Under the pieces are notes generated by a model, which saw only the letters and a program-made list of their open reading frames with translations, was not told the origin of the DNA and made no database searches. This document shows positions 1 to 52,980 of a stretch of DNA of 52,980 nucleotides, piece by piece. Source of the DNA: Desulfotomaculum sp. (lineage in GTDB: Bacteria; Bacillota; Desulfotomaculia; Desulfotomaculales; Desulfallaceae); contig JAENYQ010000016.1 of assembly GCA_016841675.1 (NCBI GenBank), positions 1 through 52,980 on the forward strand. Direction: 5' to 3'. Made by a program: the position numbers and the translations under genes. The stretch's first letter is position 1. Each line of letters begins with the position of its first letter.

Positions 1-102
1 TTCGCTGCGCTCAGAATGACAGGCTTAAAAGGTTCTTCAATTCTTGTATTCATAGAAATGACACGACGCTGTACCACTTACTGAGTTAACGGTATAACCA
101 TG
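1..102 (+). repeat. MITE-like element copy 1 (right part, cut by window edge)
   Basis: The stretch matches the right half of the elements at 18445, 25773, 28133 and 46542. It has the inner motif ttcgctgcgctcagaatgac, then the right end cttactgagttaacggtat and the terminal CATG at 99-102. The left half and its target duplication lie outside the window. It has no coding capacity. Confidence 0.85.
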
Positions 103-194
103 TAGATTAATTTGTCATCGCTTATTTTTTGCTTGCCAGGCTAAAGTATGAAAAAGTGAGGATGGCGGTCCCCACTTTTCGGATATCGGTCCGG

Positions 195-392
195 TTACCT
201 TTTTTTGATCAATCCGTCCACTGTTCGGGTTACGCCTCTTAACATCTTATCGGCTGCCCGACGCGGCTGCATACGCCTGACCCTGTCCATGCCGAGCAGC
301 TCTCCTGGCTTACGCTGGGGCTTTTTCATCATGTTCATAACAGCGGCCAGAACACTGCCGGCTATTAAGCCCCGCCAAAAATTTCTGGTCAA
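195..392 (-). CDS. Small hypothetical membrane-anchored protein (65 aa)
   Basis: No family is recognised. The N-terminus carries one hydrophobic stretch (about residues 8-22, GLIAGSVLAAVMNMM), followed by a strongly basic tail rich in Arg and Lys. This suggests a single membrane anchor with a cytoplasmic or nucleic-acid-facing tail; that role is inference. The start is TTG, preceded by a purine-rich GAGGAAGGTGAGG ribosome-binding region. A weak hairpin with AAAAGTG/CACTTTT arms at about 150-177 follows the stop and could terminate the transcript. It lies downstream of the zinc-ribbon gene at 428-634 on the same strand, with only 35 bp between them, so the two are probably co-transcribed. Confidence 0.6.
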   Translation of the reverse strand: MTRNFWRGLIAGSVLAAVMNMMKKPQRKPGELLGMDRVRRMQPRRAADKMLRGVTRTVDGLIKKR

Positions 393-427
393 AAAACCTC
401 ACCTTCCTCTTTCAGTAGGTTTTTGAT

Positions 428-634
428 TTACAAAAGACCTTCATTCGTCGGATCAAGAGAAACCAGGCTGCCGTCCTCGCCAACCTCGAAAATGTTGACC
501 CCTTCTTTGTTCTTCCTGTATTCAACGCAGCAATCCCAACAATAGTATTGTTCTACGCCCACCTTGCCGGTGGATTTACCGCCGCATACCGGGCAATGCA
601 ACCTATCGCCCCCTCGAAATTCGCATAGCCCCAT
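428..634 (-). CDS. Small zinc-ribbon protein (68 aa)
   Basis: The protein has two Cys pairs, CPVCGG near residue 14 and CWDC near residue 32, spaced as in a treble-clef or zinc-ribbon domain. An acidic C-terminal third (EVGEDGSLVSLD) follows. It probably binds one zinc ion and may be a nucleic-acid or protein adaptor; no named family is recognised. Start choice is uncertain: ATG at 634 and TTG at 643 are both possible, and neither has a good ribosome-binding site. It lies between mnmA and the 65-aa membrane protein on the same strand. A REP-like hairpin separates it from mnmA, so it may have its own promoter. Confidence 0.65.
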   Translation of the reverse strand: MGLCEFRGGDRLHCPVCGGKSTGKVGVEQYYCWDCCVEYRKNKEGVNIFEVGEDGSLVSLDPTNEGLL

Positions 635-668
635 TATGCCCAATTTTTTGCCGGGTAATGCAAAAAGC

Positions 669-724
669 GGGGTCAGACTTTTGTGTCAGAGGGGACGGTT
701 CCTTTGACACAAAAGTCTGACCCC
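669..724. repeat. REP-like hairpin with GGGGTCAG arms, also likely mnmA terminator
   Basis: Two perfect 20-bp arms (669-688 and 705-724, beginning ggggtcagacttttgtgtca) enclose a 16-nt loop containing GGGGACGGTTCC. It lies immediately past the mnmA stop. Related sequence occurs at 20585-20627. The type resembles REP sequences mobilised by REP-associated tyrosine transposases (inference). Confidence 0.8.
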
Positions 725-729
725 GAGGT

Positions 730-1815
730 CTACTCAATGGTGCCGCCGCCCAGGAGATAGTCTTCCTGGTAGAATACTACGGCCTGGCCTGGCGTGATGG
801 CCTGCTGCGGTGCTTGGAAATCAACTCGGACCCGGTGTTCATCCACCGGGGTTACGGTGGCCGGGGCGGGAGCGCTGTTGTATCTGATCTGGGCCTGAAC
901 CTGGATGGGAGCGGTGATTTTGTCTACCAGCACCAAATTAAGGTCTGACGCCATCAGGCTGGTTTTGCTTAGCGATTCCACCGGCCCGACGATTACGACG
1001 TTACGTTCCGGGTCAATATCCACCACATAAACTCTTTCTCCGGTGGCCAAGCCAAGGCCGCGGCGCTGGCCGATGGTGTAGTAGGCAATACCCTCGTGAC
1101 GGCCTATTTCATTGCCGTTAAGATCCAAAAAAGGGCCGGGCTGGATTTGTTCAGCAACGTTTTCCCGCAAAAAATTGCGGTAGTTGTCGTCGGGTACAAA
1201 GCATATCTCTTGGCTTTCAGGTTTTTCCGCCACCTTCAAGCCTCTTTGAGCCGCCATCTGTCGCACTTCATCCTTGATGAAGGTGCCCAGCGGCATTAGG
1301 GTGTGGGCCAGTTGGTCCTGAGTCATGGAATAAAGGAAGTAAGTCTGGTTCTTGCGCTGATCACTGGCTTTTTTTAGCGTATGGCGGCCGGTTTGCCGGT
1401 CGTAACCGATGATGGCGTAATGGCCGGTGGCCAAGTAGTCGGCTTCCAGAGCCCGGGCTTTTTGCAGCAGGGCTTCGAATTTAATGACCCGGTTGCAGAG
1501 AACGCAGGGGTTGGGGGTTCGACCCCTAACGTACTGGCGGCAGAAGTCCTGTACCACGGTCTGCCGGAACAGCGCGTGGAAGTTCAGCACGTAATACGGG
1601 ATGCCCAGTTTGTCGGCGACGGCCCGGGCATCTTCCACCGCTGTCAGAGAGCAGCATCCTACGTAATCACCGTCCACTTCGGTTACTGAAGGGTCCCATA
1701 GCTGCATGGTTACTCCGATAACCTGGTAACCCTGTTCAAGTAAAAGGGCGGCGGTGACAGAACTGTCCACGCCGCCACTCATGGCCACAACTACTTTTTT
1801 ATTACTTGTGTCCAA
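730..1815 (-). CDS. mnmA: tRNA-specific 2-thiouridylase MnmA
   Basis: MnmA activates U34 of Lys, Glu and Gln tRNAs with ATP and inserts sulfur to give the 2-thiouridine of mnm5s2U. The sequence shows the N-terminal PP-loop AMSGGVDSSV (about residues 11-20), the catalytic Cys in PNPCVLCN (C104) and the second Cys in ESQEICFV (C205), which form the persulfide/disulfide pair. The length of 361 aa is normal. Translation probably starts at TTG (1813-1815) behind a GGGTGAT-like ribosome-binding site. It is the last gene of iscR-iscS-iscU-mnmA, which fits because IscS is the sulfur donor for MnmA in many bacteria. Confidence 0.97.
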   Translation of the reverse strand: MDTSNKKVVVAMSGGVDSSVTAALLLEQGYQVIGVTMQLWDPSVTEVDGDYVGCCSLTAVEDARAVADKLGIPYYVLNFHALFRQTVVQDFCRQYVRGRTPNPCVLCNRVIKFEALLQKARALEADYLATGHYAIIGYDRQTGRHTLKKASDQRKNQTYFLYSMTQDQLAHTLMPLGTFIKDEVRQMAAQRGLKVAEKPESQEICFVPDDNYRNFLRENVAEQIQPGPFLDLNGNEIGRHEGIAYYTIGQRRGLGLATGERVYVVDIDPERNVVIVGPVESLSKTSLMASDLNLVLVDKITAPIQVQAQIRYNSAPAPATVTPVDEHRVRVDFQAPQQAITPGQAVVFYQEDYLLGGGTIE

Positions 1816-1833
1816 TATATCACCCGGTATCCG

Positions 1834-2202
1834 TTATTTTTGTTTTTCCTTGTAGTCTTTAATAGCTGCATGCAGCGCATCGGCAGCCAGGTTGGAACAG
1901 TGCATTTTCTTGGGAGGAAGGCCATCCAGCGCTTCCGCCACAGCTTTGTTACTTAACTGCAACGCTTCCTCAATGGTTTTGCCCTTGGCCATTTCAGTAA
2001 CCATGCTGCTGGTGGCGATGGCTGCCCCGCAACCGAAGGTTTTGAACTTTACGTCTGTGATTATGTTGTCTTCCACCTTGAGGTAAATTTTCATAATGTC
2101 GCCGCAGGAGGGGTTACCCACCTGGCCTACGCCGTTAGCATCGGAAATTTCACCCACATTGCGCGGATTCTCAAAATGGTCCATTACTTTTTCGGTATAC
2201 AT
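1834..2202 (-). CDS. iscU: Iron-sulfur cluster scaffold protein IscU/NifU-N type
   Basis: IscU is the scaffold on which 2Fe-2S and 4Fe-4S clusters are assembled from IscS sulfur. All three cluster-ligand Cys are present: C33 in GNPSCGD, C58 in TFGCGAA and C102 in KMHCSNLA. The Asp after the first Cys (D35), typical of the family, is also present. At 122 aa it is a single-domain IscU, without the NifU Nfu domain. A GGGAGGA ribosome-binding site precedes the ATG. It lies between iscS and mnmA on the same strand. The 307-bp gap to iscS is filled with repeats, so the operon may have been stretched by insertions. Confidence 0.96.
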   Translation of the reverse strand: MYTEKVMDHFENPRNVGEISDANGVGQVGNPSCGDIMKIYLKVEDNIITDVKFKTFGCGAAIATSSMVTEMAKGKTIEEALQLSNKAVAEALDGLPPKKMHCSNLAADALHAAIKDYKEKQK

Positions 2203-2248
2203 GCCCGCATCCTCCCCATATTTTTTGCATAATTGATAAAAATATTCT

Positions 2249-2508
2249 TTCAGTATTTTAGAATTAAGTAGTCAGGATTTAGAATGTCCCAAGACATGCT
2301 TCCATTCCGCTTTGCTACGTTTACAGGAAACGTTTTTATGAAACCGCAAGCACAAACAATTGCGCTTCTGCCATGCTATTAAGTCTTTAAAGAAAGGGGA
2401 CACACCTCAGATTTCAGATATTTCTTTGAGGTCGAGGAATGTCCCCAATTTATGTTTAGCCGGTTCTTTCATTCTGACTCCTGATTTCTGACTCCTGACT
2501 CCTGAGTA
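2249..2508. repeat. Non-coding element bounded by AGTCAGG-type heptamers, copy A
   Basis: The right end (2471-2508) holds several units of TCTGACTCCTGA. The left end (about 2249-2290) is a degenerate inverted match with agtagtcagg. The interior holds a GGGGACACACCTC ... GAGGAATGTCCCC hairpin (2395-2450) of the REP-like family. It fills nearly all of the iscS-iscU gap and ends 1 nt before the iscS stop codon. No gene was seen in 2203-2509. Confidence 0.6.
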
Positions 2509-2509
2509 G

Positions 2510-3739
2510 TTATACCTGCCTCTGACAGGAATCGCTGGCCTTACAGGACACACAGTCACTTTCCATGGCAAACTCATTTTCCTGGTCCAGGGGCGACATG
2601 GCCCTAAGCCGTTCCACGATGGGCGGCATTACTTCCATAAAGCTATCAATGTCTTCGGGCGTATTATCACGCCCCAGGGTGATGCGAATGGAACCGTGAG
2701 CCAATTCATGGGGGATGCCCATAGCCAGCAGAACGTGGGATGGTTCAAGGGAACCGGATGTACAGGCTGACCCGCTTGATGCCGCGAACCCTTTCATATC
2801 CAGGCTGAGCAGCATTGATTCACCTTCAATATATTCAAAGGTAAAACTGGCATGGTTGGGCAGACGCATGGTCGGATGGCCGGTTAATCTGGTATTGGGG
2901 ATTCTATCCATAACTTCTTTAATTAATTTATCCCGCAATCCGGTCAGGTAAGCGGGTTCTTGATCCAGATCCCGGACTGCCAATTCGCAGGCTTTTCCCA
3001 TGGCAATAATGCCGGGGACATTTTCGGTGCCCGAACGGCGCAGTTTCTCCTGAGCTCCGCCATGGAACAGTGATTGTCTCCAACGGGTGCCTTTACGGAT
3101 ATACAGGGCGCCAACACCTTTGGGCCCGTATATCTTATGAGCGCTGATAGTTAACAGGTCTATGCCCAGGTCGTTCACGTCAACAGGAATTTTGCCCAGG
3201 GTCTGCACCGCGTCGGTGTGGAATGTGATACCCTTGCTCTTGACCAAGGCGGCCAGTTCCTTAATGGGCTGAATTGTACCCATTTCGTTGTTGGCGTGCA
3301 TGATGGTAACCAGGATGGTCTTGTCCGTTATAGCATTGGCCAGATCATCAATGTCAACCATACCGTGCTTGTCCACCGGCAGGATGGTGACGGTAAAACC
3401 CTGTTTACCCAGCGCCTTAACGGTGTTCAGTACAGCGTGGTGTTCCACGGCAGATGTGATGATGTGATTGCCGCGGTTTTTATTTATCATGGCTATACCG
3501 TGGATAGCCATGTTATCGGACTCAGTGCCGCCACTGGTAAAAACAATTTCGTTGGCCTGGGCGCCGATGGCCCGGGCTACTTTTTCACGGGCTTCTTCAA
3601 TGGCTTTTCTGACCACCCGGCCAAAGTAGTGCACGCTGGTGGGGTTGCCGAAAAAATCGGTCTGAAATTTCTGCATCTCTTCAACAACTTCCGGACGTAC
3701 CGGCGTAGTGGCGCTATGGTCGAAGTATACTCTTTGCAA
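2510..3739 (-). CDS. iscS: Cysteine desulfurase IscS/NifS
   Basis: This PLP enzyme converts cysteine to alanine and carries the sulfur as a persulfide for Fe-S assembly and tRNA thiolation. The PLP lysine is K202 in SAHKIYGPKG, and the catalytic Cys is C326 in the SGSACTSG loop. The HTDAVQ segment that contacts PLP is also present. At 409 aa it is slightly long because of a C-terminal tail with three extra Cys (SDCVSCKASDSC), whose role is unknown. The start is TTG with an AAAGGAGGAG ribosome-binding site. It lies 78 bp after iscR and upstream of iscU and mnmA. Confidence 0.97.
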   Translation of the reverse strand: MQRVYFDHSATTPVRPEVVEEMQKFQTDFFGNPTSVHYFGRVVRKAIEEAREKVARAIGAQANEIVFTSGGTESDNMAIHGIAMINKNRGNHIITSAVEHHAVLNTVKALGKQGFTVTILPVDKHGMVDIDDLANAITDKTILVTIMHANNEMGTIQPIKELAALVKSKGITFHTDAVQTLGKIPVDVNDLGIDLLTISAHKIYGPKGVGALYIRKGTRWRQSLFHGGAQEKLRRSGTENVPGIIAMGKACELAVRDLDQEPAYLTGLRDKLIKEVMDRIPNTRLTGHPTMRLPNHASFTFEYIEGESMLLSLDMKGFAASSGSACTSGSLEPSHVLLAMGIPHELAHGSIRITLGRDNTPEDIDSFMEVMPPIVERLRAMSPLDQENEFAMESDCVSCKASDSCQRQV

Positions 3740-3817
3740 TGATTTGCTCCTCCTTTTGGCTTATATTGTTGTTTGACTAAAGAAGTGCTAATTGTAATAT
3801 ATTTAGTATAACTGACT

Positions 3818-4264
3818 TTAAGCGCGTCTTTCCCGTTCCGCCTTGTCGGCGTCGCGTAACATATCGGCCAAACTGATCGAGTCCATGAGCTCGGCCAGTG
3901 AATCTCTGACCCTGGCCCACACCGACCGGGTGATGCAGTAGTCGGACTGGTCACACTCGGCGGGTTCAATTTCGCTTACGCAGTCCACCGGAGCAATTGG
4001 TCCTTCCATGACTCTGATTATGTCACCCACGGTTATTTTTTCGGGATCTCGGGCCAGTATATAACCTCCCTGGGAACCCCGTACGCTTTTTACCAACCCT
4101 GTTTTACGCAGGGTGGCAATTAACTGTTCCAAGTAGTTTTCGGAAATGTTTTGTCGTTCGGCCACCGTCTTTAGCGGAATGGGTTCGGTTCCGTAATGCT
4201 GGGCCAGGTCGAACATGGCCTTTAACCCGTAATGTCCACGTGTGGACAACCGCAATAGTCCCAC
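3818..4264 (-). CDS. iscR: Rrf2-family regulator, IscR type
   Basis: The N-terminal winged helix-turn-helix (LSTRGHYGLKAMFDLA, and the recognition region NISENYLEQLIATLRK) identifies an Rrf2 regulator. Three Cys in the C-terminal half (DCVSEIEPAECDQSDYC) match the position of the IscR 2Fe-2S ligands and argue for a cluster-sensing regulator rather than CymR, which lacks them. It heads iscS-iscU-mnmA and probably represses its own operon when clusters are plentiful. Start is GTG at 4264 or TTG at 4255; the latter gives the usual M-R-LSTRGHYG N-terminus. A good sigma-A promoter lies just upstream. Confidence 0.93.
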   Translation of the reverse strand: MGLLRLSTRGHYGLKAMFDLAQHYGTEPIPLKTVAERQNISENYLEQLIATLRKTGLVKSVRGSQGGYILARDPEKITVGDIIRVMEGPIAPVDCVSEIEPAECDQSDYCITRSVWARVRDSLAELMDSISLADMLRDADKAERERRA

Positions 4265-4312
4265 CCACCCTCTTTAATTCACACTAAATCACTCGGGATT
4301 AATTACATGGAT

Positions 4313-4341
4313 ATCTTAGCATTCCGATAGGTTATTGTCAA
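4313..4341 (-). promoter_or_regulatory. Sigma-A-type promoter of the isc operon
   Basis: On the minus strand the -35 box is TTGACA (4341-4336), the spacer is exactly 17 bp, and the -10 box is TAAGAT (4318-4313). It lies about 50 bp upstream of the iscR start and past the rarA stop. No clear IscR dyad was identified by eye. Confidence 0.75.
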
Positions 4342-4376
4342 TTAAGTTTTTCTTACTTTTTTTCCTTCTTATTTTC

Positions 4377-5708
4377 TTACTTGTTGTTATTTTTTTTACG
4401 GCTTTGCCAACGTTCCCAGATGTATTTTTCTCTTTCTTGTTCCGAGGGACGGTAAAAGCTCCTGTTTTTCATATTATCAGGCAGGTATTGCTGGATCACC
4501 CAGTGGTTTTGGTAATCATGGGGGTATTTATAACCAATGCCGTGACCCAGGTTTTGCTTGGCGCCGCTATAACTGGTATCCCGCAGGTGCGTCGGTACTG
4601 CTGTTACTGTTTCACTGCGGACCGCCTCCAAAGCAGCTTCAATGCCCAGGTAAGCGGCGTTGCTTTTAGGAGCCAGGGCCATGTACACCGCGGCTTCGGC
4701 CAGGATAATCCTGGCTTCGGGCATACCGATGCGCTCCACTGCCTGAGCTGCGGCGGTGGCTACCATCAGGGCCTGGGGATCGGCCAATCCAATGTCTTCG
4801 GCAGCCAGGATCATAATCCGCCGGACCACGAAAACAGGGTCATCGCCGGCATGCAGTAACCTGGCCAGCCAGTAAAGGACGGCTTGGGGGTCCGAGCCCC
4901 GCATACTTTTGATAAATGCTGAGATTACGTCGTAATGTTCATCCACCCGGTCAAACTGAATGATGCGGTTCTGGCAGACGTTTTTCACCGCTTCCATAGT
5001 GACCAACCGCCGGCCGTCTTCTCCGGGCAGGGTGGTTAGTACCGCCAGTTCCAGCACGTTTAGGGCTGCTCGGGCATCGCCGTTGGCAAAACTGGTGATG
5101 GCATTCTGTACGCCATCTTCCAGGTCCACCCGGTAGTCACCCAGGCCGTGTTCAGTGTCCGCCAGGGCACGGTGCAGCACCCTGCCCAGCGCAGCTGTCG
5201 ATAGTGGTTCCAACCGGTATAAAAGCGACCGGGACAACAAGGGCCGGTTTATCGCAAACATGGGATTTTCGGTCGTGGAGCCCACTAACACCACTGTCCC
5301 GTCCTCAACAAAAGGCAGCAGCGCGTCCTGCTGAGCCTTGTTGAAACGGTGAATCTCATCAATAAACAGCACGGTACGCCGGCTATACATGGCCAAGCGG
5401 TCTTTGGCTTGTTCCACCACTTTGCGGATATCCGCCACCCCGGCCATAACGGCGTTTATTTTTTCAAAGTGCGCGCTGGTCATGTTAGCAATGATATGAG
5501 CCAGGGTAGTTTTGCCGGTGCCGGGCGGGCCAAAAAGAATCAGTGACTGCAGCCCGTCGCTGGTAATGAGTTTTTTTAGCGGACGGCCCGGCCCCACCAG
5601 GCTGTGTTGTTCTTCAAACTCAGCCAGTGTGCGCGGCCGCATCCGTACAGCCAGTGGCGCTGTCTTGTGCATGTTTTTTTCGGCTGCCTGTCGGAACATA
5701 TCTTCCAT
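4377..5708 (-). CDS. rarA: Replication-associated recombination protein A (RarA/MgsA), AAA+ clamp-loader-like ATPase
   Basis: RarA is a AAA+ ATPase related to clamp loaders that acts at stalled replication forks. The protein has Walker A GPPGTGKTTLA, Walker B FIDEIHRFNKAQQD and sensor-1 GSTTENPMF. The C-terminal MgsA domain includes IKSMRGSDPQAVLYWLARLL. The chosen ATG at 5708 gives MEDMFRQAAEK, the usual N-terminus, behind a GGGGTGGTG ribosome-binding region; an upstream start at 5732 is less likely. Length is about 443 aa, normal for the family. It is on the same strand as the isc operon, but that operon has its own promoter. An unusual inverted-repeat element lies directly upstream (5736-5915). 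Confidence 0.95.
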   Translation of the reverse strand: MEDMFRQAAEKNMHKTAPLAVRMRPRTLAEFEEQHSLVGPGRPLKKLITSDGLQSLILFGPPGTGKTTLAHIIANMTSAHFEKINAVMAGVADIRKVVEQAKDRLAMYSRRTVLFIDEIHRFNKAQQDALLPFVEDGTVVLVGSTTENPMFAINRPLLSRSLLYRLEPLSTAALGRVLHRALADTEHGLGDYRVDLEDGVQNAITSFANGDARAALNVLELAVLTTLPGEDGRRLVTMEAVKNVCQNRIIQFDRVDEHYDVISAFIKSMRGSDPQAVLYWLARLLHAGDDPVFVVRRIMILAAEDIGLADPQALMVATAAAQAVERIGMPEARIILAEAAVYMALAPKSNAAYLGIEAALEAVRSETVTAVPTHLRDTSYSGAKQNLGHGIGYKYPHDYQNHWVIQQYLPDNMKNRSFYRPSEQEREKYIWERWQSRKKNNNK

Positions 5709-5735
5709 TTTTTCACCACCCCAAAAAATCATAAA

Positions 5736-5915
5736 AAACCGGGTGGTGGTACCTTCCGCTCACTGACTCGGCCTTATTTATGTACGAGCTCACTCGGCTA
5801 CGGGCGGCTCATAACTCGGCCCTTCGGGCCTCAAACAGATTCGCCGCTTATCCTTCGCCTCCTTCGCTCTTTGAATGGGCCTCGTATGTTCGCTTCAGGT
5901 ACCACCACCCGGTTT
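5736..5915. repeat. 180-bp element bounded by perfect 19-bp inverted repeats
   Basis: The arm aaaccgggtggtggtacct (5736-5754) is repeated exactly in inverse at 5897-5915. The interior is GC-rich with further short dyads (ggcccttcgggcc, gagctcactcggc) and purine-rich GAAGGAGGCGAAGG on the minus strand. It lies in the rarA leader, 27 bp upstream of the rarA ATG, so it would be transcribed as a folded 5' leader or is a small non-autonomous mobile element. Together with the trxA terminator it accounts for much of the 372-bp gap 5709-6080. Confidence 0.75.
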
Positions 5916-5937
5916 CCAGTATACTTTCCTTAACAAT

Positions 5938-5983
5938 AAAAAAGGCGCGCACTAAATCAGGTTCCTTAGCTGCGCGCCTTTTA
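5938..5983 (-). terminator. Rho-independent terminator after trxA
   Basis: Arms AAAAGGCGCGC and GCGCGCCTTTT enclose a loop of about 22 nt. On the minus strand the hairpin is followed by a T run, about 100 bp past the trxA stop. Confidence 0.8.
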
Positions 5984-6080
5984 GGTACAATATTATTTTT
6001 TGGCCATCAATTGGCCACTAAGTTTGGAACTAGACAATAGCATTAAACGGTAAAACCAATAAGTAAAAACTAGGGCCGCA

Positions 6081-6413
6081 TTATGCGATATGCTTGTCTA
6101 TTGCTGCCTGTAGTTCTTTCTTGGTTTTGAATCCGATGACTCTTTCTACTTCTTTGCCGCCTTTAAAAATAATTAAGGTGGGGATGCTGACAACGCTGAA
6201 ATTGGTTGGTATGTTCTTGTTTTCATCCACATTTAACTTGGCCACTGCTATTTTGCCTTCATAGTCTTTAGCCATTTCTTCTACCACGGGAGCAATCATT
6301 TTGCAGGGTCCACACCATTCCGCCCAAAAATCAACTAGTACCGGTGTAGTGGCATTATCAATAAATTGCTGAAAGTTTGATTCACCGAGAATGTTAATAT
6401 TCTCACTGGCCAC
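6081..6413 (-). CDS. trxA: Thioredoxin
   Basis: This is a small cytoplasmic dithiol-disulfide oxidoreductase that keeps target proteins reduced. The active site WAEWCGPCKM and the cis-Pro loop SIPTLIIF are both present. The start chosen is GTG at 6413 (M-ASENINILGES), because GGGAGAG lies 6 nt upstream. An apparent TTG start six codons earlier would place this Shine-Dalgarno sequence inside the gene. That gives 110 aa, a typical length. The gene seems monocistronic, with its own terminator downstream. No thioredoxin reductase is adjacent. Confidence 0.95.
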   Translation of the reverse strand: MASENINILGESNFQQFIDNATTPVLVDFWAEWCGPCKMIAPVVEEMAKDYEGKIAVAKLNVDENKNIPTNFSVVSIPTLIIFKGGKEVERVIGFKTKKELQAAIDKHIA

Positions 6414-6559
6414 GTTACACTCTCCCTTCAACGTAATCTATGTTGCTGCACATGGCTACCCTAAATTGTAATAATTAGTGATGAAAAAATAAGACCGTAA
6501 TAGAACTTCCAAGGATAGCATATCCATGTTTTATATAATATCTGCATGGATAAAAAATG

Positions 6560-7288
6560 TCAATTCATATTGTTAAAAACGCCCAGCTCTAATAACTTGT
6601 CTACTACATAACCGGCCATACACAGCCCCGCCACCGGAGGGACATAAGATATACTGCCCGGAACGGGGCGGTTCCCGGCCTGGGAACTTGGCACAGCTAT
6701 AGGACTGGCGATGGAGTAGACTACCGGAATATGCTCTTGAATACCGGCGGCGCGGAGTTTTTTACGGACTGTCCGGGCCAGGGGGCAGACCGTGGTTTTC
6801 CAAATGCTGTCCACCTTAAATGAAGTGGGGTCCAGCTTGTTACCGGCCCCCATAGCCGATATTACCGGTATTTGCCGTCTGACACAATGGAGCAGAAGTG
6901 CTATTTTGTTATCAACATCGTCTATGGCGTCAACTACAAAATTTAATTGCTGCTTGTCCAGCATTTCTTCTGCTGCACCCGGGGTAAATTTCCGTTGTCT
7001 GGTCTCCAGTTTCAGCTTAGGGTTTATACCTTGCAAACGTTCGGCCATTACTGCGGTCTTGGGTAGCCCAACGGTGTGGGTCAGGGCATGCAACTGGCGG
7101 TTGATGTTAGATGTGGACACGGTATCGTGGTCCACTAGAAACAGGGAACCGATACCGGCCCGGGCTAATGCTTCGGCGGTAAAGGAGCCCACCCCGCCTA
7201 AACCGAAGATCGCCACTTTACTGGCCGCAAGTATGGTCAGCCCTTCCCGGCCGATTAACAACTCAGTTCGCTCAAATATTGCAGCCAT
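6560..7288 (-). CDS. tcdA: tRNA threonylcarbamoyladenosine dehydratase TcdA (ThiF/E1-like)
   Basis: TcdA uses ATP to dehydrate t6A37 to cyclic ct6A in ANN-decoding tRNAs. The start FERTELLIGREGL and the nucleotide-binding loop GLGGVGSFTAEALARAGIG are typical. The adenylation-site segment DHDTVSTSNINRQ, the DAIDDVDNK motif and the late GSISYVPPVAGLCMAGYVV motif complete the family pattern. ThiF, MoeB and HesA are paralogous alternatives, but the late motif and the absence of thi/moa neighbours favour TcdA. Start is uncertain: ATG at 7288 has a GGAG about 9 nt upstream, while ATG at 7342 has GAGGA directly abutting it. Confidence 0.9.
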   Translation of the reverse strand: MAAIFERTELLIGREGLTILAASKVAIFGLGGVGSFTAEALARAGIGSLFLVDHDTVSTSNINRQLHALTHTVGLPKTAVMAERLQGINPKLKLETRQRKFTPGAAEEMLDKQQLNFVVDAIDDVDNKIALLLHCVRRQIPVISAMGAGNKLDPTSFKVDSIWKTTVCPLARTVRKKLRAAGIQEHIPVVYSIASPIAVPSSQAGNRPVPGSISYVPPVAGLCMAGYVVDKLLELGVFNNMN

Positions 7289-7348
7289 AGGCCCGCGCTC
7301 CATCTCCATCTCATATTGGCAGACATTTAAAATTAGGAACATTCCTCA

Positions 7349-7654
7349 CTAGCCCAAGTTTCGATTTAAATGCCCAAAAAGCTTGCGTTTACTGGATTTC
7401 TATAATTTTTTCGGTCACTACTTGTAAATTATTGTCATATTTGTAATAATCCTTTCGAAAAATGGTGTTTTATTTCCTATTTAAGGTTAACAAAGCAAGG
7501 ATATTGTGGTCAATGGAACCCATTTCCATGGTAATTTTTTTAGGTCACTATTTTTGCACTTTTTTGCGATTTTGAAGCCGCAAGCCCAGTAATAACGTGA
7601 TGAAAAAATATTTTTAGGGCGATTTTTATGATGGAAAATCGAAACTTGGGCTAG
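7349..7654. repeat. 306-bp element bounded by perfect 19-bp inverted repeats
   Basis: The arm ctagcccaagtttcgattt (7349-7367) recurs in inverse at 7636-7654. Subterminal sequences are also related (aagcttgcg and ccgcaagcc). The AT-rich interior has no convincing coding sequence. It may be a non-autonomous mobile element next to tcdA. Confidence 0.7.
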
Positions 7655-8172
7655 GGACATTCATGCGTTGGGGACATTCCTCTGCAAGAGGTGTGTCCCC
7701 TATCCTTAGACGGAGGTGTGTCCCCTTTCCTTAATAAAAAATTTCCAGTAAGCATCCGGCATGCGGCTACCTACTGGAAACTTAATTATCTTGGTTGCAC
7801 ATGTTTAACCCCATGGTGCCGTGGACACTCAAAGTTTCCTGAACTTGTTCTCAACAGGCGGGTGCCCTCCTAAATGTTTCCTGTTTCCTTGTTAGGCATA
7901 GGGTACATTCCATTGGAAAATTCCATAATTGGGGACATTCTTTAGTCCCATTCCTTAAATGCACCATTACCATATTAAGGTATACATTTCACATTCAGAG
8001 CCCGGGCTCCCTTTTAATCGGTGTTGGCCCCAAAACTCCAAGCAATTCACGCGCACCGCAGGGTATGATTAACTCTTCTTGAGTATATGGTAACACAACA
8101 CAGTAGCTCAAAGCAAGTAATCAGACCCTGTCCTTTTAAAAAAAACTGAATTTTCTAGAATTAAAACCATCC
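7655..8172. other. Intergenic region with REP-like GGGGACA repeats, no gene seen
   Basis: Between the inverted-repeat element and aspS lie two adjacent REP-like units (7655-7730: ggggacattc ... gtgtgtcccc, the second half duplicated) and another ggggacattc ... gtccc at about 7930-7950. Open frames here are short and lack ribosome-binding sites or recognisable motifs. No terminator for aspS was clearly identified. Confidence 0.6.
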
Positions 8173-9963
8173 TTATTTCTTTACCTTAATGTCCAGCTTA
8201 ATATGCAATTCTTTCAGCTGCCGGTTATCCACCCCGCCGGGGGCCATGTTCATTAAATCGGTAGCGCTCTGGGTTTTAGGGAACGGGATAACGTCCCGGA
8301 TGGTCTTCTTGCCGGTCAGCAGCATAATCAGGCGATCAAAACCAAAGGCAATGCCCCCGTGGGGCGGAGTGCCGTACTCGAATGCATCAAGCAAAAACCC
8401 GAATTTCTCCTGCACTTCGTCCTCGGTCAATCCAAGGGCGGCAAACATTGTTTCCTGCATCTCCCGGCGGTGAATTCTGATGCTGCCGCCGCCGATTTCG
8501 ATACCGTTGAGCACCATATCATAGGCTTGGGCCCGCACCCGGCCCGGGTCGCTGTCCAACAGCGGCATGTCTTCCTCCCGCGGGGATGTAAACGGATGAT
8601 GCATGGCCACCCAGCGTTTTTCCTCCTCGTCGTAATCAACCAGGGGAAAATCGGTGACCCACAGGAAGTCGTACTGATCTTCGGGAATCATGTCCAGCCT
8701 TTCAGCCAGGTGCAGCCGGAGTGCACCCAGGGCTGCCGCTACCACGTTGGGCTTGTCCGCTACGAACAGCAGCAGGTCGCCTTCGCGGGCGTCGAAGCGC
8801 TCTCGGATGGTGTCTAATTCGCTGTCACTAAAAAACTTGGTAATAGCCGATTTAATCCCGTCGCCGTTAACAATCATGTAAGCTAGGCCTTTAGCCTGGT
8901 AAATTGCTGCATATTTGGTCAAATCGTCAATATCTTTGCGACTTAGTCCGGCGCAGCCGCTGGCGTTAATGCCCCGCACTTGTCCGCCGCCCCGGGCCGC
9001 CGCAGCAAAGACTTTAAAACCGCATCCGGCTGCCACGTCAGTAATATCTTTTATTTCCATGCCGAACCGGGTATCGGGTTTATCTGAGCCGAAGCGGTCC
9101 ATGGCTTCCTGGTATGTCAAGCGGGGAAAAGGCGCAGTAACTTCGAGAGCTATTGTTTCCCGGCACAGCCGGGCAATCATTTCTTCCATCAGCGGCAGTA
9201 TGTCTTTCACCTGCACAAAGGACATTTCAATGTCTACTTGAGTGAATTCCGGTTGCCGGTCGGCCCTTAAGTCTTCGTCTCTGAAACACCTGGCCATTTG
9301 GTAATACCTGTCCATCCCGGCCACCATCAGAATTTGTTTATACAGTTGGGGGGACTGGGGCAGGGCGTAAAAGCGCCCGGGATTGATCCGGCTGGGTACC
9401 AGGTAATCCCGTGCTCCCTCGGGGGTGCTGCGGGTAAGCATGGGGGTTTCAATTTCCAGAAACCCGTGCTGGTCCAAAAAATCCCGTATCGACTTGGAGG
9501 CCCGGTGCCGGAGCATCATGGTCCGCTGCATTTGGGGCCGACGCAGATCCAGATAGCGATACCTGAGGCGCAGGTTTTCGTCCACTTCCACTCCGTCCTC
9601 AATATAGAAAGGCGGTGTTTTGGCCCGATTGAGAATGCGCATTTCGTCGACCAGCACCTCAATTTCACCGGTGGCCAGGTTGGGGTTGACTGTTCCCTCG
9701 GGCCGGGGGGATACTTTGCCGACTACGGCAAGCACGTATTCACTGCGCACTTCGCCGGCCTTGCTGAACGAGGCCGCGTTTATATCCGGGCTAATCACCA
9801 CCTGGATAATGCCGGTACGATCGCGTAAGTCAATAAATACCAGACCACCATGGTCCCGGCGGGTATCCACCCAACCGGTCAGGGTAACGGTTTGCCCCTG
9901 GTTGGCGGCAGATACTTCTGTGCAATAGTGTGTTCTTGTAATTCCCGACATGGATTCGGACAT
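8173..9963 (-). CDS. aspS: Aspartyl-tRNA synthetase
   Basis: AspS is a class IIb synthetase charging tRNA-Asp. The N-terminal OB fold (GWVDTRRDHGGLVFIDLRDR) binds the anticodon. Motif 2 is FRDEDLRADRQPEFTQVD, followed by the bacterial GAD insertion domain. Motif 3 is GGIAFGFDRLIMLLTG. At 596 aa it is the full bacterial type. ATG at 9963 is supported by AGGAGG 8 nt upstream. It follows hisS by 17 bp and is surely co-transcribed with it, an arrangement usual in Firmicutes. Whether it also charges tRNA-Asn cannot be told from this window. Confidence 0.98.
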   Translation of the reverse strand: MSESMSGITRTHYCTEVSAANQGQTVTLTGWVDTRRDHGGLVFIDLRDRTGIIQVVISPDINAASFSKAGEVRSEYVLAVVGKVSPRPEGTVNPNLATGEIEVLVDEMRILNRAKTPPFYIEDGVEVDENLRLRYRYLDLRRPQMQRTMMLRHRASKSIRDFLDQHGFLEIETPMLTRSTPEGARDYLVPSRINPGRFYALPQSPQLYKQILMVAGMDRYYQMARCFRDEDLRADRQPEFTQVDIEMSFVQVKDILPLMEEMIARLCRETIALEVTAPFPRLTYQEAMDRFGSDKPDTRFGMEIKDITDVAAGCGFKVFAAAARGGGQVRGINASGCAGLSRKDIDDLTKYAAIYQAKGLAYMIVNGDGIKSAITKFFSDSELDTIRERFDAREGDLLLFVADKPNVVAAALGALRLHLAERLDMIPEDQYDFLWVTDFPLVDYDEEEKRWVAMHHPFTSPREEDMPLLDSDPGRVRAQAYDMVLNGIEIGGGSIRIHRREMQETMFAALGLTEDEVQEKFGFLLDAFEYGTPPHGGIAFGFDRLIMLLTGKKTIRDVIPFPKTQSATDLMNMAPGGVDNRQLKELHIKLDIKVKK

Positions 9964-9980
9964 TTGATTTAACCTCCTGT

Positions 9981-11252
9981 CTATTCTCCGCTGCCCAATC
10001 CCCGGGTAACCGCGGTTACTACATCGGGCAAGGCAATCTCTTTCTGTTCACCGACTGACATGTCCCGCAGCACAATGCGGCCTTGCCGCAGTTCAGCATC
10101 GCCGATGATCATTGTGTAGCGGACACCTAATTTACCGGCATACTTCATCTGCGCCTTCAGGCTGCGACCCTGGTAATCCATGTCGGCCGATATTCCGGCT
10201 GCCCGGAGGGACGCCAGTAACTTGAAGCCTTCCCGGGACGCCTTGTCACCGGTAACGGTTAAAAACACCTCGGGTATGGGCTTGAGATCGGGGTAGTTGC
10301 CCCTTTTGTCCAGGGATAAAATAATTCTTTCCAGGCCCAAGGCGAATCCGATGCCCGGCGCGGAAGCACCGCCCACGGCCTCGATAAGCCCGTTATACCT
10401 GCCGCCCGCCCCGATGGAGCTTTGGGCGCCGATATCCGAGGCCATTATTTCAAACGCGGTATGCGTATAGTAATCGAGCCCCCTGACCAAACGGTTATCT
10501 AACACATATGGTACCCCCAGGTCGTCCATATACTGCTGTACCTGCTCAAAGTGGGTACGGCAGTCATCGCATAGGCAGTCCACGGTGGTGGGAGCAGTTT
10601 TAGAAAGTTCGGCGCACCGTTCGGACTTGCAGTCCAACAAACGAAGCGGGTTCTTGCGGTACCGGTTCTGACAGTTGGGGCACAGTTCGCCATAAACCGG
10701 TTCAAAAAATTTAAGCAAACTCTCCCGCACCACAGGCCGGCAGTTGGGGCAGCCCACGCTGTTGATATGCAGTTCCAAGCCGGTGAGGCCCAGACGGCCA
10801 TAAAAATCCATCGCCATCGCCATGACCTCGGCGTCTGCAGCCGGGTGGTTGGTACCGAAAAGTTCCACGCCGAATTGGTGGAACTGCCTGAAGCGTCCGG
10901 CCTGGGGACGGTCGTATCTAAACATAGGCCCAATGTAGTAAAGCTTGACGGGCTGCGGTCCGGCGTACAAACTGTTTTCCAGATAAGCTCGCACTACAGC
11001 GGCAGTATTTTCCGGCCGCAGGGTAATGCTGCGCTCGCCCCGGTCCTGAAAAGTGTACATTTCTTTTTCCACTATATCAGTATCTTCGCCCACGCCCCGG
11101 GTAAACAGCTCGGTATGTTCGAAAATCGGGGTGCGCACTTCCCGGTAGCCGTATTCTCTTGCTACGAGAGCGGCGATGGCTTCAATGTACTGCCACTTTT
11201 CCACCTGACCGGGAAGTATGTCTGCAGTGCCGCGGGGCCGTGTCGTAAGCAT
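9981..11252 (-). CDS. hisS: Histidyl-tRNA synthetase
   Basis: HisS is a class IIa synthetase. The motif-2 region is MYTFQDRGERSITLRPENTA followed by MFRYDRPQAGRFRQFHQFG. The histidine-specific signatures LVRGLDYYTHTAFEI and GAGGRYNGLIEAVGG and a C-terminal anticodon-binding domain are present. A Cys-rich insertion (CPNC, CPNCQNRY, CLCDDC) near residues 165-230 looks like a structural zinc site, as seen in some Firmicute HisS. Length is 423 aa. The ATG has a CGGAGG ribosome-binding site. The leader contains a terminator-like hairpin (11337-11372) that may attenuate transcription. Confidence 0.98.
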   Translation of the reverse strand: MLTTRPRGTADILPGQVEKWQYIEAIAALVAREYGYREVRTPIFEHTELFTRGVGEDTDIVEKEMYTFQDRGERSITLRPENTAAVVRAYLENSLYAGPQPVKLYYIGPMFRYDRPQAGRFRQFHQFGVELFGTNHPAADAEVMAMAMDFYGRLGLTGLELHINSVGCPNCRPVVRESLLKFFEPVYGELCPNCQNRYRKNPLRLLDCKSERCAELSKTAPTTVDCLCDDCRTHFEQVQQYMDDLGVPYVLDNRLVRGLDYYTHTAFEIMASDIGAQSSIGAGGRYNGLIEAVGGASAPGIGFALGLERIILSLDKRGNYPDLKPIPEVFLTVTGDKASREGFKLLASLRAAGISADMDYQGRSLKAQMKYAGKLGVRYTMIIGDAELRQGRIVLRDMSVGEQKEIALPDVVTAVTRGLGSGE

Positions 11253-11336
11253 AACAGTTTCCTCCGTTTCATCATTGGGGACACAAAGAGGGATGTCCCC
11301 TTGCCAATTCGTTCCATCATTTTCCGCAACAGAAAA

Positions 11337-11372
11337 CTCCCGCTACCTTTTTCCGGTACGGGAGGGCAGACT
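11337..11372 (-). promoter_or_regulatory. Possible attenuator hairpin in the hisS-aspS leader
   Basis: On the minus strand CTCCCGTACC ... GGTAGCGGGAG folds into a hairpin followed by TTTTCT, about 85 bp upstream of the hisS ATG. Aminoacyl-tRNA synthetase operons in Firmicutes are often controlled by T-boxes. No canonical T-box sequence was recognised here, so the mechanism is open. A REP-like ggggacac ... gtcccc dyad (11276-11303) lies between it and the ATG. Confidence 0.45.
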
Positions 11373-11531
11373 AACAGCCTGCGTTTATACCTGAACCCAA
11401 TTTTATGTAATCTTGGCCAGTTTGTCAACATAGCGGTTAAATTGTGTTTTATCGGGGGCCATCATCAACTGTGGACAGACCTTTGGTTTTAGTTATCTTA
11501 GGTGATATAATCCAAAAGAGGTGAAGATGTA

Positions 11532-11774
11532 ATGATAACCATGGAACTAGTAGAACGTATTAATTACCTGGCCCGTAAACAGCGTTACGAGGGTCTGACA
11601 GATGAAGAAAAAGAAGAACAACAAAAATTACGCCGGCAGTACCTAGACGGCATAAAAAGCCAGGTAGTCGACGCCTTGGAAGGCGCCGGTCATACTCGCA
11701 AAGATAATTTAAACAGCGCAGACAAACACCAGTCAGGATGCGGGTGCGACCACTGCAAACCCCATCAGCACTAG
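11532..11774 (+). CDS. DUF896 family protein (YnzC/YneB-like)
   Basis: This 80-aa protein matches the DUF896 pattern LVERINYLARKQRYEGLTDEEKEEQ ... LRRQYLD (here split at residues 5-29 and 34-40), known from Bacillus YnzC. It forms a short helical hairpin and its function is unsettled; links to the SOS response have been reported for some members. The C-terminal tail ends CGCDHCKPHQH, a Cys/His-rich extension that could bind a metal and is not part of the minimal family. It is divergent from hisS with a GAGGTG ribosome-binding site. It is the only plus-strand gene in this stretch. Confidence 0.85.
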   Translation: MITMELVERINYLARKQRYEGLTDEEKEEQQKLRRQYLDGIKSQVVDALEGAGHTRKDNLNSADKHQSGCGCDHCKPHQH

Positions 11775-11892
11775 TACCTCAAAACATTGGTCAGAGAAAG
11801 TAAAAAGGGGACAGGCTACTTTTTTACGCCAACAGACTAGGTTACACTGTTTGTATTTTGTATGGTTAAGACATCTGCTTTTCCGGTGGTGC

Positions 11893-11949
11893 AAAAAAGG
11901 GGACAGGCATCTTTTTCAAAAAACGAAAAAGCAGCCTGTCCCCTTTTTT
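11893..11949. terminator. REP-like hairpin acting as bidirectional terminator
   Basis: Arms aaaaaaggggacaggc (11893-11908) and gcctgtcccctttttt (11934-11949) are perfect, with extra inner pairing (ctttttc / gaaaaag). It lies between convergent genes. A single arm, aaaaggggacaggct, occurs about 90 bp earlier, near 11805. Confidence 0.75.
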
Positions 11950-11982
11950 GCCCGGCACTTTCCCCGACTTGAATAACTAGGT

Positions 11983-12603
11983 TTAGAGAAAGGGGTTGTG
12001 CTTTTTTTCGGAGCCGATGGATGATGACGGTCCGTGTCCCGGGTAGACTCTGGTGTCGTCCGAATATACCATCAGCTTGGTTTTAATGGAGTTGATCAGT
12101 TGTTCATGGTTGCCACCGGGAAAATCGGAACGTCCTACCGAACCGGCAAACAAAGTATCCCCGGTAATAATGTTTTTTTCGTCCAGCTTGAGGCAGATGC
12201 CACCCAGAGTATGGCCCGGTGTGTGCATTACTTCAATGGTAATGCTGCCTATTTGAATTTTATCTCCGTCTTCAAGTAGCCTATCGGCTTCTTTTAATTT
12301 TACATTCTCGCCCATAAACATGGACAGGTTCTTAGACGGGTTGATCAGCATTGCGGCGTCGGCCTTATGGATCATCACCTCGGCTCCGGTGGCTTTTTGA
12401 ACTTCGTTGAGCGCGCCGATATGGTCCACATGCCCGTGGGTTAAGACGATGTACTTGCAATGCAACCCCTTATCTTCCAACCGGTTCAGGATGCGCCTGC
12501 CGTCCGCGCCGGGGTCTATCACCACGACCTCTTTGGTTTGTTCGTCTCCGACTATGTAGCAGTTGGACTCAATGGGGCCTACGGCAAATCCTTCAAATAT
12601 CAT
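11983..12603 (-). CDS. Metallo-beta-lactamase fold hydrolase (glyoxalase II-like)
   Basis: The di-metal site is present: THGHVDHIG, MHTPGHTLGG, the bridging Asp in TGDTLFAGSVGRSD and YPGHGPSS. The family includes hydroxyacylglutathione hydrolases and related thioesterases. The substrate cannot be predicted, and glutathione is uncommon in such anaerobes. ATG at 12603 has GGGAGGT 6 nt upstream, which gives 206 aa starting MIFEGFAVGP. It follows dtd on the same strand in the relA-dtd-MBL order commonly seen in Clostridia. Confidence 0.9.
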   Translation of the reverse strand: MIFEGFAVGPIESNCYIVGDEQTKEVVVIDPGADGRRILNRLEDKGLHCKYIVLTHGHVDHIGALNEVQKATGAEVMIHKADAAMLINPSKNLSMFMGENVKLKEADRLLEDGDKIQIGSITIEVMHTPGHTLGGICLKLDEKNIITGDTLFAGSVGRSDFPGGNHEQLINSIKTKLMVYSDDTRVYPGHGPSSSIGSEKKHNPFL

Positions 12604-12697
12604 TTTTTTACCTCCCATATTATGTATTTATTGGGTACTACTCAGTGCCGGTTCTTTATACTGAGTTCAGTGACACCTTGTAGTTACATTTATTTGG

Positions 12698-13147
12698 TTA
12701 AAAGTCCTTCTTGCTATCTAATAGCATGGTTACTGGTCCGTCGTTCATTATTTCTACCAGCATATGTTCCTGGAAATAGCCGGTGGTCACATCGACTTCC
12801 ATGCTGACAGCCTCCCGGACAAAGAATTCATAAAGTTTCTGGGCCATTTCCGGGGGTGCGGCGTCGGAAAAGCCGGGCCGTCGGCCTTTCCGGCAGTCGC
12901 CGTATAGGGTAAATTGCGAAACTACCATCAATTGACCGCCAATCTCCAGCAGGGATAGGTTCATCTTGCGGTCTTGATCCTCGAAAATACGCAAATGCAA
13001 TATTTTGTCCACTAGGTAACGGGCATCGCCCTCGCTGTCTTCACTACCCACACCCAGCAGAACCACCAGGCCCGGACCAATGCTGCGTCGTTCCCGTCCG
13101 GGTGCGCCCACTGCTCCTGCTGCTACCCTCTGCACAACAACTCTCAC
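12698..13147 (-). CDS. dtd: D-aminoacyl-tRNA deacylase Dtd
   Basis: Dtd hydrolyses D-aminoacyl-tRNA (and Gly-tRNA-Ala), a proofreading step in translation. The signatures [15 protein letters not shown] and the C-terminal [11 protein letters not shown] (the Gly-cisPro motif region) are both present. At 149 aa it has the usual length. The segment after [14 protein letters not shown] is slightly diverged (APGRERRS). The start is GTG at 13147 with AGAGGT upstream. It is separated from relA by repeat element B, which fills the gap. Confidence 0.96.
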
Positions 13148-13166
13148 TGTATCGACCTCTTTATTT

Positions 13167-13323
13167 AGTATTCAGAATTCAGAATTCAGGAGTCAGAAAT
13201 CCATACCACTGTGCGGCAGCAGCGGTTATAAAGCTTTATGTAATTCTGAACCAAAGTTCCTGTTATTGCTATGAATACAACTGCTCCTGTCATTCATTTT
13301 TTATTCTGACTCCTGACTCCTGT
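13167..13323. repeat. AGTCAGG-type element copy B; its right end encodes the relA C-terminus
   Basis: The left end (13167-13200) reads ttcagaattcaggagtcag and the right end (13301-13323) is the inverse, ttctgactcctgactcctg. The interior is about 100 bp with no gene. The relA stop codon and preceding codons lie inside the right end. Confidence 0.75.
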
Positions 13324-15496
13324 TCTTGATATTGGTGCCGGCCCTTTGCACATTATAAACGTCCTTGACCCGGCCCAACCTGGCTATCAGGTAATCCAAC
13401 TGCTCCATGTCATTTACTTCCAGAATCATTTCGACCACTGCAGTATGGTCCTTACGCCCCCGGGCACTTACCCAGGGGGCACTCATTCTCACTTCAGTTA
13501 AAATGGCCATCACGTCACTAAGCAACCCGGCCCGGTCGGCTGACTCAATTTCCAGACGCACTTGAAATGGAGAGTGAAAGTCTCTGTCCCAGGCCACTTC
13601 TACCAGCCGGTCCGGGTCGTTGAGCAGCGCTGCCACGTTGTGGCAATTTTCACAGTGGATGGAGACACCCCGACCCCGGGTAACATAACCAACTATTTCG
13701 TCACCAGGCACCGGATTGCAGCAGTGCGCCAACTTAATCAACAAGTTGTCGACCCCCCGCACCCGGATGCCCTGAGTGGGTTTACCCCAGGATGGCTTGG
13801 TCCGGGTCTCCTGCAGCATGTCTTGCAGCCGCTCTTCAGCTTGCTCTTTTTTAACCTCGCGGGTCAATTCTTCCCGCAGTTTATTCACCAGGCTGGAAGC
13901 GGAAGCAGTACCGTCTCCAACGGCGGCATAGACGTCTTCCAGTCCAACCAGGTTCATTTTCCGGCCGTGCTCCAATAGTTTATCGCTCTTGATAGTGTCG
14001 GTATCCAGGCCTTGTTTCTTTATTTCCCGTTCCAGTGCTTCCCGACCCCGGATTATATTTTCCTCACGAAATTCCTTTTTAAACCACTGTCTGATTCTAT
14101 TTTTTGCCTGGGGGGTTTTAACAATTTTAAGCCAGTCACGGCTGGGCCCATGGCTTTGCTTGGAGGTCAGCACCTCTACAATATTTCCGTTTTTAAGGGC
14201 ATAATCCAAAGTAACTATTTTACCGTTTACTTTGGCGCCAATACATCGATGCCCCACCTGGGTATGGACCCGGTAGGCAAAGTCCAGGGGGGTTGAACCG
14301 GCCGGCAGTTCCATGACATCCCCCCGGGGCGTGAATACAAAGACCACATCGGAAAAGATATCTATTTTCAGGGTCTCCATAAACTCGCTAGCGTCTTTTA
14401 CTTCCTTCTGCCAGTCCAGCAACTGTCTCAACCAGCTTAGTTTACGGTCGACGTCGCCACCCCGGCCTCCTTCCTTGTAGCGCCAGTGAGCGGCAATACC
14501 GTATTCAGAAGTCCGGTGCATTTCCCAGGTTCTAATCTGAATTTCCAAGGGCTCGCCCTGAGGGCCAATCACCGTGGTGTGCAGCGACTGGTATAGGTTG
14601 GATTTGGGCATGGCAATATAGTCTTTAAAACGGCCGGGCAGCGGCACCCAGATAGTGTGGGCGGTACCCAGGGCGGCATAGCAATCCCGTACTGTGTCAA
14701 CCAATACCCGAACCGCCATTATATCGTATATTTCATGAAATTCAAGCTGTTGCTGTTCCATCTTCTGGTAGATGCTGAACAAATGCTTGGGACGGCCTTG
14801 GATTTCGGTATTAATTTTAACTTCGCTCAGTTTATTACTCAGGGTACTGATTGTGCTGCGAATATACTCTTCCCTTTTGTCCCTGGTCCGAGCCACCAAT
14901 TCAGACAACTCATAGAACTTTTCCGGGTTGGTGTAGCGAAAAGCCAAGTCTTCCATTTCCCATTTAAGCCGGTAAATACCCAATCGGTGAGCCAAAGGGG
15001 CGAATATTTCCAGGGTTTCTTGGGCAATTTCCTTTTGTTTATGCTCTTGGTGATACTGCAGGGTGCGCATATTGTGCAGGCGGTCAGCCAATTTGATCAA
15101 TACCACTCTGATATCCCGGGCCATAGCCAAGAACATTTTGCGCAGGTTTTCCACCTGGCGCTCCACTTTGGAACGGTACTCCAGGCGGTTGAGCTTGGTC
15201 ACGCCATCGACCAGTAGGGCTATATCCAACCCGAAGGTTTTTTGCAAATCTTCAAGGGTAACTCCGGTGTCTTCCACGGTGTCATGCAGCAGCCCGGCCA
15301 CCAAGGTGTCCATATCCAATTCCAGATTAGCCAGAATTGAAGCTACGGCCACCGGGTGCATAATATACGGGTCGCCGGAAATGCGTTTTTGGCCGGCGTG
15401 GTACTGGTCGGCAAAATCGTAGGCTTTTCTGAGCAGGTCCAAATCGGCATCAGGATTATAATGGATTACCTTTTGGACAAGATCATCCAAGGGCAT
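13301..15496 (-). CDS. relA: (p)ppGpp synthetase/hydrolase RelA/SpoT (Rel)
   Basis: This bifunctional stringent-response enzyme makes and degrades (p)ppGpp. In order it has the HD hydrolase domain (DPYIMHPVAVA, LLHDTVEDTG, KLADRLHNMRTL), the synthetase domain (YQSLHTTVIGPQGEPLEIQIRT, split in the protein), TGS (VFVFTPRGDVMELPAGSTPLDFAY), a Zn-finger/CC region (LAHCCNPVPGDEI) and a C-terminal ACT domain. ATG at 15496 gives about 731 aa, close to Bacillus Rel. An ATG at 15589 with a better AAGGGA site would overlap recJ by 89 bp. The last residues, NRSQESE, are encoded by an AGTCAGG repeat. It is the second gene of recJ-relA-dtd. Confidence 0.97.
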   Translation of the reverse strand: MPLDDLVQKVIHYNPDADLDLLRKAYDFADQYHAGQKRISGDPYIMHPVAVASILANLELDMDTLVAGLLHDTVEDTGVTLEDLQKTFGLDIALLVDGVTKLNRLEYRSKVERQVENLRKMFLAMARDIRVVLIKLADRLHNMRTLQYHQEHKQKEIAQETLEIFAPLAHRLGIYRLKWEMEDLAFRYTNPEKFYELSELVARTRDKREEYIRSTISTLSNKLSEVKINTEIQGRPKHLFSIYQKMEQQQLEFHEIYDIMAVRVLVDTVRDCYAALGTAHTIWVPLPGRFKDYIAMPKSNLYQSLHTTVIGPQGEPLEIQIRTWEMHRTSEYGIAAHWRYKEGGRGGDVDRKLSWLRQLLDWQKEVKDASEFMETLKIDIFSDVVFVFTPRGDVMELPAGSTPLDFAYRVHTQVGHRCIGAKVNGKIVTLDYALKNGNIVEVLTSKQSHGPSRDWLKIVKTPQAKNRIRQWFKKEFREENIIRGREALEREIKKQGLDTDTIKSDKLLEHGRKMNLVGLEDVYAAVGDGTASASSLVNKLREELTREVKKEQAEERLQDMLQETRTKPSWGKPTQGIRVRGVDNLLIKLAHCCNPVPGDEIVGYVTRGRGVSIHCENCHNVAALLNDPDRLVEVAWDRDFHSPFQVRLEIESADRAGLLSDVMAILTEVRMSAPWVSARGRKDHTAVVEMILEVNDMEQLDYLIARLGRVKDVYNVQRAGTNIKNRSQESE

Positions 15497-15500
15497 GTAG

Positions 15501-18191
15501 TCACGCCCCGTTCGAATGCGCGCCGGATTCAATCCAGTCAAGCCATTCTGTTTTGATGCCTCTTGTCCAGATAAAGGTAGCTGACTCATTTAGTTCCCTT
15601 CTCTGCCCGCCGGTGGGTAAAAGTTTATACTCTAGCATATCCTCTTCCCAGTGATATTGCAACAAACCTAGGTCCTTGAAGATGGCGGCGGCCACTGTGG
15701 GTAGTATGCTGGATGCTATATCATGCTCAGGGCGGCGCATCCGGGTAATCGCCTCGCTAACGGTGCACGAGCCGGTACCGTTTGGCGCCAGTGACCGCAA
15801 TAGAGTATAGAAGCTTGCCAGCGTTTCCCTTTCCGGGGCCAACTCATCCAGATAAATTTGGTTTTTCCGCCAGTCTTCCGGGTTATATACGGCCTTGATA
15901 TCAATGACCGCTTCGTTATTTATAAATGCTAAAGTACTCAGCCAATCTGACTTGGCAGCCGGAGGGCGAGCCATGATGATCCGGTCAAACAGCAAATCGG
16001 ATGCCTCGTTAACCAGCTTCCCTGTATTGCAGGCATATGTAGATATTAGAAGCTTAACAGTACCATTAATTACTTTATGCAGTTCACTGTCAATGTGGTC
16101 AGCCGGTATAAAGCTGTTGATGTATGAAACGCGACCGGCGAACAGTGGGTTACGATACTCAAAATGCCTGGCCAACTGCAGTGTACGGCGAGCGCTGTTA
16201 ACTAACAGCAGAACGCATTTTTCAGCAGGTGCCAGTCTGGTCAGTAAACTATCACCGGGCTCACAACCAGGCACAGGTCCCGGAAACGCTTGGCCAACAA
16301 CTCGGTTTACTGCGTTGTCGACCCTAAGCAAACCCAGTTCCCCAGGCATGGAGTGGTGGTTTTGGGTCAAGTAATCCCGCAGACTAGTCAGCATCGTTTC
16401 AGGGATAAAAATCAGTTCTCCGGCTCGTTGGAAAAGATTTTCGTTATCAAGGCTGCCATTTGGAGATGAGGATTGTGCTTCACCTTGTTCACCTTGCAGG
16501 TCATTAATCTTTAGCTGCAGATAACTCCGGCCCTGCCATTCGTTAATGGTTGGAGTAAAAGCAACGCTTATATCTTTGCCGGCGGCCAATTCATCCACGT
16601 ATTTGCCCAGATTAAAACCAACCCCATCAATGTTGGTCTGGTTTTCCCCCAGCTTAATTTTCAAGTGTGCCTCATTTTTACCCACACCCCGGCATTGGAG
16701 CAGCCTGGCACTGGACGTGCCCAGTATTGGACTTGGGTTGCCGTGCCCGTATGGTTGTAACATTTCTATCTCGTTAACTAGTTCATGGGTTACTTGGCGC
16801 AGTGAAACCAAGGCGTCCAGTTCCAGAATATCGGGCAGTTTTCCGCTATCCAGTACTTCGGCAGCGTATTCGTTAATTAAAACTCTGAACCGGTCAATTT
16901 GCGCGGTTTCGATGGAGATACCGGCAGCCATGGAATGACCACCGTATTCCAGGAGACTTCCAGAGCAATACTCCAGGGCCGGCATCAAGTCAAAGCCCTT
17001 GACGCTTCTAGCAGAACCCTTACCCCGGTCGCCCGCGCAGGCAAACAGCAAGGCCGGCTTATGATAACGATCTACCAGCCGCGAAGCTACAATACCAATA
17101 ACGCCAGGGTGCCAATTGGCTGAAGCCAGGACCAGCACACGGTCTGCAGCAAGGGATGGTTCGCCGTCCAGTATGCCCAGTGCTTCACCCAGAGCCACAC
17201 TTTCCAGCTCCTGCCTGGTTTGATTATTCCGGATCAGTTCCGCAGCCAGTTCCAGTGCTGATTCCAGATCTTCACTGAGCAGCAGGTTGACTGCGGTACC
17301 GGCATCACCCAGACGGCCCGCAGCGTTGAGCCGCGGGGCCAGAATATAGCCCACTTCCCGGGTGCCCGGAGTTTCGTTTTTCAGGCCGCATATTTGGTAA
17401 AGAGCCTTCAGGCCCGGCCTTTCGAACCGGGCCAGCTTATCAAGCCCGTGTTTAACCAGGATCCGGTTTTCTCCGTACAGCGGTACTATATCTGCCACTG
17501 TTCCTAAACATACCAAGTCCAGGTATTCGCCCGGGTCAACGGGGCAGGCTTGCTTTTCCAGCAGGGCCAGAGCAAATTTATAGGCCACACCAACTCCGGC
17601 CAGTTCCCGGAACGGGTAGTTACAATCATGCCGCTTGGGGTTGATTACCGCTGCGGCCGGCGGTAATTCGGCGGGCGGTTCGTGGTGGTCGGTAATAATT
17701 ATTTCCGGTCCACCACCAGCCAAAGACTCAGCTACTTCAGCAGCGTTGCTGATACCACAGTCTACTGTTATTACCAGCCCCACGCCGTTTTCCCGGGCTT
17801 GCTGCAGCGCTTTGGTGTGCAATCCGTAACCCAGGTCAAGGCGATGGGGAATGTAATAATCAACCTCACCGCCCAGGCGACGCAGCACAGTTACCAAAAG
17901 AGTCGTGCCTGTTACCCCGTCTACATCGTAATCACCATAAACCAGTATTTTTTGTTTTGTTTCCAAAGCCCGGGCAGCCAGTTCCACACCCTTGTCCATA
18001 TCACGCATCAACATGGGCGGATGCAGGCCGGCAAGGGAAACGTCCAGGAAATCTTTAGCCGCGGCGGCAGTAAAAATACCTCTGTTTATCAGAATCTGGG
18101 CCATCAGTGGTGAGACGCCCAGTTTTCGTGAAAGTATGCATTGCATTGCCGGATCGGAAGCCTTGACCCGCCATTTTCTAGGAATGTTCAT
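15501..18191 (-). CDS. recJ: Single-stranded-DNA-specific 5'-3' exonuclease RecJ
   Basis: RecJ degrades 5' single-stranded ends in recombination and mismatch or base-excision repair. The DHH motifs are clear: YGDYDVDGVTGTTLL, VDCGISN and ITDHHEPP. The DHHA1 domain carries GGHSMAAGISIE, and an OB-like segment follows. At 896 aa it has a C-terminal extension (about residues 570-896), as in longer Firmicute RecJ proteins. ATG at 18191 has GGAGG 4 nt upstream. It ends 4 nt before the family-length relA start, so the genes are translationally close. Confidence 0.96.
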   Translation of the reverse strand: MNIPRKWRVKASDPAMQCILSRKLGVSPLMAQILINRGIFTAAAAKDFLDVSLAGLHPPMLMRDMDKGVELAARALETKQKILVYGDYDVDGVTGTTLLVTVLRRLGGEVDYYIPHRLDLGYGLHTKALQQARENGVGLVITVDCGISNAAEVAESLAGGGPEIIITDHHEPPAELPPAAAVINPKRHDCNYPFRELAGVGVAYKFALALLEKQACPVDPGEYLDLVCLGTVADIVPLYGENRILVKHGLDKLARFERPGLKALYQICGLKNETPGTREVGYILAPRLNAAGRLGDAGTAVNLLLSEDLESALELAAELIRNNQTRQELESVALGEALGILDGEPSLAADRVLVLASANWHPGVIGIVASRLVDRYHKPALLFACAGDRGKGSARSVKGFDLMPALEYCSGSLLEYGGHSMAAGISIETAQIDRFRVLINEYAAEVLDSGKLPDILELDALVSLRQVTHELVNEIEMLQPYGHGNPSPILGTSSARLLQCRGVGKNEAHLKIKLGENQTNIDGVGFNLGKYVDELAAGKDISVAFTPTINEWQGRSYLQLKINDLQGEQGEAQSSSPNGSLDNENLFQRAGELIFIPETMLTSLRDYLTQNHHSMPGELGLLRVDNAVNRVVGQAFPGPVPGCEPGDSLLTRLAPAEKCVLLLVNSARRTLQLARHFEYRNPLFAGRVSYINSFIPADHIDSELHKVINGTVKLLISTYACNTGKLVNEASDLLFDRIIMARPPAAKSDWLSTLAFINNEAVIDIKAVYNPEDWRKNQIYLDELAPERETLASFYTLLRSLAPNGTGSCTVSEAITRMRRPEHDIASSILPTVAAAIFKDLGLLQYHWEEDMLEYKLLPTGGQRRELNESATFIWTRGIKTEWLDWIESGAHSNGA

Positions 18192-18756
18192 TATTCCTCC
18201 GTCTTTGTAACTGCTCTATTGATATAATTGGGTACATTGCCTTCCATCAATTGGAGATATTCCTTCGCGTTCATTAAACGATGTGTGTCTCGTTCCGTTA
18301 TATTGATTATAATTGAGGGTTTAGTTAATGGCAATGAATACCGGACCATTGGAACCATCTAAAAACTATTTACACTACTTATTGACAAATTGCAATTATT
18401 GAAGTGAGCGTAACATTAATATGCTTTTTAAGCCAATAACAGGACATGATTATTCCCTTTACTCAGTAATCCCCATCGATGAGATAAACATTTTTAATAA
18501 ACAATTGTGCATTGCGGGGTGAAGCTGTCATCCTGAGCGTTAGCGAAGGATCTAGATTCTTCACTTCGTTCAGAATGACACGACGCTGTACCACTTACTG
18601 AGTTAACGGTATAACTATGTAACAGGATTTTATTGTCTTATGTCGAAATAAAAATCAAAATGCAAAAATGGCAAGTGCCCACGCTTATTGCGTGGGTTCT
18701 GACGTTATAAATCGATTCGACATATTTCTATTTTCTTCTCGGGAGGACCTGCCAAA
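18192..18756. other. Divergent intergenic region recJ/comM (565 bp)
   Basis: It holds MITE-like copy 2 (18445-18619) and, nearer comM, a compact hairpin cccacg/cgtggg (18678-18696) followed by an AT-rich stretch. No gene is seen, and no -35/-10 pair could be assigned with confidence. Confidence 0.6.
18437..18627 (+). repeat. MITE-like element copy 2 with 8-bp direct repeats
   Basis: The element (18445-18619, 175 bp) starts catgattattccctttact and ends gagttaacggtataactatg. The ends are imperfect inverted repeats sharing ACTCAGTAA. It is flanked on both sides by taacagga (18437-18444 and 18620-18627), a perfect 8-bp target duplication. Inside is a second dyad, ctgtcatcctgagcg ... ttcagaatgacac. 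Confidence 0.9.
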
Positions 18757-20280
18757 ATGTTGACCATAGTTTACAGTATGGCTATAAACGGCCTGGACGG
18801 GCAGTTGGTGCGGGTGGAGGTGGACGCATCCAGCGGTTTACCGGGGTTTGATATAGTAGGGCTACCGGATCCGGCGGTACGGGAAGCCAAGGACAGGGTA
18901 CGGGCCGCTTTGAAGAACGCTGGTTTTGCATTCCCGGCCCGACGAATTACTGTCAATCTGGCACCCGCCGACCTGAAAAAGGAGGGCCCGGTTTATGATC
19001 TGCCCATATCGCTGGGTATTTTATCATCTACCGAACAAATTGATCCTGCATTGCTGCAAGGCTATATTTTCTTAGGCGAGCTGTCGCTGAACGGCTCGAT
19101 CAGGGGTGTTAACGGTTTGCTGCCCCGGGTGGCATCAATGCCCGGGGAAGGCTATCACCGAGTAATGGTGCCGGCCGAGAACGCGGATGAAGCTGCGCTG
19201 GTTGGCAATGTTGAGGTTTACCCGGTACGGGATCTAGTGCAATTGGTGCGGCATTTGCACGGAGATGTTACCATTGCTCCGCACGTGGTCGACAATGAAA
19301 AATACTGGGGAAAAAGCTTAAACACTCCGGATATGTCTGAGGTACGGGGTCAGGCTGCGGCCAAGCGGGGCCTTGAGGTGGCTGCCGCCGGTGGCCACAA
19401 TGTAATTATGCTGGGGTCGCCCGGGTCGGGCAAGACAATGCTGGCCCGCCGCCTGCCGGGTATCCTGCCTGATATGCTGCCGGAAGAAGCGTTGGATGTC
19501 ACCAAGCTGTACAGTCTGGCGGGGCTGCTGCCGCCCGGCAGGCCATTAATCACCGAGAGGCCGTTTCGTTCACCACACCACACGGTTTCCACCTCCGCTC
19601 TTGTCGGAGGTGGCCGGTTTCCCCGTCCGGGTGAAATTAGCCTGGCCCACCGGGGGGTGCTGTTTCTGGATGAAATTGCAGAGTTCAAGCGTGATGCCTT
19701 GGAGGCGCTGCGCCAGCCGCTGGAAGACGGTGCTGTTACTGTGTCCCGGGTTCATTCGACAGTGACATTCCCGGCCTCAATTATGCTATTAGCTTCAATG
19801 AATCCGTGTCCATGTGGTTTTTTAGGCGATCCCGAGCGTGGATGCGGTTGTTCACCGCTGCAAGTGCAGCGCTACCTGCAGCGTCTGTCCGGGCCAATGC
19901 TGGATCGTATTGACCTGCATATTGATGTGCCTAGGCTTAAATTTAGGGAACTGGAAGAAATCCAGCCCGGTGAGAATTCAGAAACAATCCGCCGGCGGGT
20001 GCAGCGGTCCAGAGAAATACAATCCCAACGCTTTGGGAGTGCCAAGTGCAACGCCGAGATGACCCCGACGCAGATAAAAAAGTTTTGCAAATTGGATGAC
20101 CAGGCCAGGAATCTGCTACGGTCGGCATTTGACCGGCTGCAGTTAAGCGCGCGGGCCCACAATAAGATTATTAAAGTGGCCCGCACCCTGGCGGACCTGG
20201 CGGAAAAAGATGATATCCGAGTGGAACATGTGGCCGAGGCAGTGCAGTACCGCAGTATGGAAAGAAAATACTGGGGGTAA
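18757..20280 (+). CDS. comM: ComM/YifB family AAA+ Mg-chelatase-like protein
   Basis: ComM (YifB) is a AAA+ hexameric helicase known in Gram-negative bacteria to drive branch migration during natural transformation; its role in Firmicutes is less studied. The N-terminal ChlI-type domain (GLPDPAVREAKDRVRAAL, NLAPADLKKEGPVYDLPI) is present. The AAA+ core has Walker A GSPGSGKTMLARRL, Walker B VLFLDEIAEF and MLLASMNPCPCG. The Cys-rich CPCGFLGDPERGCGC region is typical. The 507-aa length is standard. The ribosome-binding site is CGGGAGGA. It seems monocistronic. Confidence 0.95.
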   Translation: MLTIVYSMAINGLDGQLVRVEVDASSGLPGFDIVGLPDPAVREAKDRVRAALKNAGFAFPARRITVNLAPADLKKEGPVYDLPISLGILSSTEQIDPALLQGYIFLGELSLNGSIRGVNGLLPRVASMPGEGYHRVMVPAENADEAALVGNVEVYPVRDLVQLVRHLHGDVTIAPHVVDNEKYWGKSLNTPDMSEVRGQAAAKRGLEVAAAGGHNVIMLGSPGSGKTMLARRLPGILPDMLPEEALDVTKLYSLAGLLPPGRPLITERPFRSPHHTVSTSALVGGGRFPRPGEISLAHRGVLFLDEIAEFKRDALEALRQPLEDGAVTVSRVHSTVTFPASIMLLASMNPCPCGFLGDPERGCGCSPLQVQRYLQRLSGPMLDRIDLHIDVPRLKFRELEEIQPGENSETIRRRVQRSREIQSQRFGSAKCNAEMTPTQIKKFCKLDDQARNLLRSAFDRLQLSARAHNKIIKVARTLADLAEKDDIRVEHVAEAVQYRSMERKYWG

Positions 20281-20637
20281 TGTTTTTCACGCCCTATTAC
20301 CATAAAATTCAAATTCCCATTTTAGTGTTTGCCTCCCCATGGCTAGAAACTATAAATCTTATTCACCACTTATAATCCGATGGGTTTGGAGGAAATCATC
20401 CCTTAATAATTGAAATATGAAAAATAAATGAGATGATATCATGGGGTTTGTATGGCAAAAACACCAGTGTGCGGCAAGTGCCGGCAACGTGCCTTTGGGT
20501 AAACCTTTAAGATACGCTAATAATCAGGTTCTAACTAACTAATAATCATCATCATTATTTTTTTTGGTTTATCTTTAAATTTTATGTGTCAAAGGAACCG
20601 TCCCCTTGACACAGTCCCCTTGACACATCAAGAGGTG
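20281..20637. other. Intergenic region with REP-like hairpin
   Basis: Most of this stretch is AT-rich with no gene. A REP-like unit at 20585-20627 (tgtgtcaaaggaaccgtccc ... ttgacaca, with the tccccttgacaca half duplicated) abuts the acylphosphatase ribosome-binding site. A 16-codon frame at 20452-20502 resembling the start of a zinc-ribbon protein is noted but not called. Confidence 0.6.
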
Positions 20638-20916
20638 ATGTTTATAACCCGGGTGCATGTTTTTATTACCGGTCGGGTACAGGGGGTTTATTTCAGGGAT
20701 TTTACCAAGCGGGAAGCGGAAAAGCTACATATTAATGGCTGGGTGCGAAATCTTAATGATGGCCGGGTGGAAGCAGTTTTTGAAGGGCCGAAGGAAAACC
20801 TGTCCAAAATGATTGACTGGTGTCACAAGGGTTCGCCCAATTCCCGTGTAGATAAAGTGGCATTATTATGGGAAACACAAAAAGAGCAATATAATAAATT
20901 CAGTATTACCGGGTAA
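20638..20916 (+). CDS. acyP: Acylphosphatase
   Basis: Acylphosphatase hydrolyses the carboxyl-phosphate bond of acyl phosphates. The signature VHVFITGRVQGVYFRDFTKR carries the catalytic Arg, and NGWVRNLNDGRVEAVFEG carries the catalytic Asn. At about 92 aa it has the standard length. The ATG at 20638 gives MFITRVHVF, but AGAGGTG directly abuts it, so a downstream GTG (VHVF) is possible. A start farther upstream would read through a REP-like element and is rejected. Confidence 0.94.
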   Translation: MFITRVHVFITGRVQGVYFRDFTKREAEKLHINGWVRNLNDGRVEAVFEGPKENLSKMIDWCHKGSPNSRVDKVALLWETQKEQYNKFSITG

Positions 20917-20993
20917 GCGGTTGTTTGCATTTTTACAGTTGATTTGCTCGGATAATACTAAAGATTTTTTATTTCACAGGGAGTGAGCAGAGG

Positions 20994-21401
20994 ATGAGTT
21001 ATGTCCCTATTTTATTAGTGCAGCAGATATTGCCCGAGGACATTCAAAGCATTGATGTTATGGAAACTAAGATTGTAGCCATCGCGGTATACGCCAATAA
21101 GTCAGGTGTGCCTCTAACCGTTGTCACCCGTCGGTTATTTGACGGTGATAAGCAATTTTATTTTCCCACCGAGGTGACCGAAGGAGCGGCTAAAACAAGA
21201 ATTGTGTACCAGCACACCTTGGCCCAGTGGCGTGAATTGTTGGAATCACTGACACTGCCATCAGCACCCGATGCTCTGAAACAGCTGATGATCCCCATGT
21301 TTCTCTATCTTAAAGAAAAGTATCCCGCCGTTTTGGCCGGCATTGAGTATGACCAGGCATTCGACCCGGCACAATTTGCGGAAATATTACCCGTGCAGTA
21401 A
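20994..21401 (+). CDS. Hypothetical protein (135 aa)
   Basis: I do not recognise this protein. It is soluble, with no signal peptide, membrane segment or Cys motif. Alternating beta-like segments (KIVAIAVYANKSGVPLTVVT, FYFPTEVTEG) are followed by helices (LAQWRELLESL, ALKQLMIPMFLYLKEKY). The start ATG has GGGAGTGAG about 8 nt upstream, and codon use looks like its neighbours. It lies 77 bp after the acylphosphatase on the same strand and ends just before a long perfect hairpin. It may be co-transcribed with acyP. Confidence 0.75.
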   Translation: MSYVPILLVQQILPEDIQSIDVMETKIVAIAVYANKSGVPLTVVTRRLFDGDKQFYFPTEVTEGAAKTRIVYQHTLAQWRELLESLTLPSAPDALKQLMIPMFLYLKEKYPAVLAGIEYDQAFDPAQFAEILPVQ

Positions 21402-21405
21402 ACAC

Positions 21406-21476
21406 GGGGTCAGGCTCTTAACTTATTAACTTATTTCGGTTTTCGAAATAAGTTAATAAGTTAAGAGCCTGACCCC
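21406..21476. terminator. Perfect 33-bp-arm hairpin between convergent genes (REP-like)
   Basis: Arms of 33 bp (left beginning ggggtcaggctcttaactta) pair without mismatch around a 5-nt loop. TTTT follows on the plus strand. It lies 4 nt after one gene and 17 nt before the stop of the other, so it can terminate both. The GGGGTCAG ends match the REP-like family at 669-724. Confidence 0.85.
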
Positions 21477-21493
21477 TTTTGCTTCCCTTTTGC

Positions 21494-22168
21494 TTATTCT
21501 TTGGTGAATTCTTCTTTGCTTACTCCGCAAACGGGACATTGCCAGTCGTCCGGGAGCTTTTCGAAGGGTGTACCGGGCTGGATACCGTTATCCGGATCAC
21601 CTAATTCGGGATTATATACATATCCGCATACGTTGCATACGTATTTTTCCCCGGCTTTTTCCTCCTTGGGCGTGTAGGTGGGAGCGCTCTTTGGTACGGT
21701 GCCTCTTTTGACTTGCTGGTAAAAGGCATAAGTCATGGGCAGTCCTTCTCTGAGCACTTCTGCCCCGGTCAGTTCACCGATAAATATGGTGTGAGTCCCG
21801 GCATCCGCTTCCGACACCACCTTGGCTTCCATCCAGGCCAAGGTACTTTCGGTTACATAGGGCAATCCTCCGGAAGTAATTTGATGCTCTATTTGGGCTA
21901 GCTTATCCACCTCGCGGCCACTCTTAAATCCAAAGTGGCCCACCAGAGATAATGGTGTTTCCTGAGAGAGCACTGATACGGCAAAGACCCCGCCCTCCCT
22001 AATGTATTCATGAGTCAGGTTTTGCTTATTAATACTGACTGCTATGGTAGGCGGTGCGCTAGAAATTTGAAAAACGGTATTGGCGACCTGGCCATTGAAT
22101 TTATCGCCTTTTTTTGAGGTTACGATATACAGACCATAAGAAATATTATACAACGCCTTGTTATTCAT
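21494..22168 (-). CDS. Flavin reductase-rubredoxin fusion (high-molecular-weight rubredoxin, Hrb-like)
   Basis: Residues about 1-155 form a FMN-binding flavin-reductase domain ([39 protein letters not shown]). Residues about 175-225 form a complete rubredoxin with the iron ligands CNVCGYVY and CPVCGVS. This matches the Hrb proteins of Moorella, which pass electrons from NAD(P)H to flavodiiron proteins in O2/NO defence. That role is inferred from the family. The start chosen is ATG at 22168 ([12 protein letters not shown]), with AAAGGA about 10 nt upstream. No flavodiiron protein gene is present in the window. Confidence 0.93.
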
Positions 22169-22480
22169 GTATATATCCATTCCTTTCGCTTCGCTCAAGG
22201 CACAAAACGTTATGAAATGTGTTGGCTTCGAGCTACTCTTCTATTATTCTAAGTCATAGGGATAACAGTTAACTACAAATCACGGGGAGGTGAGTGGGCC
22301 GCTTCAGTATTGGAGTGACCGCATGTATTTCACCTCTCTAAATTGTTTGCTTCTTGGAATGTTTATATTACCATTATTATGACCCAATACTCAAGCATAT
22401 TAGGGATCTTAATAACTTGTTTGCCATAGTTAGCGTATTAAAAGACAAACCCCGCGATTAAGCGGGGTTTGTAATTATTT
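22169..22480. other. Intergenic region, promoter side of the rubredoxin fusion
   Basis: It contains an AT-rich stretch, a weak dyad gaggtga ... tcacctc (about 22285-22338) and, at 22448-22479, a strong hairpin. No gene is seen. The dyad lies upstream of the minus-strand fusion gene and could be an operator, but this is speculative. Confidence 0.4.
22448..22480 (-). terminator. Terminator hairpin after the 42-aa Cys-rich gene
   Basis: Arms CAAACCCCGC and GCGGGGTTTG enclose a short GATTAA-type loop. The hairpin begins right after the small gene's stop codon, and T-rich sequence follows on either strand. Confidence 0.8.
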
Positions 22481-22609
22481 TTAAGATTCTATTTCAGCGC
22501 AAGCGTCTCTGGTAAATTTCCTCAGGCCCGGGCAACTGTTTCCCCAGTAGAAACTACACAGTCTGCATTCAACGCAAATTTGTTCACTATAGCTAACCTG
22601 CGGCGACAT
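22481..22609 (-). CDS. 42-aa Cys-rich protein (possible metal or Fe-S binder)
   Basis: This short frame reads MSPQVSYSEQ then ICVECRLCSFYWGNSC and a basic helix-like tail to TAA. Five Cys (12, 15, 18, 26, 37) include a C-x2-C-x2-C-x7-C arrangement that could hold a metal or an Fe-S cluster. A strong AGGAGG lies 7 nt before the ATG, and a terminator follows the stop at once, so it has the complete architecture of a gene. It sits between yraN and the rubredoxin fusion on the same strand. No family name can be given; a redox role is a guess from context. Confidence 0.75.
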   Translation of the reverse strand: MSPQVSYSEQICVECRLCSFYWGNSCPGLRKFTRDACAEIES

Positions 22610-22727
22610 ATGCAAACCTCCTAATATTTTCTTAATCTTATACTAGGCTATGTCATGCCGATACTCAACAGGTTACCGTTGAAAAGGCAAATAAAGGTGT
22701 CTAACGGGCGAATTTACGTGTTTAACA

Positions 22728-23081
22728 TCAAAAGGCATTATCAATGTGAGTTATCTCGGTATCTCCCGCCCAGTTTACCGCCACCACATCAAACCGAATG
22801 AATAAACGATCCTGCGGGTGTCGAACCAGATAAAAACTAGCCAGCTGGCGCAGTTTTTTAATTTTAGCCCTGGTGATGGTTTCCAGGGCCAGACCATATT
22901 GACTGCGGCTTCTGGTGCGTACCTCCACGAAAACAAGGTAATTACCGTCCCTGGCCACGATATCAATTTCACCCATTCGACACCTGAAATTACGTTCAAT
23001 GATTTGAAAGCCTTTGTTCATCAAATAACGGACAGCCAGTTCTTCTCCTTTAATGCCCATACTGCGCTTGTGTCCAGTCAA
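22728..23081 (-). CDS. yraN: UPF0102 family protein YraN
   Basis: The protein has the family pattern: GIKGEELAVRYLMNKGFQIIERNFRCRMGEIDIVARDGNYLVFVEVRTRS (here spanning about residues 9-57). It contains the Holliday-junction-resolvase-like E-x-D-x(n)-E-x-K/R core, as GEIDIV and FVEVRTR. The fold is nuclease-like but the activity is unproven. At 117 aa it has normal length. The start appears to be TTG at 23081 (MTGHKRSMGIKG); ATG at 23060 is the alternative. It follows the C_GCAxxG_C_C gene by about 10 bp. Confidence 0.93.
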   Translation of the reverse strand: MTGHKRSMGIKGEELAVRYLMNKGFQIIERNFRCRMGEIDIVARDGNYLVFVEVRTRSRSQYGLALETITRAKIKKLRQLASFYLVRHPQDRLFIRFDVVAVNWAGDTEITHIDNAF

Positions 23082-23091
23082 GGTTTTAAAC

Positions 23092-23544
23092 CTACTTAGC
23101 AGTCGGGAGAAGGTTTTTTTCGATTAGGTATTCAGTTAATAGTTTGGCCGTATTGCCCGTAATTTTAAGGCAGTTCTTGAGATGCTCTTTAGTTTCATAT
23201 GGGTGTGGGTTCAGCACCCTGCAGCAGGTAGCTGAAAACTTGTGCTCAAAACGGTCATGAAAACTCCTGGCATGTTCGTAACACTTCTCACGGTCGCCTT
23301 CCTGGTTAACCCGCCCGGTCAGCAAGCTAAGAATGGCTACTGAACCGGTCAAGGCGCCACACATGCACCCGGCACGTCCCAGCCCGCCTCCGTATCCGGT
23401 GAATACGCGTACCAGTTCCGGGTTTAAATCAGGGGCAACCAATTCCCGAAAGGCAACAAAAATTGCCTCCGAACAGTTATAGCCACCGCGAAAAATCTCC
23501 CCCGCCTTGCTGCGCATTTCCGTTGCCAGGTCAATTCCTGCCAT
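23092..23544 (-). CDS. C_GCAxxG_C_C family probable redox protein
   Basis: The family signature is spread through the chain: Cys in GGYNCSEAIF, then GRAGCMCGALTGSVAIL, then SATCCRVL and later KNCLKI. These Cys are conserved across a family of putative redox proteins common in anaerobes; the function is not known. Length is 150 aa. The ATG has a GTAAGGAG ribosome-binding site. It lies between yraN and the VWA gene on the same strand with short spacing, so it is probably in an operon with one or both. Confidence 0.9.
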   Translation of the reverse strand: MAGIDLATEMRSKAGEIFRGGYNCSEAIFVAFRELVAPDLNPELVRVFTGYGGGLGRAGCMCGALTGSVAILSLLTGRVNQEGDREKCYEHARSFHDRFEHKFSATCCRVLNPHPYETKEHLKNCLKITGNTAKLLTEYLIEKNLLPTAK

Positions 23545-23578
23545 TTTTATCAGCTCCTTACCTCTTTAAATCAGCAAA

Positions 23579-24790
23579 TTAAACTTTTTTGGCACTTTTC
23601 TTAGATATCAAAGCTTTAATTGATTCGTTCAGACCGTCCAGGGTCAGATCAAACATGGGGAATACTTGCTGTAAAACACCAATGGTATAAGCACCTTCGA
23701 CCATGTTCCAGTGCGCCCGGGGAATGGGATTTAACCAGGCACTGTATTCAAAGTGGACCGCCAACCGGCGCATCCAATTTATACCTGGTTCTTCGTTTTC
23801 CGCCCACCAGTCCAGTGAGCCGTATGGTCTTAGTAATTCGCCCGGACCCATACTGGCATCACCCACGATGATCAAGCGATAATCGGACCCGTATCGGCGC
23901 AACAATTCAAATGTATCTACTGCATTTCTGCGCTGACACATAGGATCATTATATAAAACCTCATACATGCAATTATGAAAATAATAAAACTGCAGATCGC
24001 GAAAATGGGTAGACTTGTTGGCGGCGTTAAAAAGCCTGCCGCACAATCGCTGGTACGGGTCCATTGACCCGCCCGAATCCATCAACACCAGCAGTTTAAC
24101 GCGATTTTTTCTGCTCCTGGCCCAGATCAGTTCCAACCTGCCGGCATTACGCCCGATGGCATCAATGGTGGCATCCAGGTCCAGGGTGTCCTTTTCCCCC
24201 TCCACCGTGGTACTGAGCAGGCGCAGTCTGCGCAGGGCCAGTTCGAATTGACGGGTGCTCAGAGTTTCATCGGTTCTAAAATCACGGAAAGCTCGCTCAG
24301 CGGCCACTTTCACAGCAGATTTATTTACCGACTGCCCGCCGATGCGCACCCCTGCCGGGTGGTAACCGGAGTGTCCAAACGGTGATCTACCGCCGGTACC
24401 GATCCATTTCGAGCCCCCGTGATGCTCGCCGTCCTGCTTTTCAAGACGGTCGGCCAGTTGCTTGCGCAATTCATCCAGGTCCCAGTCCATTAATGGGTTT
24501 TTTTGGCTGGGGTCCATTTTAAGCGGGGGCAAAGAGTTTTCCAGCCACTTCAACACTTCGTCGGTTACCTGCGGTGGTGTTTCGACACCGGCAAAAAATT
24601 TTAAAAACGCACGATCGAACGCGTCATAACGACTTTCAGATTTTATAAGCACAGAGCGGGCCAGGTAGTAAAAACCTGTCAGGCTGTCCTGGGCCAGGCC
24701 GAGTTTCAGCGCCTGCATCAGGGTCAACCACTCAGTGATGGTAACCTTGACATCCTCCCGGCGTAATGTATAAAAAAAATCTGTAAACAA
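23579..24790 (-). CDS. CoxE-like VWA domain protein
   Basis: The protein belongs to the VWA/CoxE type. The N-terminal region (about 1-180) is the usual helical part, and the VWA domain carries the MIDAS motif LLVLMDSGGSMDPY. The later segment RLIIVGDASMGPGELL continues the fold. With an adjacent MoxR ATPase such proteins act as chaperone or metal-insertion pairs; the client is unknown here. The start is TTG at 24790. It begins 3 nt after the moxR stop, so the two are translationally coupled. Length is 403 aa. Confidence 0.93.
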   Translation of the reverse strand: MFTDFFYTLRREDVKVTITEWLTLMQALKLGLAQDSLTGFYYLARSVLIKSESRYDAFDRAFLKFFAGVETPPQVTDEVLKWLENSLPPLKMDPSQKNPLMDWDLDELRKQLADRLEKQDGEHHGGSKWIGTGGRSPFGHSGYHPAGVRIGGQSVNKSAVKVAAERAFRDFRTDETLSTRQFELALRRLRLLSTTVEGEKDTLDLDATIDAIGRNAGRLELIWARSRKNRVKLLVLMDSGGSMDPYQRLCGRLFNAANKSTHFRDLQFYYFHNCMYEVLYNDPMCQRRNAVDTFELLRRYGSDYRLIIVGDASMGPGELLRPYGSLDWWAENEEPGINWMRRLAVHFEYSAWLNPIPRAHWNMVEGAYTIGVLQQVFPMFDLTLDGLNESIKALISKKSAKKV

Positions 24791-24793
24791 CGA

Positions 24794-25663
24794 TTACACC
24801 CGCCTGAATCCCGGAATGTTCCTTTTGCCGGGAAGATCATCAACAGTGCCGAAGCGGTGCTTCATTAAATTCATATCTTGGTCTTTCTTTAATAATACAC
24901 CGGGCAGGGGCAGTTCTTTAATTATTTTTTCCGGATCCATTCCGCCGATGGACAATGCCTGGACCCAGTCAAGTAGTTCGCTTGTGCTAGGCCTTTTTTG
25001 CAAACCAGGCAGCTCTCTGATCTTGTAAAACGCTAAAATAGCGCTATCGATCAGCTTTTGCTCCAGGTCAGGATGGTGCACCCTGATTATTTGACGCATG
25101 GCTTCCTCGCCGGGAAAAGCAATATAGTGAAATATGCAACGGCGTAAAAAGGCGTCCGGTAGTTCTTTTTCAGCATTACTGGTGATTACCACTATGGGCC
25201 GATGCCGGGCGCAAATCGTTTCCCCTGTTTCAAAAATGTTGAATTCCATCTGATCCAGTTCCCAGAGCAAGTCATTGGGAAACTCAATATCAGCTTTGTC
25301 AATCTCGTCTATCAACAGAACGACCCTCTCATCGGACACAAAGGCATCGCCCATCTTACCCAGTTTGATATAATGACCTATGTCCCGCACGTCACCCTCA
25401 CCGAACTGACTGTCATAAAGACGCTGTACTGTATCGTACACATAAAGGCCATCCTGGGCTTTAGTGGTGGACTTGATGTTCCAGATAATTAACCTTTTGT
25501 TCAGGTTTTCAGCAATGCTTTGAGCCAGCATTGTTTTGCCGGTCCCAGGTTCGCCCTTGATAAGCAGTGGTCTGTTTAACGCTACCGACACGTTAACAGC
25601 GTTTAACAGTTCCAGGGACGCTATGTATTTAGCCGAACCCTGGTATGAATTGTGCTGTTCCAT
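24794..25663 (-). CDS. MoxR-family AAA+ ATPase
   Basis: Walker A GEPGTGKTMLAQSIAE, Walker B VVLLIDEIDKADIEFPNDLLWEL (here in the middle of the protein) and the arginine-finger region AFLRRCIFHYIAFP mark a MoxR AAA+ ATPase. MoxR proteins work with VWA partners to mature or remodel protein complexes. The start chosen is ATG at 25663 (MEQHNSYQGSAKYI) with GGGAGGT 6 nt upstream; an upstream TTG at 25684 is less likely. It is the first gene of the pair with the CoxE-like VWA protein downstream. Confidence 0.93.
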   Translation of the reverse strand: MEQHNSYQGSAKYIASLELLNAVNVSVALNRPLLIKGEPGTGKTMLAQSIAENLNKRLIIWNIKSTTKAQDGLYVYDTVQRLYDSQFGEGDVRDIGHYIKLGKMGDAFVSDERVVLLIDEIDKADIEFPNDLLWELDQMEFNIFETGETICARHRPIVVITSNAEKELPDAFLRRCIFHYIAFPGEEAMRQIIRVHHPDLEQKLIDSAILAFYKIRELPGLQKRPSTSELLDWVQALSIGGMDPEKIIKELPLPGVLLKKDQDMNLMKHRFGTVDDLPGKRNIPGFRRV

Positions 25664-26135
25664 AACCAACCTCCCGTTTAGCAATTGTATGTTATTGTCT
25701 GTGTTTAATTATAACACGAAATTTAATAATTGTAGATAAACGCAGCTCCATCGCTTTGCGTTAATTAATTTTCATGGTTATACCGTTAACTCAGTAAGTG
25801 GTACAGCGTCGTGTCTGAACGAAGTGAAGAATCTAGATCCTTCGCTAACGCTCTTAGATGACAGCTTCACCCCGCAATGCACAATTGTTTATTAAAAATG
25901 TTTATCTCATCGATGGAGATTACTGAGTAAAGGGAATAATCATGTTAATTTTTAATCATCATATTGATTTTAATTGTCAAAATTAATTGTGAACAAGCAT
26001 ATTAGTCTAATAAGTAAATTTCAATTTACTAGCAATTCTAACAATGTATAATGTTTTATTTCAACCGGCAGGAATCTGGTTTCCTTTTAAGAATATTTTG
26101 TTAATAGACTAAATCATTCGAGGAGGTAGTCGACC
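25664..26135. other. Intergenic region moxR/crotonase fragment
   Basis: It holds MITE-like copy 3 and then about 180 bp of very AT-rich DNA leading to an AGGAGG ribosome-binding site at about 26120-26125. It presumably contains divergent promoters for moxR and the former crotonase gene. No other gene is seen. Confidence 0.5.
25765..25952 (-). repeat. MITE-like element copy 3 (inverted) with 8-bp direct repeats
   Basis: The element (25773-25944, 172 bp) is in the opposite orientation to the other copies. It begins catggttataccgttaactc and ends gagtaaagggaataatcatg. Both sides carry ttaatttt (25765-25772 and 25945-25952), a perfect 8-bp duplication. It marks the left border of the accessory island. 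Confidence 0.9.
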
Positions 26136-26405
26136 TTGAGTTCTACCGCGCTGGTTCTGGATAAAAAAAATGGAATAGGAAAAATCACACTGAAAAGACC
26201 AAACTATAATGCCCTTAATTTAGAGCTGGCAAACGATTTAATTCAGGCTCTGGAGAACTGTTGTGAGGATGACAGTGTTAAGGTTTTAATCATTACAGGA
26301 GATGGCCATAGCTTTTGCTCAGGTCATGCGCGGAGAAGAGATAAGCACTATTCATCTAACCGGCCAAGACTGACCTGTACCAGCAACCGCATGCTAACCC
26401 AGTAA
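26136..26405 (+). pseudogene. Truncated enoyl-CoA hydratase/crotonase (5' fragment)
   Basis: The first 63 or so codons encode a normal crotonase N-terminus: GKITLKRPNYNALNLELAND, then DSVKVLIITGDGHSFCSGH, ending in the first oxyanion-hole loop. After about 26325 the similarity stops and the frame runs on through DNA that is antisense to the helicase 3' end. The remaining roughly 190 residues are missing. A TTG start with GAGGAGGT upstream remains, so it may still be transcribed. The break lies about 25 bp from the helicase stop codon, suggesting that the island's arrival cut the gene. Confidence 0.85.
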
Positions 26406-27997
26406 TTTCGTTCCGAACGGGATGACGCGTTACGAACTTTCGAGACGCACTCTTGATCGGAGAGCCACCAATCGCAACTCAGCTTGCCGCGCTCCAGGTT
26501 TCTAGTTATCTCGGCAATTATCTCCGGACTCCAACTTTTCCGCCTGGTGTAAGCCAGCACTCGATCTGCCAAGACTTGATAAGCAGGATGAAGGAAGGTT
26601 TGACTATCCTGATCATATTCTAATTCAAGAATTGGGATTACTCCGGTCAGGTCGAGGGAAATATCAGACAGCAAGTCCTGTTCTTCGTTGGATGAACCTA
26701 TATACAGGTAATAAAGCTTAGCTGTGTTCTTATTCCCTGAATTGCGCAGGATCCGGCCCAGCCTTTGGATGCGCTGCCGGTTGCTACTGGTGGAGGAAGC
26801 AATGATCCCTATATCGGTTGCGGGCACATTCAAGCCTTCATCCAGGGCACGGCAGCTTACCAAGATGCGAATTTGCATATCTTGATATTTACGCAGGATA
26901 TCTTTTCTGCTCCACTCATCCATTTCGGAATGATAACGCCCCACTTGTCCGGGAAACAGCCGCTGCAATTCTTCATAGATAGTTTCCGCCACGACAATTC
27001 TTTCACTGAAAATTAATACCTTTGAACTTTGCGGCAACTGGGTTAACAGATTTTTGACGCAGCTTATTCGGGACTCAGCCCGGTAGACCAGATCTTTACG
27101 CTTGGTGGACAAGCTGAGTACAAAACGGGCCAGGGAAGCGATGCCCTGATCCTCCGAATTTTGCGCCAAGTTCTCCAGGCTGGCAAAAAAGCGGAGTCTG
27201 TTTAGGCCCAACAGAAAAGAGCAACGACGCATGAGGATTTCCAGGGCACAAGTGATTTTTTCAGTCAAGTCCCAATATTGTTCCTTTTCGTCCGGGGTGA
27301 AGTTCAATTTTAAGTTAAAGATAGCAAAAGAACTAATAATATTGGCATTTAAGGCCTCGACAAAGCCGTATTTAAAGATCTCCGCTCCCAAGGCAGGTAC
27401 CAGTTTTTCGTTTGAGGTTGCTGTTTCCGGGGTAGCGGACAAACCGAGGGCATAATAATGGGCGGCGTTGACAGGCATTTGGGATATAAAATTGAATATG
27501 CGCGAATTTTCCGGACTGCTGTAGCGATGGCATTCATCAGCGATAAGCAAGATCGGGTTGCCTTGCTGATAGTCATCCAGTAAATGCCGTGATAAAGTAT
27601 GACGGGCCGAGTTAACCACATAGATCATATACTTACGGGTCGGAGGGTCTTTATGCAGGCCGGAATAAACTCCAATGTCAGCCTTGGCAACAGCCAGGTC
27701 TTGCTGCAGACTCTGAAGCCATTGGTTTGCCAGGAAAACCTTGGGCACTACAATTTTGATTTTTAATGCAGGTGCCGGCTCTGCGGACAATGCATATTCC
27801 AACCTGGCTATGGCTCCTAAAGCCAGGACAGTTTTGCCTGCCCCGGTGACTACGTTTACGATGCCTTTTCCCTGGTTGTAAAACCAAATATCCAGGCATT
27901 CCTTCTGCCAGGAAAATAATTGTTTTTTTAGTCGGGCATAGACGTTAGGACTGTTTTTAGCAGCGTTTGCCAATTTTTTTTTATGGACATAGTTCAT
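26348..27997 (-). CDS. SF2 DNA/RNA helicase (DECH box, type III restriction-subunit/XPB-like)
   Basis: The protein has the SF2 motifs in order: Q-like FSWQKECLDIW, Walker A VVTGAGKT (residues 49-56), DECH box IADECHRY (154-157), motif III LSATPET, motif V SCRALDEGLNVPATDIGI and motif VI RIQRLGRILR. No nuclease, methylase or specificity domain is visible in its about 549 aa. ATG at 27997 has GGGTGA upstream; an earlier TTG at 28030 is less likely. It is divergent from the coiled-coil/AAA+ operon, with MITE copy 4 between them. A defence or DNA-repair role is inferred from these neighbours. Confidence 0.88.
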   Translation of the reverse strand: MNYVHKKKLANAAKNSPNVYARLKKQLFSWQKECLDIWFYNQGKGIVNVVTGAGKTVLALGAIARLEYALSAEPAPALKIKIVVPKVFLANQWLQSLQQDLAVAKADIGVYSGLHKDPPTRKYMIYVVNSARHTLSRHLLDDYQQGNPILLIADECHRYSSPENSRIFNFISQMPVNAAHYYALGLSATPETATSNEKLVPALGAEIFKYGFVEALNANIISSFAIFNLKLNFTPDEKEQYWDLTEKITCALEILMRRCSFLLGLNRLRFFASLENLAQNSEDQGIASLARFVLSLSTKRKDLVYRAESRISCVKNLLTQLPQSSKVLIFSERIVVAETIYEELQRLFPGQVGRYHSEMDEWSRKDILRKYQDMQIRILVSCRALDEGLNVPATDIGIIASSTSSNRQRIQRLGRILRNSGNKNTAKLYYLYIGSSNEEQDLLSDISLDLTGVIPILELEYDQDSQTFLHPAYQVLADRVLAYTRRKSWSPEIIAEITRNLERGKLSCDWWLSDQECVSKVRNASSRSERNYWVSMRLLVQVSLGRLDE

Positions 27998-28439
27998 ACT
28001 TCTTTTCACCCGGCCCCTTATATTTGTCAATCATGTATGCAATTAGTATGACATTGTTGGATTATTGAAGCAAGCCCGAAAGGAAATTATCGTTATTGTG
28101 TCGAATTTATGCCTAAAATCAGTTTTCTTAATCATGATTATTCCCTTTACTCAGTAATCCCCATGGATGAGATAAACATTTTTAATTAACAATTGTGCAC
28201 CGCGGGGGGAGAACTGTCATCTTGAGCGTAGCGAAGGATCTAATCTTTAAGATTCTTCGCTGCGCTCAGAATGACAGATTCGTTGTATTCATAGCAATGA
28301 CAGGCTTAATGACAAGGTTCTTCATTTCGTTGTATTCATAGCAATGACACGACGCTCTACCACTTACTGAGTTAACGGTATAACCATGTTTTTAATTTTA
28401 AACTGCATGGATATGAAATGAAAAAGGAGCAATAAGATA
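27998..28439. other. Divergent promoter region of the island
   Basis: It holds MITE copy 4 (28133-28388) and short AT-rich flanks. A ribosome-binding site AAAGGAG lies 11 nt before the 28440 start. The promoters for both arms probably lie in the flanks or inside the MITE. Confidence 0.5.
28125..28396 (+). repeat. MITE-like element copy 4 (longest, 256 bp)
   Basis: The element (28133-28388) has the standard ends catgattattccctttact and gttaacggtataaccatg. Flanks are ttcttaat and tttttaat (7 of 8 identical). It is longer than the others because an internal unit (cgttgtattcatagcaatga) is present twice. Confidence 0.88.
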
Positions 28440-29222
28440 ATGGATTATGAGGACTTGTATAAACAGATGCTAGTTATCGAAAAAGAGCTGAAGGATAAGA
28501 TTAAAACTCAGCAAAAAGTGTTAAAGAGCCTGAGTAAGAGTATGGAAAAAGGTGATCTTAAAAGCTGGAATAAGAATTTGACAGCTATGCGCGCGTACAT
28601 CAAGGAACAGGAAACCTTGATGGAAGAAATGCAAAATCAAGTTGACGACTTCGGAATTCGCGCTTATGTGGAAAATGGCGATTTTGTTGAACAACTGCTC
28701 GCCTGTTGCGCTCGTCTGGAAGTGGACGTAAAAGGGGACTATCCTACTTATGAGATGTTTCCCTTCCGGGTCAGGATCGACATTGAGAATCTTGATTTAT
28801 ACCTGGATCGTAAACGGGTCCAATGTCTGCGCCCCCTGGCTTTTGTGCAAGATGTAAAGGCTAGTCGGGATAGACTGCTTAAGGCAGCATTTGATCCGCG
28901 CGGTTTTGTCAAAGAGCTTGCGGCAGCTTACGATTTGATGCAGTTAAAACAACACCAGGGTCAATCGCCGACTACAAAAGTAGGGGATATTTATTTAAAG
29001 AGTCTTTACACTGTTTTAACCCCTATGCGCCGCTTCCGTAGAGATTATGACCTGCAGAGCTTCGCTTTTGATTTGGCTCGACTTTATGCTTCAGAATTAT
29101 GTTCCACAGAGGATGGACGGCAGTTTCAATTTGGCCCAAGCCGCAATATAAACAAAGCTATCCGCATCCTGGATCAGGACGGACGGGAACAGTATCTGGC
29201 TACCATCCGGTTTTTTGAATAG
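28440..29222 (+). CDS. Unknown 260-aa protein with N-terminal coiled coil (first gene of AAA+ operon)
   Basis: I do not recognise a family. Residues about 5-75 are rich in Lys/Glu with heptad spacing (KELKDKIKTQQKVLKSLSKS and IKEQETLMEEMQNQVDD), predicting a coiled coil. The remainder looks globular, with FPFRVRIDIENLDLYLDRKR in the middle and a basic Arg-rich stretch PMRRFRRDYDLQ near residue 200. No signal peptide, membrane segment or catalytic motif is evident. It starts the operon 51 bp after MITE copy 4 and is followed 11 bp later by the first AAA+ protein. It may be a structural or DNA-binding partner of the ATPases. Confidence 0.8.
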   Translation: MDYEDLYKQMLVIEKELKDKIKTQQKVLKSLSKSMEKGDLKSWNKNLTAMRAYIKEQETLMEEMQNQVDDFGIRAYVENGDFVEQLLACCARLEVDVKGDYPTYEMFPFRVRIDIENLDLYLDRKRVQCLRPLAFVQDVKASRDRLLKAAFDPRGFVKELAAAYDLMQLKQHQGQSPTTKVGDIYLKSLYTVLTPMRRFRRDYDLQSFAFDLARLYASELCSTEDGRQFQFGPSRNINKAIRILDQDGREQYLATIRFFE

Positions 29223-29233
29223 GGGGGATTGCA

Positions 29234-30457
29234 TTGGAGAGCATTAATTTAGCCTTAGCTCGCCTAAAAGTGGGCCAGCCTCCAGGTAATCGTGACATCT
29301 TGCGGGAAATATCCGTCGGATCAGATTTCATGATGGATTTTTGGAAAGATAAATATCTGGATCATTATTTGGACCAGGGTGGTAGCAAGATAAAGTTCTT
29401 GACCGGTCGTACCGGAAGTGGAAAAACTCACTTTCTGGAAATCCTAGCCATGGAAGCGGAGAACATGGGCTATATTCCTATTAGTCTTTCGGCGCGGGAA
29501 CTATGGATCCATGATTTTAAGGAAATCTATACAGCGATATTGCGCCAGATTAAGCTGCTGGATCGTTTACAGCTATGCAGCTATGAGGTGATCCGGCAGT
29601 TGGGGTATCAGCCCGAGATTATTCCTGACGATCTTAGCTTTGTTGATTATTTATCCAGCCAGGGGAAGCTGGACCCATTAACCAAGCGAGAAATAAGGCA
29701 GCAGTTGGAAAATATATTTCTCTCCAACCCCCTAATTGACAATAATTTTGCCTTGGCTTGCGCGATGTTGACCGGTGGTATTTTGGGACACCCGATTTTG
29801 GAAGAAGCCAACAGCAAGCTGTTGCTGCTGTGGATGGAAGGAAGCCGGGAAGCTAAACTACCCTCCCTGCGCCGCTTGGGTTTGTCACCGAGCAAAATCA
29901 CTAAATACAATGCCAGGCACATGCTGCGTTCCCTAGTAGAGGTTTGCTACCTGGCAGGTTACAAGGGTCTAGTTATCTCCATTGATAATATAGAAGTTCT
30001 GTTGGGCGCCGGTAGTGCGGAAACCATCCGTTATACCCGTTTGAAACGTGAAGATGCTTACGAAAGTATCCGTGAATTGATTGATGAAATTGATACTTTG
30101 AAACACACTATGTTTGTTTTTTCATTCGATCGCAGACTGATGGATGATGAATCTAAAGGTCTGAAGTCTTATCAAGCGCTTTGGATGCGCATTCAGAATG
30201 AAATTGAAAGCACCCGTTTTAACCGTTTCGCCGACATTGTGGATCTAGATCGCCTGATTGACGAGGTATATACACCGGAAAGGATCATGAAAATGTCCAC
30301 CCGCCTGGCCCAGGTCATAAACCGCTTTGACCAAGGAACTGCTACCCCGATCAGCTTGAGTACTGCTGAAGAACTGCACGCCAGGTCTAGGTTTGGCAAG
30401 GTATCTCTGCCCAGGCGGGTAGCCCTGACTACTTTACAGGAAGGAGCAGAGCAATAA
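29234..30457 (+). CDS. AAA+/ASCE P-loop ATPase, BREX-ATPase-like (first of pair)
   Basis: Walker A is GRTGSGKT (residues 58-65). A candidate Walker B, GLVISIDNIEVL, has D251 followed by Asn where the catalytic Glu is normally found, so hydrolysis may be weak or lost. The overall plan (N-terminal P-loop, long helical insert, late strand-Asp) resembles the BREX BrxC/BrxD ATPase group. I place it there with only moderate confidence. The start is TTG with AGGGGGGAT upstream. Its stop overlaps the ATG of the next gene by one base (TAATG), so the two are probably made in fixed ratio. Confidence 0.8.
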   Translation: MESINLALARLKVGQPPGNRDILREISVGSDFMMDFWKDKYLDHYLDQGGSKIKFLTGRTGSGKTHFLEILAMEAENMGYIPISLSARELWIHDFKEIYTAILRQIKLLDRLQLCSYEVIRQLGYQPEIIPDDLSFVDYLSSQGKLDPLTKREIRQQLENIFLSNPLIDNNFALACAMLTGGILGHPILEEANSKLLLLWMEGSREAKLPSLRRLGLSPSKITKYNARHMLRSLVEVCYLAGYKGLVISIDNIEVLLGAGSAETIRYTRLKREDAYESIRELIDEIDTLKHTMFVFSFDRRLMDDESKGLKSYQALWMRIQNEIESTRFNRFADIVDLDRLIDEVYTPERIMKMSTRLAQVINRFDQGTATPISLSTAEELHARSRFGKVSLPRRVALTTLQEGAEQ

Positions 30458-31668
30458 TGAATTTTGAAGCTCAGCGGGTAGTTGAGGCCCTACGTTCTGG
30501 AGTGTCTTCTCGGGCCGTGGGGCATTACTTCTCCTCAGCTCGTCCAGAATTGATGAAGCAAATCTCCCACAAGCTGGATTTGGTGCGTGAGACTGGGGAA
30601 TCCAGCGGTATGGTAATTTCCGGTAAATATGGAGAGGGCAAAACCCACCTTTTGAATACCGTGTTTAACCTGGCCCATAGCAATAACATGGTTGTCAGTC
30701 TGATCTCTCTAAGTAAAGAGACCCCGTTTGATAAACTATATCTGGCTTATCAGAAACTAATCAGCAATACTTATCTACCTCAACGCCTACAACCCGGATT
30801 TCAACATGTATTACAAGATATTACCCCTAATAACCCCATCGCTACAGATCTGCTATCTTTTACCAGTAAACACTTGGAAACGGATAAGTTGTTTTTCGTT
30901 CTAAGATCTTTTCTGAATGTTGATGATCCTGATGACAGATATTTGTTGATGGCAGATCTGGAAGGCGACTTCATGAATACTACCCTGCTGCGTCAGATCT
31001 ACAAAAGGATTTTTTCTCAACCAGTCCGCTATGCTGTCCCCTTTACTAAAACGCGTCATAGTATGGACTATTTCAATATGTTAAGTCATCTGTTTAAACT
31101 GCTTGGTTTCAATGGCTGGGTGATTTTGTTTGATGAAACCGAATTGCTGGGCCGTCTTGGCAAAAAAGCCCGCCTCAAAGCTTATAACAATATGGCCTCG
31201 TTCTTGTTTCCTGAGCGGTATTCACGCCTGGAATCCACCTTTACCATGTTTGCCCTGGGAGCATCCTATCATGAGGATGTGATAGAATCCAAACACGATT
31301 TTGATAACCTCACCACTACGTATGTGGACCGCGCCCAACGTGAGCCTATCGAAAGGGTTCTTAATCATATTATTGCTACACCCCAGCTTCAACCGCTGAA
31401 CCAGGATGAAATCCTGACCGTTCTGGAACAGCTCCAGGTTTTTCACGGCCAAGCTTATAACTGGCATCCCAATCTGGATGTACGTGAAGTGTTAAAAGTA
31501 TCGGAAAACCGGGGTTACCTGTTAAGAACCAGAATACGCGCAGCTGTAGAATTGTTGGATCAGCTTTACCAATACGGACAGGCCGGGGACATTAATATTA
31601 ATGAGCTGGGTCAACCACAATACCAGGAAGATTTACTGCCCTCACTAGATGAATGCATTCTGGATTAA
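30457..31668 (+). CDS. BrxD-like ATP-binding protein (DUF2791 family)
   Basis: The N-terminus VVEALRSGVSSRAV and the loop GKYGEGKTHLL (Walker A residues 56-63) are typical of the DUF2791/BrxD group. So is SLISLSKETPFDKLYLAYQK after it. The Walker B, GWVILFDETELLGRLG (D226, E227), is complete. BrxD occurs in BREX phage-defence loci together with helicases such as BrxHI. No pglX, pglZ, brxA or brxB gene is present here, so this is not a known BREX type. It is the last gene of the three-gene plus-strand operon. Length is 403 aa. Confidence 0.87.
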   Translation: MNFEAQRVVEALRSGVSSRAVGHYFSSARPELMKQISHKLDLVRETGESSGMVISGKYGEGKTHLLNTVFNLAHSNNMVVSLISLSKETPFDKLYLAYQKLISNTYLPQRLQPGFQHVLQDITPNNPIATDLLSFTSKHLETDKLFFVLRSFLNVDDPDDRYLLMADLEGDFMNTTLLRQIYKRIFSQPVRYAVPFTKTRHSMDYFNMLSHLFKLLGFNGWVILFDETELLGRLGKKARLKAYNNMASFLFPERYSRLESTFTMFALGASYHEDVIESKHDFDNLTTTYVDRAQREPIERVLNHIIATPQLQPLNQDEILTVLEQLQVFHGQAYNWHPNLDVREVLKVSENRGYLLRTRIRAAVELLDQLYQYGQAGDININELGQPQYQEDLLPSLDECILD

Positions 31669-31698
31669 AAATTAGTAACTATTTAGCATACTCTCTTA

Positions 31699-31730
31699 TG
31701 TAGGGGCAGACGACTCTGTCCGCCCCTACA
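31699..31730. repeat. Short REP-like hairpin GTAGGGGC...GCCCCTAC
   Basis: Arms tgtaggggc and gcccctaca with an inner gac/gtc pairing form a compact hairpin 30 bp after the BrxD-like stop. Such TGTAGGGGC palindromes are widespread short intergenic repeats in bacteria. It may also protect or terminate the transcript. Confidence 0.65.
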
Positions 31731-31764
31731 CGAATTTATGTCTAACAACTCTGGGTCCTGATTT

Positions 31765-31808
31765 AAAAAGAAAAGCCCTTCACATGCGGGTGAAGGGCTT
31801 TTCTTTTT
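31765..31808. terminator. Bidirectional terminator between the island and nuoN
   Basis: Arms AAAAAGAAAAGCCCTTCA and TGAAGGGCTTTTCTTTTT are perfect, around a CATGCGGG loop. A-rich and T-rich arms make it work on both strands. It ends 10 bp from the nuoN stop. Confidence 0.9.
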
Positions 31809-31817
31809 ACTTTTATC

Positions 31818-33266
31818 TTAGTGCAGGAAGAACGAGTGGGCGGCGCTGTTAACCACCTCGGACAGCGGTCCGGGGTAGATACCGATGATCAGGGTAACGA
31901 GCATCGTCAATATCAATGTTACCGTCACCGGGCCGGATACATTGATGGGTGACGGGTCTTTGGGCTCGTCGCGGTACATTACCAGCGCTACACGCAGGTA
32001 GTAGTACACCGACACCATGCTCATAATCAAGCCGATGAACACCAGCCACAGGTAACCGTCTACAATGGTTTTGAACAAATAAAATTTGCCCACGAAGCCG
32101 GCCAGCGGCGGTATGCCCGCCATGCTCAGCAGGGCCACCAGCATTACTGCTGCCATCAGCGGTGAACGCTGACTAAGACCTGCATAATCTTTAAGCTCGT
32201 CGCTGCCGGTTACGTTGTAGAAGTACGCCGCTACCGTGAAAGCACCGGCTGTGGCGAACACGTACAGGAAGGCGTAGAACATAACACCTTTAATACCGGC
32301 TTCTGACGCAGTAACCATACCAACCATGATATAACCGGCCTGGGCAATACTGGAGTAGGCCAAAAGCCGCTTGATATTGGTCTGGGGCATGGCCACCAGG
32401 TTACCAATGATAATGGTGATACCAGCCAGGATGGCGATGACCATGGCCCAGTTTTCCCATACGCCCGGTAGCGCGGTAATGAACAGCCGCAGGATGATAG
32501 CGAAGGAAGCCGCCTTGGAACCCATGGACAGGAACGAGGTTACCGGTGTTGGTGCTCCTTCGTAAACATCCGGTGACCACATGTGGAAGGGCACCGCTGA
32601 TATTTTGAAACCGAGACCGGCGATAATCATCACCAGGGCCAGAACCAGGGCCGGTGATACAGGCTGCATGGCAATAATCCGGCTGATGTCCAGCATGATT
32701 ACACTGCCGGTCAAACCGTACAGCAAGCTGAGGCCGTACAGTAGTACTGCCGAGCTCATACCTGCCAGCAGGATATACTTCATGCCTGCTTCCACTGATT
32801 TATTGTCGGTCTTGCGCAGGCAGACCAGTATTACAAAGGCGATGGTCATCAGTTCCAGGCCCAGATAAAGGGTCATTAAGTCCCCCGCTGAGGCCATCAC
32901 CATCATGCCCAGGGTGGCAAAAATGGTCAGGCTGTAATACTCGGCCTGGTTGCCCACCTTATCGACGTAGCGCATGTTGCCCAGAATTACCAGAGCAGCA
33001 GCTACCATAAAGGTGATTTTCCAGAACAAAGCGTAGTTGTCCAGCAGATACATACCTGCCAGCAGTTCACCGCTTTGGCCCCACATGGTGATAGCCACAC
33101 CGATGATGCCCATCAGGCCCAGGAAACTAACCCAACCGAGACCACTTCTGGCGCCCTTGGGAGAGATAATGCCCAGGATTAGTATGCCCAGTCCCAGGGC
33201 GGCCACCAGCATTTCCAGTGTTAAGGCCGACGGGTTAATTGGTATTGAGAAGTCAAATGGTGTCAT
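31818..33266 (-). CDS. nuoN: NADH-quinone oxidoreductase-like subunit N (NuoN)
   Basis: NuoN is one of three antiporter-like membrane subunits that pump protons in complex I. It is almost wholly hydrophobic, with about 14 predicted helices. Conserved features include GLELMTIAFVILVCLRK and SVEAGMKYILLAGMSSAVLLYG (here adjacent), KISAVPFHMWSPDVYEGAPT and IKRLLAYSSIAQAGYIM. Its ATG directly follows the nuoM stop (TAAATG). It is the last gene of the nuoA-N operon. Length is 482 aa, normal. Confidence 0.97.
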   Translation of the reverse strand: MTPFDFSIPINPSALTLEMLVAALGLGILILGIISPKGARSGLGWVSFLGLMGIIGVAITMWGQSGELLAGMYLLDNYALFWKITFMVAAALVILGNMRYVDKVGNQAEYYSLTIFATLGMMVMASAGDLMTLYLGLELMTIAFVILVCLRKTDNKSVEAGMKYILLAGMSSAVLLYGLSLLYGLTGSVIMLDISRIIAMQPVSPALVLALVMIIAGLGFKISAVPFHMWSPDVYEGAPTPVTSFLSMGSKAASFAIILRLFITALPGVWENWAMVIAILAGITIIIGNLVAMPQTNIKRLLAYSSIAQAGYIMVGMVTASEAGIKGVMFYAFLYVFATAGAFTVAAYFYNVTGSDELKDYAGLSQRSPLMAAVMLVALLSMAGIPPLAGFVGKFYLFKTIVDGYLWLVFIGLIMSMVSVYYYLRVALVMYRDEPKDPSPINVSGPVTVTLILTMLVTLIIGIYPGPLSEVVNSAAHSFFLH

Positions 33267-34781
33267 TTAGAACTTCCCCCCTAACTGAAGCGCGTCGCTT
33301 ATTGCTGCGTGCAGGGGCACGACGCCGCTGTTTATCATGTCGAACAACAGAGACGGGAGGAGACCACCGACTACCAGCACTGTACCCAGCACTATTAGAG
33401 GCACCATTTCCGGTCCCCTGATATCCTTGAGATGGTTATACTCCGGACGGGGCGGACCGAACAGTGTGTTGGCACCGGCGCGCAGTACGTACAGCGCGGT
33501 GATGATAATACCGGCAATACCGACCACAGCCAAACCGCCGTACACATCGAACGCACCGATGAAAATGGTGAATTCCGGGATGAAGCTAATCAGGCCGGGT
33601 AGACCCAGGGATGCCATGGCTGCCATCATGAAGCCAACTGCCAGGCGCGGAGTCTGACGGGCCAGGCCGCCCATGTCGGGTATCCAGCGGGTATGCGTCT
33701 TCTCATAGATGAAGCCAATCATGGAGAAGAACAGGGCCGCCATCACACCATGAGCGAACATATTAGCCACGGCGCCGTTGAGTCCGATTACATTCAGGCA
33801 GGCCACGGCCAGGATAACATAACCCATGTGGCTTACGCTGGAGTAACCGACAACGTATTTCAAGTCTTTTTGCGCCAAGGCGCCCATAGCGGCGTAGGCA
33901 ACACCGGCGACACCCAGGACCGCCATGTATGGCGCCCAGAAGGCAGCGCCCGCAGGCAGCATGAATACTGCGATTTTAACCAGGCCGTAACCGCCGATTT
34001 TTTTCAGCACGCCGGCGTGAATCATACTAACCGCAGTGGGAGCACCGGCGTAGCCGTCGGGTGACCAGGAGTGGAACGGCCACATGGAAATCAGTGAACC
34101 AAACCCCAGCAGCATCAAACCGAACAGCCATATCTGGTCGAAACCGGATAGCTGCCGGGCGACCACCGCCATCCCGGTAAAGCTCATATCCGGGACTCCG
34201 GACATAGCAGACGTTTTTACAAACAGCGCAATGACGCCTACCAGCAGGAACGCACTACCGATTAACAGGTAGATGGTCAGCTTCATACCGGCGTATTCCT
34301 TGGTCACGCGCTTGGAGCTGCCCCAGATGACCACCATAATGTAGATGGGGATGACCACCACTTCGTAGAACAGCAGGAAGATGAACAGGTCGTGCGCGAT
34401 AAAGGTACCCATAACCCCGGCAATCAGGAGCAAGAGCAGGATAAAGAACTCCCTGGGCCGGCTGTTAATATTCCAGGAGGCAAACACCGCCGAGAAGCCA
34501 ATCAAGTTGGTTAACAGCAGCATGGGTAAGCTGATGCCGTCAGCGGCCAGGAAGAAGGTTACACCCAAGTCCTGAATCCAGGGTATCTGCATAGCAAACT
34601 GCAGTCCGCCCACGCTTTGGTCATAGGTGAAATAAGCGTACAGACTAAGCGCCAGCGATACAAAGGTGCCTGCAGCAGCAACGCTCCTGATGGTCAGGTT
34701 TTCTTCCTTGGGTACAAACACCAGTATCAATGCCGCAGCTATCGGAGCCAGCAATATGGTCAGCAGGATTGGAAAGTCCAT
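33267..34781 (-). CDS. nuoM: NADH-quinone oxidoreductase-like subunit M (NuoM)
   Basis: This is the second antiporter-like proton-pumping subunit, with about 14 transmembrane helices. Signatures seen are FLLFYEVVVIPIYIMVVIWG, which carries the channel Glu, GSLISMWPFHSWSPDGYAGA and KDLKYVVGYSSVSHMGYVIL. Length is 504 aa. It abuts nuoL and nuoN with no gap, showing tight operon packing. Confidence 0.97.
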   Translation of the reverse strand: MDFPILLTILLAPIAAALILVFVPKEENLTIRSVAAAGTFVSLALSLYAYFTYDQSVGGLQFAMQIPWIQDLGVTFFLAADGISLPMLLLTNLIGFSAVFASWNINSRPREFFILLLLLIAGVMGTFIAHDLFIFLLFYEVVVIPIYIMVVIWGSSKRVTKEYAGMKLTIYLLIGSAFLLVGVIALFVKTSAMSGVPDMSFTGMAVVARQLSGFDQIWLFGLMLLGFGSLISMWPFHSWSPDGYAGAPTAVSMIHAGVLKKIGGYGLVKIAVFMLPAGAAFWAPYMAVLGVAGVAYAAMGALAQKDLKYVVGYSSVSHMGYVILAVACLNVIGLNGAVANMFAHGVMAALFFSMIGFIYEKTHTRWIPDMGGLARQTPRLAVGFMMAAMASLGLPGLISFIPEFTIFIGAFDVYGGLAVVGIAGIIITALYVLRAGANTLFGPPRPEYNHLKDIRGPEMVPLIVLGTVLVVGGLLPSLLFDMINSGVVPLHAAISDALQLGGKF

Positions 34782-36719
34782 CTATTTCACACCTCCCAGA
34801 ACCAAGCTGGCGGCGGAAGGGCCGGTGAAAGTTACCAGCACGGCCACTGCCAGTACACCCAAGAAGAAAATGAGGGCATAATTCTGCAGCCGACCGGTTT
34901 GGAACACCCGCAAGCCGTCGCCGGACGACTTGGTAAAGGTACCAATGCCGTTGACGAGTCCGTCCACCACGTAAAGGTCAAACAGGTAAAACAACCTGGC
35001 GGTACCGTCCACCAGTGCATGGTTGAACCACAGGTAAAGCTCGTCAATATAGTATTTGTTGTACAGCATCCGGTACACCGGTCCGAACCATTCGGCCAGT
35101 TTGCGGGCCCGTTTCTTTTGGGCGTCCTTCAGGTACATCGTGTAAGCCAGGTAAATACCACTACCGGCTAGCACAATGGACAGGAGCATGGCGCCGTAAT
35201 TAATCGGTCCGTGGTGCGGTTCTCCGAAGTAAATCCACTCAGCCCACACGTTGTACCAGGGGGTTCCGAACCAACCGGCGCCGATGGCGCCCACAGCCAG
35301 AACAATAAGCGGCACGGTCATGGTCCAAGGGGACTCTTGCGGATGGTTCTCCGGTTTTTCATCACCGAAGAAGACCAGGAAAATCATGCGCCACATATAA
35401 AACGCAGTCAGGAACGCAGTAAAGGCTGCCATGGCAAACAGCACGTAGTGCCCTTCAGCCAGGGTGGCCACTAGAATTTCGTCCTTGCTCCAGAAGCCTG
35501 CAAAGGGCGGGATGCCGGCAATAGCCAGGCCGCCGATCACGAATGTCCAACCGGTGATGGGCATTTTCTTAATCAGGCCGCCCATCTCCCATACATCGGC
35601 CTTGTGGTGCAAGGCGGTCAACACGCTGCCGGCGGCCAGGAACATCAGCGCCTTGAAGAAGGCGTGGGTCCACATGTGGAACATACCGGCAGTCAGGCTG
35701 CCCACACCCAGGGCCAGCATCATGTAACCCAGTTGGCTGACGGTGGAGTAGGCCAGAATACGTTTGATTTCTCTTTGCGTCAGGGCAATAGTCGCGGCAA
35801 ACAGCGCGGTAAATGCACCAGTCACGGCCACCAACTGCATGGCCGATTCAACCTCGTGGAACAGGAACATGGTCCGGCCCACCAGGTAAACACCAGCCAC
35901 CACCATAGTGGCGGCGTGAATCAGTGCACTGACCGGGGTAGGGCCTTCCATAGCGTCCGGCAGCCACACGTGCAACGGGAACTGACCGGATTTACCAATG
36001 GGACCGATAAACACCAGCACTGCAATCAGGGTCAGCATACCAATACTAGTGTATTCTTGGAAGTTGTGGATTTTTTCACCCAGCTCCACCAGATTTAGAG
36101 TGCCGAAGGTAATCTGCAGTGCCAATAGGCCCAAAAGTAGGCCGAAGTCGGCGACCCGGCAGGTTACAAACGCTTTTTTGGCTGCTTCCCGGGCGGATAT
36201 TTTATGGGTATAGAATCCGATTAACAGGTAGGAACATAAGCCCACCAATTCCCAGGCAACGAACATCTGCAGCAGGTTGCTGGAGATGACTAATAGCAAC
36301 ATGGAAGCGCCGAACAGTGAAAGGTAAGCAAAGAACACCGAGTAACCCGGGTCTCCCTTCATGTACCCCACTGAATAGAGGAAAATAAAAGTCGATATGA
36401 ACGAGACCATGAACATCATCATGGCCGATACCGGGTCCAGCTGCACACCTACGTGCACCATTAGGCTGTCGGTAACCCCCGGCATACCCAGAGATAACCA
36501 CTTGGCAGCATAAACCAACGGTGTTTTAGTATACTCATGGTTGGTGAATATTCCGTACGCCGCAAAGCTGGCGATAACACAAGCTATGGCCATCGAGCCC
36601 ACCGCAATAATTGCACTGAGCTTTTCAAATGGCCGGGTCAAAAATACTATCACCAAAAATGCCAGGGCGGGAAGGAGCGGTACCAACCATGCATGCATCA
36701 TCGCGAATTCAACAAGCAT
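34782..36719 (-). CDS. nuoL: NADH-quinone oxidoreductase-like subunit L (NuoL)
   Basis: NuoL is the distal antiporter-like subunit and carries the long lateral helix in complex I. The core GKSGQFPLHVWLPDAMEGPT and IKRILAYSTVSQLGYMMLALG are clear, as is FVAWELVGLCSYLLIGFY. The C-terminal region includes a long amphipathic segment and a final membrane helix. ATG at 36719 (MLVEFAMMHAWL) has AGGTAGGTG upstream; GTG at 36731 is the alternative. Length is about 645 aa. It lies between nuoK and nuoM in the usual order. Confidence 0.97.
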   Translation of the reverse strand: MLVEFAMMHAWLVPLLPALAFLVIVFLTRPFEKLSAIIAVGSMAIACVIASFAAYGIFTNHEYTKTPLVYAAKWLSLGMPGVTDSLMVHVGVQLDPVSAMMMFMVSFISTFIFLYSVGYMKGDPGYSVFFAYLSLFGASMLLLVISSNLLQMFVAWELVGLCSYLLIGFYTHKISAREAAKKAFVTCRVADFGLLLGLLALQITFGTLNLVELGEKIHNFQEYTSIGMLTLIAVLVFIGPIGKSGQFPLHVWLPDAMEGPTPVSALIHAATMVVAGVYLVGRTMFLFHEVESAMQLVAVTGAFTALFAATIALTQREIKRILAYSTVSQLGYMMLALGVGSLTAGMFHMWTHAFFKALMFLAAGSVLTALHHKADVWEMGGLIKKMPITGWTFVIGGLAIAGIPPFAGFWSKDEILVATLAEGHYVLFAMAAFTAFLTAFYMWRMIFLVFFGDEKPENHPQESPWTMTVPLIVLAVGAIGAGWFGTPWYNVWAEWIYFGEPHHGPINYGAMLLSIVLAGSGIYLAYTMYLKDAQKKRARKLAEWFGPVYRMLYNKYYIDELYLWFNHALVDGTARLFYLFDLYVVDGLVNGIGTFTKSSGDGLRVFQTGRLQNYALIFFLGVLAVAVLVTFTGPSAASLVLGGVK

Positions 36720-36752
36720 TATCCAAAGCACCTACCTTCACTCATGAGAATC

Positions 36753-37067
36753 CTACCACTTCAGCCAATCGAAGTTATCTAGATCTACGGTCAGCCTATT
36801 GCGGTAGATGGCGATGATGATGGCCAGTCCCACACCCACTTCGGCGGCCGCTACGGTGATTACGAAAATGGAGAAAATCTGGCCGGTAAAATCCAAGGGG
36901 GTGATGTACTTGCTGAAGGCCACCAGGTTAATATTTACCGCGTTTAACATTAACTCGATGCAGATTAATACAGCCACGGCATTACGTTTGGTTAACACAC
37001 CAAAAAGACCGATGCTGAAAAGGAGCGCTGAAAGTACTACGTAGTGAGTGAGACTAATTGTCAGCAT
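36753..37067 (-). CDS. nuoK: NADH-quinone oxidoreductase-like subunit K (NuoK)
   Basis: NuoK is a small subunit of three helices with two buried Glu that belong to the proton path: [16 protein letters not shown] and [19 protein letters not shown]. The start chosen is ATG at 37067 ([12 protein letters not shown]), with AGGAGGTG 7 nt upstream, giving 104 aa; the longer frame to 37106 is rejected. It overlaps the 3' end of nuoJ by 14 bp, which implies translational coupling. Confidence 0.97.
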
Positions 37068-37584
37068 TGGCCTGCACCTCCTCATCCCTGGCCAAAACGA
37101 TGGCACCTACCAGTGCTACCAGCAGGAGCAGCGCGGCCACTTCAAACGGGATTACGTATTTGCTGAGCAATAATGCGCCGATCGCATCAACAGTATTTGC
37201 GGGTACCGCATCGGCAGCGACCAATTCAACCCAGGCTGTACGACCGGCGAATATGGCGCCAAATGCTACTGTCAAGGCCGTCAGACCGGCACCGGCCATT
37301 ATTTGTTTGTTAAACAGGTTAGTTTCGTTCATGTCTGTCCGCTGGATGACCATGATACCCAAAACGATCATGATACACACGGCGCCGGCGTAAACAAGCA
37401 CTTGTACCGCGGCGATGAAATCAGCGTCCAGTGACAGGAACAGTCCGGCCATGGCTATAAAAGTAATGGCCAGGAATAAAACTGAATGCACGATGTTGCG
37501 CATAAACACTACCATGGTGGCCGCGCCCAGAATAGTGGCAGCCAATCCATAAAAAGCAACTACAGCGTAAATGCTTGTCTCCAT
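37054..37584 (-). CDS. nuoJ: NADH-quinone oxidoreductase-like subunit J (NuoJ)
   Basis: NuoJ is a membrane subunit with five predicted helices. The conserved third-helix region [22 protein letters not shown] (part of the proton-coupling path) is present, and [20 protein letters not shown] precedes it. Length is 176 aa. ATG at 37584 has AAGGAGGG upstream. It is packed 3 bp after nuoI and overlaps nuoK. Confidence 0.96.
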
Positions 37585-37587
37585 CTG

Positions 37588-38115
37588 TTACTGACCCTCC
37601 TTACCGGCGGCAGCCTCAGATTCGGCAGCGGGTGCGGCGGGTTTGGCAACCTTTTCTTCTTTGGGCGCTTGAGGTTTCAGCTTGGGCTTGGGTTGATCCT
37701 CGCCGCCCATAGCCGGCTCTTCCAACGGTTCGGCTGGCGCTTCCCGCCGTACCAGCACCAGTGGGATATTCTTGTAGAAATACTGGTTCATGTTGAAATC
37801 CTTTGTGAAGTGCAGCGCATCTTTGTTGCACGATTCCACACAAAGCCCGCAGAATAAGCAGTACTGAATGTTCATTTGATAATCAGTCAGATACTGTTTT
37901 TTACCCACCTTTTGCTTGTTTAGGCTGATCACCCTGTTGGGGCAAGCGTTAGCGCACAGCCCGCAGGCGATGCACTTGTCAACGTCCAACACAAACTTAC
38001 CGTGAAAGCGCTCCGGTACCGTGTGCTGTTTTTCCGGGTATTGCACAGTTAATTTGGGGGCCCAGAATTCCTTCCAGGTTATTTGCAGTCCCTTTACTAA
38101 ACCTTTTCCAAACAT
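37588..38115 (-). CDS. nuoI: NADH-quinone oxidoreductase-like subunit I (NuoI, 2x4Fe-4S)
   Basis: NuoI carries clusters N6a and N6b next to NuoB. Two ferredoxin motifs are seen: CIACGLCANACPNRV and CLFCGLCVESCNKDAL, eight Cys in all. The second has Asn in place of the usual Pro after the last Cys. The C-terminal 45 or so residues are an unusual low-complexity tail rich in Ala, Pro, Lys and Glu (KPKLKPQAPKEEKVAKPAAP). It is probably disordered and is absent from short NuoI proteins. Length is 175 aa. Confidence 0.96.
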   Translation of the reverse strand: MFGKGLVKGLQITWKEFWAPKLTVQYPEKQHTVPERFHGKFVLDVDKCIACGLCANACPNRVISLNKQKVGKKQYLTDYQMNIQYCLFCGLCVESCNKDALHFTKDFNMNQYFYKNIPLVLVRREAPAEPLEEPAMGGEDQPKPKLKPQAPKEEKVAKPAAPAAESEAAAGKEGQ

Positions 38116-38119
38116 GCAA

Positions 38120-39175
38120 TCACCACCCTATCGCCCGGTAAATGTACATCCCAATACCGGTTACGAATATATTGGCCAGGGAAAGGGGCACAAGCACCTT
38201 CCAACCGAAGCCCATGAGCTGGTCGATCCTGATCCGGGGATATGTCCAGCGGAACTGCATAACGATAAAAATCAACACATACATCTTGATGAAGAACCAT
38301 ACCCAGGATGGAATAAACGTCAGGCCAAATGGCGCATGCCAACCGCCGAGGAACATAATTGTAGCCATCGCGCATACCACCATGATGTTGGCATACTCGG
38401 CCAGGAAGAACATGGCGAATCCCATACCACCGTACTCGGTATACGGACCGTTAATAATCTCTGATTCACCTTCCACCAGGTCGAAAGGACAGCGGTTAGT
38501 TTCGGCCACAGCGGCAATAAAGAAAATCAAAAAGGCTATTGGTTGGGTAAATATCAGCCAGGTGTGTTCCTGAGCAGCAATAATATCGGACAGATTCAAG
38601 CTGCCCACAATCATAATTACACCCAGCAGGGACAGCACCAGCGGTAATTCGTAACTGACCATCTGGGCTACCGTCCGCATTGCTCCAAGTAAGGAATACT
38701 TGCTGTTGGATGCCCAGCCGCCCATGAAGAAAAACAGCGTGGACAGCGATGCAATGGCCAACAAGTAAAATACCCCGATATTCAAGTCAAGGGCCGCCAT
38801 ATTTTTACCTAATGGAAGTACGGCAAATACCATCAGCGGCGGCAAAAAAATCAGTACTGGTGCCAGCAGAAAAACAACTTTATCCGCTTTTTTGGGAATA
38901 ATTATTTCCTTACTGATTAGCTTGCCAATATCGCACGTGGTTTGCAACAATCCCCAGGGACCGACCCGGTTGGGGCCAATCCGGGCTTGCATAAAGGCGG
39001 CAACTTTACGCTCCATGTAAACCAGCCACAGAGCATTAACCAAAATAAATACTAGGACAGCAACCAGCTTGACTAATAAAACAATTGACTCCGCAATCTC
39101 AGTGGGTAAAAACCCTATCCCTCCGAGAAGAGATCTGAGCCAGTCGGCTGTGCCCACAAATAAATTTTCCAACAT
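38120..39175 (-). CDS. nuoH: NADH-quinone oxidoreductase-like subunit H (NuoH)
   Basis: NuoH forms part of the quinone-binding cavity and links the peripheral arm to the membrane arm. The signatures ERKVAAFMQARIGPNRVGPW and ETNRCPFDLVEGESEIINGP (the Glu-rich loop) are intact, as are about eight helices. Length is 351 aa. The ribosome-binding site GGGGAGAAGAGG precedes the ATG. It lies between nuoD and nuoI; nuoG is absent from this position, where it would lie in the 14-subunit order. Confidence 0.97.
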   Translation of the reverse strand: MLENLFVGTADWLRSLLGGIGFLPTEIAESIVLLVKLVAVLVFILVNALWLVYMERKVAAFMQARIGPNRVGPWGLLQTTCDIGKLISKEIIIPKKADKVVFLLAPVLIFLPPLMVFAVLPLGKNMAALDLNIGVFYLLAIASLSTLFFFMGGWASNSKYSLLGAMRTVAQMVSYELPLVLSLLGVIMIVGSLNLSDIIAAQEHTWLIFTQPIAFLIFFIAAVAETNRCPFDLVEGESEIINGPYTEYGGMGFAMFFLAEYANIMVVCAMATIMFLGGWHAPFGLTFIPSWVWFFIKMYVLIFIVMQFRWTYPRIRIDQLMGFGWKVLVPLSLANIFVTGIGMYIYRAIGW

Positions 39176-39204
39176 GCCTCTTCTCCCCTATGATCCCATA
39201 TTTG

Positions 39205-40308
39205 CTAACAGTCCACTTCCCCAAGCACGATATCGATACTGCCCAGAATGGCTACCACGTCGGCGATCAGATAACCGCGGAGCATTTCGTCCAGGTAGCC
39301 CAGATTAATAAACGAGGGCCGCCGTACATGCAGGCGATATGGCTTGTTGGTGCCATCGCTGACAATGTAATAGCCAATGATGCCCTTGGATGATTCAATC
39401 TCATGATAAACCTCACCTTTGGGCGGTTTCAGGACCTTGGGCACCTTGGCCATCACAGGTCCGTCAACTTCCTTAATCTGCTCGATAGCCTGCTTGATAA
39501 TCCGCACGGATTGCTCCATTTCGAGTACCCGGCAGTAGAAGCGGTCGAAGCAATCACCATTTGTGCCCAGCGGAACCTCGAAATCAAAACGGTCATAGAT
39601 TCCGTATGGCATGGCCTTGCGCAGGTCGTAGTTGACACCACTGGCGCGCAGCACCGGGCCGCTGAGGCTATAATTGATGCATGTTTCAGGGGTAAGCTGG
39701 CCAACGAACTTGGTGCGGGCCTGGAATATTTCATTGCCTGTAATCAATCCGTTATATTCCTCAATATAGCCCGGCATTTCATCCATTAGTTTGTTAAGCT
39801 TATCCAGCCAACCTTCGGTAACATCGTCCGCTACGCCCCCGATACGGGCGTAACTCAGCGTCATCCTGGAACCGGTCAGTTCCTCCAGCAGGTCCATCAT
39901 CTTTTCCCGCTCGCGGAAGCAAAGTAAGAAACCGGTAAATCCGCCGACATCCAGCGCGTATACGCCGGTTGCCAGCACATGGCTCGTCAGACGGGACAGT
40001 TCACCGGAAATAACCCTCAGGTACTCGGCTCTTTCCGGTACTTCGATACCCATCAGCTTTTCCACTGCCTGTACGTAGCCCACGTTCTGCAACATGGCGG
40101 CCAGGTAATCCATCCTATCGGTGTAAGGAATTACCTGGGTATAGGTACGTGCCTCGGCCAGCTTCTCAATGCCCCGATGCAGGTAACCGCAAATCGGCTC
40201 GGCCTTGACAATCCTTTCGCCGTCCAGGGTGAGCAGAATCTGAAAGACGCCGTGGGTACTGGGGTGCTGCGGACCGAAGTTTAATACATATTCTTGCGTC
40301 CTTAACAT
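39205..40308 (-). CDS. nuoD: NADH-quinone oxidoreductase-like subunit D (NuoD)
   Basis: NuoD derives from the large subunit of NiFe hydrogenases and forms the quinone site with NuoB. The family segments [21 protein letters not shown] (split over two lines of the protein), [22 protein letters not shown] and [17 protein letters not shown] are present. The Cys of the hydrogenase active site are absent, as expected for NuoD. Length is 367 aa. It is separate from nuoC rather than fused. Confidence 0.97.
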
Positions 40309-40336
40309 TAGCTACACCTCTTATATCCCATATGGG

Positions 40337-40783
40337 TTACTCCCTGCCGCTTTCCCACTGGTAGTCCTTACGCAACGGGTACCCGTCAAACTTGTCGTCC
40401 AGCAGAATACGCTTCAGGTTGGGATGGCCGGTAAATACAATACCCAACAAATCATAAACTTCCCGCTCCTGCCAGTTGGCTCCCCCCCAGACGGGAAAAA
40501 CCGACGGCATTTCGGGATTATCCCTGCTGATAACGGTCTTAACCATTACCGTATAGCCCTTGCCAATGGAATTAAGATTATAAACGACTTCGAGCTTGGT
40601 TTCATCCGGGTAATCGCATGCAGTAAGGTTAGTCAGATAGTCAAACTCAAATTCATCCTTTAATCCCTGCATTGATTCCAAGAGCTTGTCGACAGGAACA
40701 ATAATGGTCTGTTGTTCGTTTACTTCAACGTAAGCATACTTTTGTTTGATCTCCTCTACCGGCGCTGCTGTTATTTCTTTCAT
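40337..40783 (-). CDS. nuoC: NADH-quinone oxidoreductase-like subunit C (NuoC)
   Basis: NuoC is the 30-kDa-type structural subunit that packs against NuoD. The signature [20 protein letters not shown] followed by [19 protein letters not shown] is diagnostic. At 148 aa it is short compared with Escherichia-type NuoC parts but typical of 11-subunit complexes. It overlaps nuoB by 4 bp (ATGA), so the two are translationally coupled. Confidence 0.96.
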
Positions 40784-41352
40784 TGCCCGGCCACCACCTT
40801 ACGCTTGTTGAGGATTTTGTCCTTAAGCATGATGAATCCTTCCAATATGGCGTCGGGCCTGGGCGGGCAGCCGGGAATGTATACGTCTACCGGCACCACT
40901 TTGTTGGCACCGGGCACCACATAGTATGAGTCTACGAAGGGACCGCCGGAGATAGCGCAACTGCCGACCGCAATACACCATTTAGGTTCCGGCATTTGTT
41001 CCCACAGGCGCAGTACAAACGGCGCCGCTTTCTTGGTTATGGTTCCGGCAACCACCATTACATCGGCCTGGCGAGCGCTGCCGCGCATAACCTCGTACCC
41101 AAAACGGGACAGGTCATAGCGTGGGCCATTTGCTCCCATCAGCGCCTCAATGGCGCAACAGGCCAAACCGAATCCCAGCGGCCAAATGGAGTGAGCCCGG
41201 ACTAGATTCAGTATTTTTTCCAATGGAGCCGCCGAAATAACTCTTTTTACTTCGTACATGTTGTGGTAGTCCGGGTTGGTCCCGAAGTATTCGGGGGCCC
41301 AAATTCCGCTTTTTGCTGTTTCAATTCTTGATTTTTCTTTGTTTACTTCCAT
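40780..41352 (-). CDS. nuoB: NADH-quinone oxidoreductase-like subunit B (NuoB)
   Basis: NuoB binds the terminal cluster N2 that reduces quinone. The four ligand Cys are present: the tandem pair in [12 protein letters not shown], then VGSCAISGG and [12 protein letters not shown] at 41352 ([11 protein letters not shown]) has GGAAGGTG upstream and overlaps the end of nuoA by 10 bp; the longer frame to 41382 is less likely. Length is about 190 aa. The N-terminal 45 residues are an extension before the core. Confidence 0.97.
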
Positions 41353-41696
41353 TCCAACGCACCTTCCTTCCAGGCGTACCACAAGCCCACAATAAGGATA
41401 AAGATGAAGATGATCATTTCAATGAACGTAAAAATCTGCATGTTATTGAATCTTACAGCCCAGGGATAAAGATAAATTGTTTCCACGTCAAATATGACAA
41501 ATAGTAAAGCATAAAGAAAATAACTGGTTCTAAACTGTACCCAGGTCGGTCCAATGGTTGGTACACCGCACTCGTACTCTTCCATTTTGACCGGGTTGGC
41601 CCGCCTGGGTTGAATCAGAAAAGAAGTTAGGATACCGCCTGCACCAAAAACCAGCGCAACTGTAAAAAATATAAACACACCCGCCCAATCAGACAT
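41343..41696 (-). CDS. nuoA: NADH-quinone oxidoreductase-like subunit A (NuoA)
   Basis: NuoA is a three-helix subunit at the junction of arms. The conserved loop [19 protein letters not shown] carries the family Cys, and [19 protein letters not shown] carries the acidic residues of helix 2. ATG at 41696 ([11 protein letters not shown]) follows AGGGGGGAGG, so it is preferred over the start at 41717. Length is 117 aa. It is the first gene of the nuo operon, whose promoter should lie in 41697-41834. Confidence 0.96.
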
Positions 41697-41834
41697 TAAA
41701 TTCCTCCCCCCTTTCATTAAAATTTTTACTTATTTACTGATTAATTAAATCTCTATATCACCAACCGGGGAGTACACGAAAAGCATATTGTGAATTCTGT
41801 AACTCCCTGGCGCAAAAAACTACCTGATAAGTTT

Positions 41835-42620
41835 TTAATCGGCTAACTGCTTGACCGGCAGAAAACCACGCCGATGTACCGGGCATGGACCGTGCACTGA
41901 AATAGTCGTTAAGTGATATGGTGTCGGATATCCCCGGTGTCGGTCGAAACCATACTCGGGGTATAGCAGGTGCAACGTATCCATCAATCGATCCCTGGTC
42001 ACCTTGGCCAATACCGAGGCGGCAGCGATGGAAGGACAGAGCCCGTCACCACCCACCACCGGACGTTGGTCCACATCCACACCGGGAAGTGTAAACCGTC
42101 CGTCTACCAGGATTAGATCAGGACTCAGCTGCAATCCGTTTAATGCTCTTTTCATGGCCAAAAGTGATGCGTGATGAATATTAAAAAGCTCAATCTCACT
42201 AACTGTAGCCATGCCCACAGCCCATGCTACAGCGTCTGTTTTAATTGCTGTTTCCAGGGTTTCGCGTTTAATTGGAGTTAACTTTTTAGAGTCGTTCAGA
42301 CCTTGGGGCAGCAACCCTGTGCGCAAAACTACAGCCGCGGCCACCACCGGTCCGGCCAGTGGCCCACGTCCTGCTTCGTCGATTCCCGCGACCAGTTGGT
42401 GACCCGGTTTCGTCCCGAGGCTGCCTTCAAAAAGGCACATTTCCTCTAGGCGTCTGTTCTCGGCCCGATCCCTTACCCTGGCCTTGAGGTAGTGCTTATA
42501 AACAGCCTGGACACCGCTTCTACTGTCGGCCATCATGGCCTCGAGCAGCTCATCGGATGGTCCGTCCTCTCTTGCAGCCAACTCCCTGATCCGGTCAACG
42601 CTTAAAGATTTAATATTCAC
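41835..42620 (-). CDS. rnhB: Ribonuclease HII
   Basis: RNase HII removes RNA primers and single ribonucleotides from DNA. Catalytic residues are in GIDEAGRGPLAGPVVAAAVV (D, E), VDGRFTLPG (D) and the later acidic residue in KVTRDRLM. About 80 residues precede the catalytic core, as in Bacillus-type RNase HII. Length is 261 aa. It is the last gene of the ylxM-to-rnhB block and is upstream of no gene in that operon; nuoA starts 139 bp beyond. Confidence 0.96.
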   Translation of the reverse strand: MNIKSLSVDRIRELAAREDGPSDELLEAMMADSRSGVQAVYKHYLKARVRDRAENRRLEEMCLFEGSLGTKPGHQLVAGIDEAGRGPLAGPVVAAAVVLRTGLLPQGLNDSKKLTPIKRETLETAIKTDAVAWAVGMATVSEIELFNIHHASLLAMKRALNGLQLSPDLILVDGRFTLPGVDVDQRPVVGGDGLCPSIAAASVLAKVTRDRLMDTLHLLYPEYGFDRHRGYPTPYHLTTISVHGPCPVHRRGFLPVKQLAD

Positions 42621-42734
42621 AAGCTACTCCATAAAAAGCTTTTAACTAATATTTTTTTCGCTGTCGACAATAAAATGTCCTGCCCACGACAAAACATTTT
42701 TTCCGCCAGCTAAGGGATTTAAGGGTTTTTTTAT

Positions 42735-43583
42735 TTACTGACGAGGCAGATCAAGGGTATACTTCCCCAATCTGCCCTCTCTGAAATCTTTTATGATTAG
42801 TATAGCGGTTTTTTTTGCATCTACCCGCCCGCCGGAAAAATAAAAACCCCTGGCGGCGCCTATGGCTGCCATTAGCTCCCAGGAGTCGCCGGCGGAGATG
42901 TTAAGTTTGTACTGTTTAGCCAACATGCCCGGCGCAGTCTCAGTTAGCCAGCACACCAGTTTATCGCCGATTTCTTCGGGCTGATAGATGTCTTCTTTGA
43001 TGGCACCGGTGGCAGCCAGCTTAAAAGCTGTATCCGGGTCCTCAAACTTGGGCCACAATATACCCGGCGTGTCCAGCAGTTCAAGCTTGCCACTGAGTTT
43101 AATCCACTGCTCACCGCGGGTAACCCCGGGGCGGTTGGCGGTGCGAACCGCATTTTTCCCGGCCAGGCGGTTAATTAGCATCGACTTGCCTACGTTGGGC
43201 ACCCCTACAACCATACACCTGGCCATGCGCGACCGCCTGCCTTTGGCCATGTATTTCATGATTTCCGGTGACGCCTGCTGTTCGGCCAGTTCCACCAACC
43301 GTCCGACACCTGTTCCCCGTTGCGCGTTAACTGCCACAGCGGGAATCCCCCTGTTTTGAAAATAATTAAGCCAGAGTTTGTTTTTCTCCGGGTCCGCCAG
43401 GTCGGATTTGTTCAGGGTGATAACCCTGGGTTTGTCCCCCAGAATGCGGTCAATATCGGGATTACGGCTACTGGCCGGAATTCTGGCGTCCAGCAGTTCA
43501 ATCACCACATCTACAAGTTTCAGGTTTTGCTGGACAAGTTTGCGGGCCTTGGCCATATGACCGGGATACCACTGTATATGCAT
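42735..43583 (-). CDS. rbgA: Ribosome biogenesis GTPase RbgA (YlqF)
   Basis: RbgA is a circularly permuted GTPase needed for late 50S assembly. The motif order is G4 LNKSDLAD, then G1 VGVPNVGKSMLINRL and G3 LLDTPGILWPKFED, the permuted arrangement of the YlqF group. A C-terminal ANTAR-like RNA-binding region follows. Length is 282 aa. It lies between lepB and rnhB, the standard neighbourhood, because lepB-rbgA-rnhB are commonly linked in Firmicutes. Confidence 0.97.
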   Translation of the reverse strand: MHIQWYPGHMAKARKLVQQNLKLVDVVIELLDARIPASSRNPDIDRILGDKPRVITLNKSDLADPEKNKLWLNYFQNRGIPAVAVNAQRGTGVGRLVELAEQQASPEIMKYMAKGRRSRMARCMVVGVPNVGKSMLINRLAGKNAVRTANRPGVTRGEQWIKLSGKLELLDTPGILWPKFEDPDTAFKLAATGAIKEDIYQPEEIGDKLVCWLTETAPGMLAKQYKLNISAGDSWELMAAIGAARGFYFSGGRVDAKKTAILIIKDFREGRLGKYTLDLPRQ

Positions 43584-43866
43584 CTGTTACTACTCCTAGT
43601 GCCTTAATTGAGAAATCCTTGCATACTTTTGAGCAAATTATTTAGTTCATATCTTGTTTAGGAAAACAGCCGTTATAAGACGGCACTAGCATGATTAAAA
43701 GCGTGCAGCTTTGACACAAAAGTCCTAGCAGCAATTTAGAAATCAAACATACTGCTACTCCAATTGGGGACATTCATCCGAAGGAGGTGTGTCCCCTTTC
43801 CTATAATAATCACTTATACTTTTACGGCTATTATTTTTGTACAAGGACTTTTGTATCGCTGCACTG
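43584..43866. repeat. lepB-rbgA gap with REP-like hairpin and an 11-bp inverted pair
   Basis: The stretch holds a REP-like unit at 43764-43801 (attggggacattcatccgaa ... gtgtgtcccc) framed by acaaaagtcct (about 43716-43726) and aggacttttgt (about 43844-43854). It lies between lepB and rbgA on the minus strand and contains no gene. Confidence 0.55.
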
Positions 43867-44424
43867 TCACAGCAGCCCAATTCGGTTCACGGGCCAGTAA
43901 ATAACCACGGCCTTGCCAATAATGTTTTCCTCGGGCAGCATGCCCCAGGAACGGCTATCTTCGCTGCTGTTGCGATTATCACCCATCATGAAGTAAGTAC
44001 CAGGCGGTACCTCCACCGGGCCAAAGTCACCGTTCATAATCAGGTCGGGGGGCAGGTATTCCTCAGAAACTGCATTACCGTTAATGTAAATAACGTTATC
44101 GCGCACCTCAATCGTTTCTCCGCCAACTGCAATCAACCTTTTTACGAAGTCACGACTGGGATCCATGGGGTATTTGAAAACGATTACATCCCCGCGACCG
44201 GGATCCCCCAAGTGGTAGGAAAGCTTATTCACCATAATCCGATCGCTTATTTGCAGCGTCGGGTACATGGATTCAGAGGGAATGATGAACGGCTGGAAAA
44301 GGAACATCCTGATCAGCACCGCCAATAGTACGGCTATAGCCACCGATTCCAGGATCTCCAGCAGAGCGGACTTTTGTTTTTTTTCAGATTGACCATCAAA
44401 CTGGTCTTGTCTCACCTGCTCCAT
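43867..44424 (-). CDS. lepB: Signal peptidase I
   Basis: SPase I is membrane-anchored and cuts signal peptides from exported proteins. A single N-terminal membrane helix (LESVAIAVLLAVLIRMFLF) is followed by the catalytic Ser in PSESMYPTL and the catalytic Lys in DFVKRLIAVGGE. GDNRNSSEDSRSWG and the C-terminal GKAVVIYWPVNRIGLL are the further conserved boxes. Length is 185 aa. ATG has AGGAG upstream. It lies between rplS and rbgA, with a terminator and repeat C between it and rplS. Confidence 0.97.
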   Translation of the reverse strand: MEQVRQDQFDGQSEKKQKSALLEILESVAIAVLLAVLIRMFLFQPFIIPSESMYPTLQISDRIMVNKLSYHLGDPGRGDVIVFKYPMDPSRDFVKRLIAVGGETIEVRDNVIYINGNAVSEEYLPPDLIMNGDFGPVEVPPGTYFMMGDNRNSSEDSRSWGMLPEENIIGKAVVIYWPVNRIGLL

Positions 44425-44464
44425 AGTATTCTCCTCATTAATCTGTTTATGAGATGTTAAATCA

Positions 44465-44551
44465 GGTATTCAGAATTCAGGAGTCAGGAGTCAGAATTCA
44501 AATGAGCTAGACATAAAACTATTTTATTCTGACTCCTGACTACTGACTCCT
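44465..44551. repeat. AGTCAGG-type element copy C
   Basis: The left end (44465-44499) reads cagaattcaggagtcaggag and the right end (44524-44551) is the inverse, ttctgactcctgactactga. The interior is only about 24 bp. It sits in the rplS-lepB gap, next to the rplS terminator. Confidence 0.75.
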
Positions 44552-44570
44552 ATATCGTTACAAATTATTT

Positions 44571-44603
44571 AAAAAAGGGACTGTTTTGGCAGTCCCTAAA
44601 AAA
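44571..44603 (-). terminator. Terminator after rplS
   Basis: On the minus strand AGGGACTGCC ... AGTCCCTTTTTT forms a hairpin with a T run directly after the rplS stop. It separates rplS from lepB. Confidence 0.85.
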
Positions 44604-44945
44604 CTAACGCCTTTCCGCAATGCGGGCGGCTTTGCCCCGCAGTTGACGCAGGTAATACAACCTGGCTCTGCGAACGCGACCTCTTTTGACGACTTCAATT
44701 TTTTCAATACGCGGTGTATGCAGCAGGAAAGTTCTTTCTACCCCGACTCCATACGAAACTCTGCGTACGGTAAAGGTTTCACTCAATCCACCGCCACGGC
44801 GCCGGATAACCACTCCTTCAAAAAGCTGGATCCGTTCCCGGGTACCTTCCACCACTTTTACGTGTACCTTTACAGTATCACCAGGGCGGAATTCGGGGAT
44901 GGTTGATTTATACTGACTTTCTTCCAAGACACGAATTAAATCCAT
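44604..44945 (-). CDS. rplS: 50S ribosomal protein L19
   Basis: L19 sits at the 30S-50S interface. Family hallmarks are [34 protein letters not shown] and [20 protein letters not shown], with a basic C-terminal tail ([20 protein letters not shown]). Length is 113 aa. The ribosome-binding site GAAGGAGG precedes the ATG. It follows trmD with a 190-bp gap, which may hold a promoter or leader. Confidence 0.98.
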
Positions 44946-45136
44946 TATTTATGTACCTCCTTCCCATCAGACGTTCGTATCCCCTGATGCAGAACAGCGG
45001 ACCGCCCGTAATCACAAGAAAAATTATACCATAAGCGGCGCAAAGGCGCAATAATTGAGCTTAGTTATAAAAATAGTTAATACAAAATTGTTTTCTCATA
45101 GTCTTCGGTGCCGCGCAAAAGAGACAAGGGTTCTAC

Positions 45137-45883
45137 TTAAATGGCTTGAATTGAGGCAATAATTTCCTGTAGGATGGACCGATCCTCATCCGTAAGCGCT
45201 TCCGGGCGCAGCAGGTCGGGGCGGCGTTCCAGGGTTTTTAAAAGCGACTGGCGGCGGCGCCAGCGGCGAATGTTTTCATGGTGGCCGCTGAGTAAAATTT
45301 CCGGCACTGGCAGGTTCTCGCACTCCGCCGGGCGGGTGTAATGCGGGTATTCTAAAAGGCCGGTGTAGAATGAATCTTCCACGGCGGAATTCTTTTCCCC
45401 CAGCACACCGGGGATCATGCGGGATACCGCGTCCACCACTATCATGGCGGGCAATTCACCGCCGGTGAGCACGTAATCGCCAATGGACAGTTCATCCGTT
45501 ACTACCAATTCCCTAACCCGCTCGTCCACGCCCTCGTAATGACCGCAGATAATCACCAGATGCTCTTCACCGGCCAGGTCCCGGGCCCAGTGCTGGTCAA
45601 ACTTGAGCCCGGTAGGGCACATCAGCACCACCCGGGACAATGAGCCGGCCCGATTATGACGCACCGAATCAAGCGCCCGAAGGATGGGAGGCGCCTGCAT
45701 GACCATCCCCGCGCCGCCTCCGTAAGGAGTGTCATCCACTGTATTATGCTTGTTGCCGGAGAAAGTGCGAATGTCAGTGATGTCTATATGAAGTATTTTT
45801 TTTTCACGGGCCCGTTTGATAATACTACTATCAAAGGGTCCGGCAAACATTTCCGGGAACAACGTTAAAATATCAATAATCAC
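45137..45883 (-). CDS. trmD: tRNA (guanine-N1)-methyltransferase TrmD
   Basis: TrmD methylates G37 of tRNAs with a SPOUT knot. Seen are [28 protein letters not shown] and the knot [23 protein letters not shown] is not available at the usual position. The GTG at 45883 gives [13 protein letters not shown] and is preceded by GGAGG at 7 nt, so it is preferred over the longer frame to 45946. Length is about 248 aa. It follows rimM by 63 bp. Confidence 0.97.
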
Positions 45884-45946
45884 AGCAATTCCTCCGCAAC
45901 CGTCATCAAAACCCTCTAAAACGGGGAATCTCAGACAAGCAAGCAT

Positions 45947-46465
45947 TCAGTCTTCCAATCCCTTAGGCAGTTCTACCACTAGCCCGGTTTGCAGGTCAAT
46001 GCTCAGCACTACCTGCTTTAAAGCTGGAATCAGCAACTGGCGAGGGGTGCCGCCATCCACAACGTAAACGTCGTTGGCCCCGGTTTGCAGTACGTCTTTA
46101 ATCCGCCCCAGGTACCGGCCCTCGGTTGTATGCACATTCAATCCCACCAGGTCAAAAACGTAATATTCGCCATCGGCCAGGGGGACCAGTTCTTCACGAG
46201 TCACTTTTAGAAGTGCGTTTTTAAGCAGCAATGCGGCATCCATATCATCTACACCCGACAGTTTCATGACAATAAACTGACCATGCGAGGATACCTTTTC
46301 AACAGTTCGGGTTTCGAAACGTCCTTCCAGGTCCAGCAGTATCTTTTCCATGCTTGCAAAACGTTCCGGGAAATCGGTAAGCGGTAAAATTTTTACTTCA
46401 CCGCGGTGTCCCTGCGGTTTAAGGATTCTGCCAATAGTAATATACTCAACTTCATTATTCGGCAA
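45947..46465 (-). CDS. rimM: 16S rRNA processing protein RimM
   Basis: RimM helps 30S head assembly and binds S19. The N-terminal RimM barrel (IGRILKPQGHRGEVKILPLT) and a C-terminal PRC-barrel (VFDLVGLNVHTTEGRYLGRI) are seen. It lies between khpA and trmD. The TTG at 46465 (M-PNNEVEYITIG) has AAGGGGG upstream; the frame to 46522 would add residues encoded by GC-rich sequence close to MITE copy 5 and is rejected. Length is about 172 aa. Confidence 0.94.
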   Translation of the reverse strand: MPNNEVEYITIGRILKPQGHRGEVKILPLTDFPERFASMEKILLDLEGRFETRTVEKVSSHGQFIVMKLSGVDDMDAALLLKNALLKVTREELVPLADGEYYVFDLVGLNVHTTEGRYLGRIKDVLQTGANDVYVVDGGTPRQLLIPALKQVVLSIDLQTGLVVELPKGLED

Positions 46466-46533
46466 ACCAGCCGCCCCCTTACCGCATCTAAAATGAAAGA
46501 GGGCTTTTAGCGCCCCCTTCATCGAAATAACTA

Positions 46534-46740
46534 AAATTTATCATGATTATTCCCTTTACTCAGTAATCCCCGTTGGGGAGAGCTGTCATCCTGAGCGTTA
46601 GCGAAGGATCTGGGCTTTAAGATTCTTCGCTGCGCTCAGAATGACAGGCTTAATGACAAGGTTTTTCACTTCGTTGTATTTATAGCAATGACACGACGCT
46701 ATACCATTTACTGAGTTAACGGTATAACCATAAAATTTAT
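46534..46740 (+). repeat. MITE-like element copy 5 with 8-bp direct repeats
   Basis: The element (46542-46732, 191 bp) begins catgattattccctttact and ends gttaacggtataaccata. It is flanked on both sides by aaatttat (46534-46541 and 46733-46740), a perfect 8-bp duplication. It lacks the inner gagataaacatttttaa segment of copies 2 to 4. It splits khpA from rimM inside a conserved operon. Confidence 0.9.
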
Positions 46741-46760
46741 TATTGCCAGGGTCGTCATAA

Positions 46761-46988
46761 TTAAACAATTTCTACGGTGACTCGCTTACGCTCCTTGGTG
46801 GCAGCCGCTTTTACCACTGTCCGGATGGCTCTGGCTATCCGCCCCTGTTTGCCGATGACCTTACCCATGTCATCCGGGGCAACCCTCAATTCAATGACAC
46901 TTGATTTTTCTCTTTCCTTCATCTCCACAATTACAAATTCGGGATGGTCGACGAGGGCTTTGGCCAAAACTTCCACCAGATCCTTCAT
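46761..46988 (-). CDS. khpA: KH domain RNA-binding protein KhpA (YlqC)
   Basis: This 75-aa protein is a single KH domain with the GxxG loop VIGKQGRIARAIRTVVKAAA. It usually pairs with KhpB and is linked to RNA binding and cell-size control in Firmicutes. It lies 18 bp after rpsP and before rimM in the standard order. The gene spacing to rimM is enlarged by MITE copy 5. Confidence 0.96.
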   Translation of the reverse strand: MKDLVEVLAKALVDHPEFVIVEMKEREKSSVIELRVAPDDMGKVIGKQGRIARAIRTVVKAAATKERKRVTVEIV

Positions 46989-47006
46989 CGGGCTTACCTC
47001 CTCAGT

Positions 47007-47270
47007 TTACTCGCTAACGGTGGTGTTACCGGTAATGCCGGCTTTTTTAAAAAGAGCCCTGGTGGTATCAGTCATTTGGGCGCCTTTATTTAGCCATTCG
47101 ACGGCCTTGACTTCGTCAACCTTAATTACGGCCGGGTCTTTCAGCGGATCATAGTATCCAATTTCTTCAATGAAACGACCGTCCCTGGGGGAGCGGGAAT
47201 CGGCTACTACAATACGATAAAAAGGGTTTTTCTTGGCCCCCATTCTTTTTAGCCTGATCTTAACTGCCAT
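47007..47270 (-). CDS. rpsP: 30S ribosomal protein S16
   Basis: S16 is a small core 30S protein. The N-terminus [20 protein letters not shown] and [20 protein letters not shown] are diagnostic. ATG at 47270 has GGAGGTG 8 nt upstream, so the frame to 47279 is rejected. Length is 87 aa. It lies between ffh and khpA. The 235-bp gap to ffh is filled by repeat element D. Confidence 0.98.
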
Positions 47271-47299
47271 AGTGTTCACCTCCTCAAAGTAGTATAAAA

Positions 47300-47506
47300 G
47301 TATTCAGTATTCAGTAGTCAGGAGTCAGTAGTCAGTAGTCAGTAGTCAGTAGTCAGAACGCTATAGGATGATGTCTGTTCTTATTGTCCTAAATTTATCA
47401 CTTTAATCCTGCATTCAATATTTTCAAGTATCAGAATTCATAATAACGGTACGATAGGTCGTTCTCTTATTCTGACTAATGAATTCTGACTACTGACTAC
47501 TGGTGT
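47300..47506. repeat. AGTCAGT-type element copy D with tandem heptamers
   Basis: The left end (47300-47356) is a tandem run of AGTCAGT/AGTCAGG units (about six copies). The right end (47469-47503) is an inverted run, ttctgactactgactactgg. The interior is about 110 bp of AT-rich DNA without a gene. It ends against the ffh stop codon. Confidence 0.8.
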
Positions 47507-48867
47507 TAGAATGGCGAATTCTTCCCTAAACCAAAAGGATTCTTCATTTTACCCTTTTTAATGTTCTTTTCCATGCCTACCAACTGGCGCATCATCTTAC
47601 GGGTTTGCTCAAACTGTTTAAGCAGGCGGTTAACCTCCTGCACCGTTGTTCCGCTGCCCTTGGCCACGCGCCGGCGCCTGCTGCCGTTTATTTCCTGGGG
47701 GTTCTGCCTTTCCCAAGGGGTCATGGAACTGATGATAGCTTCCACAAAGACCAGGTCTTTCTCGTCTATCTGGAGGTCCTTCATTTTTTTCATGTTTCCC
47801 AGACCCGGAATCATGCCCAAAACCTGGTCCAGGGGTCCCATTTTTTTCACCTGGTTCATGTGTTCCATAAAGTCATCCAGGGTGAAATCCATGCTTTTGA
47901 TGCGTTTATTTAACTTCTCCACCTGTTCGGCATCAAAATTGGCCTGGGCTTTTTCAATCAGGGTGAGCATATCGCCCATGCCCAAGATGCGGTCGGCCAT
48001 GCGGTCGGGATGAAATACCTCCAGGGCGTCCAATTTTTCGCCCATACCGGCAAATTTAATGGGGCAACCGGTAACGGCTTTAACAGAGAGGGCTGCTCCA
48101 CCGCGGGTATCCCCGTCCAATTTGGTAAGTACCACGCCGGTAAGAGACAGGTTCTCATTAAAGGTTTTGGCCACGTTAACTGCATCCTGACCGGTCATGG
48201 AATCAACGACCAACAGTATTTCTTGGGGTTTTACAATACTGGCCATGTTACGCAACTCGCCCATCAAGTCTTCGTCGATATGCAGCCTGCCGGCAGTATC
48301 GATAATCACCAAATCGTGTCCTTCCCGACGGGCCTGTTCTAGCGCTGCTTTGGCGATGTCAGGAGGAGACACCTGGTCACCCATGCTGAAAACCGGGACA
48401 TTAAGTTGGTCGCCCAGCACCTGCAGTTGTTTGATGGCGGCAGGTCTGTATACGTCTGCGGCCACTAATTCCGGGCGCCTTCCCTGGCGGCGCATCAGGT
48501 TGGCCAGTTTGGCGGAGGTGGTGGTTTTGCCGGCACCGTGCAAGCCCACCATCATAATCACCGTGGGTGGTGCCGGGGCCAGGTTTATTTTGCTCTGGGT
48601 GCCGCCCATCAGAGCAGCTAATTCATCTCTGACGATTTTAATTACTTGCTGGGCGGGGGTAAGGCTCTGCAACACATCAGAGCCCACTGCCCGTTCCCGG
48701 ATGCGGGTGATAAAATCTTTAACCACCATGAAGTTAACGTCGGCGCTGATTAGTGCACGGCGCACTTCTTTTAGTGCCAGGTCTACGTCTTCTTCGGTCA
48801 GCCTGCCTTTGCCGCGTAATTTTTTAAAGGTTTCCTGGAGCCTTTCAGCGAGTCCTGAAAAAACCAT
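47506..48867 (-). CDS. ffh: Signal recognition particle protein Ffh (SRP54)
   Basis: Ffh is the SRP GTPase that targets nascent membrane proteins to SecYEG. The N domain leads into the G domain with VGLHGAGKTTTSAKLA, DTAGRLHIDED and LTKLDGDTRGG. The methionine-rich M domain (MGPLDQVLGMIPGL, GMEKNIKKGKMKNPFGLG) binds 4.5S RNA. In the P-loop, GLHGAGKTT replaces the commoner GLQGSGKTT. Length is 453 aa. It follows ylxM with a 4-nt gap. Confidence 0.98.
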   Translation of the reverse strand: MVFSGLAERLQETFKKLRGKGRLTEEDVDLALKEVRRALISADVNFMVVKDFITRIRERAVGSDVLQSLTPAQQVIKIVRDELAALMGGTQSKINLAPAPPTVIMMVGLHGAGKTTTSAKLANLMRRQGRRPELVAADVYRPAAIKQLQVLGDQLNVPVFSMGDQVSPPDIAKAALEQARREGHDLVIIDTAGRLHIDEDLMGELRNMASIVKPQEILLVVDSMTGQDAVNVAKTFNENLSLTGVVLTKLDGDTRGGAALSVKAVTGCPIKFAGMGEKLDALEVFHPDRMADRILGMGDMLTLIEKAQANFDAEQVEKLNKRIKSMDFTLDDFMEHMNQVKKMGPLDQVLGMIPGLGNMKKMKDLQIDEKDLVFVEAIISSMTPWERQNPQEINGSRRRRVAKGSGTTVQEVNRLLKQFEQTRKMMRQLVGMEKNIKKGKMKNPFGLGKNSPF

Positions 48868-48871
48868 TATT

Positions 48872-49219
48872 TTACCCCCTGTCCATCTCCAGCACTTGCT
48901 GCAATATCTCCCTGGCCTTTAATGCCTGCCCGGGTACGGATTGACTACACTCTTCCAGCAACCGGGCGGCCTCGGCCAGCTTGCTGCGCTGGGTTAAAAA
49001 CTTATTTACCAACTGCAATTTTTGCTCATAATTCTGCAGCATGTTTTCGGCTCTCTTTAGTGTGTCATGTACTGCCTGACGGCTTACATTATAAGTTTCG
49101 GCTATTTCACCCAGTGAATAGTCGTTGCCGTGGTATAATTCAATAAACTTTTGTTGACGTTCAGTTAATAACTGGCCGTAAAAATCAAACAACAGGGTAA
49201 TTAGGGTTACTTTGTCCAT
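48872..49219 (-). CDS. ylxM: UPF0122 family HTH protein YlxM
   Basis: YlxM is a small helix-turn-helix protein next to ffh that affects SRP function. The sequence LTERQQKFIELYHGNDYSLGEIAETYNVSRQAVHDTLKRAE (here residues about 15-55) is a sigma-70 region-4-like HTH. The C-terminal half is helical. ATG at 49219 has AGGTG 7 nt upstream and gives MDKVTLITLLFDFY; GTG at 49228 is the alternative. It is the first gene of the minus-strand block. Confidence 0.96.
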   Translation of the reverse strand: MDKVTLITLLFDFYGQLLTERQQKFIELYHGNDYSLGEIAETYNVSRQAVHDTLKRAENMLQNYEQKLQLVNKFLTQRSKLAEAARLLEECSQSVPGQALKAREILQQVLEMDRG

Positions 49220-49314
49220 CACATGCACCTGCTTTACGTATAAAGCTAAAGTACTTTACACATAAATTTTACTCAAATGCAAGCGCTATGTCAAGTTAAA
49301 TAGGCTTACAGTTT

Positions 49315-49350
49315 AGGTGTCAGGCCTTGCAAGGCCTGACACCTTTTTAC
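49315..49350. repeat. Perfect 30-bp palindrome followed by a T run (REP-like)
   Basis: The palindrome aggtgtcaggccttg / caaggcctgacacct (49315-49344) is exact and followed by TTTT on the plus strand. It lies in the divergent ylxM/aminotransferase gap, so it ends no gene in the window and probably is a REP-like unit or a terminator for transcription reading in from elsewhere. Confidence 0.75.
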
Positions 49351-49360
49351 TTTGTAAAAA

Positions 49361-49416
49361 TTGACTTCGAGCTATTAAAATGGTAAATTATAATTGTGCA
49401 TAATACTGTGCACAAT
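49361..49416 (+). promoter_or_regulatory. Promoter with overlapping operator-like palindrome, aminotransferase gene
   Basis: A -35 box TTGACT (49361-49366) precedes a -10 region TAAATT/TATAAT (49384-49394). An 8-bp inverted repeat attgtgca ... tgcacaat (49393-49400 and 49409-49416), with 8 bp between the arms, overlaps its 3' edge. The position suits a repressor operator. The regulator is not identified. Confidence 0.5.
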
Positions 49417-49435
49417 CATCCGGGAGGTAATAAAC

Positions 49436-50851
49436 TTGGCTATAAATAAAGATGTTTCGATTATGGCACCGGGAATGATAATATCCGTAGAGGACGCTCT
49501 GGTCTTACGCCGCAATGAAGTTGTAGCGTTACATAAAAACTACGGCAACTCCGGTCTGGCTGCCCTTTTCGGTCTGGTTAATTTTGACCGCCAGTTTGTT
49601 CGGGCGTCAGGAACCAGGATCTGGGACAGTGACGGCGAGGAGTTCATTGATTTCGTTGGCGCGTTCGGAGCCATGAACCTGGGTCATAATCACCCACGTG
49701 TTCTAGAAGCCCTGGATAAAGTACGGGAAATGCCCAACCTGATTCCTTCTTCTCTGCCGACCATGCTTGCTGCCATGATGCACAACCTGGCTATAATCAC
49801 ACCTGGTCGCTTAAAAAGGACTTTTCACTGCAACAGCGGCACCGAAGCAGTGGAAGGGGCACTTAAACTGGCCCGGGCCGCCACAGGCAGAACCGGGTTC
49901 ATATACTGTCATAATTCGTTTCACGGTAAAACATTCGGCTCGCTATCGGTAACGGGGCGGGATAAATACCGTAAAAGCTTTGAACCACTGCTGCCGGGCT
50001 GCACGGAAGTCCCGTTCGGAGATGCTGAGGCCTTGGGTAAAGCATTGATTACTTACAAACCGGCCGCATTTATTGTTGAACCAATTCAGGGTGAAGGCGG
50101 TGTCATCGTACCTCCGCCCGGGTACCTGGCCGAGGCCGCCCGTCTTTGCAAGGAGCGCGGCGTCTTGTTTATCGCCGATGAGATCCAGACCGGTTTCGGG
50201 CGTACTGGGACTATGTTCGCCTGCCAGTATGAAAAGGTGGAGCCAGACATTATGTGTTTAGCTAAATCTCTTGGCGGCGGTGTAGAACCCATCGGCGCTC
50301 TAATTACCACCGATGAAATTTGGAATAAAGCGTACGGCAGCATTGACAAAGCTCTATTGCACACCTCAACATTTAACGGCAACACCCGGGCCACTGCGGC
50401 AGCAGTGGCAGCTATTGAGGTGATTATTAATGAAAATCTGCCATCCAGGGCAGCGGAAAACGGCGCTTACTTGATATCCGAGCTGCAGCAAATGCAGAAA
50501 AAATACTCACTTATCAAAGAGGTGCGGGGGCGCGGACTGCTAATAGGAGTAGAGTTTGCAAAGCCAAGCGGTCTGGCTAATAAACTAACTTTTGGGATGG
50601 CATCTAAATTGTCTGATGAGTATCTGGGCAGCATGATAGCCGGTAAACTGCTGAACCAGCATCATATTATGACGGTTTACACACTCAATAATCCCAACGT
50701 AATCAGATTGGAACCGCCTTTGACAGTAACCCGAGAGGAAATTGACCGCTTGCTGAATGCCATGGATGACACACTCAAAAACCATAAGGGTTTAGTTAGT
50801 TTCGCCGCTTCCAGCGCCGGCACGGCCATTAAAAGTTTCCGGCGTAAATAA
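49436..50851 (+). CDS. Class III aminotransferase (putrescine/ornithine/acetylornithine-type)
   Basis: This fold-type I PLP enzyme transfers the omega-amino group of a diamine or amino acid. Seen are NSGTEAVEGALKLARAATGR, FIADEIQTGFGRTG and the PLP Lys in CLAKSLGGGVEPIGAL. Family members such as putrescine aminotransferase and diaminobutyrate or acetylornithine transaminases share these, so the substrate is not settled. The TTG at 49436 has GGGAGGT 7 nt upstream; the frame to 49394 would include the operator. Length is 471 aa. A terminator follows. Confidence 0.92.
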   Translation: MAINKDVSIMAPGMIISVEDALVLRRNEVVALHKNYGNSGLAALFGLVNFDRQFVRASGTRIWDSDGEEFIDFVGAFGAMNLGHNHPRVLEALDKVREMPNLIPSSLPTMLAAMMHNLAIITPGRLKRTFHCNSGTEAVEGALKLARAATGRTGFIYCHNSFHGKTFGSLSVTGRDKYRKSFEPLLPGCTEVPFGDAEALGKALITYKPAAFIVEPIQGEGGVIVPPPGYLAEAARLCKERGVLFIADEIQTGFGRTGTMFACQYEKVEPDIMCLAKSLGGGVEPIGALITTDEIWNKAYGSIDKALLHTSTFNGNTRATAAAVAAIEVIINENLPSRAAENGAYLISELQQMQKKYSLIKEVRGRGLLIGVEFAKPSGLANKLTFGMASKLSDEYLGSMIAGKLLNQHHIMTVYTLNNPNVIRLEPPLTVTREEIDRLLNAMDDTLKNHKGLVSFAASSAGTAIKSFRRK

Positions 50852-50882
50852 TCAAAACTATGCTCATAAATGTTCATAAACG

Positions 50883-50920
50883 AAGGCGCGCTATACGAGT
50901 ACTGTAAAAGCGCGCCTTTT
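50883..50920 (+). terminator. Terminator after the aminotransferase
   Basis: Arms AAGGCGCGCT (50883-50892) and AGCGCGCCTT (50909-50918) enclose a 16-nt loop and are followed by TTTACTTTTT. It resembles the trxA terminator in composition. Confidence 0.85.
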
Positions 50921-51063
50921 ACTTTTTGTAATCATATTTTATAGATTTACTTGATTTACTCGACTGTTGGAGTAAACCATCAATTAGTTTCATAGTCAAT
51001 AGTGTACAACCTGTTTCAAGTTGCATTAATCACTATCTGCACCACCAATAATCCCAGTCTTGC

Positions 51064-52002
51064 TTAACCCACCTGTTCTCGAGCCTTAATCATACGCGTA
51101 ATGACCTCGTTTATGACAGTGGGCACGCCGTATTCTCTGCCTAAACTGACTACTGCGCCGTTTAAAGCGTCAATTTCCGTCATTCTGCCTCTCATGATAT
51201 CCTGGAGCATTGATGAATGATGCGATGCGGTGGTGGGTACCATCTTTTCATAAAAATCATCCCGGTACGCATCAGCGTCAGGCCAAAAGGTTTCTTGGCC
51301 CATGGCGGTCAGCAATGCAAAAATCTCACTGATTACCCCGTCCATTAATTCCCTGGTATGCTCAACTTCCGCCAGCCTGCCATATTCAACATTAAGCAAT
51401 GCTCCAAGTGGGTTTAACGCTGAATTGTAAATAATTTTACCCCAAACATATTTCATCACTTCACTGGAGGTCCTGGTGGGAATGCCGGCTTGTTTAAAAA
51501 CAGCGGCCAGGTTTTCAAGTACATCGCCGCTTACTGTATTATCCGGTGAGCCCAGTACAACTTCATCAGCTATTACTGTGACCATGGACTCGCCGGGGGC
51601 AATGGTTTCAGCCCCAAAAATAACTCGGGCCAGAACCAGATTTTCCCGCGGGATATATTCCGCAGCGGATTCATAATTGCCATAGCCGTTTTGCAGCAGC
51701 ACCACTAATGTGCCCGGAGAGACCAGTCCGGTAATGGCACGGGCGGCGGATACGGTGACATATGATTTTACAGTCACCAGGATCAGGTCAAATTGCTCTT
51801 CTTGCACTTGCTTAATTCCTGTAATAATGTTGTCCAGCCTGGCAGAGTGTTCATCCCAGATGCCGGTTATGCGAACACCTTTATCCCTGATTATTTGCGT
51901 ATTGGCACCACGGGCCAAAGCAACTACCCGGTGCCCGGATTTCTTTAATAGACAAGAGTATACCGTGCCCAGTGCGCCCAGTCCAAAAACCAGTACATTC
52001 AT
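51064..52002 (-). CDS. 2-Dehydropantoate 2-reductase (ApbA/PanE) family protein
   Basis: PanE reduces ketopantoate to pantoate with NADPH in pantothenate synthesis. The Rossmann loop VLVFGLGALGTVYSCLL, the catalytic Lys segment VWGKIIYNSALNPLGALL and the substrate-site RGRMTEIDALNGAVV are seen. Length is 312 aa, normal. Paralogues of this family act on other 2-keto acids. There is no panB or panC nearby, so the substrate is likely but not certain. The TTAT-rich start ATG has CGGAGG upstream. Confidence 0.9.
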   Translation of the reverse strand: MNVLVFGLGALGTVYSCLLKKSGHRVVALARGANTQIIRDKGVRITGIWDEHSARLDNIITGIKQVQEEQFDLILVTVKSYVTVSAARAITGLVSPGTLVVLLQNGYGNYESAAEYIPRENLVLARVIFGAETIAPGESMVTVIADEVVLGSPDNTVSGDVLENLAAVFKQAGIPTRTSSEVMKYVWGKIIYNSALNPLGALLNVEYGRLAEVEHTRELMDGVISEIFALLTAMGQETFWPDADAYRDDFYEKMVPTTASHHSSMLQDIMRGRMTEIDALNGAVVSLGREYGVPTVINEVITRMIKAREQVG

Positions 52003-52127
52003 ATTATAACCTCCGTCTCCGGAACAAGCCTGCCAGGAGCCTATAACGCTTTATTAAAGGCTCATCTACAGTCAATTCATCATAAAAAAGTCTTGGTTAG
52101 GATTTTTCAGGGTGATTTAGTTAAAGA

Positions 52128-52655
52128 TCAGTTAGTGGAGCCGCTTTCATCTAAAATATGCAGTATGGCCCGGCAGAAGGCTGGCAGGTCATCGGGCATG
52201 CGTGAGGTGACCAGGTTGCCGTCCACCACCACTTCCTGATCCAGGAAGTGAGCGCCGGCGTTTACAAGATCATCCTTGATAGCGAAAAAGCAAGTTGCCT
52301 TTTTACCCTGTAGTACTCCCGCTGAAGCCAGCATCCACCCGGCATGGCAAATGGCCGCAACCACGTGGCCGCGTTGGAAAACGTCCTGTACCAGTTTAAC
52401 CATGGCCGGGTCACGGCGCATAAAGTCAGGCGCGAAACCGCCTGGTATAATTACCGCTTCATAATGGGATGCATCGGCGTTAACTGCGGAAACCGTTTCT
52501 TTTGCCGGCAAGCCTATTTTGCTCGGGTAGGTACCCAACCGGCCGGTCCCCACCACGTCCACCTCAAATCCAGCTTCGATAAAACGGTAATAGGGATACC
52601 AAAATTCATACTCGTTATATAATTCTTCTACTAGAACTGCTACTTTGCGTGCCAT
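52128..52655 (-). CDS. DJ-1/PfpI family protein
   Basis: The DJ-1/PfpI fold includes glyoxalases, deglycases, proteases and chaperones. The nucleophile elbow is ICHAGWMLASAG and the preceding acidic site is in VAVLVEELYNEYEFWYPYYR (the early Glu). GGFAPDFMRRDP contributes the adjacent loop. Length is 175 aa. It lies directly downstream of the amidohydrolase 3' end and before panE on the same strand. The exact activity cannot be set. Confidence 0.9.
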   Translation of the reverse strand: MARKVAVLVEELYNEYEFWYPYYRFIEAGFEVDVVGTGRLGTYPSKIGLPAKETVSAVNADASHYEAVIIPGGFAPDFMRRDPAMVKLVQDVFQRGHVVAAICHAGWMLASAGVLQGKKATCFFAIKDDLVNAGAHFLDQEVVVDGNLVTSRMPDDLPAFCRAILHILDESGSTN

Positions 52656-52980
52656 TTACTCAGCCCCCTTTGCTTTAATTAACGATTCGGCGGCAGCCTG
52701 GGCATCCTCTAGCACCCTGTCCTCATCCATGGTTAGGAGACGACGATTTTCCATAACTACCTGCCCGTCTATGATTACCGTGTCTACATCTGACGCAAGA
52801 GCGGCATAGGCCACGTGGGCATGAAGATTATGCAACGGGTACAGGTGTGGTTTGTGCATGTCCAGTAAAATTATATCTGCCAAAAAGCCCGGCTTTATTT
52901 TACCCACCCGGTCGCCCAGGCCCACTGCCAATGCACCGTCGGCGGTGGCCATACGCAGCGCTTCCCGGACTGGTAGCGCA
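52656..52980 (-). CDS. Amidohydrolase family protein (C-terminal part, cut by window edge)
   Basis: The visible 108 codons form the C-terminal part of an amidohydrolase of the MtaD/TrzN type, which includes S-adenosylhomocysteine and 5'-methylthioadenosine deaminases. The composite-domain strand GKIKPGFLADIILLDMH and VDTVIIDGQVVMENR are typical. The catalytic metal ligands lie upstream, outside the window. The frame is open to the window edge, and the apparent ATG at 52952 is internal (LRMATADGA). It abuts the PfpI gene with no spacing. Confidence 0.88.
   Translation of the reverse strand, partial: ALPVREALRMATADGALAVGLGDRVGKIKPGFLADIILLDMHKPHLYPLHNLHAHVAYAALASDVDTVIIDGQVVMENRRLLTMDEDRVLEDAQAAAESLIKAKGAE

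Follow-up and report, generated by a model that had tools for sequence, protein, structure and literature searches.

The window, 52,980 nucleotides in length, comprises the entire contig C47 of a 3.84-Mb draft genome of Desulfotomaculum sp. that consists of 162 contigs. It contains five copies of a short element with facing terminal inverted repeats. Copy 2 was read from the sequence, and the further copies were located by repeat search and then read directly. The copies and their parts are as follows.

1..102, + strand: copy 1, truncated by the contig start; its right end is 78-102
18437..18444, no strand: left target duplication of copy 2, TAACAGGA (sequence read)
18445..18619, + strand: copy 2, 175 bp (sequence read)
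18445..18469, + strand: left terminal inverted repeat of copy 2 (CATGATTATTCCCTTTACTCAGTAA), which resembles IS1595-type left ends
18526..18580, + strand: palindromic core of copy 2, 55 bp (TGTCATCC...AGAATGACA), free-standing elsewhere too
18595..18619, - strand: right terminal inverted repeat of copy 2 (inward CATAGTTATACCGTTAACTCAGTAA), which resembles the IS1595 right end
18620..18627, no strand: right target duplication of copy 2, TAACAGGA (sequence read)
25765..25772 and 25945-25952, no strand: target duplication of copy 3, TTAATTTT, exact (sequence read)
25773..25944, - strand: copy 3, 172 bp, in inverted orientation (repeat search and direct reading)
28133..28388, + strand: copy 4, 256 bp, whose interior is longer; its duplication matches at 7 of 8 bases (28125-28132, 28389-28396)
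46542..46732, + strand: copy 5, 191 bp, flanked by an exact AAATTTAT duplication (46534-46541, 46733-46740)

The span singled out by the sequence-only reading, 18437-18627, is exactly copy 2 together with both TAACAGGA duplications, and rereading confirmed the exact 8-bp duplications at copies 2, 3, and 5 and the 7 matching bases of 8 at copy 4. The ends had been described as beginning with CATG. Facing 25-bp ends were confirmed, but their tip varies, the right tip being CATA in copy 2 and TATG in copy 5. The window copies have ordinary genes as neighbors: RecJ-like and Mg-chelatase-like genes at copy 2, AAA ATPase and helicase genes at copy 3, the same helicase gene at copy 4 along with a gene whose product has no Pfam match, and a RimM gene at copy 5. 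Repeats of a CTGACTCCTGACTACTGA type are also scattered in the window (2467-2513, 44522-44568, 47298-47349, and 47465-47511); similar runs lie beside palindromes in the sister genome G002 and inside one element of another genome, G070 (L120).

A degenerate pattern for both ends, searched with up to 3 mismatches, had 85 + 78 matches in the 3.84-Mb genome, and its reversed control had none. The two ends resemble each other without being identical: the left is CATGATTATTCCCTTTACTCAGTAA and the right, in the inward direction, CATGGTTATACCGTTAACTCAGTAA. Searched separately with up to 3 mismatches, left-like ends numbered 73 and right-like ends 89 (reversed control, 0 for both), and the distinct end places, 154 in total, were spread over many contigs. 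Pairing neighboring ends that face each other at most 4 kb apart yielded 37 copies of 136 to 369 bp, one of which (C116_17274) has a left-type score at both ends. An 8-bp duplication was exact at 25 of the 37 pairs, and at least 7 of 8 bases matched at 31; the outcome that the sequence-only reading had named as speaking against it, genome copies without duplications or with variable ends, was thus not what was found. When the right flanks were redealt among the copies 10,000 times, the mean was 0.73 for exact duplications and 1.84 for those of at least 7 of 8 bases, with maxima of 5 and 8. The six pairs under 7 of 8 were C28_17141, C70_33404, and C76_20515 (6 of 8 each), C42_14982 and C102_3296 (5 of 8 each), and C28_41739 (1 of 8).

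The exact duplications were 94.5% AT, compared with 58.4% in the flanks, and showed a symmetrical base preference (A before TT, AA before T), with A|TTWWWTAA|T as the preferred target. None of the 37 insertion sites lay within an open reading frame (ORF) of at least 100 amino acids, a site being counted as inside when it was more than 15 bp from the ORF end. The 37 facing pairs, the excess of duplications over the shuffle, and the absence of such ORF sites together establish a real family of miniature inverted-repeat transposable elements (MITEs), as first proposed from the window, and they support the proposal that its copies arose by real transposition. The family has terminal inverted repeats, duplications of constant length, dispersed copies, and a small size without a transposase gene; the elements are too short for a transposase gene of any family.

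Across the 15 copies of 172 to 178 bp, the consensus is 177 bp long rather than the 175 bp given earlier, and the mean pairwise identity is 94.9% (range, 90.3 to 98.9%). Among the five 225-bp copies, four are 99.1 to 100% alike, and the fifth is 96.4 to 96.9% identical to those. Given this high identity among copies, their movement was probably not ancient. The interior is modular, and longer forms gain spacer or repeat segments. The shortest form, of 135 to 136 bp, consists of both ends, short linkers, and the 55-bp palindrome; it occurs as 1 of the 37 pairs here and at two loci of Peptococcaceae bacterium BRH_c8a, where the duplications match at 8 of 8 and 7 of 8 bases. At C42:5074 and C63:6750 (inward), a different repeat, with GTAGGGAACGGCC...GGCGTTCCCTAC-like arms, comes after the right end and may be an additional kind of interior or a neighbor.

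Folded as RNA, one strand of copy 2 gave -50.9 kcal/mol (z, -4.66) and the other -52.2 kcal/mol (z, -3.74). A search of copy 2 against Rfam returned 2 matches at an E value of at most 1, both far under the gathering score, and none that reached it. In RNA, the interior palindrome would turn the element into a stable hairpin that may affect neighboring transcripts, and for this modeled hairpin a role at transcript ends is possible.

Under the 3-mismatch rule, 80 ends remained unpaired. Of these, 35 are no more than 400 bp from a contig end and are directed off the contig. Since unpaired ends thus coincide with 35 of the 324 contig ends, the MITE probably helped to break the draft assembly. The remaining unpaired ends include copies with a decayed second end and sites beside unrelated sequence. 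At C28:41939-42023, a left end adjoins a second left end that is diverged; here one copy apparently lies next to or inside another.

Empty sites were sought in G002. Between syntenic blocks, the region of copy 3 measures 65 bp in G002 and 328 bp in the window, and that of copy 2 measures about 1.8 kb in G002 and 397 bp in the window. Divergence of the intergenic DNA between the two genomes was too great for an exact empty site to be shown in G002, including an exact join at copy 3.

The source genome contains two matches to the IS1595-family transposase domain PF12762, one in an intact gene on C50 and one in a relic on C17. The relic is a transposase 3' end (PF12762 at 40624-40713; 28.1 bits, with a cutoff of 27) that runs into a right-type end, CATGATTATACCGTTAGCCCAGTAA, at 40784-40808, which matches the MITE end at 22 of 25 positions. 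Inspection of the ORF list by eye had shown only ordinary genes at C17:40784, and it was the PF12762 search that revealed the relic. Near C71:2250 and C17:65407/69289, inspection of the ORF lists by eye likewise showed ordinary genes and no recognizable transposase. The visible end of the intact C50 gene is 5 mismatches from the degenerate pattern, and the PF12762 search found no intact transposase with matching ends in the assembly. On C50 (L143), the intact gene is followed by a decayed partial copy, and the visible ends there, of a CATGAGTATCAAGTTAGCTC type, are diverged from the MITE ends. The search for a full-length insertion sequence (IS) with the same ends, suggested by the sequence-only reading, thus found no intact parent here; relatives have IS1595 elements with similar ends.

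Of the 113 genomes searched in the order, 10, including the source genome, have the end pattern at up to 2 mismatches (the class-level search covered the same 113 genomes), and a narrower end pattern was present in 3 of 120 relatives. By protein search, IS1595 relatives are present in 16 of the 113 genomes, again including the source genome. G040 (C74) has an intact 1009-bp IS1595 element with ends TATGGTTATCCAGTTAGCTCAGAAA and TGTGGTTATCCAGTTAGCTCAGAAA, a duplication of 8 of 8 bases, and a protein that matches NF033547, the IS1595 family transposase. In G034 (C58), ends 684 bp apart surround a fragment of an IS1595 transposase (PF12762, 27.5 bits, slightly above the cutoff; NF033547, 116 bits) with a duplication of 6 of 8, and in G078 (C91), a 538-bp end pair surrounds a broken gene with 3 stops and has a duplication of 7 of 8. 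Another IS1595 element of G034, in pieces, starts with CATGATTATGTC and ends, read inward, with CATGATTATGCC. The right end at G034 locus L149 overlaps the end of the transposase gene, the protein match reaching its last residue inside the right end. Across the six end pairs around IS1595 matches, the duplications were 8, 7, 6, 5, 4, and 4 of 8 bases.

We compared the surroundings of 29 IS1595 matches in relatives, which are not independent, as 9 come from G034. A 25-mer matching a MITE end at 17 or more of 25 positions was found near 16 of the 29 matches, compared with 2 of 29 control stretches farther off, one of which (L167) may be the other part of the same split element. At 18 or more positions, the numbers were 13 and 1. 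Shuffles (20 per locus) never exceeded 17 of 25, a score that was reached in several loci. Among the 13 matches under 17 of 25, the ends of L161, L166, and L169 were cut by the spacer of the script and were seen in the separate end-pair analysis; the other 10 showed no end. The best match of an IS end to a MITE end in relatives was 21 of 25, and none was identical. The left and right ends of the MITE differ at positions 10 (T/A) and 13 (C/G), among others. At the G034 (C58) and G078 loci, reading by eye showed T and T at positions 10 and 13 of the left end and G or A, then G, in the right end. The G040 element does not have this left-right difference, as its two ends are nearly alike. A scan of genome_contigs for the IS-like right end gave 7 stretches, 3 with an IS1595 transposase, 2 with the MITE (135 and 136 bp), and 2 with neither, all from records labeled Peptococcaceae, Pelotomaculum, Desulfovirgula, or Desulfotomaculum.

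These data indicate, with a probability of roughly 88%, that the elements are nonautonomous MITEs in which left and right IS1595-family ends surround a palindromic interior and which would have been moved in trans by an IS1595-type transposase. The observed basis consists of the ends, the duplications, the copy number, the intergenic placement, the similar IS1595 ends in relatives, and the relic in the element's own genome. Derivation from IS1595 is also consistent with the 8-bp length of the duplications and with ends that are shared in the sense of being similar. In the proposed mechanism, a DDE transposase of the IS1595 type, acting in trans, would bind to both 25-bp ends, and insertion through an 8-bp staggered cut in AT-rich intergenic DNA, with chemistry like that of the IS1595 family, would produce the 8-bp duplications. 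The parent copy would since have decayed or been lost.

The palindrome carried inside the element as cargo also occurs independently of it. With up to 1 mismatch allowed, its arm pattern has 150 + 150 matches in the source genome; among 398 genomes sampled from the phylum, 22, including the source genome, have it. At palindrome loci from 11 of the 21 other genomes, MITE ends were found, with up to 4 mismatches allowed, at 0 of 11. Inspection by eye of 18 palindrome sites in G002, which were deliberately picked away from ends, showed neither an obvious duplication nor a visible MITE end at a distance of up to 70 bp. G002 is probably BRH_c8a, as it has the same elements at the same spacing. A 433-kb sample of the source genome, biased in that it was collected around ends, contained 147 arms at up to 3 mismatches, and 39 of them lay at least 400 bp from any end. 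The free palindromes look like parts of a larger intergenic repeat, because a conserved CCTGAAAATAGACTTT-like stretch often precedes them (C111:2029, C157:6165, C27:5259, and several of G002 L208-L225) and, in the source genome, GGTGCCGCG-type palindromes lie farther out as well. A literature search with palindrome words of 15/16 and 18 bases found no related mention.

The stand-alone palindromes at the 18 chosen sister-genome sites, together with the presence of the arm motif in 21 further genomes of the phylum sample, could suggest that the palindrome is the true mobile unit and repeatedly entered the 25-bp ends as a frame or target. We consider this improbable, since the 8-bp duplications lie at the outer ends and not at the palindrome, and the free-standing palindromes have no obvious duplications by eye.

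Still less probable is derivation from an IS4-family element, the parent that the sequence-only reading had tentatively put forward. CAT-type tips are known in some IS4 subgroups, which counts in its favor. Ends of the MITE type, in contrast, bound IS1595-family transposase genes within the order, so the suggestion lost its support and an IS4 parent was set aside; it was displaced by this positive evidence for IS1595 rather than by a search for IS4 transposases. The duplications argue in the same direction, since IS1595 members are described as usually flanked by 8-bp duplications (PMC8101967). Judged from these sequences, the parent is of the IS1595 type rather than IS4. Least probable of all is spread by recombination or segmental duplication instead of transposition, for which two identical 225-bp copies on one contig might be cited, since the flanks differ among copies, a site-specific 8-bp duplication is present at 25 of 37, and those two identical copies themselves have different duplications (TAGTTTAA and TTTTTTAA).

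In G070, which belongs to another family of the order, MITE-type ends surround a different interior, the repeat AAATTGACAGGATT...AATCCTGTCAATTT (with complement). Among 8 loci inspected by eye, L140 and L142 have duplications of 8 of 8 bases, and several others have decayed right ends. Locus L142 is a very short derivative of about 60 bp, with its 8-of-8 duplication read by eye, and may show the minimal need of the transposase. Among the 113 genomes of the order, the AAATTGACAGGATT repeat was found in 7, which belong to a single family. Of 20 loci of this repeat, 17 have no end within 350 bp at up to 5 mismatches; the others are L226 (the same element as L140), with both ends, L233, with one end at 3 mismatches, and L239, with one at 5. 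The free-standing loci of both repeats show that two unrelated free repeats sit inside IS1595-type ends. We propose tentatively, at somewhat less than even odds, that IS1595-type ends captured free palindromic repeats more than once, TGTCATCC...ATGACA in this genus and AAATTGACAGGATT...AATCCTGTCAATTT in the G070 family. The free copies could alternatively be leftovers that lost their ends; that the first palindrome is widespread without ends favors capture.

Compared with the IS1595 family (PF12762/NF033547), the MITE has similar ends, an 8-bp duplication like that of the intact G040 element, and the left-right difference at positions 10 and 13 seen at G034 (C58) and G078; in G034, the right end overlaps the end of the transposase gene. 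It differs in having a palindromic interior and no transposase gene, and no IS end is identical to its own. A MITE of Haloquadratum walsbyi linked to ISHwa6, an IS1595 element, is listed with 165 bp, 7 copies, inverted repeats of 25, and direct repeats of 8 (PMC3852290, Table 4). From that description, it resembles the present family in its small size, repeat lengths, and IS1595 assignment and differs in its archaeal host and its 7 copies. The Chunjie MITE of Geobacter uraniireducens, of 178 to 235 bp, is likewise similar by description, with variable length, terminal inverted repeats and duplications, and intergenic and partial copies, but the features described for it include no IS1595 link (PMC10969869). 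The stand-alone, REP-like palindromic repeats (TGTCATYCTGAGCG...ATGACA) share with the MITE the palindrome that sits in its interior, but at the 18 sister-genome sites they had neither IS ends within 70 bp nor obvious duplications by eye. Judged by titles and the beginnings of abstracts, the papers found on MITEs with Desulfotomaculum or Pelotomaculum were unrelated.

MITEs derived from IS1595 are a known kind, as the entry for H. walsbyi illustrates (PMC3852290), and the chimeric interior is the most interesting part of the present family. The analysis supplies a testable parent family for an abundant MITE of a Peptococcaceae/Desulfotomaculum-type lineage. The arrangement also suggests how palindromic repeats, whose mobility is unknown, might travel from one locus to another. 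If capture did occur, a transposon frame may help to spread intergenic palindromes that are otherwise immobile.
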